Assembly: GCA_030739585.1 (NCBI GenBank)
Contig: JASLYX010000005.1
Coordinates: 78,804-121,775, forward strand
Length of the DNA stretch: 42,972 nt
Direction: 5' to 3'
From: Candidatus Bathyarchaeota archaeon
GTDB lineage: Archaea; Thermoproteota; Bathyarchaeia; TCS64
Under the pieces are notes generated by a model. The model worked only from the letters and a program-made list of their open reading frames with translations, made no database searches and was not told the DNA's origin. A program made the position numbers and the translations under genes. Positions 1-42,972 of the stretch are shown here, piece after piece. The number at the start of each line of letters is the position of its first letter. The stretch's first letter is position 1.

Positions 1-576
1 CGTACCTGCTGCACTTGAGACTAGGACCTTGTTGATTTCTAGACCCCGCTGCTTTATTTGGCTCTCTAACTCATTGAACGCGTTGACGTATGCAGTAGCA
101 CCTTTTGGAACTGAACCAAATCTGTGAATGATAAAGGGGGTATGCCCCAATTCTCTCAACTCTTGAGCAATTTCCTCCATTTTTGGTTCCAAATCATCTT
201 CATGCCCGCCGACGAAGCGGATCTCGGCTCCCATAATCGTTGTGAGTAACAGATTGCCGTTAATTTCCTGAGGCTTTTTATCGCTGATCACTAAAAGGAG
301 ATCAATGCCGAGTTTCCGGGTAGCTGCAGTAGTTTGTCTTAAGAAATTTGACTGAGGATTGGCTCCTGTAACGATTATATCCGCTCCGAGATTTAACGCG
401 TCTCCCAGGATAAACTCAAGGATTCTCGTCTTGTTACCGCCCGTCGCAAGTCCGGTCATATCATCTCTTTTAATGTATATTTGTGGCCCACCGAGTTCTT
501 TTGATAAATTTTTCAAAGGCTCCAATGGTGTTGGTAAGACTGCTAGTTTTACTCTGGGTAGGTCATTGATTCTCAT
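1..576 (-). CDS. PLP-dependent D-cysteine desulfhydrase / ACC deaminase family protein, 3' end cut by window edge
   Basis: The reading frame runs from ATG at 576 to the window edge, giving 192 codons of a family usually about 330 residues long; the C-terminal part lies outside. The N-terminus shows the fold type II PLP pattern: LPTPLEPL near residue 14, IKRDDMTG at 35-42 and GGNKTR at 46-51, where K49 should hold PLP. The family deaminates D-cysteine or 1-aminocyclopropane-1-carboxylate to a 2-oxo acid and ammonia in the cytoplasm; substrate cannot be told from this piece. An A/T-rich TATA-like stretch lies near 609-619, about 35 bases before the ATG, so the mRNA leader is probably short. An in-phase-looking ATG at 581 runs at once into TGA and is not used. 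Family is clear, exact substrate is not. Confidence 0.85.
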   Translation of the reverse strand, partial: MRINDLPRVKLAVLPTPLEPLKNLSKELGGPQIYIKRDDMTGLATGGNKTRILEFILGDALNLGADIIVTGANPQSNFLRQTTAATRKLGIDLLLVISDKKPQEINGNLLLTTIMGAEIRFVGGHEDDLEPKMEEIAQELRELGHTPFIIHRFGSVPKGATAYVNAFNELESQIKQRGLEINKVLVSSAAGT

Positions 577-710
577 TTCATAAAGGCTCCCAAACGTGAC
601 CGCTTTGTATTTTTATTCACGTCACTTCACGCCAATACTCTTTTCTTCACTTCACTTTAAGTATAATTGCATCTAGCGTGCGAGTTTGGTACAGAGGAGA
701 TCTGGTTTTA

Positions 711-724
711 TTTTGCGCGCAAAA
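711..724. repeat. Perfect 14-bp palindrome TTTTGCGCGCAAAA
   Basis: The 14 bases are their own reverse complement and lie 26 bases past the 3' end of the tRNA. The half-site TTTTTTGCGCGC recurs in other intergenic spaces: 11069-11080 exactly, 20092-20103 on the other strand exactly, 22730-22740 with 11 of 12 bases, and shorter forms at 26129, 39760 and 42941. The role is unknown; it could be a protein-binding site or part of a transcript end. Confidence 0.6.
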
Positions 725-749
725 CAGTATCTGAAATAAACCCAAGGAT

Positions 750-825
750 TGGCGGGCTCGATGGGATTCGAACCCATGATCTCCGGCTCCGGAGGCCGGT
801 GCATTATCCACTCTGCTACGAGCCC
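750..825 (-). tRNA. tRNA-Arg (anticodon CCG), CCA encoded
   Basis: Read on the minus strand the sequence folds as a cloverleaf. The acceptor stem is GGGCTCG paired with CGAGCCC, the D arm is GCAGAGTGGATAATGC, the anticodon stem CCGGC/GCCGG encloses loop CTCCGGA with anticodon CCG, a five-base variable loop follows, and the T arm is ATGGG-TTCGAAT-CCCAT. The discriminator is G at 753 and the next three bases spell CCA (752-750). Anticodon CCG reads the arginine codon CGG. No intron is visible. Confidence 0.95.
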
Positions 826-876
826 TCGTGAAAACACGACAGAGGACACACGATTAAAGGATTTCTGTAGAACTCA

Positions 877-1608
877 TCAACCCTCATCTAGCTCACAGAG
901 CTCCCGATGAGAGCGATTCAGAACCCCCTGAGCCCTCTCCACGATCACTGGACCCACACCCCGTACCTCAGCCAATGATCCCAGCAGCCTCCTTGTCTTA
1001 CCCGAAGCAGAAACATGCACCTCTGCCGACGCGAACTCCTTAATCACCTTGAAAGGCGTGTCAAATTGGGCCAACAGTTCCCCCGCAAGGGTCGTTCCAA
1101 CTTGAGGCAGCCCCGACAGGAGGAACACCTGCTGCTGACTCGGAGGCAGGTCTCTCCGCACGCTCCGAAGTTGCACAGTCCTCTCCTTTTTAACCTGCTC
1201 CCGATACGCTAACCGATGTAGTAGCACCGCCGTGCCATCAGGACTATCCGTAGGGATCACAGATAACCCATAATCCAGCGCAAGACTTGACAACGCCCCA
1301 TATACTGACGCAGGCCTCATACGACTCCTGCCGAAAGCCCGGGATAGCTTTCCCTCTAATATCAAGATCGGTTTTTCGTACACACGGGCCATATCTCCTG
1401 CCTGACTAAATAGTCTCCCATCCCTCATGCTCCCTAGAAAATCGGACACGTCCTTCCTTTCCACGCCACACCTGTCAGAAACCACGTAGTCGCAAACATC
1501 TAGCTTCTGCACGTCTACCTTGAAACCAGCTAGTCGGAGATAATTCACAATGTCCCGACGTCCCGTAGCCTCATTGCTATCCACACTTATCTGTAGACTT
1601 TCACTCAA
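877..1608 (-). CDS. xpf: XPF/ERCC4-family structure-specific nuclease, short helicase-less form
   Basis: The 243-residue protein has the ERCC4 nuclease core, with D40 in LDVCDY and the signature VERKDVSDFLGSMRDGRL at 49-66, which supplies the metal-binding E, R, K and D residues. Two helix-hairpin-helix motifs follow, around LLSGLPQVGTTLAGELL (about 163-179) and LAEVRGVGPVIVERAQ (about 213-228). Such enzymes cut branched DNA such as 3' flaps and stalled forks. The length matches the crenarchaeal/TACK XPF without a helicase domain, not euryarchaeal Hef (over 700 residues). Crenarchaeal forms bind PCNA through a C-terminal PIP box; I see no clear one in the C-terminal residues here. The start is TTG at 1608, the only usable codon before the nuclease core. 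Confidence 0.93.
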   Translation of the reverse strand: MSESLQISVDSNEATGRRDIVNYLRLAGFKVDVQKLDVCDYVVSDRCGVERKDVSDFLGSMRDGRLFSQAGDMARVYEKPILILEGKLSRAFGRSRMRPASVYGALSSLALDYGLSVIPTDSPDGTAVLLHRLAYREQVKKERTVQLRSVRRDLPPSQQQVFLLSGLPQVGTTLAGELLAQFDTPFKVIKEFASAEVHVSASGKTRRLLGSLAEVRGVGPVIVERAQGVLNRSHRELCELDEG

Positions 1609-1659
1609 AACCAGTCACCATAAATCCGGTCCTCTACGTTCGACCCCCCTCCCTCTCCA

Positions 1660-1797
1660 TTAAACAAAGAAAACAGATCCACAATTCTCGTCTAACTCGA
1701 GCCAAAAAAAATACTCCACGGCAACACCCAACGCGGACATATTGGGATATTCCATGGTACCATCGGATATATCATTCATCTCCTCCAGAACAATCAT
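1660..1797 (-). CDS. Possible 45-residue acidic protein after the MFS gene (weak)
   Basis: An open frame starting at ATG 1797, 23 bases past the MFS stop, would encode 45 residues rich in E and D and ending in aromatic and hydrophobic residues. The frame remains open upstream into the MFS gene, so it may be chance. No family is recognised and no Shine-Dalgarno site stands out. It is listed because it fills the space between the MFS and xpf genes. Confidence 0.15.
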   Translation of the reverse strand: MIVLEEMNDISDGTMEYPNMSALGVAVEYFFWLELDENCGSVFFV

Positions 1798-1819
1798 AAC
1801 ACGTGAGTTATGTAAACGA

Positions 1820-3109
1820 TTAAGGTATGGTTGGAGGCTTGATCTTTGTTTTTCGTGGCGGTTTAGCCAGAAAAGCTGCAATCATTCCAAGGATTGGGAA
1901 GATCATGGAGATCGTTAAAGCCTCAGTATAACCTCCAAAGATATCGTATGCATATCCAAAGGGGAGGGGGCCTAGTGCTGATCCAATCACTCCTGCCATC
2001 ATTGTCATCCCTCTGATACTTCCTAAGTGATGGCGTCCATAATAGTCAGGCCAGATCACTCCACTCACCATTATCTGAAAGGCCATTGTTATCCCTGTTA
2101 TGATGCCATAAATCCCTGCCATCTGGAATGAATCCGTCATATATAGGATGACAAGTGTGACAAAGAGCCCGGCCATGGAGCCTATTTGAACGAATCTAGC
2201 GGGCACTTTGTCAGCGATCCGGCCTGCAACAAGCACTACGGGAAGTCGGATGAAGGCCATGAGGCTCAAAACTACTGCGGCTGATTGGGCAGAGACTCCA
2301 ATTTGGTCCATGATTGAGATCTGATGGAAAATGAGACCTGTGTTAATCGCAGAGGGGATGATATTGCAGAAAAGGAGGAGCCAGAAAGTCCTAGTGCCCA
2401 TAGCCTCCCTAACTGTCCAGCTCTCCCCCAAGGGTGAATTATTAGGTTCATTTACTAATGGGGACAATGTCTCGCCGTCAGGGGCGAGTCCTACATCTTC
2501 TGGTTTATCCCTGGTCAGGAGATAGGCAACAGGTGCCATTACGAGCCATAGTAGAACGGCCCAGATTCGCCATCCGGTCTTCCATCCAAAATGTTCGATG
2601 ATGTAAATATTTAAAGGCGGGATGAGCGCAGACCCTGCAGCACCTCCTATTGCAACAATACTGAGAGCTCGCCCCTTTTTCCGAATGAACCACTGGGGGA
2701 CAAGGGTGCTACTGCTTAGGCTCATGGATCCTTGACCCAAGAGTCGTATCAAAAAAAACCCGACTAACATTGTAAAGGAACTATTTACGATACTCATACC
2801 CAAGCAGGCCAAACCGAAAACAAGTGCAATGGATGTTGTTGCAACTCGGTGACCCCGGCGGTCGAGCAAGTTACCCACTAACCCCATCAAAAGGCCAGCA
2901 GTTAGAGTCCCTGTAGAGTACATAGTGGAGATCGTAAACCGGCTCCAGCCAAATTCCCTGATATAGGAGTCGATGAATGTAGAGACGCTGTAGGTCTGAC
3001 CTGGTCCCGAAAAGAAAATGGTAAGGGAGGAGACCACAACTATGACCCATCCGTAAAAGAAAGGCGGCCTAAAGGGGAGGGAGAAGCGACCCCTGGTTTT
3101 GTTGCTCAT
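1820..3109 (-). CDS. MFS transporter, monocarboxylate/oxalate-formate antiporter type
   Basis: The 429-residue membrane protein has about twelve hydrophobic segments. The opening FYGWVIVVVSSLTIFFSG and the following FGWSRFTIS resemble the OFA and monocarboxylate branches of the major facilitator superfamily. The A-like motif GNLLDRRGHR lies between predicted helices 2 and 3, and GRIADKVPARF sits at the matching place in the second half. Members move small carboxylates or related anions through the cytoplasmic membrane. The gene lies 236 bases downstream of hyuB on the same strand, so a hydantoin, oxoproline or product carboxylate is a reasonable guess at substrate. A TATA-like box at about 3131-3145 lies roughly 26-30 bases before the ATG and suggests its own near-leaderless promoter. 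Confidence 0.88.
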   Translation of the reverse strand: MSNKTRGRFSLPFRPPFFYGWVIVVVSSLTIFFSGPGQTYSVSTFIDSYIREFGWSRFTISTMYSTGTLTAGLLMGLVGNLLDRRGHRVATTSIALVFGLACLGMSIVNSSFTMLVGFFLIRLLGQGSMSLSSSTLVPQWFIRKKGRALSIVAIGGAAGSALIPPLNIYIIEHFGWKTGWRIWAVLLWLVMAPVAYLLTRDKPEDVGLAPDGETLSPLVNEPNNSPLGESWTVREAMGTRTFWLLLFCNIIPSAINTGLIFHQISIMDQIGVSAQSAAVVLSLMAFIRLPVVLVAGRIADKVPARFVQIGSMAGLFVTLVILYMTDSFQMAGIYGIITGITMAFQIMVSGVIWPDYYGRHHLGSIRGMTMMAGVIGSALGPLPFGYAYDIFGGYTEALTISMIFPILGMIAAFLAKPPRKTKIKPPTIP

Positions 3110-3130
3110 TGATAGGATTCTCGGGATAAA

Positions 3131-3147
3131 TCATAAATAAAAAGATA
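3131..3147 (-). promoter_or_regulatory. TATA-like promoter of the MFS gene
   Basis: On the minus strand the bases read CTTTTTATTTATGA, centred near 3139. The expected transcription start, about 26 bases downstream, is near 3113, four bases before the ATG. It implies the transporter can be transcribed apart from hyuAB. Confidence 0.5.
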
Positions 3148-3345
3148 ACTACGTCAGTCAAGATTAGAGTATATCACACGCGTTTTGGGGCTACAAAGCG
3201 ATCTTGATGGGTAAGAGGCTCTAGCGGATACTATGGGGTACCTAAGGGATGTTTCTGTGGCTCTTGGTGACCTGATGGCTACTTAGGAGGGATATTTGGT
3301 GGTCAGAGAGACCCGTAGAAGCGCGCGACGGAACTTTGAACTAGA

Positions 3346-5058
3346 TCAGTCTATACCGATGATGCGGCGCTTCCTGAGGGCCTCTGTGGCCTCAACATCC
3401 ACAGTCAATGAGTCTGGCTCGATGGCCACACCGTATTCTCTCTCTGCGGATTCGACGGTGCAGAGGCCATTAAGGACGTCCTCTTGTATTAGGGCGGGGA
3501 GTCTCGCATAAGGGTCCCCGTACCCTCCACCTCCCGGGGTTCTGATCAATAAGGTGTCCCCCTCCTCAATGGGCACTGTGCACTTCGAGGGGAGCTTCCG
3601 CTTAGTTCCATCCCGCTTAAAGAGAATATACTCTCCAAGGGCCCCAGGTCCCCCTCCATAGAGACCCCATGGTGGAATCTTGTTCCTCTCCCCGAGGATT
3701 GAGAGGGTAGCGCACTCCGACTGCAGAGTCCAAATCCTCTCGATACCGCAGCCTCCTCTCCATCTACCAGGTCCCCCGGTATCTGGGCGGAACCTGTAGG
3801 CCTCGAATCTGAGAGGGAGATCAGCCTCTAGGGCCTCAATTGGGGTGTTCATGGTGTTGGTCATATTGACATGAACCCCATCCACCCCATCTGAGCCGGG
3901 TCGGCCCCCGTTTCCCCCGGCAATGGTTTCATAGAACGTCCAAGGAGACCCATCCCTCCGTAATCCGCCCACGGAGACATTGTTCATAGTCCCCTGGCTA
4001 GCTGCGGGCACTCTCCCAGGAAGGGCCTTGGCTAAAGCCCCCATGAGGGCATCCACGTTCCTCTGACTTGTCTCTACGTTACCCCCTGCTACCGGGGCTG
4101 GCCTCCGAGGATTGAGAAAACACCCCTCCGGAATGTTCAATGTTAGAGGCCTGAAACATCCTTCATTCACAGGGATGGTCGGGTCAGTCACTGAGATCAA
4201 GGTAAAAAAGACGCCGGCGAGAGTGACTCCTAGTGGGGCGTTAACAGGCCCTGCAACCTGGGGTGAAGTACCCTCAAAGTTAAACTCAACAGAATCGCCC
4301 TCAACTATGATTTTGACATGGATAAATAGGGGATCGTTTGCTGTCCCCGAGTCCTCGAGACAATCCTCCGCTTCATATGTCCCATCGGGGATAGTCTGGA
4401 TACTGGCCCGCATTCGACGCTCGGAGTAATCCATCACGGCTCCCATCGCCTCGTGGAGCACCTCTACCCCGTACTCTTGGATGAGCGCGCCCACCCGTAG
4501 TTTTCCAGTGTTATTTGCAGCTATCTGGGCCCTCAAATCCCCCATCTGGATCTCGGGAGTTCTTACGTTGCTCCTGAAGAGCCATGAGAGTTCCGTGTCG
4601 ATGGCACCGCTTCGAACGAACTTCACCGGTGGAATAATGAGACCTTCCTGATAGAGCTCTGTAGAGTCCCCCGCGATGCTCCCAGGAGCCCTCCCGCCTA
4701 CGTCTGTATGGTGGGCCTTGTTAGCTGCATAGCCGATAAGCTCACCATCGTAGAATATTGGGGCTATTAAGGTAAGGTCAGGGAGGTGGGTACCACTAAT
4801 ATAGGGGTCATTGAAAAGAAGCATGTCCCCTGGTCCCAACTCGTTTTTGTATAGGCGAAGCCCCTCTCGGACCGCTATCGCCATGGAGCCTAGGTGTACA
4901 GGGATATGCTCAGCCTGAGCGACTAGGCGGCGCTGGTGGTCGAAGAGGGCGCAGCTGTGATCCATCCTCTCCTTTATGTTAGGAGAGTAAGCTGACTTTT
5001 TTAGTGCGATCCCCATCTCCTCGGCGGCGTAAATAAGGGCGCCCTTGATGACCTCCAC
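3346..5058 (-). CDS. hyuB: Hydantoinase B / oxoprolinase family subunit
   Basis: The 570-residue protein has the HyuB motifs EVIKGALIYAAEEMG at the N-terminus, GDMLLFNDPYISGTHLPD at about 78-95, ANKAHHTDVGG, and the glycine-rich GGGYGDP near the C-terminus. With HyuA it forms ATP-dependent hydantoinases, 5-oxoprolinases or, in relatives, acetone or acetophenone carboxylases. It follows hyuA directly. GTG at 5058 is the first conventional start, but the frame is open from a stop at about 5095, and the family-conserved segment (DxxTxEVI) begins before the GTG. A strong AGGAGG at 5088-5093 is 8 bases before ATA at 5077-5079, and that ATA overlaps the hyuA stop as ATAG. The protein may therefore start at 5079, possibly at AUA; see findings. 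Confidence 0.93.
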   Translation of the reverse strand: MEVIKGALIYAAEEMGIALKKSAYSPNIKERMDHSCALFDHQRRLVAQAEHIPVHLGSMAIAVREGLRLYKNELGPGDMLLFNDPYISGTHLPDLTLIAPIFYDGELIGYAANKAHHTDVGGRAPGSIAGDSTELYQEGLIIPPVKFVRSGAIDTELSWLFRSNVRTPEIQMGDLRAQIAANNTGKLRVGALIQEYGVEVLHEAMGAVMDYSERRMRASIQTIPDGTYEAEDCLEDSGTANDPLFIHVKIIVEGDSVEFNFEGTSPQVAGPVNAPLGVTLAGVFFTLISVTDPTIPVNEGCFRPLTLNIPEGCFLNPRRPAPVAGGNVETSQRNVDALMGALAKALPGRVPAASQGTMNNVSVGGLRRDGSPWTFYETIAGGNGGRPGSDGVDGVHVNMTNTMNTPIEALEADLPLRFEAYRFRPDTGGPGRWRGGCGIERIWTLQSECATLSILGERNKIPPWGLYGGGPGALGEYILFKRDGTKRKLPSKCTVPIEEGDTLLIRTPGGGGYGDPYARLPALIQEDVLNGLCTVESAEREYGVAIEPDSLTVDVEATEALRKRRIIGID

Positions 5059-5075
5059 TGTTGTTGCATCGAGGA

Positions 5076-7160
5076 CTATTGGGCTTCCCTCCTGAGATTA
5101 AGGACGCCGAACCAGTCTGTTTCTCCCTTCCACTCGGGGTAGACTACCGTCGTGGAGTCGTACTGCTCAATGATGGCAGGCCCATGAAGGACGCTCCCAG
5201 ATCCAAGATCTTTCCGTTTGTATATCGGGGTTTCAAACCACGTGTCAGGTCCATCGAAATAGACAGACCTAACGCTGGTGGGGATTGGCCGTTTTGAGCC
5301 TTTCGGAATCCGTAAGAGCGCCGGTTTTTTAATAAACCCCACCGCTCTAAGCCTAAGGGTCACGAGTTCCACAGGCTCATCTTTATCATAGTAGCCGTAG
5401 ATTTTTCCGTGCCTTTTGTGGAAGTTCTTAACTGCTTGGTGCATCCGATCCTCCAAAGGTCCCTCTGGATAGTCGACGGAGATCTCATAGGATTGACCAT
5501 AGTACCTGAGATCCATGTATCTCCTAAGCCTCATATCCCCAGGAGAAACATCCTCAGAGGAAAGTATCTCTCGCCCCTCCTCCTCCATCTCCCCAAACAG
5601 GACCTCAAGTTGTCCCACATCAGCTCGCTCTACCCGGGTGATAATGGCCTTAGAAAGATCGTGAAATAGATCGGCTGTAAGGAGACCCAACGCGGAGAAC
5701 ATTCCAGGATTTGGGGGCACTATAATTTCGTCGATCTCCAGCCCCTCTGCAAGAGAGCATGCGTGCATAGGGCCCGCCCCGCCGAAGGATACTAAGGTGA
5801 ATCGTCGGGGATCGTAGCCCCGCTCAATAGAGACTATCCTGAGTATCTGGGACATTAGGGAGTCGGCGACCTTGATAACACTCATAGCGGTACTCTCAGG
5901 ATCCATCCCCAGCTTACCCCCGAGTCGCTCAGCTGCTTTCTCTGCGAGCTTGGGTTTGATCTCCATCTGCCCCCCCAATAAGCTATTTGGATTTAGCCGT
6001 CCCAAGACAAGGTTGGCGTCTGTGATAGTCAGCTCGCCTCCGCCCTTCCCGTAGCAGGCTGGCCCAGGCTTAGCCCCAGCGCTCATAGGTCCAAGATGGA
6101 GCCCTCCGGACTCGTCCGCCCAAGCAATTGTCCCCCCACCCGTGCTACATTCTGCGAGATCAATGAATGGGAAACTTACGGGATACCCGCTCCCCTTGAG
6201 GATACGTCCCATATGGACCTTTCCCGCAACCTCATATTCATGAACTACCTCTGGGATCCTCCCCCTTACAGTTCCAGCCTTAGCCGTTGTCCCCCCCATA
6301 TCAAAGCTCATCACTTCATCTCGACCAATGAGACCCCCCATCCAGGCAGAGGCGATGACTCCTGAGGCTGGGCCAGACTCCACTATGGATGCTGGTTTTT
6401 CTGAGACAACCTCGGAAGCAGCCATCCCCCCATTGGACTGCATCACGTAAAAGGACGCGACTACCCCGAGCCCCTTCAGACCGTCGGCGAGACGGGAGAC
6501 GTATGTTTTGATGATGGGAATAAGTGTTGCATTAACAACTGCCGTGCTGAACCGCTCGTATTCCCGGTATCCACTAGAGATCCGGCTCGAGACGGTAATG
6601 GGAATATCAGGCAATGCTTCCTTGAGGATAACATATGCCTGTTCTTCATGCATTGGATTTGCGTAGGAGTTAAGGAACCCTATTGCCACTGATTCGACGC
6701 CATTTCTCTGTATCCTCTTGACGGCCCCCTCAAGGTCCTCCTTATTTAGAGGCCTCACCACGTTCCCCTTATGGTCCATCCGCTCCCGAACCACGTTCCT
6801 GTCCCTCCTCGCCACTAGCATCTGTGGCCGCTGGAAGAACAAGTTGTATACCTCCGCCCTCCTCTGGCGACCGATCTCCAAAACGTCCCTGAACCCCTCA
6901 GTGGTAACGAATGCGGTTCTGGGTAGGTCTAGGTCAACCTGGCCAAATAGCGCGTTGGTGGCGATTGTTGTGGCGTGGCCCACCATTCCCACGTTGAGGG
7001 GGTCCCTCCCCTCAAGGAACCTACGAAGGGCTAGGAGAACTCCCAATTCGGGGCTTTTGGGCTCCGTGGGGACCTTGATATTGATGACTCGCCCATTCTC
7101 TCCGCCCATCGCAACGAGGTCAGTGAATGTGCCTCCAACATCAACGCTTACCCGATACAA
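5076..7160 (-). CDS. hyuA: Hydantoinase A / 5-oxoprolinase family subunit
   Basis: This is the ATP-binding partner of HyuB. The N-terminus MYRVSVDVGGTFTD carries the ASKHA phosphate-binding loop, MSFDMGGTTAKAG lies in the middle, and SFGGAGPMHACSL lies further on, as in HyuA and 5-oxoprolinase. I place the start at TTG 7160 (694 residues): GGAGG at 7168-7172 is seven bases upstream and this gives the family's usual N-terminus, whereas ATG 7181 adds seven unconserved residues. The gene heads the hyuA-hyuB set. Family members hydrolyse cyclic amides such as 5-oxoproline or hydantoins with ATP in the cytoplasm, and carboxylating relatives cannot be excluded. Confidence 0.94.
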   Translation of the reverse strand: MYRVSVDVGGTFTDLVAMGGENGRVINIKVPTEPKSPELGVLLALRRFLEGRDPLNVGMVGHATTIATNALFGQVDLDLPRTAFVTTEGFRDVLEIGRQRRAEVYNLFFQRPQMLVARRDRNVVRERMDHKGNVVRPLNKEDLEGAVKRIQRNGVESVAIGFLNSYANPMHEEQAYVILKEALPDIPITVSSRISSGYREYERFSTAVVNATLIPIIKTYVSRLADGLKGLGVVASFYVMQSNGGMAASEVVSEKPASIVESGPASGVIASAWMGGLIGRDEVMSFDMGGTTAKAGTVRGRIPEVVHEYEVAGKVHMGRILKGSGYPVSFPFIDLAECSTGGGTIAWADESGGLHLGPMSAGAKPGPACYGKGGGELTITDANLVLGRLNPNSLLGGQMEIKPKLAEKAAERLGGKLGMDPESTAMSVIKVADSLMSQILRIVSIERGYDPRRFTLVSFGGAGPMHACSLAEGLEIDEIIVPPNPGMFSALGLLTADLFHDLSKAIITRVERADVGQLEVLFGEMEEEGREILSSEDVSPGDMRLRRYMDLRYYGQSYEISVDYPEGPLEDRMHQAVKNFHKRHGKIYGYYDKDEPVELVTLRLRAVGFIKKPALLRIPKGSKRPIPTSVRSVYFDGPDTWFETPIYKRKDLGSGSVLHGPAIIEQYDSTTVVYPEWKGETDWFGVLNLRREAQ

Positions 7161-7342
7161 TGAACATCCTCCAACACCCATACATCGACATTATGAATAT
7201 TAAGCCATCACTAGGTGGCTATGGGTTCTCCTCAAAAGCCACTCGCTTGATGAATGTTCTAGTTTTGAGCATCACATCCAGCTCCCCTTTGGCTTTCAAT
7301 TGGTTCCCCCAGAGCCTCACTCGCGTTGGGTGAGGGCTTGAG

Positions 7343-7631
7343 CTCTCCTCCTGTGGGCTTCCAGAGAAACTCCAACAAAAGATAGTGAAATTGGATCAGG
7401 TTCTAACTGCAAAGTCTCAGGCAGAAACGTATTCTAAGGGCAAGCCAAACTGCAACCGCCTTGTTGTCTCCGACGGTCGCCGTTATGGTGTATACATAAA
7501 AAAAATGGGAAAGAGACCGGAGATATCTCCATGATAATGGGGTTCGCTCCCCTGTACATTGCCAAACCCTCTGGAAAGAGCTAAACCAGCTCCCTGAATC
7601 TCCAACTGTAAAGTTTCTCGAAAAAAAATAA
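7343..7631 (+). pseudogene. Broken, unrecognised coding remnant in two frames
   Basis: One frame ends at TGA 7532-7534 and includes YSKGKPNCNRLVVSDGRR followed by YGVYIKKMGKRPE. The next frame starts by 7533 and ends at TAA 7629-7631 with LWKELNQLPESPTVKF. Residue usage looks protein-like in both and they abut at a frame change, so one frameshifted gene is likely. It could be the N-terminal part of the zinc-ribbon gene that follows. If the first part is a gene on its own, GTG at 7385 would give 49 residues. I do not recognise the family. Confidence 0.35.
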
Positions 7632-7676
7632 CTTGGAAAGACCCTTCCAAATAGGTATTGACTACGAAAAGCATCA

Positions 7677-7784
7677 GATATAACTCTAGGAAATGGTAGG
7701 AAGATCTGGTGGAGATGCAGTCGAGGACATGAATGGGAAGCAGCGGTAGCCAGTAGGATCCGGGGGACTGGTTGTCCGGACTGC
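7677..7784 (+). pseudogene. DUF4379-type zinc-ribbon repeat, fragment 1
   Basis: The plus-strand frame reads DITLGNGRKIWWRCSRGHEW and continues to RGTGCPDC. This matches the repeat of probable zinc-ribbon proteins (DUF4379: W-W-x-C-x-x-G-H-x-W, then G-x-G-C-P-x-C). All metal ligands of this unit (C, H, C, C) are kept. No start codon precedes it, and the frame ends with an unrelated hydrophobic tail at about 7879. It is the left-most piece of a broken array that continues at 7850, 8197 and 10813. Confidence 0.7.
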
Positions 7785-7849
7785 TTCTTTTGCCTTGATT
7801 CTCTTTGGAACAGGGATTTAATGCATGATCATCCCATACTTTACTCCTT

Positions 7850-7936
7850 TGTTTTTCTCAAAATATTCGCTATAATTTTGCTTATCTGAATCCTGAACTA
7901 GCCAAAGGGTGGCACTCAACCAAAAGAGAGAAAAGG
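7850..7936 (+). pseudogene. DUF4379-type zinc-ribbon repeat, fragment 2 (linker half)
   Basis: In another frame from fragment 1 the sequence encodes NFAYLNPELAKGWHSTKRE. This is the segment that precedes each CxxxH unit in DUF4379 proteins (typically LNPELAxEWHPTKNG). It stops matching after about 7930, and the expected continuation NGDLTP appears only at 8197. About 260 bases holding the small basic gene lie between. Confidence 0.65.
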
Positions 7937-7999
7937 CATACATACAGCCGGGTAAACTAAGAATAAACGGTCAGATGCAGGGAAAAGGAGATTTTAACC

Positions 8000-8209
8000 A
8001 TGGGAAGAGGAGACGCAAGGAAAAGTACGGTCAACTACGATAAACGTCGCGACGGTAAGGTAGTTTACAAAAGGAAAACAAATGATCCAGAAAAAAAGGC
8101 TAAGGAGCCTACACACCAGGGAAAACGATTCACACTCCCAACAACAGACTTCGAAGTCTGTCGGATGACATCCAAGAAAAAGAAGCCGGAGACAGGAACG
8201 GGGACTTGA
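8000..8209 (+). CDS. Small basic protein of unknown function
   Basis: This 69-residue product is very rich in K and R and begins MGRGDARKSTVNYDKRR. It has no hydrophobic segment and a single cysteine. GGAG at 7988-7991 lies nine bases before the ATG, a good Shine-Dalgarno site, which argues for real translation. The GRGD start recalls small basic ribosomal proteins of the bacterial THX kind, but the rest does not match and I do not assign it. Its last codons overlap zinc-ribbon fragment 3 in another frame, so the gene may have landed inside the zinc-ribbon array, or its C-terminus may be read-through of relic sequence. Confidence 0.5.
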   Translation: MGRGDARKSTVNYDKRRDGKVVYKRKTNDPEKKAKEPTHQGKRFTLPTTDFEVCRMTSKKKKPETGTGT

Positions 8210-8274
8210 CTCCAGATCAGATCACTCTAGGAAGCCGCAGGAAGGTCTGGTGGCGGTGCGGTCGAGGGCATGAA
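8197..8274 (+). pseudogene. DUF4379-type zinc-ribbon repeat, fragment 3
   Basis: The frame reads NGDLTPDQITLGSRRK, then VWWRCGRGHE. It continues exactly where fragment 2 stops (HSTK to NGDL). It then breaks after GHE, just before the conserved W, and unrelated residues run to a stop at 8334-8336 near the end of the convergent helicase gene. Confidence 0.7.
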
Positions 8275-8327
8275 TCATCAGGACTGTACGTCTCCATATC
8301 AAAGAAGATCCTGCTCATCCTACTATG

Positions 8328-10586
8328 CTATCCGTGAAGCTCTTCTACTAAGTAATTCAACAAAACAATAGCAGTCTTCTTGTCTAATGGTTCATTGTTA
8401 GTTCCACATTTTGATGAGTAGATACATGAGGGGCACCCCTCCTCGCATTTACAATCTTTAACGAGATTTAATATAGTCCCCAAGAGCTCAGGTAACAACT
8501 CATGGAGTTTTTCTGATAACCCAATTCCACCCTTGTATCCATCATATACGAAAATCGTTGGTTCCATAGTATCTCGATGAAGTTCAGTGGAAACCCCCCC
8601 GAGATCTCTTGGGTCACACATTGCATGTAATGGAGAAATTGCTATCATGGCATGCTCTATCGCATGCAATCCTCCAGCCAAGTCCAAGCCTGAACTACGA
8701 ATACGAGATACAATAGACGAAGGAATGGTAAACCAGAATCCGATTGAAGGGAAATTTAGTGGAGGAAGATTGAGTGGGTGCTTGGAAATTACTTTCTCAT
8801 TACGCATTCTTCGATATTCAATGTAATACTCAGTAACATCTACTTTTCCTAATCCCGATTTGATCCCACGGTTTAGTTCATTTATTCTACTCTTGATGGA
8901 GATGTCGATTGTTTTCAGAGCCTCAGTGTAATACCCTGGGTCAGCTTCTTCAACACGAGCCACTAAACTATTGAGGTCTAATGAATTTACCTGATATGGT
9001 TCACCTTGATGAAGAAAAATTGCTCCTTCATGCACCTCTCTATATGCCTGAGTGATGTCCATTGTCTCAAGTGCCCTAGAATAATGGAAAACTGTAACCG
9101 TTTGATCTAAAATGTTGTTTAACTTAACTCTAGTTTCGGGTCTAAAAGTACCTGAATACATCCACCCTTCTTGCCTTTTCTTAATTAATCGTTTTTCGGA
9201 CAATTCATCGATTGATTGAAGATAGCCTTCGGAGAAGTAATCTATGTCTCTGTCTGATAGGGGCAGCTCATTGGATGCACACATAACATGCCCAATAGTT
9301 ATGTAAGGATTATCAAGGTTAATTACCGCATTCTCAGGGTTCCTACTGAAAAAGTCCTGAGGATGGTTCATAAAATATTGATCTAAGGGGTCCTGAAAAG
9401 CAACGAGGAAAACAACAGAGTCATCTATCAATCGTCCCGCTCTCCCTGCCTGTTGCCAAGTGGATATCACAGTTCCTGGATATCCTGACATTATAACACA
9501 GTCAAGTGAACCAATGTCGATGCCAAGCTCTAATGCGTTGGTTGTAACGACGCCTGATATCTCTCTCTGTTTTAAGCCTCTTTCTATTTTTCTCCGCTCT
9601 TCAGGGTGATATCCTGCGCGGTAAGAGTATACGGCATCAGCGAGTTCTGGGTGGGTACGGTCGAGGTCTTGTTTAACCCATATCCCAATTAACTCAGCCA
9701 TTTTACGGGATTTAGTAAAACATAGTGTCTGGAGTTCTTCCCGGATACAATAGGATAATAATGTCCTGGTTTCTTGATGGGTTGATCTTCGAGTTAAATC
9801 ATCATCAATGAATGGAGGATTCCAGAAGATGAAACTCTTTTTCCCTGATTCAGAGCTATCACTTGAGATAACATGGAAATCCTTTCCTGTGAGTTTCTTT
9901 GAATGCTCTTTTGGATTGGCGATAGTAGCCGAAGATAGGATATACTGCGGATTCGAGCCATAAAAACGACAGATTCTTTGAATCCGTCTTATGAGGAGTG
10001 CAATATGAGATCCAAATACTCCTCGATATGTGTGTGACTCATCTATTATTATGAATTGTAAATTCTCATAGAAATTTTTCCATAAATGGTGCCAGTGGAG
10101 ATAATGATGGAGTCCGTATGGATTAGTTAGTACTATGCGTGCCTTGTCTCTGATGCGTCGTTTGTCGTCTCGTGATGTATCACCATCATATATTTTTGGA
10201 TGAACTGAGATGCCTGTTTCCTTTTCCATGATTAAAAGAACATTTTGTTGATCGTTTGTCAGGGCTTTCATTGGGTATATGTATAGAGCACGAGCTTGTG
10301 GATCCATTGATAACGCCTCAAAGACAGGTATGTTGAATGCAAGTGTTTTTCCTGAGGCTGTGGGGGTTGTAATGACAATGTTTTCACCTTTTCGTGCTAG
10401 GTTAATTGCATCTGCTTGATGTTTATAGAGAGTGATATCACGATTGTCAAGATATTGTTGTAGCGAGGGTGATAGAGGGGTCTCAAGTGTTCCTTGTACC
10501 TCTTTTTTTCGAGGTAAGAATTCGATATGCTCAATTTGGCCTTTATAGCCCTCAAGTTTTTTTAATCCTTTAATGAAAGATTCCAT
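8328..10586 (-). CDS. DEAD/DEAH helicase with C-terminal Zn/DUF1998 region (Hrq1/MrfA type)
   Basis: The 752-residue protein is a superfamily 2 helicase. Motif I is TPTASGKT (K80), motif II is DESH at 182-185, motif III SSAT at 218-221, and motif VI QQAGRAGR lies near 380. The C-terminal part matches the DUF1998-containing MrfA/YprA and Hrq1 branch. It ends with a cysteine cluster C712, C714, C718, C721 and C727, the iron- or zinc-binding signature of that family; B. subtilis MrfA has a similar length. Those enzymes unwind DNA 3'-5' and help repair mitomycin-type crosslinks. No MrfB nuclease is next to it. The gene is visibly richer in A/T than the hyu and pepF genes, and is flanked on both sides by zinc-ribbon fragments. 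Start ATG 10586 follows a good promoter. Confidence 0.9.
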   Translation of the reverse strand: MESFIKGLKKLEGYKGQIEHIEFLPRKKEVQGTLETPLSPSLQQYLDNRDITLYKHQADAINLARKGENIVITTPTASGKTLAFNIPVFEALSMDPQARALYIYPMKALTNDQQNVLLIMEKETGISVHPKIYDGDTSRDDKRRIRDKARIVLTNPYGLHHYLHWHHLWKNFYENLQFIIIDESHTYRGVFGSHIALLIRRIQRICRFYGSNPQYILSSATIANPKEHSKKLTGKDFHVISSDSSESGKKSFIFWNPPFIDDDLTRRSTHQETRTLLSYCIREELQTLCFTKSRKMAELIGIWVKQDLDRTHPELADAVYSYRAGYHPEERRKIERGLKQREISGVVTTNALELGIDIGSLDCVIMSGYPGTVISTWQQAGRAGRLIDDSVVFLVAFQDPLDQYFMNHPQDFFSRNPENAVINLDNPYITIGHVMCASNELPLSDRDIDYFSEGYLQSIDELSEKRLIKKRQEGWMYSGTFRPETRVKLNNILDQTVTVFHYSRALETMDITQAYREVHEGAIFLHQGEPYQVNSLDLNSLVARVEEADPGYYTEALKTIDISIKSRINELNRGIKSGLGKVDVTEYYIEYRRMRNEKVISKHPLNLPPLNFPSIGFWFTIPSSIVSRIRSSGLDLAGGLHAIEHAMIAISPLHAMCDPRDLGGVSTELHRDTMEPTIFVYDGYKGGIGLSEKLHELLPELLGTILNLVKDCKCEEGCPSCIYSSKCGTNNEPLDKKTAIVLLNYLVEELHG

Positions 10587-10626
10587 TCTTCAACTCTCAC
10601 CCCATCATTGTGTAATAGCCAAGGAA

Positions 10627-10636
10627 GCTTTTATAG
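10627..10636 (-). promoter_or_regulatory. TATA box of the helicase gene
   Basis: On the minus strand the bases read CTATAAAAGC. A transcription start about 26 bases on would fall near 10606, giving a leader of about 20 bases before ATG 10586. Confidence 0.6.
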
Positions 10637-10812
10637 AATAATGTTAGAAGCATTAACGTGAGTCTGTTTTAGCACCCAGAAGCTAATTGATCGCCTCAAG
10701 AAATCTAATCTCTATATGGAATACCCTTGCGGAGCTGAGCACAAACTATCAGACCTATCACTATTTGATGGAACCAAGCCATTTCCCTCTGAAGTTGAAG
10801 AGGTTCAGGAGC

Positions 10813-10902
10813 AATATGAAGATCTAGTGAAGGTACAGCAGAGGTCATGAATGGGAAGCATTTGTAAGAAGCAGGATAGGTGGAACTGGGTGTCCAGACT
10901 GC
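10813..10902 (+). pseudogene. DUF4379-type zinc-ribbon repeat, fragment 4, with two in-frame stops
   Basis: The DNA aligns base for base with fragment 1 over the GRKIWWRC region. The two tryptophan codons TGGTGG have become TAGTGA and the cysteine codon TGC has become TAC, mostly G-to-A changes. Downstream the frame is intact, RGHEWEAFVRSRIGGTGCPDC in part, up to the last cysteine pair. This dead copy on the far side of the helicase shows that the gene sits within the remains of one array. Confidence 0.7.
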
Positions 10903-11000
10903 AACAGAGAACTCAGAAGCTGCAGAAATTAAGGTCTTTCTCGCGTGCATTTGAACTTGTAAAAAAAGGGGAAGGAGGCGGGGGATATATCGCCACCAGG

Positions 11001-11052
11001 AGCAGAGTTAGAATCTCTCCCGGGCTGCCATTAGATTCTCCCGGGTCAACCA
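11001..11052 (+). other. Two tandem tRNA 3'-end-like sequences
   Basis: At 11001-11030 a T-arm-like hairpin (AGAG-TTAGAAT-CTCT) is followed by CCCGGGC, one base and GCCA, as at the 3' end of a tRNA. A second, shorter copy TTAGATTCTCCCGGG lies at 11031-11045, followed by CAACCA. No matching 5' acceptor strand, D arm or anticodon arm is present. Such partial tRNA ends often mark integration sites, but degeneracy makes this tentative. Confidence 0.35.
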
Positions 11053-11111
11053 AACCTCACATACAACCTTTTTTGCGCGCACGATTTATTTTGGACTATT
11101 AATTATAGCCT

Positions 11112-11813
11112 ATGTCAATTCATGAGGAGGTAAAGGCTGAGTTAGAGAAACTTTCTGATCCGAAGCATGCGATGAAGCTTCAAGGATTCTTTAAGACTGG
11201 TAAGGGCGAGTATGGAGAAGGGGATGTTTTCATCGGTGTACGTGTTCCAGATCAACGGCGAATTGCGAAAAAGTACAGGGATGCTTCGTTATCTGATGTT
11301 TTAGAGCTTTTTCGGAGCGAGATACATGAACACAGGTTAACCTCGTTGTTCATTATAATTGAGCAATTCAGCAATGGAGACGAGGAAGCAAGACGTCGGA
11401 TTGTTGATCTGTATCTATGTAATACGGCTTATGTGAATAACTGGGATCTTGTAGATAGTAGTGCGCATAAGATTCTGGGTGCCTGGTTGGTTGACAAGTC
11501 GAGGGGCGTGCTCTATGACCTGGCTAGATCCGAGAGTGTCTGGGAGAGGCGAATTTCGATTATATCGACTTTTGCATTCATTCGTCGTGGAGATCTGGTG
11601 GACTCACTTGCTTTGGCTGGGGCTTTGGTTTGTGATGCGCATGACTTGATCCATAAGGCATCGGGTTGGGTATTGCGGGAGATAGGGAAAAAAGACCCAT
11701 CAGTCTTGGAAGAGTTTCTTACAGAACATTTCGAGACGATGCCAAGAACGATGTTGCGATATGCAATAGAACGGTTACCAGAGGAGCGGAGAAGGTTCTA
11801 TATGGGAAGGTAG
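11112..11813 (+). CDS. DNA alkylation repair protein, AlkD/HEAT-like
   Basis: The 233-residue helical-repeat protein belongs to the AlkC/AlkD superfamily, DNA glycosylases that remove alkylated bases without base flipping. Visible family features are [14 protein letters not shown] near 43-56, VNNWDLVD near 111-118, [13 protein letters not shown] in the middle, [18 protein letters not shown] near 178-195, and [18 protein letters not shown] near the C-terminus. Length is normal for AlkD-like proteins. The A/T-rich GATTTATTTTGG at about 11083-11094 sits about 25 bases before the ATG, so the transcript is probably leaderless. It lies near a repair-type helicase, but they are on opposite strands with separate promoters. 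Substrate range cannot be read from sequence. Confidence 0.9.
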
Positions 11814-11870
11814 TGCGCGGCCGAGAAATTCATAAGTTCTAATTACTAAACAGCAGTTTGACTGATCACC

Positions 11871-13652
11871 TTGAGAAAAGAACAGATGAGATGGGACCTA
11901 TCGCAGCTCGTTGTGAGCACAGACCCAGTTTCCGTCAGGAGCACGCTAGAGGTCATGGTGGCTGAATCCGCGAAGTTCCGAGATAAGTACTACGGTATTA
12001 TCAGCGATTTGGATGCTGCTGGTCTCTTGGAGCTCCTGGAGCTGAGCGACTCCATGACCCTCAAGTATAGAGCCATTGCACTCTACTGCAGCCTGCTCTA
12101 CTCAGCTAACGCCCTCGATGACACCGCCAAGCAACTCAACGACGCCTCCAAAACCTCCATTACAAAGATGAGCCAGACCCTAGCCTTTATCGACATCGAG
12201 ATGGGAAATCTCATCGCCAGTAATCCTGCCCTCATCGAGGACCCCTCCCTCGCGGAGTACAAGCATTACCTGAAGAGGACCCTGAGGACCGTGCCCCACA
12301 TGCTCTCAGATAAAGAGGAACAGCTGATCCTCGCCAAGGACAAGAACGGCGTCGACGCTTGGCAGCAGCTTCAGAACGACTGGCTCTCAACCCGGACATA
12401 CAAGATCGAAGTGGAAGGCGAAAAAAAGACAATGCCCTACGGAGAGATCATTGGCCTCTTTCAGAACCCCGATCGCGATCTCAGAATGCGGGCGAACAAG
12501 ATCGTCTACGAGGAGCTGGGCAGGGACGAAATAATCTGGGCTAGCGCTATCCGGTCCGTCTGCACCGACCATCTGCAAATTAGCGATCTCAGGAGTTACC
12601 CAACTGCTATGACCCAGAGCCTCATTGCCAATGACGTCGACAAGGAGACTATTGATAGTCTCATGGACGCCATCGTGAAGAATACAGAACTCTATCGTCG
12701 ATACTTGAAGCTCAAGGCCAAGCTAATGGGCCTTGATAAGTTGGCCAACTGGGACATCGTGGCCCCCCTTCCTAACATCCCAGAGATGGTGTATACCTGG
12801 GAGGAATCCAGAGAGGAAGTTGTCTCCGCATACTCCAACTTCGATAAACAACTTGGTGGCTGGGCTAACGAGATGTTTGAACGAAATCACATAGACGGGG
12901 AGGTAAGGAAAGGGAAGAGTTCCGGGGCCTTTTGCGCAACATGGTTGGCCGGCAAGTCAGCATACCTGCTGCAAAGCTTCAACGGCACCATGATGAACGT
13001 CAGCACCTTGGCCCATGAGTTGGGCCATGCCATCCACGCCTACCTAGGCTCAAGGGCCCAAAAGCCTAGTAACTATAACATTGGGAGCTGTATAGCTGAG
13101 TGCGGCAGTAACTTTGGCGAGCTCCTGCTCTTTGATAGACTCCTTTCCAAAGCGGATAGTAAGGAAGAAAAGCAAGCTTTCTTGGCAGCCCTGCTGGACA
13201 GCTTTGGTATGAGCGTCTTCCAAGTTTCCGCCAGGGTATTCTTCGAGCAGAGCATGTACAACGCTATAATGGAGGGCGGTTTCCTTGACGGGGAAACGGT
13301 GGCAAGCCTCTGGACGACCGCCCGGGACAAGATCTACGGGGACTCCGTGGACTGGCTGGAGGTGATGAAGTGGGAGTGGACCATGAAGGTGCATTACTAT
13401 ATGCCCAACTACCGCTTCTACAACTATCCATATGTCTTTGCCAAGCTCTTCGTCTTTGCTCTCTACCGCCTCTATAAGGAGCAGGGTGAGGCGTTTGTCC
13501 CCAAGCTGAAGAGCCTGCTGGCGGCGGGCTCCAGTAAGTCGCCATGGCAGCTTGGAAAAGAGTTGGGGTTCAACATCAGGAAAGGAGAATTCTGGATGAA
13601 AGGCATGAGGCAGGTTGAGGAGTTCATCAATATGCTAGAGGAAACTGTCTAA
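11871..13652 (+). CDS. pepF: Oligoendopeptidase F, M3 family metallopeptidase
   Basis: This 593-residue cytoplasmic zinc peptidase carries the HELGH motif (H382, E383, H386) in STLAHELGHAIHAYLGS. The downstream IAECGSNFGE supplies the third zinc ligand. The C-terminal part NYPYVFAKLFVFALYR is typical of the PepF/M3B branch. The family hydrolyses oligopeptides of roughly 5-20 residues and completes intracellular protein breakdown. The start may be TTG 11871 or ATG 11886 (MRWDLSQL), and neither has a strong Shine-Dalgarno site. There is no signal peptide. Codon usage is more G/C-rich than in the AlkD-like gene. It stands alone on the plus strand. Confidence 0.93.
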   Translation: MRKEQMRWDLSQLVVSTDPVSVRSTLEVMVAESAKFRDKYYGIISDLDAAGLLELLELSDSMTLKYRAIALYCSLLYSANALDDTAKQLNDASKTSITKMSQTLAFIDIEMGNLIASNPALIEDPSLAEYKHYLKRTLRTVPHMLSDKEEQLILAKDKNGVDAWQQLQNDWLSTRTYKIEVEGEKKTMPYGEIIGLFQNPDRDLRMRANKIVYEELGRDEIIWASAIRSVCTDHLQISDLRSYPTAMTQSLIANDVDKETIDSLMDAIVKNTELYRRYLKLKAKLMGLDKLANWDIVAPLPNIPEMVYTWEESREEVVSAYSNFDKQLGGWANEMFERNHIDGEVRKGKSSGAFCATWLAGKSAYLLQSFNGTMMNVSTLAHELGHAIHAYLGSRAQKPSNYNIGSCIAECGSNFGELLLFDRLLSKADSKEEKQAFLAALLDSFGMSVFQVSARVFFEQSMYNAIMEGGFLDGETVASLWTTARDKIYGDSVDWLEVMKWEWTMKVHYYMPNYRFYNYPYVFAKLFVFALYRLYKEQGEAFVPKLKSLLAAGSSKSPWQLGKELGFNIRKGEFWMKGMRQVEEFINMLEETV

Positions 13653-13900
13653 CCTCCGTGTGCTATAGAGACGCCGAACAGTACACGAAATCATAAATAC
13701 GTTCCAAAGGGATATTCTGAGACTATCTTAAATAAAATGACTGTTCGAATTGGGCCAGATTCGCCATAAAGTGCGTAGACTTAGTGCTAACTGAAAAAAA
13801 TCTCTGTTTCCAAAGAGGGCCTCTTCAGTTTCGCGCTTGCAGAGTTATGTCTAAATAGATTAGAGTGTGCTTTGAAGAGATAATATACGAAACTTTTTGG
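13653..13900. other. Intergenic space between converging pepF and C-N hydrolase genes
   Basis: Two genes end into this 248-base region. It contains a possible stem with CTGAA near 13790 and TTCAG near 13825, which could help end transcripts, but the stem is imperfect. I see no gene. Confidence 0.4.
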
Positions 13901-14818
13901 TTATTGCTCTTTTACTCCTTTCCACTTGGGGTCAGATATTATTTTGTAGAGATCCGGTCGACGGTCACGGACAAAATGACAATTTAATGTATTTGCACGT
14001 GGTGAGAAATGTGGTATTTTACTAGAATAATCTAAATCAATTGTGGCGTTAATTACTTCATCCTCGAGGCTATATGATCTAGCTATTATCTCACCTGAAG
14101 GGGATATAATTACACTATTACCCATACCACAATGAGCAGAAGCCACTATCCATGACCCACTCCAATAAGCACCAGCCTGGACTGATAATAAGTGGTGAAA
14201 AACACCGAAGTGAGAGCCATGAGATGGATTATTTCCTCCACTAAAAAAGCCCAAGAGTATTAACTCAGCTCCCTTCATCCCCATAACACGCCAAAATTCG
14301 GGGAACCTTCGGTCATAACAAATACCCATACCAATTTTGCCGTTATAGGCATTCCAAACTTGAAAAGCTGTATCTCCCGGAATGAAGTATCGTCTCTCCA
14401 TATACTGGGATTTTCGTCCCGGTATAGGTTCGATGCTACCACCAATATGTGACTTTCTATATTTCCCAATTATTTCTCCATTTTTTCCCACTAATATTGA
14501 GGAATTAAAAATCCTATCTCCATCTTTTTCGATATATCCCAGATAAAAACCGATGTTCAACTCTTTTGCTCTCTCAAATATTGGTAAAACTGATGGATTA
14601 GGCATTGAATCCTCACAAAATTGTTCTAATTCTGAATTATCTAAGGATAATCCCGCTATACCAATTGTTAAAGAAAATTCAGGGAACACTAAAAGCTCAA
14701 CACTTCGACGTGCTGCCTCTTCAAGGAGTCTAATGTGACGCTCGACAATCCCTTTTCTAGACTCTTCACGTAAAATTCCGCCAATTTGAGCTGCTCCAAC
14801 ATCAAGTTTTCGTGACAT
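13901..14818 (-). CDS. Carbon-nitrogen hydrolase (nitrilase superfamily amidase)
   Basis: The 305-residue protein has the E-K-C triad of the superfamily: E47 in LLVFPEFSLT, K122 in GKYRKSHIGG and C167 in MGICYDRRFPEFWRVMG. The CYDRRFPE context is typical of N-carbamoyl-amino-acid amidases, beta-ureidopropionase and related amidases rather than true nitrilases. It therefore probably hydrolyses an N-carbamoyl or amide bond to release ammonia. A link to the hydantoinase pair at 3-7 kb is possible, since N-carbamoyl amino acids are hydantoinase products, but the genes are far apart. A TATA-like box at 14851-14860 gives a leader of about 10 bases. The gene is A/T-rich, like its two minus-strand neighbours. 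Confidence 0.9.
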   Translation of the reverse strand: MSRKLDVGAAQIGGILREESRKGIVERHIRLLEEAARRSVELLVFPEFSLTIGIAGLSLDNSELEQFCEDSMPNPSVLPIFERAKELNIGFYLGYIEKDGDRIFNSSILVGKNGEIIGKYRKSHIGGSIEPIPGRKSQYMERRYFIPGDTAFQVWNAYNGKIGMGICYDRRFPEFWRVMGMKGAELILLGFFSGGNNPSHGSHFGVFHHLLSVQAGAYWSGSWIVASAHCGMGNSVIISPSGEIIARSYSLEDEVINATIDLDYSSKIPHFSPRANTLNCHFVRDRRPDLYKIISDPKWKGVKEQ

Positions 14819-14850
14819 TTTCTGAATTTTTATTACATTAAATATTTAAA

Positions 14851-14860
14851 AATATATACT
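14851..14860 (-). promoter_or_regulatory. TATA box of the C-N hydrolase gene
   Basis: The minus strand reads AGTATATATT. The predicted start near 14829 lies about 11 bases before the ATG at 14818. Confidence 0.5.
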
Positions 14861-14916
14861 ATGTACCTAAAATTTTTTTTAAAAAGCACTTTTTACCCAC
14901 TCAAGATATATTTTCC

Positions 14917-16155
14917 TCATTTTCTGGTAAGTTTTTCTAGTGCCTCTTTTATCCGTTCCAGTCCATTGGTTAGTCGCTCCCATGGAGCACAACAGCTTAT
15001 CCTAAAGTGTCCTTCAGTATTGATAGGGCCATAATTTGCTCTTACCAGAACGCCTGCTTCCTTGACGAAATATTCTATAATATCGCGTGGATTCCCTAGC
15101 TTATACTTGGAGATGTTGGGATAGAGATAGTATGTTCCTGTTGCCTTAGCACAAGTAACATCTTCAATTTTATTGAGTTTTTCCCAGGAATAATCTCTTC
15201 TCTTTTGAACTTCAGGGAGAGTATTTTTCTGCATCCACTCCAGAGCCTCTTGGGAAAGAGCTGCAATACCAGCTTTTTGTCCAATAGTATTAATGCACTC
15301 AGTTTCGTAGGAAGATATTGAGCGGTAGACCTTTATTAGATCGGAGTTGGCTATTACGTAACCGATCCTCAAACCACTCATTGCCTCAAGCTTGGAGAAA
15401 CTTGTTGATGTAATTGTTCGTTCCTTCATCCCAGGTAATGCAGCTATACTATAATGTTTTTTACCGTCAAATACACACCTGCTATAGAGTTCATCACTGA
15501 AGACGAGGAGGTCCTCATCTTGTACTACCTCAGATATCTGCTCCAGTTCTTTTTTGGTATATAAATGTCCTGTAGGATTATTGCCATTTGCCATAACAAG
15601 CATTTTTGAATTAGGCGTTATTCGATCTACTAACTCCTCGATATTAAGAACCCACTCCTTGTTTGGGTCTGTTGGTTCTGTTAAAGGAACAGGGATTACA
15701 TTTGCCCCGAAGTTTGGCACCCTTCCTAAAAAATAATCTGGGTCGATCAGCAGTACATCATCACCAGGATTAAGGAAGTGACGTCCAGCTATGTTGAAGC
15801 TGAATGAAACACCGTGTGTAGGTTGAATTTCTTTATCGATATCTGCTTCAATTCCATCTTCCCTCAGAGCTTTTTCGGCCACAGCCTCTCTGAAATCTCG
15901 GAATCCTCCACCGGGTATGTAATCTGTGTGACCCTCGTCCAACGCCTTTTTTGCCGCTTCGATAACCATCGGTGGAGCGGGCCATGAATATCTAAAAGTT
16001 CCAGGAGCGATTTCGATGACATCTTTAAGCCCTCTATCAGCAGCAGACAAGTCCCTAAGAAAGGCACGTTCGGTTCCCATTCGATTTTTTGTTACATCAT
16101 TCCACCACTTTTTTGAAAGAATCTCCTTTTCAAACCATTCTTGATATTCAGACAT
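14917..16155 (-). CDS. Class I/II PLP-dependent aminotransferase
   Basis: The 412-residue fold type I enzyme shows ANGNNPTGHLYTKKEL for the cofactor and substrate site, FSDELYSRCVF with the PLP-pyridine aspartate, and STSFSKLEAMSGLRIGY, whose lysine should form the PLP Schiff base; RISCC near the end holds the likely carboxylate-binding arginine. It transfers an amino group between an amino acid and a 2-oxo acid; the substrate is not evident. I choose ATG 16155 (MSEYQEWF) over ATG 16182, because the palindromic TATA element at 16178-16189 overlaps the upstream codon and is the right distance from 16155 for a leaderless mRNA. It sits between the C-N hydrolase and D-aminopeptidase genes on the same strand. 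Confidence 0.9.
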   Translation of the reverse strand: MSEYQEWFEKEILSKKWWNDVTKNRMGTERAFLRDLSAADRGLKDVIEIAPGTFRYSWPAPPMVIEAAKKALDEGHTDYIPGGGFRDFREAVAEKALREDGIEADIDKEIQPTHGVSFSFNIAGRHFLNPGDDVLLIDPDYFLGRVPNFGANVIPVPLTEPTDPNKEWVLNIEELVDRITPNSKMLVMANGNNPTGHLYTKKELEQISEVVQDEDLLVFSDELYSRCVFDGKKHYSIAALPGMKERTITSTSFSKLEAMSGLRIGYVIANSDLIKVYRSISSYETECINTIGQKAGIAALSQEALEWMQKNTLPEVQKRRDYSWEKLNKIEDVTCAKATGTYYLYPNISKYKLGNPRDIIEYFVKEAGVLVRANYGPINTEGHFRISCCAPWERLTNGLERIKEALEKLTRK

Positions 16156-16464
16156 TATGTGTTGTACTTTTTTTTTCAGCATATATGCTTTTAGATTTGC
16201 GGTATTGCATGATTTTATCCTAAAATCCAGATTTTTTATTTTTATATGTAATAACCAGTGATATCTTAGGTGAACACCTTGCAGAGGCCCAACGAGTCCT
16301 TAATAATGCGTTGCGAGGTCCTTTGTGTTCTAGGTCTCATTTTATGCTGTGAACGGAACTGAAAGAGATCAATAGGGTCAAAGAAGGCGCACGAAATTAA
16401 ACCCTTAGCACTCTAGGGAGATAACTAGCAAAGAACGGAAAAAGAGATCTTCTTAACAATTTTT
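16156..16464. other. Intergenic region upstream of the aminotransferase
   Basis: This space of about 309 bases contains the TATA element near 16178-16189. It also has a short, coding-like but startless plus-strand frame at about 16257-16350 (LGEHLAEAQRVLNNALRG) that I cannot assign. Nothing else is supported. Confidence 0.4.
16178..16189 (-). promoter_or_regulatory. Palindromic TATA element of the aminotransferase gene
   Basis: The bases AGCATATATGCT are centred about 28 bases before ATG 16155, the usual archaeal spacing for a leaderless start. This fixes the start codon choice. Confidence 0.55.
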
Positions 16465-17295
16465 TTACCATGTTCTAGGTGCACTTAGTTTTCTTCGTGA
16501 TAAAAAGTCGAAATAGGCATCTTTGGCATTCTCAGCAACAAATTTGATCTTAGTAGCTGAGACCCGCTCATCTCCCATAAAGTGATTTGCAGCATAAGCA
16601 TTAAACTGAATCGGATAGTTTATTTCAACAGTAATGGGATTACTAAAGGTAAGCGGGGGAATTTCGTGACGACGTTTCAGTCCATCTATTACTGCTTTCT
16701 TAATGAGTTTTTGTGTCTTTTTTGGATTAATGCAAATGGCACTAAACATACCAACTCCCTTCTTAACTATTGCAGTCGCCATATTTGGAGCAATATTTGA
16801 TTGAATGTAGTTTACAGACGCTTCATCCCCCGAAATTGCTACAAGTGGAACACCATAATACCCAGCTAGGCTAGCGTCAAGCCCTGTCTCGGTAAGAGAC
16901 TTACCATTAAATTTTACTTCTCTAGCATTCCACACATGACACATAAGCGCATCAGCTAAGAGAGGAGGACCATGGGCGCCTATGCATAAAAGAGCATCAA
17001 AGGTATCATCGATACCAAACACTTCATCATAAACTTCTCTTGAATTTACTACGGCTGAAACATTTTCTGGAAATTCTTCGTAGAATACGTTCATATTTTT
17101 TCCATGTCCATCATTAAACAGAATTTCTGCATCAGGATCCATTTCTAGAACACCCGCAATAGCTGCTTTTACATCGTCAGTCCCCATTCTTTGGGCACGT
17201 GGATAAGCAGATGGTACCGAAGAATTAGGGCCCATCTGTGCTTTTATTGCTGTTCCCGTACAGCCTTCCATATCAAAAGCTATGTAAACTTTCAT
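16465..17295 (-). CDS. dppA: D-aminopeptidase, M55 family (DppA)
   Basis: The 276-residue protein matches the zinc D-aminopeptidase DppA. The N-terminus MKVYIAFDMEGCTG places ligands D8 and E10 exactly as in Bacillus DppA. FNDGHGKNMN gives H64, CIGAHGPP gives H108 and LTETGLDAS gives E136, the fourth and fifth zinc-site positions. The family removes D-amino acids from short peptides and forms a decameric self-compartmentalised ring. I use ATG 17295; the longer frame from 17334 would add 13 residues overlapping a clear TATA box. It lies with an aminotransferase and C-N hydrolase on the same strand, but each appears to have its own promoter. Confidence 0.93.
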   Translation of the reverse strand: MKVYIAFDMEGCTGTAIKAQMGPNSSVPSAYPRAQRMGTDDVKAAIAGVLEMDPDAEILFNDGHGKNMNVFYEEFPENVSAVVNSREVYDEVFGIDDTFDALLCIGAHGPPLLADALMCHVWNAREVKFNGKSLTETGLDASLAGYYGVPLVAISGDEASVNYIQSNIAPNMATAIVKKGVGMFSAICINPKKTQKLIKKAVIDGLKRRHEIPPLTFSNPITVEINYPIQFNAYAANHFMGDERVSATKIKFVAENAKDAYFDFLSRRKLSAPRTW

Positions 17296-17323
17296 CTTTA
17301 CCAATACTATTAAACTAGATTGA

Positions 17324-17331
17324 ATATATAA
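17324..17331 (-). promoter_or_regulatory. TATA box of dppA
   Basis: The minus strand reads GTTATATATTC around this core. Its centre lies about 32 bases before ATG 17295, giving a leader of only a few bases. It overlaps the N-terminal extension of the longest frame and so argues against that start. Confidence 0.6.
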
Positions 17332-17444
17332 CATTCATTCGTGCAAATACCTTTGGATGCGTTTGTTTTGACGCGCGTAACCTTCGGATCTTTCCTATAA
17401 AATAAAGGTATAACGCCTAAATTTAGCCTATTATCCTTTTAACA

Positions 17445-17564
17445 ATGAAGATGATGCATGGGTACAAGATGCAAGTTCAAGCATTCCGTGATCCTAAGGC
17501 CCTTATCCAGAATCCAATTGAGACCCAAAAGAGTCGGCAATTGTGCTGGCGCATGTGTCCTTAA
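17445..17564 (+). CDS. Possible 39-residue protein (weak)
   Basis: The frame starts at ATG 17445, begins MKMMHGYKMQVQAF and ends in CWRMCP. A TATA-like CTATAAAATAAAGG at 17394-17407 would place transcription near 17425, so the frame could be translated. Alternatively that promoter serves the hydrolase downstream with a long leader. No family is recognised. Confidence 0.25.
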   Translation: MKMMHGYKMQVQAFRDPKALIQNPIETQKSRQLCWRMCP

Positions 17565-17610
17565 CATGCCATCTCTTTAATCTTATAATCTCAGAAAACT
17601 GTTTTAAACA

Positions 17611-19380
17611 TTGAGTCAGAGAACGTTTCTGTCTGACATGTCAAGTGGTTATAAACATTCTTGGCTTAATATCGATGGGGTTAAAACCCATTACATAGAG
17701 GCCGGCAAGGGTGACCCCTTCATTCTCATACACGGTGGTGGAGCCGGTTCTTCTGGGGAGGCTAACTACGGAGACATTATTGGCCTCCTAGGAGAGAACT
17801 TTCATGCCTTAGCTCCTGATGTGATAGGATTCGGCTATACTGTTCCTCGGGGGCCTCAAGATTATCCGGGGCACGCCCAGGGAGACTTTCTCATCAGGTT
17901 CATTGAGGTCCTAAACGAGGGACCTGTTTACTTAGCTGGCAACTCCCACGGGGGATTTCTGTCCCAGTGGGTGGCACATAACAGGCCGGACCTGGTCAGC
18001 AGGCTTATAATTATCAACAGCCTGAATGGGACTCATCCGCTTCCAAGCAGGAGATATATCTACGCCCCAGGGGGGCACCAATCCACAAAACCTGACCCGG
18101 AAAGCATCAGACAAAAGTTGATCAATTTCTACTCTCATAAAGACCTTGTAACCGATGAAAGAGTAAAGAGAAGTTATGAAATAACTTTGCAAAACTATGA
18201 GTATGCCGAAAAAAGAGGAAGAGTGAACAGCTCCACTATAGAGGATGCCAACAGGAACCTCAGTTACAACGGAAGACACATTTCTGAGTGGGGTTCTGAG
18301 TTGAAGATGCCTGTGTTGCTAACTTGGAGCGAGCCAGGGTCCAAGATAGAGTGGGGCCTAAGACATTTCTTCAAGGTTCCCGGCTGCGAGATGCACTTAT
18401 TCCCCTGGTCCGGCCATCATGTTCAGACTGATCAGAGTGATCGTTGGGTCCAGGTTGTCACTAACTGGCTGCTGAACGAACCGGCACGACATCCCGAAGA
18501 ACCACGCAAACTTATGAACAGACGTTGGAGAGATTCTTGGCTCGATGTCGGAGATATCAAAGCACATTACATCGAAGCAGGTCAGGGAGATACGATTGTA
18601 CTCGCTCACGGAGGTGGACCTGGTTTCGGTACTCCTTGGGCTGCCACTGTTAATCATTTGAGTGAATATTTCCATGTAGTTGCTCCCGATATTGTTGGTG
18701 CGGGTTTCACAGCCCCAAGAGGACCGGAGGACTATCCGGGGCACGCCCAGGGAGACTTTCTTATCAAGTTTATTGTAGCTCTGGATGTAGGGCCGGTCTA
18801 TCTGGCAGGGCAGTCTCATGGAGGTTTCTTATCGCAATGGGTGGCCCACAAAAGGCCGGACCTTGTAAGGAGATTGATTATATCAAACAGCCTAAATGGA
18901 ACTCATCCAATTCCGCCGCTACCTGAGGGACAAAAATACATCTATGCTCCTGGTGGACATCAGTGGAGTGTCCCATCAAAAGAAAGTATAAAAGAACGTC
19001 TATCCCCGCATTTTGAACCTAGCGAAATCACCGAAGAAGTAATTAATCGTTATTATGAGAATTTGAAAAAAACCATAAGCTATAATGATATGAGAGGAAA
19101 AACTGTTAATTATTCGGTAGAATCCGCCAACGTGAACCTCAGTTACAAGGGTAAGCATATCTCGGAGTGGGGTTCAGAGTTGAAAATACCTGTAATGCTC
19201 TTGTGGAGTGAACCTGGATCGAAGATTGAGTGGGGTCTGCGACATTTTTTCAAGGTACCTAATTGTGAGATGCACTTGTTTCCTTGGTCTGGGCACGGGT
19301 TGCATCGGGATCAAGTGGAGAGATGGGTTCAGATAGTTACAGACTGGTTAAACAATAAAACAGCAAGACCGCCAAACTAG
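17611..19380 (+). CDS. Tandem alpha/beta-hydrolase: two full domains in one chain
   Basis: The protein (589 residues from TTG 17611, 580 from ATG 17638) consists of two homologous alpha/beta-hydrolase domains, about 15-290 and 305-585, repeated with a period of 290 codons. Each has an oxyanion HGGG segment (IHGGGAGS; AHGGGPGF) and a nucleophile elbow (GNSHGG, S112; GQSHGG, S402). Each also has a catalytic histidine (SGHH, H269; SGHG, H562). The usual acidic residue of WGxxDxxxP is not evident; WSEPGSKIEWG is at that place in both, so a glutamate (E241 in the first) may serve. The fold resembles meta-cleavage-product hydrolases and other C-C or ester hydrolases. ATG 17638 (MSSGYKHSW) is a good alternative start. 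Both domains look active. Confidence 0.9.
   Translation: MSQRTFLSDMSSGYKHSWLNIDGVKTHYIEAGKGDPFILIHGGGAGSSGEANYGDIIGLLGENFHALAPDVIGFGYTVPRGPQDYPGHAQGDFLIRFIEVLNEGPVYLAGNSHGGFLSQWVAHNRPDLVSRLIIINSLNGTHPLPSRRYIYAPGGHQSTKPDPESIRQKLINFYSHKDLVTDERVKRSYEITLQNYEYAEKRGRVNSSTIEDANRNLSYNGRHISEWGSELKMPVLLTWSEPGSKIEWGLRHFFKVPGCEMHLFPWSGHHVQTDQSDRWVQVVTNWLLNEPARHPEEPRKLMNRRWRDSWLDVGDIKAHYIEAGQGDTIVLAHGGGPGFGTPWAATVNHLSEYFHVVAPDIVGAGFTAPRGPEDYPGHAQGDFLIKFIVALDVGPVYLAGQSHGGFLSQWVAHKRPDLVRRLIISNSLNGTHPIPPLPEGQKYIYAPGGHQWSVPSKESIKERLSPHFEPSEITEEVINRYYENLKKTISYNDMRGKTVNYSVESANVNLSYKGKHISEWGSELKIPVMLLWSEPGSKIEWGLRHFFKVPNCEMHLFPWSGHGLHRDQVERWVQIVTDWLNNKTARPPN
17863..18761 (+). repeat. Direct repeat inside the tandem hydrolase gene
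   Basis: A 29-base identical run starting TATCCGGGGCACGCCCAGGG occurs at 17863-17891 and again at 18733-18761, exactly 870 bases apart and in frame. Weaker identity surrounds both copies through the nucleophile region. It is the DNA trace of the domain duplication or of later gene conversion. Confidence 0.85.
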
Positions 19381-19796
19381 GGTTCCGTGATAACATCTAC
19401 TTCCGTCTATGAACGAACAACTGTGCATGGGATCTAATTAAACTACCTAACCTGGATGTATATTCAACTACGGCACCACATACGCTGTGATTGTTATGGT
19501 GGTCCTCTTCATTAATCCGACCATATTCCAACACAACGAATAGATCTATTTAATTCATACATGTATTTTAGATAAATACTCCAGATAGAAATTTCGTTAG
19601 TATTAACCTCATGCCTTAACTTTAGTGGTTGAACTCAGTTAATATATGAGTTTAGAATAAACTTTTTTTTATATTGAGTGTTATCTTATAACACTAGACT
19701 TTATCTCCATTTAATTTTTTCTTTTATGGGGCTGTCACTTTTCTATAGTTTAATTTTTTTAAGACAAAATCTCCATGAATTTATTGTTTAAATAAA
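19381..19796. other. A/T-rich gap without a gene
   Basis: I see no frame or RNA that I can support in these roughly 416 bases. Base composition becomes strongly A/T-rich after about 19540, leading into the promoter of the small zinc protein. Confidence 0.5.
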
Positions 19797-19806
19797 CTTA
19801 TATTAA
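19797..19806 (+). promoter_or_regulatory. TATA box of the RHH/zinc protein gene
   Basis: The bases CTTATATTAA are centred 26-27 bases before ATG 19828, indicating a leaderless mRNA that starts at that ATG, not at GTG 19819. Confidence 0.6.
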
Positions 19807-19827
19807 TATGACGGAAATGTGATCAAT

Positions 19828-20073
19828 ATGTCAAGAGTTCACAGAGTCATGGTATCTTTTTCTGAAGAAAACTTAGTGGCGTTACAGACTGAGACTGAAA
19901 AGCGAAATTTATCCTCTATCCAGTTTCTCATTCGGGAAATCATAAGGGAAAATTTGGGGATGGAGTTACCAATAGTTGACTTCCGAACTGATGAACTTTG
20001 TCCCCAGTGTAAAACAGAAGGTCAGCTTGTTGAATATTCCAACGGTAAAATACATTGTCTTAATTGCTCATAA
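19828..20073 (+). CDS. Small ribbon-helix-helix-like protein with C-terminal zinc ribbon
   Basis: The 81-residue product starts MSRVHRVMVSFSEENLVAL, a pattern (short beta strand with alternating hydrophobics, then a helix) like ribbon-helix-helix DNA-binding proteins. A second helix follows (SSIQFLIREIIREN). The C-terminus has a four-cysteine knuckle pair, CPQC then CLNC, spaced as in a rubredoxin-type zinc ribbon. A DNA-binding regulator is the best guess. The promoter spacing favours ATG 19828; GTG 19819 would add three residues. It stands alone, with no clear operator visible nearby. No exact family is assigned. Confidence 0.7.
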   Translation: MSRVHRVMVSFSEENLVALQTETEKRNLSSIQFLIREIIRENLGMELPIVDFRTDELCPQCKTEGQLVEYSNGKIHCLNCS

Positions 20074-20700
20074 AAACAGTTTTGAAATATAGCGCGCAAA
20101 AAAGATATAATTTACGCAAACCGCCGAGGTCCTACCGCTCCACTTTTCTTTAACCTCTTTTCATTTTATGGTATTCCTTTATTCTATTTACAATTGTAAT
20201 AATTATTCACGACAATTAAAACTTAATTAATATTATTGGAAAATGATCCTTCAAGTTTGGATAACAATAATGCGCGCTCTGGGACCTCGCTTTCCGGTGT
20301 CTAGGCTTTTACTGCTCCAGGATTAAAGATCGGTGCCGTTTATTCAGGGGGCCTTTATCAAGTCCGTTGGAGATTGTGGCCGGGTATCACTTTGTTATAG
20401 GGATTCTCATCTGAATCATGCCGTTTTGATCCTGAATCCATTTGCTCCTCTCTTTTTCATCCGTGAAAAGTTGACTGAGACGGGGACTTTTGCCTTGGTG
20501 TCTGCGCGCGAATATTTGAGGATAGGGGTGCGTTTAAGGCATTGGACGATTTCTTTCATTTCTGGTATTTGGAGTAGCTGCAGGAGTAATCAGAGAGCTA
20601 AGGTTCACTTCAGATTGATATTCCGCATATTGCTCATCCGAAAATATAAATTTATTAATATTCTCTTAACATTCCGAACGAGAAAATTTTTACTTTATCT
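20074..20700. other. Gene-free gap before the DegT aminotransferase 3' end
   Basis: The 627 bases contain the reverse form of the TTTTTTGCGCGC word at 20092-20103 and further GCGCGC words at about 20272 and 20504. An 8-base inverted pair lies near 20123 and 20282. A 129-codon plus frame at 20333-20722 has no recognisable content and runs into the opposite-strand gene end, so it is not called. Confidence 0.4.
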
Positions 20701-21882
20701 TCAATTTTGCTTTTCATTATAGAATTTATGAATAGAATCAGAGATCTTTTCACTGTTTTCAGGAGGTAAGTATTCAACAATGCGGCGCAAAGGGAAGGAC
20801 AAAAGTTCTTTGGTCACTTTCTCTGTAACCGGCAGCATGCCCTTCTTAAATCCAAATCTATCCCTATAGGTTCTATTAAGATGAATTGGTGGGGAATAGG
20901 GCATTCCTCCGCGTATCCCGTTCTTTTTTAGGAATAACCACAGCTCATCTCGGTTTGGAACTTTGGTTACGAAACGACAGAACGAATGATAAGCCCAATC
21001 TTTCTCAACAGGTATTGTTACTGGAGTTCCTTCGAAAAGTTTCTCAAACTCTCTTACATGATCTCTACGGATTTCTGGTCCAGCTTTTCCATTCATAAAT
21101 CGTTTTAATTGAACTCTGCCAATTGCAGCGTCGATCTCGCTCATCCTATAGTTATATCCAAGTAAGTCATTTCCTAAATGCAAAGGAAAACCCCTTTTAT
21201 CTATTTTTTTCATAACTTGACCGCGTCCGTGATTATGGAGCATTTTCACTTTTTGAGCTAGTTCTTCATTGTCGGTAGTCACCATTCCGCCATCACCCAT
21301 GGTTGTGACATGTTTACCCGGGGCAAAGCTGAACATATTAAGATCGCCGAAAGTACCAACTTTCTTGCTCTTATATCTGGCTCCTAAGGCATGAGCCGCG
21401 TTTTCAATCACTATGAGATTGTTGTCTGATGCTAAGTCCATTATTGGACCCATATCTGATGGATGCCCATTTAGATGAGTCGGTACTAGTGCTTTGGTTT
21501 TAGATGTCACTTTTTGCTGTGCATCATTAGGATCCATAGTAAAACTTTCTTCATCAATATCACAGAAAACAGGTTTTACTCCCTGAAAAATCATCATATC
21601 TGTGACTGAATAGAATGAGTGTGATTGAGTGATTATCTCGTCGCCGGGTTTAAAGTCACACGCAATATAGGCTAGATGTAGTCCTGCGGTACCTGAGCTG
21701 ACGGCGACTGCATATTTAGTCCCTACATATTCCGCGAATTCCTTCTCAAAATTTTCAATTTGCTCCCCATAGATGGGATATCTCGGCGTGGAAAGGACTT
21801 TGTGAACTGCATCCACTTCTTCTTGGGTTATTGCAAACATTTTGTTTATGTACGGGTTTGCAATTGTTTTGTCCATATTCAT
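20701..21882 (-). CDS. DegT/DnrJ/EryC1/StrS family PLP aminotransferase
   Basis: The 393-residue protein has the family hallmarks SSGTAGLHLAY at 62-72, ENAAHALGARY at 160-170 with the H that stacks on PLP, and FSFAPGKHVTTMGDGGM with K190 as the Schiff-base lysine. Family members aminate nucleotide-sugar keto groups for surface glycans, and a few act on other keto substrates. No sugar-nucleotide enzymes or glycosyltransferases are nearby, so the target is unknown. A TATA-like AACAATATAATCG about 26 bases before ATG 21882 suggests a leaderless mRNA. The gene is A/T-rich, like the 14-17 kb cluster, and is followed by a gene-free zone. Confidence 0.9.
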   Translation of the reverse strand: MNMDKTIANPYINKMFAITQEEVDAVHKVLSTPRYPIYGEQIENFEKEFAEYVGTKYAVAVSSGTAGLHLAYIACDFKPGDEIITQSHSFYSVTDMMIFQGVKPVFCDIDEESFTMDPNDAQQKVTSKTKALVPTHLNGHPSDMGPIMDLASDNNLIVIENAAHALGARYKSKKVGTFGDLNMFSFAPGKHVTTMGDGGMVTTDNEELAQKVKMLHNHGRGQVMKKIDKRGFPLHLGNDLLGYNYRMSEIDAAIGRVQLKRFMNGKAGPEIRRDHVREFEKLFEGTPVTIPVEKDWAYHSFCRFVTKVPNRDELWLFLKKNGIRGGMPYSPPIHLNRTYRDRFGFKKGMLPVTEKVTKELLSFPLRRIVEYLPPENSEKISDSIHKFYNEKQN

Positions 21883-22810
21883 CTGAGAAAATATTTTCGA
21901 TTATATTGTTAAGCTTTTCCGATATTGGTGCAATATTACTATTATTTGTTGTTGTTTAGAATTTTACTTTGGACTTTAATTTACCATTATTTTTGATGTA
22001 CGTGCAATAAAAAAATGAAGATAAAAATAGGTGCTAGACTCCGCCAATAACAAACACCTCAGATGCTAACTCAGAAATCACTACCCCAAAAAAAGGACCG
22101 GTAAGAAACCCCTCAACTACCTAGCGACGCTCAAGGCTCAGTTGTTGAAGTATCTACTCTAAATACCCTGTGACCGAAGACTTGCCCATGTCTCAAACAC
22201 GGTAGACAAACAGCTAATGCTTACGACTTTCTAAAAATTTTTTACGCCACAACTTCTTCACCCACTTCAGACACAGACTCGGAAAGGAGACCTACCCCAC
22301 AATTTTCAACCAGCTAGTCAGGAAGTTACTTTAAGCTAGGGCCGTTAAGGGAAACGTCATAGCCGTCAACAGCACCACGTAGATGCCCACAGCTAATGAT
22401 CCCCCAACAAATTCACCGGTAAATGCGATCCAATAGCCTGATTAGGCCGAGGCAAGCGCGTGTAGACACAATAGCATCTACAACCAATTAATAGCAAAAA
22501 GGAGGGATGAGGAGATGGACTGATAGCTGAAAAAGAACATCTGGAAAGTCCTCTTTAGTCTTACACTACAGCAGCTATGCTCTAAACGGGTCTTGAAACG
22601 GATAATGGGGGGAATCACTAAGCACTGACTTAGCCCCAATCCCCACTTTCTACAGCATTATGAATAGGGGTCCTATGAAGCAGATAAGGACAGAACTTGC
22701 GGGACAGGCAACTGACTCACATCTCCACCTTTTTTGCGCGAGAGGCCACCCGAAATAGAAAAAACAGGAACACTATCGAATAGCCTGAAAGGTTTTGTGG
22801 TTTTTCCTAT
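21883..22810. other. Long gene-free zone holding a probable transposase relic
   Basis: This space of about 930 bases has no intact frame. Its middle (about 22080-22460) contains coding-like but stop-ridden sequence described separately. The rest, from 22480 to 22729, is unassigned, and a TTTTTTGCGCG word lies at 22730. Confidence 0.5.
22080..22460 (+). pseudogene. Probable decayed DDE transposase fragment
   Basis: One plus frame reads FNQLVRKLL, a stop, then ARAVKGNVIAVNSTT. A shifted frame then reads NKFTGKCDPIA, a stop, and LGRGKRV. Together they resemble the stretch around the first catalytic aspartate of IS4/IS5-type transposases (elvrkal...kgxviAVDSTxi..., then GxsDPdAxvGRgkRG), with the D changed to N. 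Several stops and at least one frameshift interrupt it, and no terminal inverted repeats were found. The match is by eye and short. Confidence 0.4.
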
Positions 22811-24970
22811 TTATTGTGACCCGATGGATAGATGTCGCAGGAAGTATTCGGTCATCAGGGTGAACAGGTGGAGTTGGGTGTTCCCGCCTCGAAGCGGATG
22901 ATCCCGCCCATGGTATAACATTAGGTCAAACTGTTTGTTAGAGTTCTGGAACGCCTCCGCCACCTCTAGAGTGTTCTGCAGTTGCACATTGTCATCCGCC
23001 ATCCCATGCACCAGCATAAGGTGGCCCCTCAGTTTATGCGCGTAGGTGACCACCGCCTCCTTATTGTAGGCGTTCTTATTCTCCGGGAGCAGCCCCAAAT
23101 ATCTCTCCGCCCAGACGCTAGAATAGAGGAGATAGTTCGTGACTGACGCCTGGGCAATTCCAACTTTAAAGTAGTCCGATCCCTCGGTCAAAGCCAGACA
23201 TGTGAGATATCCCCCTCCACTCCGACCCCAGATGCCAAAGCGTAACGGATCTACATAGGAAAAACCTGCAAGGTACTTTGCCCCTTCAATGTGATCCTGC
23301 AGGGGCACTGTGCCTAGGTTCTGGTACATAAAATTCTCAAATACCTTTCCACGACCACCGGTACCACGGTTATCAATAGTAAACACAATGTATCCCTTTT
23401 GGGTCATTAGCTTATGCCAGAGTCCCCGTGCCCCGCCCCACCGATTGACGACTGACTGGGAGCTAACTCCCCCATATGCGTAGAAGATGACCGGATACTT
23501 TCTTTCCCGTTTAAAGTCAACCGGCCGTGTCATGACCGCATTTAGAGATATGCCGTTACCTGTGCGAACCGTTAGGAACTCAGGCTCCGCGAGATCGAAT
23601 TCCGCCAAGCTTGACAATTCACCCCCTTTCACTACTCTGATGAGGGACCCCTCAGATCGGTGGATGCTTATCTTTGGCGGAGTGTTCACGTCGGAGAATG
23701 TTTTCATAAAACTCTTGGCATTCGGTGAGAATGACGCGGAGTGCCATCCGGGTTTTTTGCTGAGGCGTTGCATCATCTGACCGTCGAGCCTAATGCGGTA
23801 GAGATGCTGTTCGGTGACCCCATCCCTTTTGCCATCGAAGTACATCCAGCCATCCGCCTCATCAACACAGAGCACAGATCGGGTCGATCTACCGGCATTC
23901 ATCTCCCATTCTCCCCTCGTGATCTGGTTTACCTGACGGCCATCGTAGTCGTACAGGTAAGCGTGTTTATACCCACTGCGTTCGGATGTCCAAATGAAGC
24001 GGTCAGAGTCCTTTAGGAAAGTCAGGTCATCGTCAATACGTACCCAGTAGGGATCAGTCTCTGTTAGAATTACCTTAGACTCGCCTGTATCTATGTTGGC
24101 AAAAAGCAGTTCTAATTTATTTTGCTGCCGGTTAAGTCGCTCTATTGCCACCAACGAAGGGTCTCGTGTCCACTTAAGCCGAGGGAAATAGACGTCAGTT
24201 TCGGGGCCGAGTTTCAGCCAGGTCGTCTGACCCGTCTCAAGGTGGAAGACGCCGATACTCAGCCTCCAGTTCGTCTCCCCCGACTTTGGGTACTTAATTC
24301 GGTGAACCTTAGGATATGTCGTCATGTAGTCAATGAGAGGAACCGTGCGTACGGCAGTCTGGTCCACGTGCACGAAAACAATCCGCTTGCTATCTGGCGA
24401 CCAGTACCATCCGTCCTCTCCAAAGCCCTTGTTTAATCCGTTCAAGATGTCCTCGTTCCCATCAAATGTTAGCTGGCTTTCGATGCCGGATGAACGATCA
24501 AACATAAACAGGTTTCCGCCCCTGACGAACCCGATTTTGGTGCCGTCGGGCGCTATCTTAGCGTGCTTTTGGCCGCCAGCGATATCGGATAAAGGCATTA
24601 GCGCGCAAGTTTGTGCATCATAGACGTAGTAATGAATATCACTGGGTGGGGTTCCGAAAAGGAACCTTGGTTGCTCAGAAGGTCCGGCAATCAGGAAATA
24701 TAGACCGTCGTCAGTCACCTGAAAACCATTGATTGGGATGTTTGAGCTGCTCTGGTTAAGCACCAGAAATTTTCCTTCGATAAGGACGTCGCGTTTACCA
24801 TCATCGACCCGTTCTTGATATATGTTCTTGGTTTCACCGTCAGGATCATCATCCACATACAAGAACGCCGAACTGTCGGAAGTCCATTGAAGATTCTGCA
24901 TGGACACTCCGTTCCAATCTACGTCAGGCCCGAATATGTCATCGAGCGTAAGCAAACGTTTTGCTCCCAT
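22811..24970 (-). CDS. S9 family serine peptidase, dipeptidyl-peptidase IV-like
   Basis: The 719-residue protein has an N-terminal beta-propeller region (about 1-470, with repeated WSPDSKRIVF-like blades) and a C-terminal alpha/beta-hydrolase peptidase domain. The nucleophile is S584 in GIWGRSGGGYL. The acid is in HGMADDNV (D659 or D660) and the histidine is probably H691 in GRDHPLRGG. This order matches the S9B DPP-IV group, which releases dipeptides from peptide N-termini. No signal peptide or N-terminal anchor is visible, so it likely acts in the cytoplasm on oligopeptides. It would complement PepF and DppA. It stands alone on the minus strand. Confidence 0.93.
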   Translation of the reverse strand: MGAKRLLTLDDIFGPDVDWNGVSMQNLQWTSDSSAFLYVDDDPDGETKNIYQERVDDGKRDVLIEGKFLVLNQSSSNIPINGFQVTDDGLYFLIAGPSEQPRFLFGTPPSDIHYYVYDAQTCALMPLSDIAGGQKHAKIAPDGTKIGFVRGGNLFMFDRSSGIESQLTFDGNEDILNGLNKGFGEDGWYWSPDSKRIVFVHVDQTAVRTVPLIDYMTTYPKVHRIKYPKSGETNWRLSIGVFHLETGQTTWLKLGPETDVYFPRLKWTRDPSLVAIERLNRQQNKLELLFANIDTGESKVILTETDPYWVRIDDDLTFLKDSDRFIWTSERSGYKHAYLYDYDGRQVNQITRGEWEMNAGRSTRSVLCVDEADGWMYFDGKRDGVTEQHLYRIRLDGQMMQRLSKKPGWHSASFSPNAKSFMKTFSDVNTPPKISIHRSEGSLIRVVKGGELSSLAEFDLAEPEFLTVRTGNGISLNAVMTRPVDFKRERKYPVIFYAYGGVSSQSVVNRWGGARGLWHKLMTQKGYIVFTIDNRGTGGRGKVFENFMYQNLGTVPLQDHIEGAKYLAGFSYVDPLRFGIWGRSGGGYLTCLALTEGSDYFKVGIAQASVTNYLLYSSVWAERYLGLLPENKNAYNKEAVVTYAHKLRGHLMLVHGMADDNVQLQNTLEVAEAFQNSNKQFDLMLYHGRDHPLRGGNTQLHLFTLMTEYFLRHLSIGSQ

Positions 24971-25037
24971 AATACCCTTATTTCTAGCTTACATACATAA
25001 CCATTTTTCTTTTGCATGAATTCCTTTCAACCTCCCT

Positions 25038-25262
25038 GTGTTCGGCAGATTCAAAGCAAACACTAAGAACGTTCCTAAAATAACGACGTACACACCAGAA
25101 AGATCCTCTCGGTTCTACCAGGTCCTCTACCTGAAGAATCCCTGGCTCAACGAAATCCTGTATTGTCAGAGATTTTATTGGATGATCGTGTATCTTGTGA
25201 TAATTTTATTGATATGTCTGATTCTTATCATTCCCAACTTTATTCATAACCCCTATAACTAA
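25038..25262 (+). CDS. Possible small C-terminally anchored membrane protein
   Basis: A GTG start gives 74 residues: a hydrophilic N-terminal part, then one strong hydrophobic helix (IVYLVIILLICLILIIPNF) near the end. This is the layout of a tail-anchored protein. No Shine-Dalgarno site or family is evident, and GTG is the only start near the beginning. It could be chance in A/T-rich DNA, though the long membrane segment is notable. Confidence 0.35.
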   Translation: MFGRFKANTKNVPKITTYTPERSSRFYQVLYLKNPWLNEILYCQRFYWMIVYLVIILLICLILIIPNFIHNPYN

Positions 25263-25359
25263 CCCCCCACCATTGTACATTGAGGAAGGGGTTTTGGGGT
25301 ATTTTCCCCGTTTTTTTCCCCTATCCTCACCCATTTTTCGTTTAATGAAAACCTGTACA

Positions 25360-25376
25360 CGAAAAGATAAAATAAT
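25360..25376 (+). promoter_or_regulatory. BRE/TATA promoter of the LUD-domain gene
   Basis: The bases CGAAAAGATAAAATAAT combine a purine-rich BRE-like part and a TATA-like part, with the latter about 26-28 bases before ATG 25398. A leaderless transcript is expected. Confidence 0.6.
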
Positions 25377-25397
25377 TCTTCCAGCGAATGAGGCACT

Positions 25398-26030
25398 ATG
25401 GATGGCCGAATAAGCAGGACGATGGAGAATCTAAAGAAGCATAATATTAACTGCTTTTTCGTGAAGGACGAAAGGGAGGCTCGGGAGAAGGTCTTAGAGC
25501 TGGTGGAGCCAGGCGCTTCAGTGGGCATGGGTGGCTCAATGAGCGTCCACTCTATCAGCGTGGTACCTGAGCTCGAGAAGAGGAACACAATGTTCAACCC
25601 TTACGATCGGGAAGGGAAGGTAGATAAATCCAAGAACCAGACTGCAATTAGGCGGATGGGTTTGGTAGCAGACTATTTTCTCACGGGAACCAACTCCATC
25701 ACAGAGGACGGTTACATCGTTAACACAGATGGAATGGGTAACCGGGTAGGTGCAATCTCCTTCGGGCCAAAGAAGCTGATTCTGGTAGCTGGAGTTAATA
25801 AGCTAGTACCGGATGTCCACGGGGCTCTTGAGCGGATAAGAACAGTAGCAGCTCCGTTGAATGGAAAGCGCCATAGCTGGGATGATATTCCCTGTGCTAC
25901 GACGAACGACCCTGACTGTAACCTATGCATTTCCACTCATAGGCAGTGCAACTCGACACTGATCACCCATAACTCACGGGACCCGGAACGGATCAACATC
26001 GTCCTTGTGGATAAAGACCTAGGATACTGA
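25398..26030 (+). CDS. LUD-domain protein (LutC/YkgG-like, DUF162)
   Basis: The 210-residue protein has the LUD fold pattern: VEPGASVGMGGSMSVHSISV near 38-57, then YFLTGTNSITEDGYIVNTDG near 92-111, NRVGAISFGPKKLILVAGVNKLV, and a C-terminal cysteine group (CATTNDPDCNLCISTHRQC) that could bind metal. Stand-alone LUD proteins of this length are common in anaerobes. LutC relatives take part in lactate utilisation with iron-sulfur partners, but no lutA or lutB is present here, so the reaction is unknown. It stands alone behind a leaderless promoter, 400 bases before the tatA-mob set. Confidence 0.88.
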   Translation: MDGRISRTMENLKKHNINCFFVKDEREAREKVLELVEPGASVGMGGSMSVHSISVVPELEKRNTMFNPYDREGKVDKSKNQTAIRRMGLVADYFLTGTNSITEDGYIVNTDGMGNRVGAISFGPKKLILVAGVNKLVPDVHGALERIRTVAAPLNGKRHSWDDIPCATTNDPDCNLCISTHRQCNSTLITHNSRDPERINIVLVDKDLGY

Positions 26031-26438
26031 CCAATAGCGTTGGAGTAATCCGCGCCATCCGTGTTTTCCTTTTATCAGGAATATTCAGGTTCTCGAGGAG
26101 TTTGGCATTGTTGTGCGGGTATAATTAGTTTGCGCGCAGTCTCATTTCTCACTTATCAGTACCACGGGAGTTTCATTCTATCAAGGGGAATATTTCAATA
26201 TTTTATCAATAGCCTCTCTTTTTCTTTCTGAAGGACAAGTTCGGCAATTGGGAATAATTCCTTTTTAAGCCTATGCGACATCATTGACAACTTTTATTTC
26301 TGCGTCAAAATTAAAAGGGGTAGTTCTCACGTCATGTCTCCTTTTTTTATAGGACCTATAATATTTTTCTTCTGTTTCTAACGAGCTCGACGAAAAAAAG
26401 ATTTTTAATGTACCCTGAGGGAGTCCTATCGAACCATA
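26031..26438. other. Gap between the LUD gene and tatA
   Basis: The 408 bases have no supported gene. A TTTGCGCGC word lies at 26129-26137, and an A-run followed by TTTTTAATG at about 26393-26410 is a likely promoter for tatA, roughly 33 bases before its ATG. Confidence 0.45.
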
Positions 26439-26732
26439 ATGATGGGACTTCATACCCCCGAACTGATCATTATAATTTTCATGATTCTCCTGTTATTTAG
26501 AGGGAAGAAACTCCCTGAACTTGCCCGTTCTATGGGATTAGCGGTCCAAGAGTACACAAGGGTAACCAAGGGTCCCGTAAAATATATTGAATCAAAAACC
26601 ATGGACGAGAAGGATGAGGAAAGAGGGGCGATCCTCAAAGCGGCTAGGAAGATAGACAAAAAGACAACGGGAACTGACATCCTCGAAATCTCCCAGGACA
26701 TCCCGAGGACTGCGGGTCAGAAAGAGGATTAG
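26439..26732 (+). CDS. tatA: Twin-arginine translocase subunit TatA/TatE
   Basis: The 97-residue protein has the TatA plan: a short N-terminal transmembrane helix (PELIIIIFMILLLFRG), a hinge, then an amphipathic helix (KKLPELARSMGLAVQEYTR) and a charged cytoplasmic tail. TatA oligomers form the passage for folded proteins exported by the Tat system, often cofactor-containing redox enzymes. Two ATG codons are adjacent (26439, 26442); either may be used. The stop is only 12 bases before the mobA start, and the pairing with molybdopterin genes fits the export of molybdo- or tungstoenzymes. No tatC is in the window. Confidence 0.85.
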   Translation: MMGLHTPELIIIIFMILLLFRGKKLPELARSMGLAVQEYTRVTKGPVKYIESKTMDEKDEERGAILKAARKIDKKTTGTDILEISQDIPRTAGQKED

Positions 26733-26744
26733 TCTCGTTCTCTG

Positions 26745-27410
26745 TTGTCATTCAGTGACTTGGAGTGCCTATGTGAATTGAAGGGTATCCAGAATTGTAG
26801 TGGCATCGTCCTCGCGGGGGGCAAGGGAACCCGGCTCGGACACAGCAAACCCCATGTGCGATTGGGCTCGATGAGCCTTATCGAGCACGTAATTGATGCC
26901 GCATTAACTCTCTTTGATGAAGTATTACTCGTTGTTGGCAAAGACGCTGATTTATTTTCTGTCATCCAAAAACAACATCCTTTACTTACTATCATAAGTG
27001 ATGACCAGGAGGGTATAGGCCCTATGATGGGCATGTATACAGGGATGAAAAGGCTGACCACTGAATACTCCCTTGTCCTCCCATGTGATGCCCCCTTCGT
27101 CAGTGTTCCCCTGATGAGGGCGTTAATTGGGCTCGCAAGAGGCTCAGACGCAGCTATCCCAATATGGCCGAACAAAAACGTGGAACCCCTCCACAGCGTC
27201 TATCGTGTCTCACCTTCGATCCAGGCAATCAAGTCCGCTCTGAACTGCGGAGAGAAGAGCGTCTTGGACATGATAAAGCGTCTAGAAAAGATCAACTTTG
27301 TCCCAGTTGACTCCCTTAGGAAATTCGACAGCGAACTCCACACGTTTTTCAACGTGAATTACTCTGAGGACCTAAAGACCGCTTATGAAATTCAATCTGT
27401 GAGCGAATAA
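26745..27410 (+). CDS. mobA: Molybdenum cofactor guanylyltransferase
   Basis: The 221-residue nucleotidyltransferase has the signature GIVLAGGKGTRLGHSKP near residues 20-36, LVVGKDADLFSV, and the metal-binding LPCDAPFVSVPLM near 110. MobA joins GMP to molybdopterin to make the dinucleotide cofactor used by DMSO-reductase-type enzymes. The start is uncertain: TTG 26745 is upstream of the conserved motif by about 19 residues and a later TTG is possible. It lies just after tatA and before orf113-mobB, on the same strand. AOR enzymes use a bis-pterin without nucleotide, so mobA points to additional Mo/W enzymes elsewhere. Confidence 0.9.
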   Translation: MSFSDLECLCELKGIQNCSGIVLAGGKGTRLGHSKPHVRLGSMSLIEHVIDAALTLFDEVLLVVGKDADLFSVIQKQHPLLTIISDDQEGIGPMMGMYTGMKRLTTEYSLVLPCDAPFVSVPLMRALIGLARGSDAAIPIWPNKNVEPLHSVYRVSPSIQAIKSALNCGEKSVLDMIKRLEKINFVPVDSLRKFDSELHTFFNVNYSEDLKTAYEIQSVSE

Positions 27411-27598
27411 TCCTGTTTCTGTCTATTGCCTAAACTCTTTTGAAGAATTTTCTTATCTCCTCCGAGATCTTGTTGGTTCAAGTCGGTTCATCTACGCTAT
27501 GGTGATTGGGGATTTATAGCTGAGTGTGAGCGAGTGTGAAAAGTTCTTCTCCGCGTTTGTTTTAGCAGTCCCAATGTACCCGGATTTAATGTAGAACT
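27411..27598. other. Gap between mobA and orf113
   Basis: This 188-base space has a TATA-like GATTTATAGC near 27508-27518, which may give orf113-mobB its own promoter with a long leader. No gene is seen. Confidence 0.35.
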
Positions 27599-27940
27599 AT
27601 GTCCATTACCCTTTCAGAGCCAGAACTGGGGCAGCTATTTTATTCTCGGGATCATGAAAGTATTTGTAGGACTCTGGACCTAAAAAATAGGTTAGTAGTT
27701 CTCTTTAGATCATTCCCCCTGTTCATGAACCGCATCATCTTGACCAACGCTGCGACTAATCTCGCAAGAAAAGCCATCGTCAGAACGGAGAGGAAGGATA
27801 TCTGTTTGCAATTTCTTACCGTAGCTTTTTCTATTATTTACCGCCTCCACATTGGTATGCTGATGGGGGGCCTTCCCCGCATAGTCTCTGAGAGCATGCA
27901 AGCTATGGACCTCAAGGACTTAACTAGATGTTTCCTATGA
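27599..27940 (+). CDS. Unrecognised 113-residue protein coupled to mobB
   Basis: I do not recognise this family. The protein has an acidic, hydrophilic start (MSITLSEPELGQLFYSRD), then mostly helical sequence with many R and L residues and a hydrophobic patch (FLTVAFSIIYRLHIGMLMGG) that is short for a clear membrane anchor. Its TGA overlaps the preferred mobB start as ATGA (27937-27940), a sign of coupled translation and the best evidence that it is real. Placement between mobA and mobB suggests a role in pterin-cofactor handling or enzyme maturation, by context only. No cysteine pair typical of metal binding is seen. Confidence 0.6.
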   Translation: MSITLSEPELGQLFYSRDHESICRTLDLKNRLVVLFRSFPLFMNRIILTNAATNLARKAIVRTERKDICLQFLTVAFSIIYRLHIGMLMGGLPRIVSESMQAMDLKDLTRCFL

Positions 27941-28539
27941 TTGGGGTGACAATACCCATGGATCTATCCAAGAATTGTAATTCCGCTAAGAGGGAGATCG
28001 TCCCAATTCTTGCTGTAATCGGCACTAGTGGCTCTGGGAAGACGACGCTTATTGAGTGCATCGTAAAAAATTTGACTGATAGGGGGCTTAGGGTTGGCAC
28101 AGTTAAACATGTACACCACCACGGATTCACAATTGATACGGAGGGAAAGGATACCTGGAGGCATTCGAAAGCCGGGGCAAGGGTGGTCATATGCGTTTCC
28201 CCCAATGAGATGGTAAAGATCCGGCATCGGCTCTCTCCGCATGATAATGATCTAGGGAGTGCCCTCAACTCCGTCAGGGAGGATAACCTAGACCTGCTGA
28301 TTCTTGAGGGCTTCCGATCAGAGGTCTCCGGCAATGAGAGGATTCAGAAAATCGTTGTCGCTAAAGATGAAAAGTCTCTTCAAAAAGTTTTGGAGAACGT
28401 CAAAAGCCCTTTACTTGCTATTTCTGGGCCAGTAGCAAATGGAACTGATCTCAAATTGGATAAAGGGGTCCCCCTCATTGATATACCTCGAAACAGAGAA
28501 CAACTCATCCAGCGGATATTCAACGCCTTCATGTTGTGA
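27937..28539 (+). CDS. mobB: Molybdopterin-guanine dinucleotide biosynthesis adapter protein, GTP-binding
   Basis: The 200-residue P-loop protein has ILAVIGTSGSGKTTLIE with the Walker A at 29-36, VGTVKHVHHHGFTIDTEGKDT, then LILEGFRSE for the second metal-binding region. The HHHGF-D-EGKDT segment is typical of MobB. MobB binds GTP and helps MobA and target enzymes with the dinucleotide cofactor. I choose ATG 27937 because it overlaps the stop of orf113 as ATGA; ATG 27928 would add three residues. It ends 140 bases from the convergent ribL gene. Confidence 0.9.
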   Translation: MIGVTIPMDLSKNCNSAKREIVPILAVIGTSGSGKTTLIECIVKNLTDRGLRVGTVKHVHHHGFTIDTEGKDTWRHSKAGARVVICVSPNEMVKIRHRLSPHDNDLGSALNSVREDNLDLLILEGFRSEVSGNERIQKIVVAKDEKSLQKVLENVKSPLLAISGPVANGTDLKLDKGVPLIDIPRNREQLIQRIFNAFML

Positions 28540-28678
28540 AGAGCTTCGCGAATGCCCGAAATAATAGATTAAATGTGCCAATTAACCAGCGAAGTGATGC
28601 TATTGTACCCTTGATTGGTGAACAAGACGCTTTTGACAATAACAAAAATCCATTAGGATCGCCCTTATCAAGGTTGGC

Positions 28679-29125
28679 TCAGAAAGATGCAAAGCGGTCC
28701 TGAACGACCTTCCTCTTGATCTTGGAGCTGCTGTCCAGGTCATCTCGCGCGAACCTACTTATGCGTTTGACCTCGACCTTGAGCCCCCGTTTCTCGATGG
28801 CCTCCCTTGCCATTGCTTCAATGCCATCCTGATCATAGCCAACGGCGATGACGTCAGGTTTGACTCTATCGATGACGGCGGCCATATCTAGCTCTCTGAA
28901 CCCCAAGAGAACCTTGTCTACCACTTTGAGAGCCTCCACGACCGCCCTTCTCTGGTCCTCTGGGATTACAGGGGGGTGCCCTTTGAGCCTCCTGATGGTC
29001 TCGTCCCTGGCCACAATGACCACAAGCTTGGCGTCGGGACCCCCGAGGCGTTTCGCCTCCTCCAGGAGGCGGATATGGCCGTAGTGTATAAGGTCGAAGG
29101 CTCCAGAGGTGAGGACCGTCTTCAT
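28679..29125 (-). CDS. ribL: FAD synthase RibL, cytidylyltransferase-like
   Basis: The product of about 148 residues begins MKTVLTSGAFDLIHYGHIRLL, with the HxGH motif (H14, H17) of the nucleotidyltransferase superfamily. The archaeal RibL group transfers AMP from ATP to FMN to make FAD. The C-terminal SSSKIKRK replaces the ISSTR-type motif of other members. Glycerol-3-phosphate cytidylyltransferase is a close alternative, but length and neighbours (dphB-DUF357) favour RibL. The start at ATG 29125 lies two bases after the dphB stop; GTG 29134 would overlap it. Confidence 0.85.
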   Translation of the reverse strand: MKTVLTSGAFDLIHYGHIRLLEEAKRLGGPDAKLVVIVARDETIRRLKGHPPVIPEDQRRAVVEALKVVDKVLLGFRELDMAAVIDRVKPDVIAVGYDQDGIEAMAREAIEKRGLKVEVKRISRFARDDLDSSSKIKRKVVQDRFASF

Positions 29126-29127
29126 TT

Positions 29128-30207
29128 TTACCACTTGAATTCAACGAGACCTAGGAGTCTGAGGGTGTCTAGTATTCCCTCTGCGTAGCTTACCGAGGCT
29201 AGGGCCGTTGCCTTCCGCTCCGCTTGGTAATACTCCCCGTCGTCGAGGTAGTTGGCCGCGTGTAATGTTAAAGCCTTTACCCTTTCGAGGGTAACAGATC
29301 TAGGGAGATCTTCAGTGTTGAACTCCTGGATGACCCTCCTGCAGCTCTCCGAGTACTTTTTGATGAGCCGGTCTAACTCCCCGACTGGGTTGTGCAGTTC
29401 TAGGGCTTTTTCAGGGCAGGCCGCGAGGGTCCTCAATGCTTCTATCTCGTGGAAGTGGAGCCTCCCCGGGATAATGAGCGCATGGGGGGGCTTCTTGAGG
29501 TCGTGCCCGGCGAAGGCCTTGGCGAAATCGGCCTTGATCTCCTGGTCTGTCCACCCGAGGCGGGCAATGCCAACGGTAAGAGTTTCACCCCTGTAGGTCT
29601 CTGGCTGGTCGGCGTTCAGAAGGATCTTGATAGCCCCTTTGATGGTGTGGGCTTTTTTGTTCACCGTGTCCAGGTCCAGGAGGATAAGAGTGTGGAGGCC
29701 GTACTCTCGGTTTTCCCGAAGAGTAGTAAGGACTGTATCCGGGGGAGCCTTATTTGGGAGTGGAAGGGTAACTGTACGCCCGAACTTGTAGGGGCTAAGC
29801 CCTGCCTCGGCTACCGCAGTGATAATAGATGAGCCGTGAACAACCCTAGTGGGGATACCTTCATGGGTAGCCTCGAGGATAAGGCTGACATGGGTAGTGG
29901 CAGTAAGGGCGTCCCCCCCAACTAACACTCCTATGTCACCTTGCCTAGCCTCCTCGATGAGAGTATAAGAACTATCCTCCATCCGGCCTCGGGGGAGCTC
30001 AATCACCTTTTTACCAATGGCCTCAGAGAGCAGATCTATGTTAGTGTCTAGGATCATGGTGTATAATTCGGCGTAGAGTATATCACAGCCCCGTGCTGCC
30101 TGGAGGGCCCGCTGGCTCAGGTCAGTGTGGTCGGTGAGACCGATGCTGATAAGGGTGAGGGTTAATTCTATCTCTCCTTGAGGGGGAAGCGATAGATGTT
30201 GCCACAC
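29128..30207 (-). CDS. dphB: Diphthine synthase fused to a DUF357 domain
   Basis: The 359-residue chain has two parts. Residues about 16-265 are a tetrapyrrole-methylase-fold diphthine synthase: LISIGLTDHTDLSQRALQAA at the start, GVLVGGDALTATTHVSL for the SAM site, and SIITAVAEAGLSPYKFG. DphB trimethylates the modified histidine of elongation factor 2. Residues about 272-355 match DUF357, including ANYLDDGEYYQAERKATA and SYAEGILDTLRLLG; in other archaea this is normally a separate small protein, often next to ribL. GTG 30207 is the only usual start before the conserved region, and overlaps rnp4 by 40 bases. GGAG at 30172-30175 sits where a later start would be expected, but no standard codon is there (TTA). 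rnp4, dphB and ribL look like one operon. Confidence 0.88.
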   Translation of the reverse strand: MWQHLSLPPQGEIELTLTLISIGLTDHTDLSQRALQAARGCDILYAELYTMILDTNIDLLSEAIGKKVIELPRGRMEDSSYTLIEEARQGDIGVLVGGDALTATTHVSLILEATHEGIPTRVVHGSSIITAVAEAGLSPYKFGRTVTLPLPNKAPPDTVLTTLRENREYGLHTLILLDLDTVNKKAHTIKGAIKILLNADQPETYRGETLTVGIARLGWTDQEIKADFAKAFAGHDLKKPPHALIIPGRLHFHEIEALRTLAACPEKALELHNPVGELDRLIKKYSESCRRVIQEFNTEDLPRSVTLERVKALTLHAANYLDDGEYYQAERKATALASVSYAEGILDTLRLLGLVEFKW

Positions 30208-30473
30208 TTAAGGCAGGTGGTGGCCACATGTGGCTCTCGACGCTGGCGTATCCTGGTGCGGCAGGTAGAACCGGGGACGAGATATGTGTCACATTTCCGG
30301 CAGACCTGGCGGCGGAGGTAAGGTGGAAGATGTATTCGGCTTCTCTGGGCGATCTTGCGGGCGAGGTCAACGTGACGCTGGGCTTGCTGGGGATAGATGG
30401 AGAATTTGGATTCCGCTTGCTGGAAGAGAATGTGTATCCTTTCTAAAGCGATCTTGGCATTTTGTTTGGCCAT
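30168..30473 (-). CDS. rnp4: Ribonuclease P protein component 4 (Rpp21 homologue)
   Basis: The 101-residue basic protein starts with the usual helix pair (MAKQNAKIALERIHILFQQA). It has four cysteines for zinc, C58-x2-C61 and C87-x2-C90, in VCRKCDTYLVPGST and TTCLKCGNIYRFPL. Rnp4 pairs with Rnp1 in archaeal RNase P and aids tRNA 5'-end processing. It is the first gene of a minus-strand set and overlaps dphB. Length is normal. There is a TATA-like GCTTATTAAC at about 30515-30524. Confidence 0.92.
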   Translation of the reverse strand: MAKQNAKIALERIHILFQQAESKFSIYPQQAQRHVDLARKIAQRSRIHLPPYLRRQVCRKCDTYLVPGSTCRTRIRQRREPHVATTCLKCGNIYRFPLKER

Positions 30474-30824
30474 TTTGAGTTGCCTTTTGTTCGGGTTTTG
30501 GGTTTGGTGCTGGAGTTAATAAGCATATTCTTCAATGAAAAAGGGAAGTTGATTTTTTTTGGTCTTACGTAAAATATGTAATAATAACCGTGCTCTCGGA
30601 AATTTTGGAGGTAATACGCGCGGTCGTGTGTTCGGGGAAGTCAAGTGGTATAGAATACAAACACCTTGAGGGTGAATCTGTAGGAAATTACAAATGCGCG
30701 ACTCCAAAAAAACCCTAACCTAACTGCTTTACCAATTATATATGGCGACGGGTCAAACCTAGCCTTCTTCTTTGAGCCTAGAAACGTTTAAGACAACTGA
30801 TCCTCACCAAAATCTGGTATCATA
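30474..30824. other. Divergent promoter region between rnp4 and the GlmL-like gene
   Basis: The space of about 350 bases holds a strong TATA at 30734-30743. It also has a coding-like 42-codon plus frame at 30590-30718 (GTG start, IRAVVCSGKSSGIEYKHL inside), ending before the TATA box. That frame has a TATA-like stretch upstream but no recognised family, so I leave it as possible only. Confidence 0.35.
30734..30743 (+). promoter_or_regulatory. TATA box upstream of the GlmL-like gene
   Basis: The bases AATTATATAT predict transcription near 30765 and a leader of about 60 bases before ATG 30825, longer than most leaders in this window. A weaker TATA-like GTTTAAG near 30786 could give a shorter leader. 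Confidence 0.5.
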
Positions 30825-32663
30825 ATGGCTGCACTCAGAAAACCCCTAGATGAGATGCAATACATCCTGGCAACCGACGTTGGAAGTACTACTACTAAAG
30901 CTCGGCTCTTTCATAAAAAAGATGGTAATTGGCGATTCCTCGTGGCTGGCGAGGCCCCTACCACTGTGGAGACCCCATACGAAGACGTAACCATGGGAGT
31001 CCAGAACGCAGTTCGGGAGATAGAGGAACTCACTGGTCACAGAATTCTTGCCCCGGATGGGAAAGGCATTGTGGTACCCTCTGATAGGAACGTAGGGGTA
31101 GATCTCTATTGCACAACTAGCAGCGCTGGGGGAGGCCTTCAGATGATGGTGGGTGGTTTAATCCAGTCGATGTCAGCAGAAAGCGCAAATAGGGCAGCCT
31201 TGGGCGCAGGCGCCATCGTGATGGACGTCATTGCTAGGGACGACGGTCGTATGCCCTACCAAAAGATCCAGAGAATCAGGAACCTCAGGCCAGACATGAT
31301 CCTCCTCGCTGGGGGTACTGACGGGGGCGCGTCGGGTCATGTCATGGAGATAGCTGAGCTTATAAAGGCCTCGGAGCCTAAGCCACGCCTCGGCATCGGC
31401 TACGAACTCCCCATCGTCTACGCAGGGAACAAGGCTCTAAGGACCCAGATCGAAAAGCTGATGGGGAAGGACTTTGCCCTAGACATGGTAGACAATATCA
31501 GACCTGTCTTAGAGGTGGAAAATACGGAGCCGGCTAGGCGTGCGGTCCATGAGCTTTTTATGGAGCACGTAATGAGCCACGCACCTGGCTATACCAAACT
31601 AATGGAGTGGACAGATGTTGATATCATGCCCACCCCGGCTGGAGAGGGGATAGCCATGCAGCTAATAGCAGATACGTATAAGCAAAACGTGCTTGGAGTA
31701 GGTCTCGGTGGTGCTACCACCAACGTTTACTCAGTAGTGGAGGGACGTTTTGTGAGGAGCGTCTCTGCAAACTTGGGCATGAGTTATAGCGTCACCAATG
31801 TGATGAAGGAGGCTGGGATCGACAAGATCATGAGGTGGATCCCCTTTAGCCTCGATAAAGAGGAGGTCTCTAGTCGGCTCATGAATAAGATGATTCGTCC
31901 CACCACTATCCCACAGACTCTGGAGGACCTAATAGTCGAGCATTCCGTGGCCCGGGAGGCCCTCCGGCTGGGGCTGGTCCACCATAGGACCATTGCTACC
32001 AGACTGAAAGGGGTACAGCTCGAACGGAGCATCGCGGATATGTTCAACCAGGAGGTGGAGGATACTTACGTCAAGATGATGGCCATTGACATCCTCGCCG
32101 GCACAGGAGGTCTCCTGAGCCACGCCCCTAGGAGGATCCAGAGTATGCTCATCCTCACCGATGCCTGGCAGCCCGAAGGTATCACCCGCATGTTCCAGGA
32201 CAGTGTCTTCATGATGCCCCACTTAGGGGTATTAGCCAGCACTATCCATAAAGAGGCAGCATGGAACATATTCGACAAAGATTGCCTAGTCCGCCTTGGG
32301 ACATGCATTGCCCCCGCAGGGACCGCCGAACTTGGTGAGCCAGTTCTGAAGGTTGAGATGACCCTGTCCGGAGGCGAGAGCCTAATAATGGAGCTAGATT
32401 TCGGCGAGGTAAAGCTGATACCCCTAGCCGAGGGACAGGAAGCGAAGGCCATCATCACCCCCGCAAAGCTGTTCGATATGGGCGATGGACCCGGAACCGC
32501 AGTGGAGCGGACCATCATGGGTGGTGTTGCCGGGGTTCTTCTTGACGCTAGGGGAAGACCATTGCATCTTCCTGAAGATGACGTGCAGAGGAAAGAGCTC
32601 TTGATTAAATGGTTTACTTCTCTGGGTCTTTACCCAGAGGAGAGGCTTAGGGAGCTAATTTGA
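30825..32663 (+). CDS. GlmL/MutL-like ASKHA ATPase (glutamate mutase accessory family)
   Basis: The 612-residue protein has the GlmL plan. ILATDVGSTTTKARLF at 14-29 is the first phosphate loop, YCTTSSAGGGLQMMVGG near 91-107, LLAGGTDGGASGH near 159-171, and GVGLGGATTNVYSVVEGRF the second phosphate loop. In clostridia GlmL accompanies the B12-dependent glutamate mutase and is thought to protect or reactivate it. No glmS, glmE or other B12 mutase is in the window. The name MutL in databases does not mean mismatch repair. Clostridial GlmL is shorter (about 460 residues). The gene is followed one base later by a KOW/barrel-sandwich protein, so the two are probably co-translated. Confidence 0.85.
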   Translation: MAALRKPLDEMQYILATDVGSTTTKARLFHKKDGNWRFLVAGEAPTTVETPYEDVTMGVQNAVREIEELTGHRILAPDGKGIVVPSDRNVGVDLYCTTSSAGGGLQMMVGGLIQSMSAESANRAALGAGAIVMDVIARDDGRMPYQKIQRIRNLRPDMILLAGGTDGGASGHVMEIAELIKASEPKPRLGIGYELPIVYAGNKALRTQIEKLMGKDFALDMVDNIRPVLEVENTEPARRAVHELFMEHVMSHAPGYTKLMEWTDVDIMPTPAGEGIAMQLIADTYKQNVLGVGLGGATTNVYSVVEGRFVRSVSANLGMSYSVTNVMKEAGIDKIMRWIPFSLDKEEVSSRLMNKMIRPTTIPQTLEDLIVEHSVAREALRLGLVHHRTIATRLKGVQLERSIADMFNQEVEDTYVKMMAIDILAGTGGLLSHAPRRIQSMLILTDAWQPEGITRMFQDSVFMMPHLGVLASTIHKEAAWNIFDKDCLVRLGTCIAPAGTAELGEPVLKVEMTLSGGESLIMELDFGEVKLIPLAEGQEAKAIITPAKLFDMGDGPGTAVERTIMGGVAGVLLDARGRPLHLPEDDVQRKELLIKWFTSLGLYPEERLRELI

Positions 32664-32664
32664 G

Positions 32665-33816
32665 ATGACCGACGAAAAGAACAAAATCCCAAAAGAAGCA
32701 CATGCATATACCCCGGGACTTAAAGTAAAACGCTTTGAGGCGGTAAAAAAGACCCGGAGGCTCCCGATCCATGGTAAAGTCTTTGTGAATGAGGGAGACT
32801 CCATCAACTATGAAGCGATCGTCGCCAAGACGGAGTTGAGTGGGAACCCAGAAATCGTAAAGGCTTCCAGGCTCCTCAACGTTGAGCCGGAGGTTCTTCC
32901 CCGTTATATGTTGAAGCATGTGGGAGACACTGTCAAGGAAGGTGAGACCATCGCCTCCTACTCTGCATTCTTTGGCCTTATCAACAAGAAGATCGTTTCC
33001 CCCTCCACAGGTACTATTGAGTCAATCTCTGAAATCAGTGGTCAGCTGATCATGAGAGGCGCTCCCATCCCCATCGAGGTGGACGCTTACATACCAGGCA
33101 AAGTTGTGAAGGTTATGCCCAACGAAGGAGCTGTCATCGAGACCAACGCGGCTTTCATCCAAGGCATCTTTGGGATCGGAGGGGAGGGCCATGGGACAAT
33201 TAAGATCGCTGTTGGATCACCCACAGATGTCCTCGACGGAGACGCCATAACTTCTGAAGATAGAGACAAAATACTTGTCGGGGGCTCCCTTGTTACCCTC
33301 GAGGCCATTGAAAAAGGAGCGGAACACGGAGTCTCATGTATAGTCAGTGGAGGTGTACTCCACGAAGACCTTACCTTATTCACAGGAGAGGAGGTTGGGG
33401 TTGCTATCACAGGCCAGGAGGAGCTTGGGATCACGCTCATCGTAACTGAGGGTTTCGGAAAAATGATGATGTCCCAGACCACATTTGACCTACTCCGCAG
33501 TTTTGATGGTTACGTCGCCTCGTTCAATGGGGCCACCCAAATCAGGGCGGGTGTCCTTCGACCTGAGATCATAATTCCCCATGAAGGAAAAAATGAAGGT
33601 GGATCAGAGGAGGCGCTCTTATCTGGGATTGTACCAGGAACTCCGGTTAGGATAATCAGGCAGCCCTTTTTCGGGGCTTTTGGAGAGGTGATAGATTTAC
33701 CCGTGGAGCTCAAGCAGCTAGAGTCAGAGTCCTTCGTTAGAGTCCTAAACGTCCGCCTCGCGGATGGATCCCTGGCTACAATACCAAGGGCCAATGTCGA
33801 GATAATTGAAGAGTAA
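32665..33816 (+). CDS. Unknown protein with barrel-sandwich-like and C-terminal KOW-like domains
   Basis: The start ATG is one base after the GlmL-like stop. The 383-residue protein begins with a stretch (about 15-155) that repeats beta-rich segments: VNEGDSINYEAIVAKTELSG, then KHVGDTVKEGETIASYSAFF and SPSTGTIESISEISGQLIMR. This resembles lipoyl/barrel-sandwich folds of HlyD or RnfC N-termini, but has no lipoyl-type lysine hairpin. The middle (about 175-300) is alpha/beta without a clear motif. The end (about 317-380) reads as a KOW/SH3-like barrel, from GIVPGTPVRIIRQPFFGAFG to LADGSLATIPRANVEIIE. Function is unknown. Tight coupling suggests it works with the GlmL-like ATPase. Confidence 0.75.
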   Translation: MTDEKNKIPKEAHAYTPGLKVKRFEAVKKTRRLPIHGKVFVNEGDSINYEAIVAKTELSGNPEIVKASRLLNVEPEVLPRYMLKHVGDTVKEGETIASYSAFFGLINKKIVSPSTGTIESISEISGQLIMRGAPIPIEVDAYIPGKVVKVMPNEGAVIETNAAFIQGIFGIGGEGHGTIKIAVGSPTDVLDGDAITSEDRDKILVGGSLVTLEAIEKGAEHGVSCIVSGGVLHEDLTLFTGEEVGVAITGQEELGITLIVTEGFGKMMMSQTTFDLLRSFDGYVASFNGATQIRAGVLRPEIIIPHEGKNEGGSEEALLSGIVPGTPVRIIRQPFFGAFGEVIDLPVELKQLESESFVRVLNVRLADGSLATIPRANVEIIEE

Positions 33817-33950
33817 ATTGGAAGCCCCTCCATTTTTCCTCCTCTCTACTCCTATTCCCGAAAGAAACAGGAGAGACGTTTCATGATGACCGAAAGTCTT
33901 AGTATCCTTCTCAAACTCAGCTTAAAACCGGAATCATCATTGCTATATCC

Positions 33951-34270
33951 ATAAAGAAAGTTGTCATTACTGCAGTTATATGTGATGAAACTATCCGCGA
34001 AAAGAAATCCCACGTACCCTATTCTTTCAAAGAAACCGCGGGCTCCACTGTCAATGCTGAAAGGGCGGGAGCATTTATCGTCATCTCAACGCAAAGAACC
34101 AATACATCAATTCCCCCGCGTGCAGTGAGGTTTTAACTCGCGTGACCGGAGGCCCAGCAAGGATAGGCCTTGACAACTGCATCTACATGGGGAACGAAAA
34201 AATCTCACAAAGCAATATAAATCTAGTCTGCAAGACTGGTAGGCTCACCGAAGAACTTGTTCCAGGATAG
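33951..34270 (+). pseudogene. Remnant of a beta-keto acid cleavage enzyme (BKACE/DUF849)
   Basis: Codons from 33951 give VVITAVICDETIREKKSHVP, then SFKETAGSTVNAERAGAFIV, the N-terminal strand and early helix of BKACE enzymes (3-keto-5-aminohexanoate cleavage enzyme family), ending at TAA 34134. In another phase, 34148-34270 gives GGPARIGLDNCIYMGNEKIS and LVCKTGRLTEEL, the C-terminal signature of the same family. About 200 internal codons are missing and the initiator position is ATA (33951-33953). So a family member of about 280-300 codons has collapsed to about 320 bases by internal deletion. It ends just before the first AOR gene. Confidence 0.75.
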
Positions 34271-34335
34271 ACTCATTGTATCAAATCCGGAAGATGCTGG
34301 GAACCAATTCAGCTCTCCAGTGAATCAGAGACACA

Positions 34336-34344
34336 TTTTATATC
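34336..34344 (+). promoter_or_regulatory. TATA box of the first AOR gene
   Basis: The bases TTTTATATC are centred near 34340. Transcription would begin near 34366, 11 bases before TTG 34377, which supports the shorter start for this AOR. Confidence 0.5.
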
Positions 34345-34376
34345 TTTTCGCGAGAGGCTTATCTATTGAATCGAAT

Positions 34377-36251
34377 TTGTACGGTCTAAATGGACGGATC
34401 CTCAGAGTTAACCTCAGCGACGAGAGTTCCAAGACGGACTCCTTCTCTGAGGACTATGCCAAGAAATTCATTGGGGGAAAAGGCTTTGCTATAGACCTTC
34501 TATATAAGGAGCTTTCCCCGGGAATCAAACCCCTAGGCCCAGAAAATAAGCTCGTCTTTTCCACGGGTCCTCTGAACGCCACAGGAATCCCAGGGGACAC
34601 CCGGTTTGTCGTCGCAGGAAAATCCCCTCTTACGGGGATCTGGGGGGAAGGGAACTGCTCTGGATGGTTCGCCGACAGCCTCAAGAAATCCGGGTATGAT
34701 GCCCTCGTGGTTGAGGGAACTAGCAAAAAGCCGGTTTACATATGGATAAACGATGATGTTGTCGAGGTGAGACCTGCGGAGCACCTCTGGGGGAAGTGGA
34801 CTCTCGAGACTGAGAAGTTGATAAAGGAAGAGGTAGGTATAAACGCAAGTGTTGTGGCGGAGGGCCCTGCTGCTGAGAACCTGGTTGCCTTCTCGGCGGT
34901 GACCCACACTGCCCATAGGGCTGCCGGCAGGACAGGGTTAGGGGCGGTAATGGGCTCTAAGAAGCTGAAGGCGATAGCCGCTTTAGGCACTGGAAAGGTC
35001 GCCGTCGCGAATCCAGATAAGGTCCAGGAGCTGAGGACCAACATTGTTAAAGAAACCTTCGTGGCCGAGTTCACCACGGTACTTCGGGAACACGGTCAGG
35101 CGGGTTTCGTCATGGATCTCCATAACGACGGGATACTCCCCACCCGGAACTTCCAGAGCGGCGTTTTCGATGGCGCCAAGGCTATCTCGGGACAGACCAT
35201 GACGGAGACTATTCTTAAAAGAAGGGAGGCCTGCCCAAGGTGCCCGGTGGCCTGTAAGAGGATGGTCGAGGTTACCGAGGGGCCCTTTGCCCCCGTCTTA
35301 CCAGAGTACGGTGGTCCCGAATATGAGAACGTGGCTGCACTGGGGTCTCTGCTGGGCGTGGACCGTCTGGACGCAGTTTGTAGGATGAATATGCTCTGCA
35401 ATGCCTATAGTCTGGACACCATCTCCGCTGGAGTGTGCATCGCCTGGGCCATGGAGTGCTTTGAGGCTGGCATCATCACTACAGAAGACACCGACGGTCT
35501 GGAGCTTACCTTTGGAAACGCCAAGGCCGCTGTCAAGATGGTGGAGAAGATCGCTCTCAAGGAAGGTTTCGGTGCAATCTTCAGCGAGGGGCTTTCTAAA
35601 GCCGCAGAGAAGATCGGAAAGGGATCAGAGAGATTTGCCGTGGAGGTAAAGCGTCTTGAGCTACCTATGCACGAGCCCCGTGGCAAGAAAGGCCTCGGGC
35701 TGATGTATGCCGTCTCCAACAGGGGGGGTTGCCACATGCAGAGCATGCACGACCCGGACCTAGAGTCCCCGAACATGGCCCCCGAGATCGGTATTAGCGT
35801 GCCCCTCCACCGTCTAGACACGTCGAGGAAGAAGGTGATCGCTATGAAGAAAACCTCCGACTGGACTGCCATGATCAACTCCACGGGGATCTGCTCAAAC
35901 ATCTACTGGTTCGGCTCTGTCTATTACAGGCCCCTCCACCAGGTGGAAATCCTCAACGCGGTGACGGGCTGGGGTCTTTCCGTGGACGAGTACATGAATG
36001 CTGGCGAGCGCATTAACACCTACTGTAGGGCCTTCAACGCAAGGGAGGGGGTCACTCGGAATGACGACAAGCTCCCCCACAGACTCATGGAGCCCTTGAT
36101 TGGGGGACCTACGCATGGGCAATCCATATCCCAAGAAGAATTAGACTCGATGCTTGACTCCTACTACGAGATCTGTGGCTGGGACAAGGTGACGGGGATC
36201 CCAACGAAGGAGAGGCTCAACAAGCTAGGCCTCGGCTTCATCAACCTGTAA
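34377..36251 (+). CDS. Aldehyde:ferredoxin oxidoreductase family protein (AOR 1)
   Basis: From TTG 34377 the protein has 624 residues and begins MYGLNGRILRVNLSDES, the usual AOR start; the frame stays open to 34257 but that part overlaps the BKACE relic and is not AOR-like. The cluster ligands are C286-x2-C289-x3-C293 (CPRCPVAC), nearly identical in position to Pyrococcus AOR (288, 291, 295), with C506 in STGICSN as the fourth. FIGGKGFAIDLLYKEL, AHRAAGRTGLGAVMGSKKLKAI and the late MHEPRGKKG match the pterin-binding and structural parts. AORs hold a tungsten (or Mo) bis-pterin and oxidise aldehydes to acids with ferredoxin. A separate ferredoxin-like subunit is not next to it. Substrate is unknown. 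Confidence 0.92.
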   Translation: MYGLNGRILRVNLSDESSKTDSFSEDYAKKFIGGKGFAIDLLYKELSPGIKPLGPENKLVFSTGPLNATGIPGDTRFVVAGKSPLTGIWGEGNCSGWFADSLKKSGYDALVVEGTSKKPVYIWINDDVVEVRPAEHLWGKWTLETEKLIKEEVGINASVVAEGPAAENLVAFSAVTHTAHRAAGRTGLGAVMGSKKLKAIAALGTGKVAVANPDKVQELRTNIVKETFVAEFTTVLREHGQAGFVMDLHNDGILPTRNFQSGVFDGAKAISGQTMTETILKRREACPRCPVACKRMVEVTEGPFAPVLPEYGGPEYENVAALGSLLGVDRLDAVCRMNMLCNAYSLDTISAGVCIAWAMECFEAGIITTEDTDGLELTFGNAKAAVKMVEKIALKEGFGAIFSEGLSKAAEKIGKGSERFAVEVKRLELPMHEPRGKKGLGLMYAVSNRGGCHMQSMHDPDLESPNMAPEIGISVPLHRLDTSRKKVIAMKKTSDWTAMINSTGICSNIYWFGSVYYRPLHQVEILNAVTGWGLSVDEYMNAGERINTYCRAFNAREGVTRNDDKLPHRLMEPLIGGPTHGQSISQEELDSMLDSYYEICGWDKVTGIPTKERLNKLGLGFINL

Positions 36252-36371
36252 TTTTCCCATTCCACCCCATTTTATTCTGAATTTACTCTATTTCAGGATG
36301 AATCAGAACGGCAGGAATATCCTGTGCGCTTTGTCGGCTAATGTGCTCGCCCAAGATTTAGACGCCTCTTC

Positions 36372-37079
36372 TCACAATCTTGGGATGTAGGCCACTGCCC
36401 TGACTGGGGAGCCAGATCCATCAACGATGTTCAAGGGGAGAGCGATGAGGAACGAGCCTCTGGGCGGGAGCTTCTCAAGATTTGTCATGGTCTCTAATAC
36501 AGCAATGTGAGCGTCCAGAAGAGCTCTATGTGCTGGGCTCTTTTTATCAGAGGACGCATCAAGATTGGGAACGTCGGACCCCACCAGCTTTACCTTCTTC
36601 GCGACCAAATATCGAGCGACTTCCTCGGATATCCCAGGGTCCTCTCTGTAGCTGAACTTGTCATCAGGATCAGGTTCATGCCATCCGCTGGGCCAACCGA
36701 AATCGAAGAGGACGAGGTCTCCCTCCGATATATCTCCGTTTTTTCCCTCCCATGCCTTGACCTCTTCCACAGATACAAGTCCGTTCGCTTCTTTGCCCCT
36801 CATATCCAAGACAATACAGTCCCCGACCCATTTCTCAAGCGGGATTTTCTCTATTGTAGAGCCCTCTACTCCAGCGAGGTGAATAGGAGCATCAACATGT
36901 GTCCCAGCATGCTCAAAAATGAAGATCATAGCGGCGTTGAATCCATCCCTCATGACGGGTGTCATCCAAGTGATTCTGCTGTAGCGGGTGTGGGCGCCCG
37001 GCTTTGAATCATCTAGGGCGTGGGAGAGATCCACTATTTCGTACCCTTCCAAGGCTTTCGATATAGGTGACGCTTTCAT
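36372..37079 (-). CDS. Cyclase-family metal-dependent hydrolase (kynurenine formamidase-like)
   Basis: The 235-residue protein belongs to the PF04199 cyclase family. The metal-binding signature HAGTHVDAPIH gives H57, H61, D63 and H67, and EIVDLSHALDDSKP is the usual first strand. GSDVPNLDAS and AHRALLDAHIAVLETMTNL match the second half. Relatives hydrolyse N-formylkynurenine, isatin or other cyclic or formyl amides, so substrate is open. It points toward AOR 1 from the opposite strand and is flanked by AOR genes on both sides. The start ATG 37079 has no clear Shine-Dalgarno site. Confidence 0.88.
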   Translation of the reverse strand: MKASPISKALEGYEIVDLSHALDDSKPGAHTRYSRITWMTPVMRDGFNAAMIFIFEHAGTHVDAPIHLAGVEGSTIEKIPLEKWVGDCIVLDMRGKEANGLVSVEEVKAWEGKNGDISEGDLVLFDFGWPSGWHEPDPDDKFSYREDPGISEEVARYLVAKKVKLVGSDVPNLDASSDKKSPAHRALLDAHIAVLETMTNLEKLPPRGSFLIALPLNIVDGSGSPVRAVAYIPRL

Positions 37080-37494
37080 GAATACCCTATGTAGTCACGA
37101 CTGAAAATATTTCTGCTTAACGGACTTATTTGTTGGTTTTGGGCTTTGGGTCTTTAACGTTTCTGTTCTCTTTTCTCGGTTTTATACGTTCACCAGCACG
37201 TTATAGCGAGACATCTTGTGTACGCGGTCTGAAGGATGCCTCTAGAATCGTACGCGCCATAAAGCACGGCTCCCTCGAGCAAAATATCCCAACACAACCC
37301 ACTAAACTCTTCACTTCTCATATGTAGGATACTCTCAGACTAAATCTTGACCACTAAAAAATAGTTGAATGCTCCAACGCGTTCCGAGCCCTGATCCTCT
37401 ATTATCATTAGAAAATCGTTTTTATTTAAGTCAAGATATGTCTAATTAATCATGGCTTCAAGAGGGAGAATACTGGTAGAAAGGAGACATCAAG
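37080..37494. other. Spacer before the zinc-ribbon gene, with promoter and short upstream frame
   Basis: This stretch holds no long gene. A TATA-like CGTTTTTATTTAAG at 37414-37427 would start transcription near 37447, five bases before a 16-codon frame at 37452-37502 (MASRGRILVERRHQDG). That frame overlaps the start of the zinc protein in another phase. A 65-codon frame at 37130-37327 shows no family and is not called. Confidence 0.5.
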
Positions 37495-37502
37495 ATGGCT
37501 AA
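37452..37502 (+). CDS. Short upstream frame overlapping the zinc-ribbon start
   Basis: Sixteen codons (MASRGRILVERRHQDG) start five bases after the predicted transcription start, so the peptide would be leaderless. Its TAA at 37500-37502 lies just inside the next gene, whose ATG is at 37495. Ribosomes ending here could feed the downstream start. It may be a leader peptide or chance. Confidence 0.3.
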   Translation: MASRGRILVERRHQDG

Positions 37503-37659
37503 GCTTAAAGTCAAATACCCATGCAAATGCAACAAGAAAGACCCCGATCACACCAAAGAGGAAAGCGGTGAAGGCTGGACCCGGTACGTCTGCTCCTCAT
37601 GCGGCAAGGTGAAATTCGCATGGCGCGCAGAGGGCGCCAAGAATCTGGATGAGCATTAA
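37495..37659 (+). CDS. 54-residue zinc-ribbon-like protein
   Basis: The product begins MAKLKVKYPCKCNKK and later has YVCSSCGKVKF: a C-x-C pair (C10, C12) and a C-x2-C pair (C33, C36) that can bind one zinc. The protein is charged, without hydrophobic segments. AAGGAGA at 37480-37486 lies eight bases before the ATG, a good Shine-Dalgarno site. Such short zinc proteins are common in archaea with mostly unknown roles, including nucleic-acid binding. It sits 190 bases before AOR 2 and may have no link to it. Confidence 0.7.
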   Translation: MAKLKVKYPCKCNKKDPDHTKEESGEGWTRYVCSSCGKVKFAWRAEGAKNLDEH

Positions 37660-37848
37660 CGGCGACCAATGCAACGGCGCGCGCTAAACCGGTAAGGTTG
37701 AACGCTCAGGAATTACATGACACGGACTAACACTTATCGTTCAGGGACTTGGATGGCCTTGTAAAGAACGTGTTTGCACCCGCATGACTCTGGATTTAAA
37801 ATGAAAATATTTTTTATGCTACAAACTTGAGAATATCCTCTGATATTA

Positions 37849-39696
37849 ATGTCCGCGGAGGTTAAAGGTTACGCAGGTAAAATGCTGAGAGTCGATCTCA
37901 CAGAGGAAAAAACTTGGGATTGGTTCCCCGCTGAAGAAACCCTCAGAAAATATCTCGGAGGGACAGGGATAGGTGCCAAGATTTTGTACGACGAGGTTCC
38001 ACCGAATGCTGACTGGTCAGACCCCGTCAACAGGATGACTATCGCCAGCGGTCCCTTAGGTGGTACCAGCATAGGGGGGTCCAGTACTGTTTCTATCGTT
38101 ACCAAAGGTGCCCTAACGGGGGGATCCACCTCGGTGCAGGCCAACGGCCTCATGGGCGCGTACATGAAGTTCTCGGGATACGACGGTGTCATTCTACAGG
38201 GAGCCTCCAAGACCTGGAAATATCTTGTGCTTATGGACGGGAAAGCCGAGTTGAGGGACGCGACAAAGTTCCTGGGCTTGGACACTTACGAGACCTACGA
38301 TACCATCAGCGAGGAACATGGGGAGAAGGGGAGGGGGGCTAGCGTCCTCTCCATTGGCCCCGCTGGGGAGAACAAGGTGAGATGGGCCGGTGTCTTTGTG
38401 GATCACGGCCACTCGGCGTCCCACAATGGGGCTGGGGCCGTGATGGGCTCGAAAAAGCTCAAGGCGATCATAGCTTTTAGGGGGGGAGGGAGCATCTCTG
38501 TGGCCCACCCTGAGGAACTGCAAAAAGTTTCTCAAAAGATGTACCAGGACGTTGAGTACTTTACTGGGACCCTGGGCGGAGTCGAGCGCAGCTATAAATC
38601 GAGCCGTGGAACTCTCCCCGTGAAGAACTACACCACAAACACGTGGAACGTATCGGGGAAACACGCTAATACCTACGGGGAGAAGTACATCCGGGACAAA
38701 TACCAGGTTGGCAGGGAGCCGTGCTGGGCCTGTAAGCTCCTCCACTGCACCATGATGAAATTTAACGGTCCCCACGCTGCATACGTTGAGGAGCCGGAGT
38801 ACGAGCAGATGGCAGCTTGGGGCCCACTAATCGGGCAATCCAACGTGGAGGCAACAATGATGCTCAGTGGCCTTACAGACCGACTAGGCCTTGAGAACAA
38901 CGAGGCCGGTTGGCTCACAGGTTGGATGATGGAGTGCTTCGAAAAGGGCTGGCTTACTTCTAAAGAGACTATGGGATTCGAGCTCAACTGGGGTGACGTC
39001 GAGGGAGTCAAGAAGATGCTTCACATGATCTCCAACCGTGAAGGCTTCGGGGACGTCCTCGCTGAAGGGGTAAAGCGGGCATCGGAGTGGATCGGGGGCC
39101 CCGCCGCCAAGGCTGCTATCTACACCATGAAGGGAAACACCCCAAGGGGCCATGATCACAGGACCCGCTGGGCGGAGATGTTTGACACCTCTGTCAGTAG
39201 CACAAGCACCATAGAGACAAACACCGGCTCTCACCCCCTGGGCCCGGAGACCCAAGGCCCTGCCAACCCCCTCAAGGTCTCTACAGCCGTCGCGGAGACG
39301 AAAGGCCTGATGCAACTGGAGGACTCTGTGGGCACTTGTCGCTTCAATACCCGGATGAACCTCAAGCACCTCTCGGCGGCGGTGGCGGCCGCTACAGGCT
39401 GGGACTTCGACGGGGAGGAGGGGATGAGGGCGGGGCGGAGGGTGGTCAACCTGATGAGGGCGTATAACCTCAGGACGGGGTTAGGTAAGGAATACGATCA
39501 CCCCTCCGCCAGATACGGATCGACACCGGTGGACGGCCCATCGGCTGGAATAAGTATCCTCCCCCATTGGGAGGCGATGCTGAGGAACTATTATGAGCTT
39601 ATGGGATGGGACCCGGATACGGGGATACCCTCTGCTTTAACTCTGGAATACTTGGGCATAGGCTACGTTAACGAGGATCTGGAGAAGCTCAGGTAG
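37849..39696 (+). CDS. Aldehyde:ferredoxin oxidoreductase family protein (AOR 2)
   Basis: The 615-residue protein begins MSAEVKGYAGKMLRVDLTEE, and ATG 37849 fits the family start. It has the AOR segments YLGGTGIGAKILYDEVPP, ASHNGAGAVMGSKKLKAI and a C-terminal helical part. The cluster motif reads CWACKLLHC: C292-x2-C295-x4-C300, with C497 in VGTCRFN as the fourth ligand. That is one residue longer than the usual C-x2-C-x3-C, so either the loop bulges or the subfamily differs from classical AOR. GAAAATATTTTTTATG about 35-45 bases before the start is a likely promoter. It is clearly diverged from AOR 1, so the two probably have different substrates. Confidence 0.9.
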   Translation: MSAEVKGYAGKMLRVDLTEEKTWDWFPAEETLRKYLGGTGIGAKILYDEVPPNADWSDPVNRMTIASGPLGGTSIGGSSTVSIVTKGALTGGSTSVQANGLMGAYMKFSGYDGVILQGASKTWKYLVLMDGKAELRDATKFLGLDTYETYDTISEEHGEKGRGASVLSIGPAGENKVRWAGVFVDHGHSASHNGAGAVMGSKKLKAIIAFRGGGSISVAHPEELQKVSQKMYQDVEYFTGTLGGVERSYKSSRGTLPVKNYTTNTWNVSGKHANTYGEKYIRDKYQVGREPCWACKLLHCTMMKFNGPHAAYVEEPEYEQMAAWGPLIGQSNVEATMMLSGLTDRLGLENNEAGWLTGWMMECFEKGWLTSKETMGFELNWGDVEGVKKMLHMISNREGFGDVLAEGVKRASEWIGGPAAKAAIYTMKGNTPRGHDHRTRWAEMFDTSVSSTSTIETNTGSHPLGPETQGPANPLKVSTAVAETKGLMQLEDSVGTCRFNTRMNLKHLSAAVAAATGWDFDGEEGMRAGRRVVNLMRAYNLRTGLGKEYDHPSARYGSTPVDGPSAGISILPHWEAMLRNYYELMGWDPDTGIPSALTLEYLGIGYVNEDLEKLR

Positions 39697-39799
39697 CTGG
39701 CAGTCTAACTCTTTAGGTAAAGGCTTTCTGCGGATCTATAATCTTTTCCTCGCTATACCTTTGCGCGTGAGATAACCCAATTGGACAGAAGCCAGTAAG

Positions 39800-40987
39800 T
39801 CAAGTGGCTAGGCGGTGGGCAAGGGCACAATAGCCCCTCGCAGCTGCAGTTACCGCGTCGAGGCTTATGTGTTCGTTAGGTTGGTGAGCCAGTGCAGGAT
39901 CTCCGGGGCCGAATCCGACAGTAGGGATGCCTAGCTGGCCGGCTGTGGCTATGCCATCGGTGCTGAAGCGCCAGCTTATTATCCCGGGAACTCTTTTCAT
40001 CCCCTCCTTAATGGCTTCTCGGCTATCCTGAACTATCCAGTGGTCTTCATCGATGATCCATCCCGGGAAGTACTGGTCGGCGCTTGTCGTATACCCTGTG
40101 TAACATTTTAACTCATCCCTGAGGAGCTCCACCTGGGCCCCAGGGGCAAGGCTCCGCATTTCATCTAGAACTCCTGCCAGAGTCTCTTGGGGGACGAGCC
40201 TTCGATCCACCTCGATCTCGCAGTGGTCGGGGACGATAGGTCCGGCCCCGGGGAAGCATCTAAGGGCGGTGACCGCCATAGTACCTCTGCCGAGGAAATC
40301 GTGTGTGGGAAGTTCCATGTTCCCGTCCCTGATCCTGTTTACAATGGGCGTCATGAGGTAGAGAGCGTTGACACCGAGCTCGGGCATGCTGGCGTGGCTG
40401 GTGGCCCCCTTGGTGGTGACCCTGAATACACATCTCCCCCTCTGACCAACGCTGAGCTGGAGATCGGTGGGCTCCCCGAGGACACATGCGTCGATTATGA
40501 GACCTTTATCCTCGATAATCTTCTTAGTTGCAACTCCCTCGTTGGTCTCTTCATGGACCACTAACGTAAGGAACAGTGTGCCGTCCGTTTCAGGTTCGGC
40601 GCATCCATAAATCATAGCTGCAAGAGCCCCCTTCATGTCAACCGTGGCCCTACCATAAAGTATACCGTCCACAACCTCGGCCCCATAGGGGTCGTGACTC
40701 CATCCCCCGGGTGCACCAGGTTGGATGTGGTCTAGGTGCCCGTCAAAGAGGATGGTCTTCCCGCTCCCTCCTCCCCGATGGGCAATAATGTTTCCCATCT
40801 CGTCCACCGCGACTCCATATCCAAGTTCTGCAAGTTTGTCTGAAACTAAGTCGGCTATTTTTCCCTCCTCTCCTGAGAGGCTAGGGGTCTTGACAAGGTC
40901 TTTAAGAAAGGATGTGATCTCCGTCTCCTTATCCTTAATGCCCGAAAGATACTCTCCAAGCTGATCTATGTTTAGTACCTCCTTCAT
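39800..40987 (-). CDS. M20 family metallopeptidase / deacylase (ArgE/DapE type)
   Basis: The 395-residue dinuclear zinc hydrolase has LFDGHLDHIQ (first metal histidine and catalytic aspartate), GRATVDMKGALAAMIYG (bridging aspartate), VVHEETNEG (catalytic glutamate and ligand), LGEPTDLQL and a C-terminal HQPNEHIS with the last ligand. A dimerisation domain lies between about 180 and 300. Relatives remove acyl, succinyl or carbamoyl groups from amino acids or cut dipeptides. The exact substrate is unclear; N-carbamoyl hydrolases are related, which is of interest near a hydantoinase-bearing region, but no direct link is visible. Its ATG overlaps the coaD stop as ATGA, so both are translated together. 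Confidence 0.9.
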   Translation of the reverse strand: MKEVLNIDQLGEYLSGIKDKETEITSFLKDLVKTPSLSGEEGKIADLVSDKLAELGYGVAVDEMGNIIAHRGGGSGKTILFDGHLDHIQPGAPGGWSHDPYGAEVVDGILYGRATVDMKGALAAMIYGCAEPETDGTLFLTLVVHEETNEGVATKKIIEDKGLIIDACVLGEPTDLQLSVGQRGRCVFRVTTKGATSHASMPELGVNALYLMTPIVNRIRDGNMELPTHDFLGRGTMAVTALRCFPGAGPIVPDHCEIEVDRRLVPQETLAGVLDEMRSLAPGAQVELLRDELKCYTGYTTSADQYFPGWIIDEDHWIVQDSREAIKEGMKRVPGIISWRFSTDGIATAGQLGIPTVGFGPGDPALAHQPNEHISLDAVTAAARGYCALAHRLAT

Positions 40988-41457
40988 CCAATTAGCTTGC
41001 CGAATCGGTTGACTTCCTGTTGCCTGATCCGAGTTGACGAGATGGGTTTTCCGTCCTGGGCCAAGATCATTTTGAACACCACGATGAGAAGAGGCTTCCT
41101 TCCTCTCTCAACCCTGCGCCTGTTGATCTCCAAGGCTCCGGCCTCAGTCTCCTTGCTCACTACTATCCCCTCCATCTCCTCGCTCTCAATGGTCGGCCCG
41201 AAGGGATTGTCAAGGGGAAAGATCTCTGTCCTTTTCTCGAGCCCCCTCTCAGAAAGGAACCTGATGAGATGCTTTTTGCGTTTAGCATAGCAATCAAGTT
41301 TGTGGGCTTTGTGGAGATTCGCTGCGAAATCGTCGGTGGTGAGGCCAATTACAACCCGGTCCCCGATCTTGAAGGCCTCTTCCAATAGCATGGAGTGCCC
41401 TTTATGGAAGACATCGAAGGTCCCCCCCACGACTACGAGGTTGAGTCGCTTATCCAT
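40984..41457 (-). CDS. coaD: Archaeal phosphopantetheine adenylyltransferase
   Basis: The 157-residue protein shows VVVGGTFDVFHKGHSMLLEE with H18 and H21 of the HxGH motif. GLTTDDFAANLHKAHKLDCY comes next, and PISSTRIRQQE near the end supplies the ISSTR-type ATP site. This is the archaeal and eukaryote-like PPAT, distinct in sequence from bacterial CoaD, converting 4'-phosphopantetheine and ATP to dephospho-CoA. The stop overlaps the start of the M20 gene by four bases. A 160-base gap separates it from the aminotransferase upstream. Confidence 0.9.
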   Translation of the reverse strand: MDKRLNLVVVGGTFDVFHKGHSMLLEEAFKIGDRVVIGLTTDDFAANLHKAHKLDCYAKRKKHLIRFLSERGLEKRTEIFPLDNPFGPTIESEEMEGIVVSKETEAGALEINRRRVERGRKPLLIVVFKMILAQDGKPISSTRIRQQEVNRFGKLIG

Positions 41458-41618
41458 CAGGCTATATCGCTCTCACAGTAGTAGCTCTCTAAGCATCTAA
41501 TTGGGTTGATCAATTGGCTTTAACAGGATAAATAATCCAAGAATTATATAAAATACCCTGAAAAGTGAAATTACCACGTTCACGAAAGAGTGCGTACTCA
41601 TTTGGTGTTATTGCGCAT

Positions 41619-42821
41619 TTAGACCATGTTCTCCGAGATGAATCGTCTGATCCTTTTAAGCCCTTCAAGGATGTTCTCTTCTGATGTAGCGAATGAGAAC
41701 CTGATGTGCTCTCCCTCTCCAGGGTTCTTGTGTCCGAAGTGTATATCGGAGAGAACCGCCACACCGGCCTCATCGAGTAGAAGCTTTCTGAACTCTTCCG
41801 AGTCGGGAACTCCGACTAAGTTGCAAGCTTCTGTGACGTTTGGCCACGCATAGAATGCTCCTCCGGGCATAAGACAGTTGACTCCTGGGATCCTGTTGAG
41901 GCCTTCAACGATGATGTCCCGCCGTTTAGTGTAGCTTTCCATCATCTCATAGGATTCCTCCTGGGGTCCAGTCAGCGCAGCTAGCGCAGCGTATTGGTTG
42001 GGATGGCCGGCGCAGGAGTCAGTGTTTGTAATCCACTTCGACAGGTGGGGTGCAAGCTTTTCATTGGAGGCATAGCCGATTCTCCATCCGGTCATGGCGT
42101 AGGTTTTTGAGACTCCGTCAACAATGATGGTTCTCTCCTGCATTCCAGGGATTGAGGCGATGCTGGTAAACTTGTCTTTCGGGGCCATGCGGCTGTAAGG
42201 CTCATCTGAAAAGACCCAGAGATCGTCGAACCTTTGAACAACCTCAGATATTTCCTCTAGGATTTTCCGGCTCAGGACTCCTCCCGTTGGATTATGTGGA
42301 GAGTTTAAAATAAGGAGCCTTGTTTTCTGGTTGATCTTGTCTTCCATATAGCCAATATCAAAGGCATAGCCCTTTTTCTCAAGAAGGGGTAAAGTGACTG
42401 GGACTGCTCCGTATTCTTTTATTAGCGACTCATATATAGGGAACCCAGGGTTGGGGTAAAGAACCTCGTCTCCCTTTCCGTGATCCGTGGTCGATAGTAT
42501 TGAATATCCAATGAAAGGCTTTGCACCATTAGCGATAACCACTGATTCAGGGCTAACTTTCAAGTTCCTAGTCTCTGATAGATAGGTGGCCGCCGCTTGC
42601 CTAAGCTCCGGGATACCCGCTGATGCCGTGTATCCGGTCTTCCCATTTTTAAGTGCCTCAATGGTGGCCTGTTTGATGTATTCCGGGGTGTCAAAGTCTG
42701 GCTGACCTATACAAAAGTTGACGATATCCTTACCCTTGCCCAGTAGCTCATTTACCTCCTTGAGGACAACGAACGCGTTCTCCGTCCCCAAATTAAGGGT
42801 TCTTGCCGAGATTTCTACCAT
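41619..42821 (-). CDS. Class I/II aminotransferase, aspartate aminotransferase-like
   Basis: The 400-residue protein has NFCIGQPDFDTPEYIKQA near 35-52, YTASAGIPELRQAAATYL, ANGAKPFIGYSIL, LNSPHNPTGGVLSRKILEE, FSDEPYSRM (PLP aspartate) and DGVSKTYAMTGWRIGY, with the Schiff-base lysine in SKTY. RFSFATSEENILEGLKRI holds the carboxylate-binding arginine. It fits the archaeal aspartate or broad-range aminotransferase I-gamma group. It differs clearly from the 14.9-16.2 kb aminotransferase. A good TATA lies upstream and the leader is short. It probably supplies or removes amino groups in amino-acid catabolism. Confidence 0.92.
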   Translation of the reverse strand: MVEISARTLNLGTENAFVVLKEVNELLGKGKDIVNFCIGQPDFDTPEYIKQATIEALKNGKTGYTASAGIPELRQAAATYLSETRNLKVSPESVVIANGAKPFIGYSILSTTDHGKGDEVLYPNPGFPIYESLIKEYGAVPVTLPLLEKKGYAFDIGYMEDKINQKTRLLILNSPHNPTGGVLSRKILEEISEVVQRFDDLWVFSDEPYSRMAPKDKFTSIASIPGMQERTIIVDGVSKTYAMTGWRIGYASNEKLAPHLSKWITNTDSCAGHPNQYAALAALTGPQEESYEMMESYTKRRDIIVEGLNRIPGVNCLMPGGAFYAWPNVTEACNLVGVPDSEEFRKLLLDEAGVAVLSDIHFGHKNPGEGEHIRFSFATSEENILEGLKRIRRFISENMV

Positions 42822-42854
42822 ATGAATTCGCCCAACAGCTACCTATTATGATGA

Positions 42855-42868
42855 GCGTTTTATAGTTC
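42855..42868 (-). promoter_or_regulatory. TATA box of the aspartate aminotransferase-like gene
   Basis: The minus strand reads GAACTATAAAACGC. Transcription about 26 bases downstream would start near 42836, giving a leader of about 15 bases. Confidence 0.6.
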
Positions 42869-42972
42869 TATTTACCCGGATCCTACACCTTTCCAAAACT
42901 GGCTCCACACACAAGTGTTGGATCTAAAATCAAATATACCTTGCGCGATGAACTGGAAAACTCCCTGAAGTC

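Follow-up and report, generated by a model that had tools for sequence, protein, structure and literature searches.

GlmL, EutA, and DdrA are regarded as ATP-dependent chaperones or reactivases of B12 enzymes, and ASKHA ATPases, which are of the actin/Hsp70 type, are usually slow switches. A gene for an ASKHA-type protein lies in the window, the whole 42,972-nucleotide stretch of Candidatus Bathyarchaeota DNA that we analyzed, which comes from a 1.69-Mb genome that is 95% complete. A first-pass annotation had called this protein GlmL-like and had suggested that it forms an uncharacterized two-part system with the product of the following gene. We refer to the two proteins as M and P (Table 1). 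A single base separates the TGA of M (end, 32663) from the ATG of P (start, 32665), as that annotation had it, and the adjacency far exceeds chance, recurring in archaea and in many bacterial phyla. Upstream, on the opposite strand, are a gene with an RNase P Rpr2 domain, a TP_methylase gene (which we take to be Dph5-like), and a cytidylyltransferase-like gene, while two aldehyde ferredoxin oxidoreductase (AOR) genes and a cyclase gene lie downstream.

Table 1. Features of the M-P locus, natural M-P fusions, and the quartet of the same genome
Feature	Position	Strand	Evidence
M, MutL/GlmL-fold ASKHA ATPase, 612 aa	30825..32663	+	ORF; Pfam MutL
P, obligate partner of M, 383 aa	32665..33816	+	ORF one base past M; 82 adjacent pairs; fusions
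P, N-terminal barrel-sandwich-like part, residues about 20-142, two V..GD.V...T..A-type repeats	32722..33090	+	Pfam Biotin_lipoyl, AlphaFold2 strands
P, central alpha/beta part, residues about 201-305	33265..33579	+	Alignments, AlphaFold2
P, C-terminal KOW/SH3-like barrel, residues about 327-383	33643..33813	+	Foldseek
AOR genes, downstream of M-P	window 34257-36251 and 37849-39696
Natural M-P fusion, one frame, bacterial, 856 aa	L247 3795-6365
Natural M-P fusion, one frame, bacterial, 921 aa	L327 8268-11033
c6 and one complete quartet, other contig of the window's genome	G000:C4 about 55.6-59.1 kb (L202 7569-11086)

M matched the Pfam MutL family (PF13941) over the complete profile (1-450 of 450) with an E value of 2e-115 and a score of 386.5 bits against a gathering threshold of 27. 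The ASKHA phosphate-1 and phosphate-2 motifs (DVGSTTTKA and GGATTNV, the latter as GGATTN) are kept across 92 relatives, and from them we predict that M has ATPase activity. However, M stayed below the cutoffs of all three narrower NCBIfam models: 210 bits against 475 for the GlmL equivalog and 208.5 against 600 for Or-4 (NF040745 and NF040744, the GlmL and Or-4 entries), and 138.9 against 204 for the GlmL family (subfamily) model. M also carries a C-terminal extension of about 120 residues, from about residue 488, that was present in 112 of the 114 M-related proteins longer than 450 aa; the other two were one true Or-4 and one M-P fusion. An internal control that sets M apart from Or-4 was provided by a Bacillota genome (G367), where the true Or-4 (610.3 bits against the NCBIfam cutoff of 600) adjoins OraE (1335 bits against 800) and has neither a P neighbor nor the C-terminal extension. 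The same genome also encodes four M proteins, with P beside each. Thus, the GlmL-like label was right for the fold and wrong for the subfamily: judged by its sequence, M is a MutL-fold protein of a subfamily separate from GlmL and Or-4. M itself is a new subfamily within a known fold family, and the database naming is corrected accordingly, in that GlmL/MutL-family proteins of the M type are not mutase factors.

The first-pass annotation had also seen no B12 mutase nearby, and we found no mutase gene among the annotated genes of the window. Extending the search to the genome gave the same answer: glutamate mutase (PF06368) had no match in the window's own genome or in 30 relatives, and methylmalonyl-CoA mutase (PF01642) had none in the own genome, which leaves the ATPase not accounted for by a mutase elsewhere. 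The only match to the B12-binding domain in the genome was a short corrinoid-protein-like frame with an in-frame TAG (L249:8435-9439; G000:C4:70972-71310), which is possibly a pseudogene or contains a pyrrolysine codon.

P was present in 31 of 61 Bathyarchaeia genomes, and M above the family cutoff accompanied it in 30 of these; no genome among the 61 had such an M without P. All seven P-bearing genomes among 300 Thermoproteota had M, as did 21 of the 22 bacterial genomes with P. The possibility raised earlier, that P might occur mostly without the ATPase, therefore did not hold. We also rejected P as an orphan family, since M was encoded elsewhere in 17 of the 18 bacterial genomes with a stand-alone P. 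The distances among M and among P proteins were correlated in a mirror-tree comparison of 82 adjacent pairs (r = 0.80; at most 0.21 in 500 shuffles), and two bacterial genes join M and P in one frame (Table 1). When contigs were searched for P homologues, the window's P as a single query returned nothing and an alignment-based search returned matches, with more than 570 P loci in public genomes from many bacterial phyla. The pair was seen in Bathyarchaeia, Culexarchaeia, Bacillota, WOR-3/Stahlbacteria, Zixibacteria, Poribacteria, Armatimonadota, and others, with about 50% identity between the archaeal and bacterial proteins. That M and P act together is, on these data, close to established.

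An AlphaFold2 model of P built from a 62-row alignment (mean pLDDT, 86.6) contains a beta-rich region (residues 20 to 181), an alpha/beta region (about 200 to 305), and, beyond a disordered linker, a small barrel (about 327 to 383). The barrel gave the only convincing Foldseek match in the protein, to Spt5/NusG KOW domains (Spt5 KOW5; probability 1.0, TM score 0.85 across about 55 residues), in agreement with the KOW-like C terminus proposed from the sequence; a second subtype of P, about 290 aa long, is without this tail. The likeness to lipoyl domains and RnfC that had been proposed for the beta-rich segments is real at the level of the fold and goes no further. The match to Pfam Biotin_lipoyl was weak (residues 82 to 135; 24.6 bits, cutoff 22.1), and those to RnfC_N (18 bits, cutoff 25.6) and TIGR01945 (12.6 bits, cutoff 245.95) were below threshold. 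The hairpin column varies among K, N, T, and R in a 28-member alignment and is absent from the conserved list of the 62-member alignment. Because the lipoyl-type hairpin is without a conserved lysine, we rejected P as a lipoyl or biotin carrier protein. The most conserved stretch in both alignments is instead the central alpha/beta part (VGGS..T...L.KA, TGxE, TEGFG, and GATQIRAGV.RPE), which had no match of its own in the PDB at an E value below 0.001 with Foldseek. Searching the PDB by sequence with P, M, or DUF6754 turned up nothing convincing.

A survey of the gene neighborhoods at 40 Bathyarchaeia loci revealed a recurring membrane quartet, DUF6754 (PF20539), m4, m3, and m2, in that order, together with a small protein of about 125 aa, c6. 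The quartet adjoins M-P at about half of these loci, and in bacteria the operon order c6-M-P-DUF6754-m4-m3-m2 was found (L147 and L192; likewise L160, in which c6 was not called). No quartet adjoins M-P within the window; c6 and one complete quartet lie on another contig of the genome (Table 1), so that M, P, and DUF6754-m4-m3-m2 are all present. The m4 and m2 proteins have multiple transmembrane helices, and DUF6754 and m3 each have two that flank a soluble domain; by the positive-inside rule, the alpha/beta domain of DUF6754 would be cytosolic and the soluble domain of m3 would lie outside. DUF6754 and m3 are remotely alike (HHalign E value 4.5e-5, probability 69%), and m4, m3, and m2 had no significant Pfam match. 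The structure model of DUF6754 was good (pLDDT, 88.3) but had only weak Rossmann/SIS-like matches in the PDB, none at an E value below 0.001, and for this reason we drew no function from its fold. We rejected the quartet as a redox complex on the grounds that it has no conserved Cys/His set, single Cys or His columns reaching 58 to 79%. Many bacterial DUF6754 proteins have, by eye, an N-terminal extension resembling a signal peptide and FnIII-type domains; one of 914 aa (L188:11112-13853) has a long extension resembling repeated FnIII-type domains. In a jejunum bacterium, one operon (L191:11179-18093) holds four m3 copies together with M, P, DUF6754, m4, and m2. We found no paper on DUF6754 or its operon in the open-access literature searched, in which the whole system is undescribed; it is new as an assembly.

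P and DUF6754 were distributed alike. In the 61 Bathyarchaeia genomes, both were present in 28, both were absent in 28, and five were mismatched (Fisher p = 9e-12, a value that ignores relatedness). The mismatches were mostly in incomplete genomes, including three with P in which DUF6754 was not found (G039, G017, and G023). Among the 300 Thermoproteota, M, P, and DUF6754 occurred in the same seven genomes, and 21 of the 22 bacterial genomes with P had DUF6754. The association of M-P with the quartet is thus well supported, and the two-part system proposed earlier holds as a paired ATPase/beta-barrel unit without a mutase but falls short in extent, because the DUF6754 complex belongs to it as well and the pair makes up only its soluble half. 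The two halves differ in number. The window's genome has one DUF6754 and one M-P, yet many genomes have one M-P and 3 to 7 quartets beside different catabolic genes. Six or seven DUF6754 genes accompany a single M-P in three genomes (G114, G184, and G207), and in G014, fifteen DUF6754 genes are found with three M-P pairs; the quartets thus reach 15 copies per genome.

The order of the quartet stays constant beside amidohydrolases, M20/M28/M81 peptidases, PycB-like genes, acyl-CoA dehydrogenase with HdrBC-like genes, and CODH/ACS-like, POR-like, and AOR genes, several of them named by eye. Among the matches listed, amidohydrolases and peptidases made up about 20 of 99 genes near quartets versus about 6 to 8 of 91 genes farther away, a modest, hand-counted enrichment (p = 0.01 to 0.04 by Fisher tests that ignore relatedness). 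A quartet from the same genus as the window (L334) adjoins two AOR-like genes, and two M-P pairs (L083 and L091) adjoin a gene of the AOR cluster. In several bacterial phyla, c6-M directly follows gcvT, gcvH, gcvPA, and gcvPB, often with a lipoate-protein ligase gene (L147, L160, L162, L192, L196, L231, and L242). Upstream of the short-subtype pairs (P of about 290 aa and M of about 590 aa; L078, L079, L080, L087, L088, L094, L099, and L100) lies a gene for an ArsR-type regulator that is transcribed divergently, and the genes flanking these pairs include a quartet at L088 only. The short-subtype pairs may be a separate system; because they lie mostly away from quartets and near an ArsR-like regulator, some M-P pairs may act otherwise.

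We tentatively favor a reading in which M-P, driven by ATP, activates or gates a multicopy membrane complex from the cytosol and in which this complex most likely represents a family of transporters for small molecules, although our confidence in it falls a little short of even. M and P would form one complex in which P is the fixed adaptor for the ASKHA ATPase. From the cytosol, this complex would act on a membrane complex of DUF6754, m4, m3, and m2, with c6 as a further part, and P would touch it through its central part or its KOW tail. A single M-P would serve several quartets, and each quartet would carry small metabolites, such as amino acid, peptide, or amide derivatives or organic acids. 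Binding and hydrolysis of ATP by M-P would switch the complex into its working state, with M-P as gate, activator, or motor. Transport appears the most likely role given that the quartets occur in multiple copies, each with different catabolic genes alongside. That M-P works with the quartet has strong support, but their physical contact is inferred, as are transport itself, its direction and substrates, and the ATP step. Some observations count against this reading. The window's own pair lies apart from a quartet, as do most of the short-subtype pairs. The quartet proteins showed no resemblance to known transporters (by the PDB fold search for DUF6754 and by Pfam for m4, m3, and m2), we know of no ASKHA ATPase that directly powers small-molecule transport, and the position of c6-M after the glycine cleavage genes in several bacteria is not obviously explained by it.

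The chief alternative, which we consider possible though somewhat unlikely, gives M-P the role of a chaperone or reactivase that depends on ATP: it would build or mend the DUF6754 complex, whatever the function of that complex, but would not power it. The characterized MutL-fold relatives of M are accessory factors, the slow switching usual for ASKHA ATPases fits such a role, and one M-P for many quartets suits a shared maintenance factor. However, the strict one-to-one pairing with P, the fusions, and the presence of M-P inside single quartet operons suit a stoichiometric part equally well, and no B12 mutase is involved. Distinctly less probable is a quartet that serves as a membrane anchor or scaffold for catabolic enzymes (glycine cleavage, AOR, POR, CODH/ACS, and amidohydrolases) and whose assembly M-P would control in the manner of an actin-type filament. 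Central oxidative enzymes do adjoin in several lineages, and AOR genes are found beside both the window's M-P and the same-genus quartet, but one quartet architecture is combined with widely varying neighbors, and an anchor needs less than two subunits with multiple transmembrane helices. We find it very unlikely that M-P services GcvH or lipoate transfer with P imitating a lipoyl domain. This would suit the bacterial groups in which c6-M-P stands beside gcvT-H-PA-PB and lplA, and one M-P fusion gene that is two genes from a lipA-like ORF (by eye); however, the gcv/lplA context was not seen at the archaeal loci, many unrelated enzymes stand beside quartets, and P is without a conserved lysine for lipoate. 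Finally, the reading of M as a regular accessory factor of the GlmL type for a B12 mutase encoded at another locus, with P a chance neighbor, as the MutL fold and the database family names might suggest, is already refuted, unless an unrecognized class of mutase exists, by the failure to find a mutase in the genome (PF06368 and PF01642), by the NCBIfam cutoffs that M misses, by the true Or-4 of the Bacillota genome, which reaches its cutoff without P or the extension, and by the retention of P alongside M in two domains of life.

Returning to the activator or gate that we favor, its strongest form would be a new class of transport system, spread over archaea and many bacterial phyla, in which interchangeable four-subunit transporters are driven by an ASKHA ATPase and its barrel-sandwich adaptor, one engine with many substrate modules; this we regard as rather doubtful. 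If M-P does power or gate transport, we know of no earlier ASKHA ATPase with such a role, and many uncultured archaea would have an unrecognized route of uptake or export. Both the conservation and the copy number of the system point to a fundamental role in anaerobic microbes and those living in sediments.

Compared with known systems, M has the full-length MutL ASKHA fold and the phosphate motifs in common with GlmL of glutamate (methylaspartate) mutase and Or-4 of ornithine aminomutase. However, it scores well under half of their equivalog cutoffs, adds a C-terminal domain, and has an obligate partner in P, with no mutase found in the genome. The reactivating factors EutA and DdrA likewise have an ASKHA fold and are thought to be ATP-driven switches that act on a partner complex, whereas the match of M to Pfam EutA was marginal (E value 0.14) and we saw no link to a B12 eliminase. 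The N-terminal part of P has the barrel-sandwich fold of RnfC N-terminal and lipoyl domains but is without the carrier lysine and without SLBB or FeS parts, and its RnfC score is below threshold. The last 55 or so residues of P share the KOW fold of NusG/Spt5, but P has no NGN domain, its remainder is unrelated, and the tail is missing in the short subtype. The M-P/quartet system has no ABC ATPases and no sequence relation to ECF-type vitamin transporters; if it does transport small molecules, as we infer, it would resemble them in logic only, in that many membrane modules, presumably for different substrates, would share a single unit that uses ATP.
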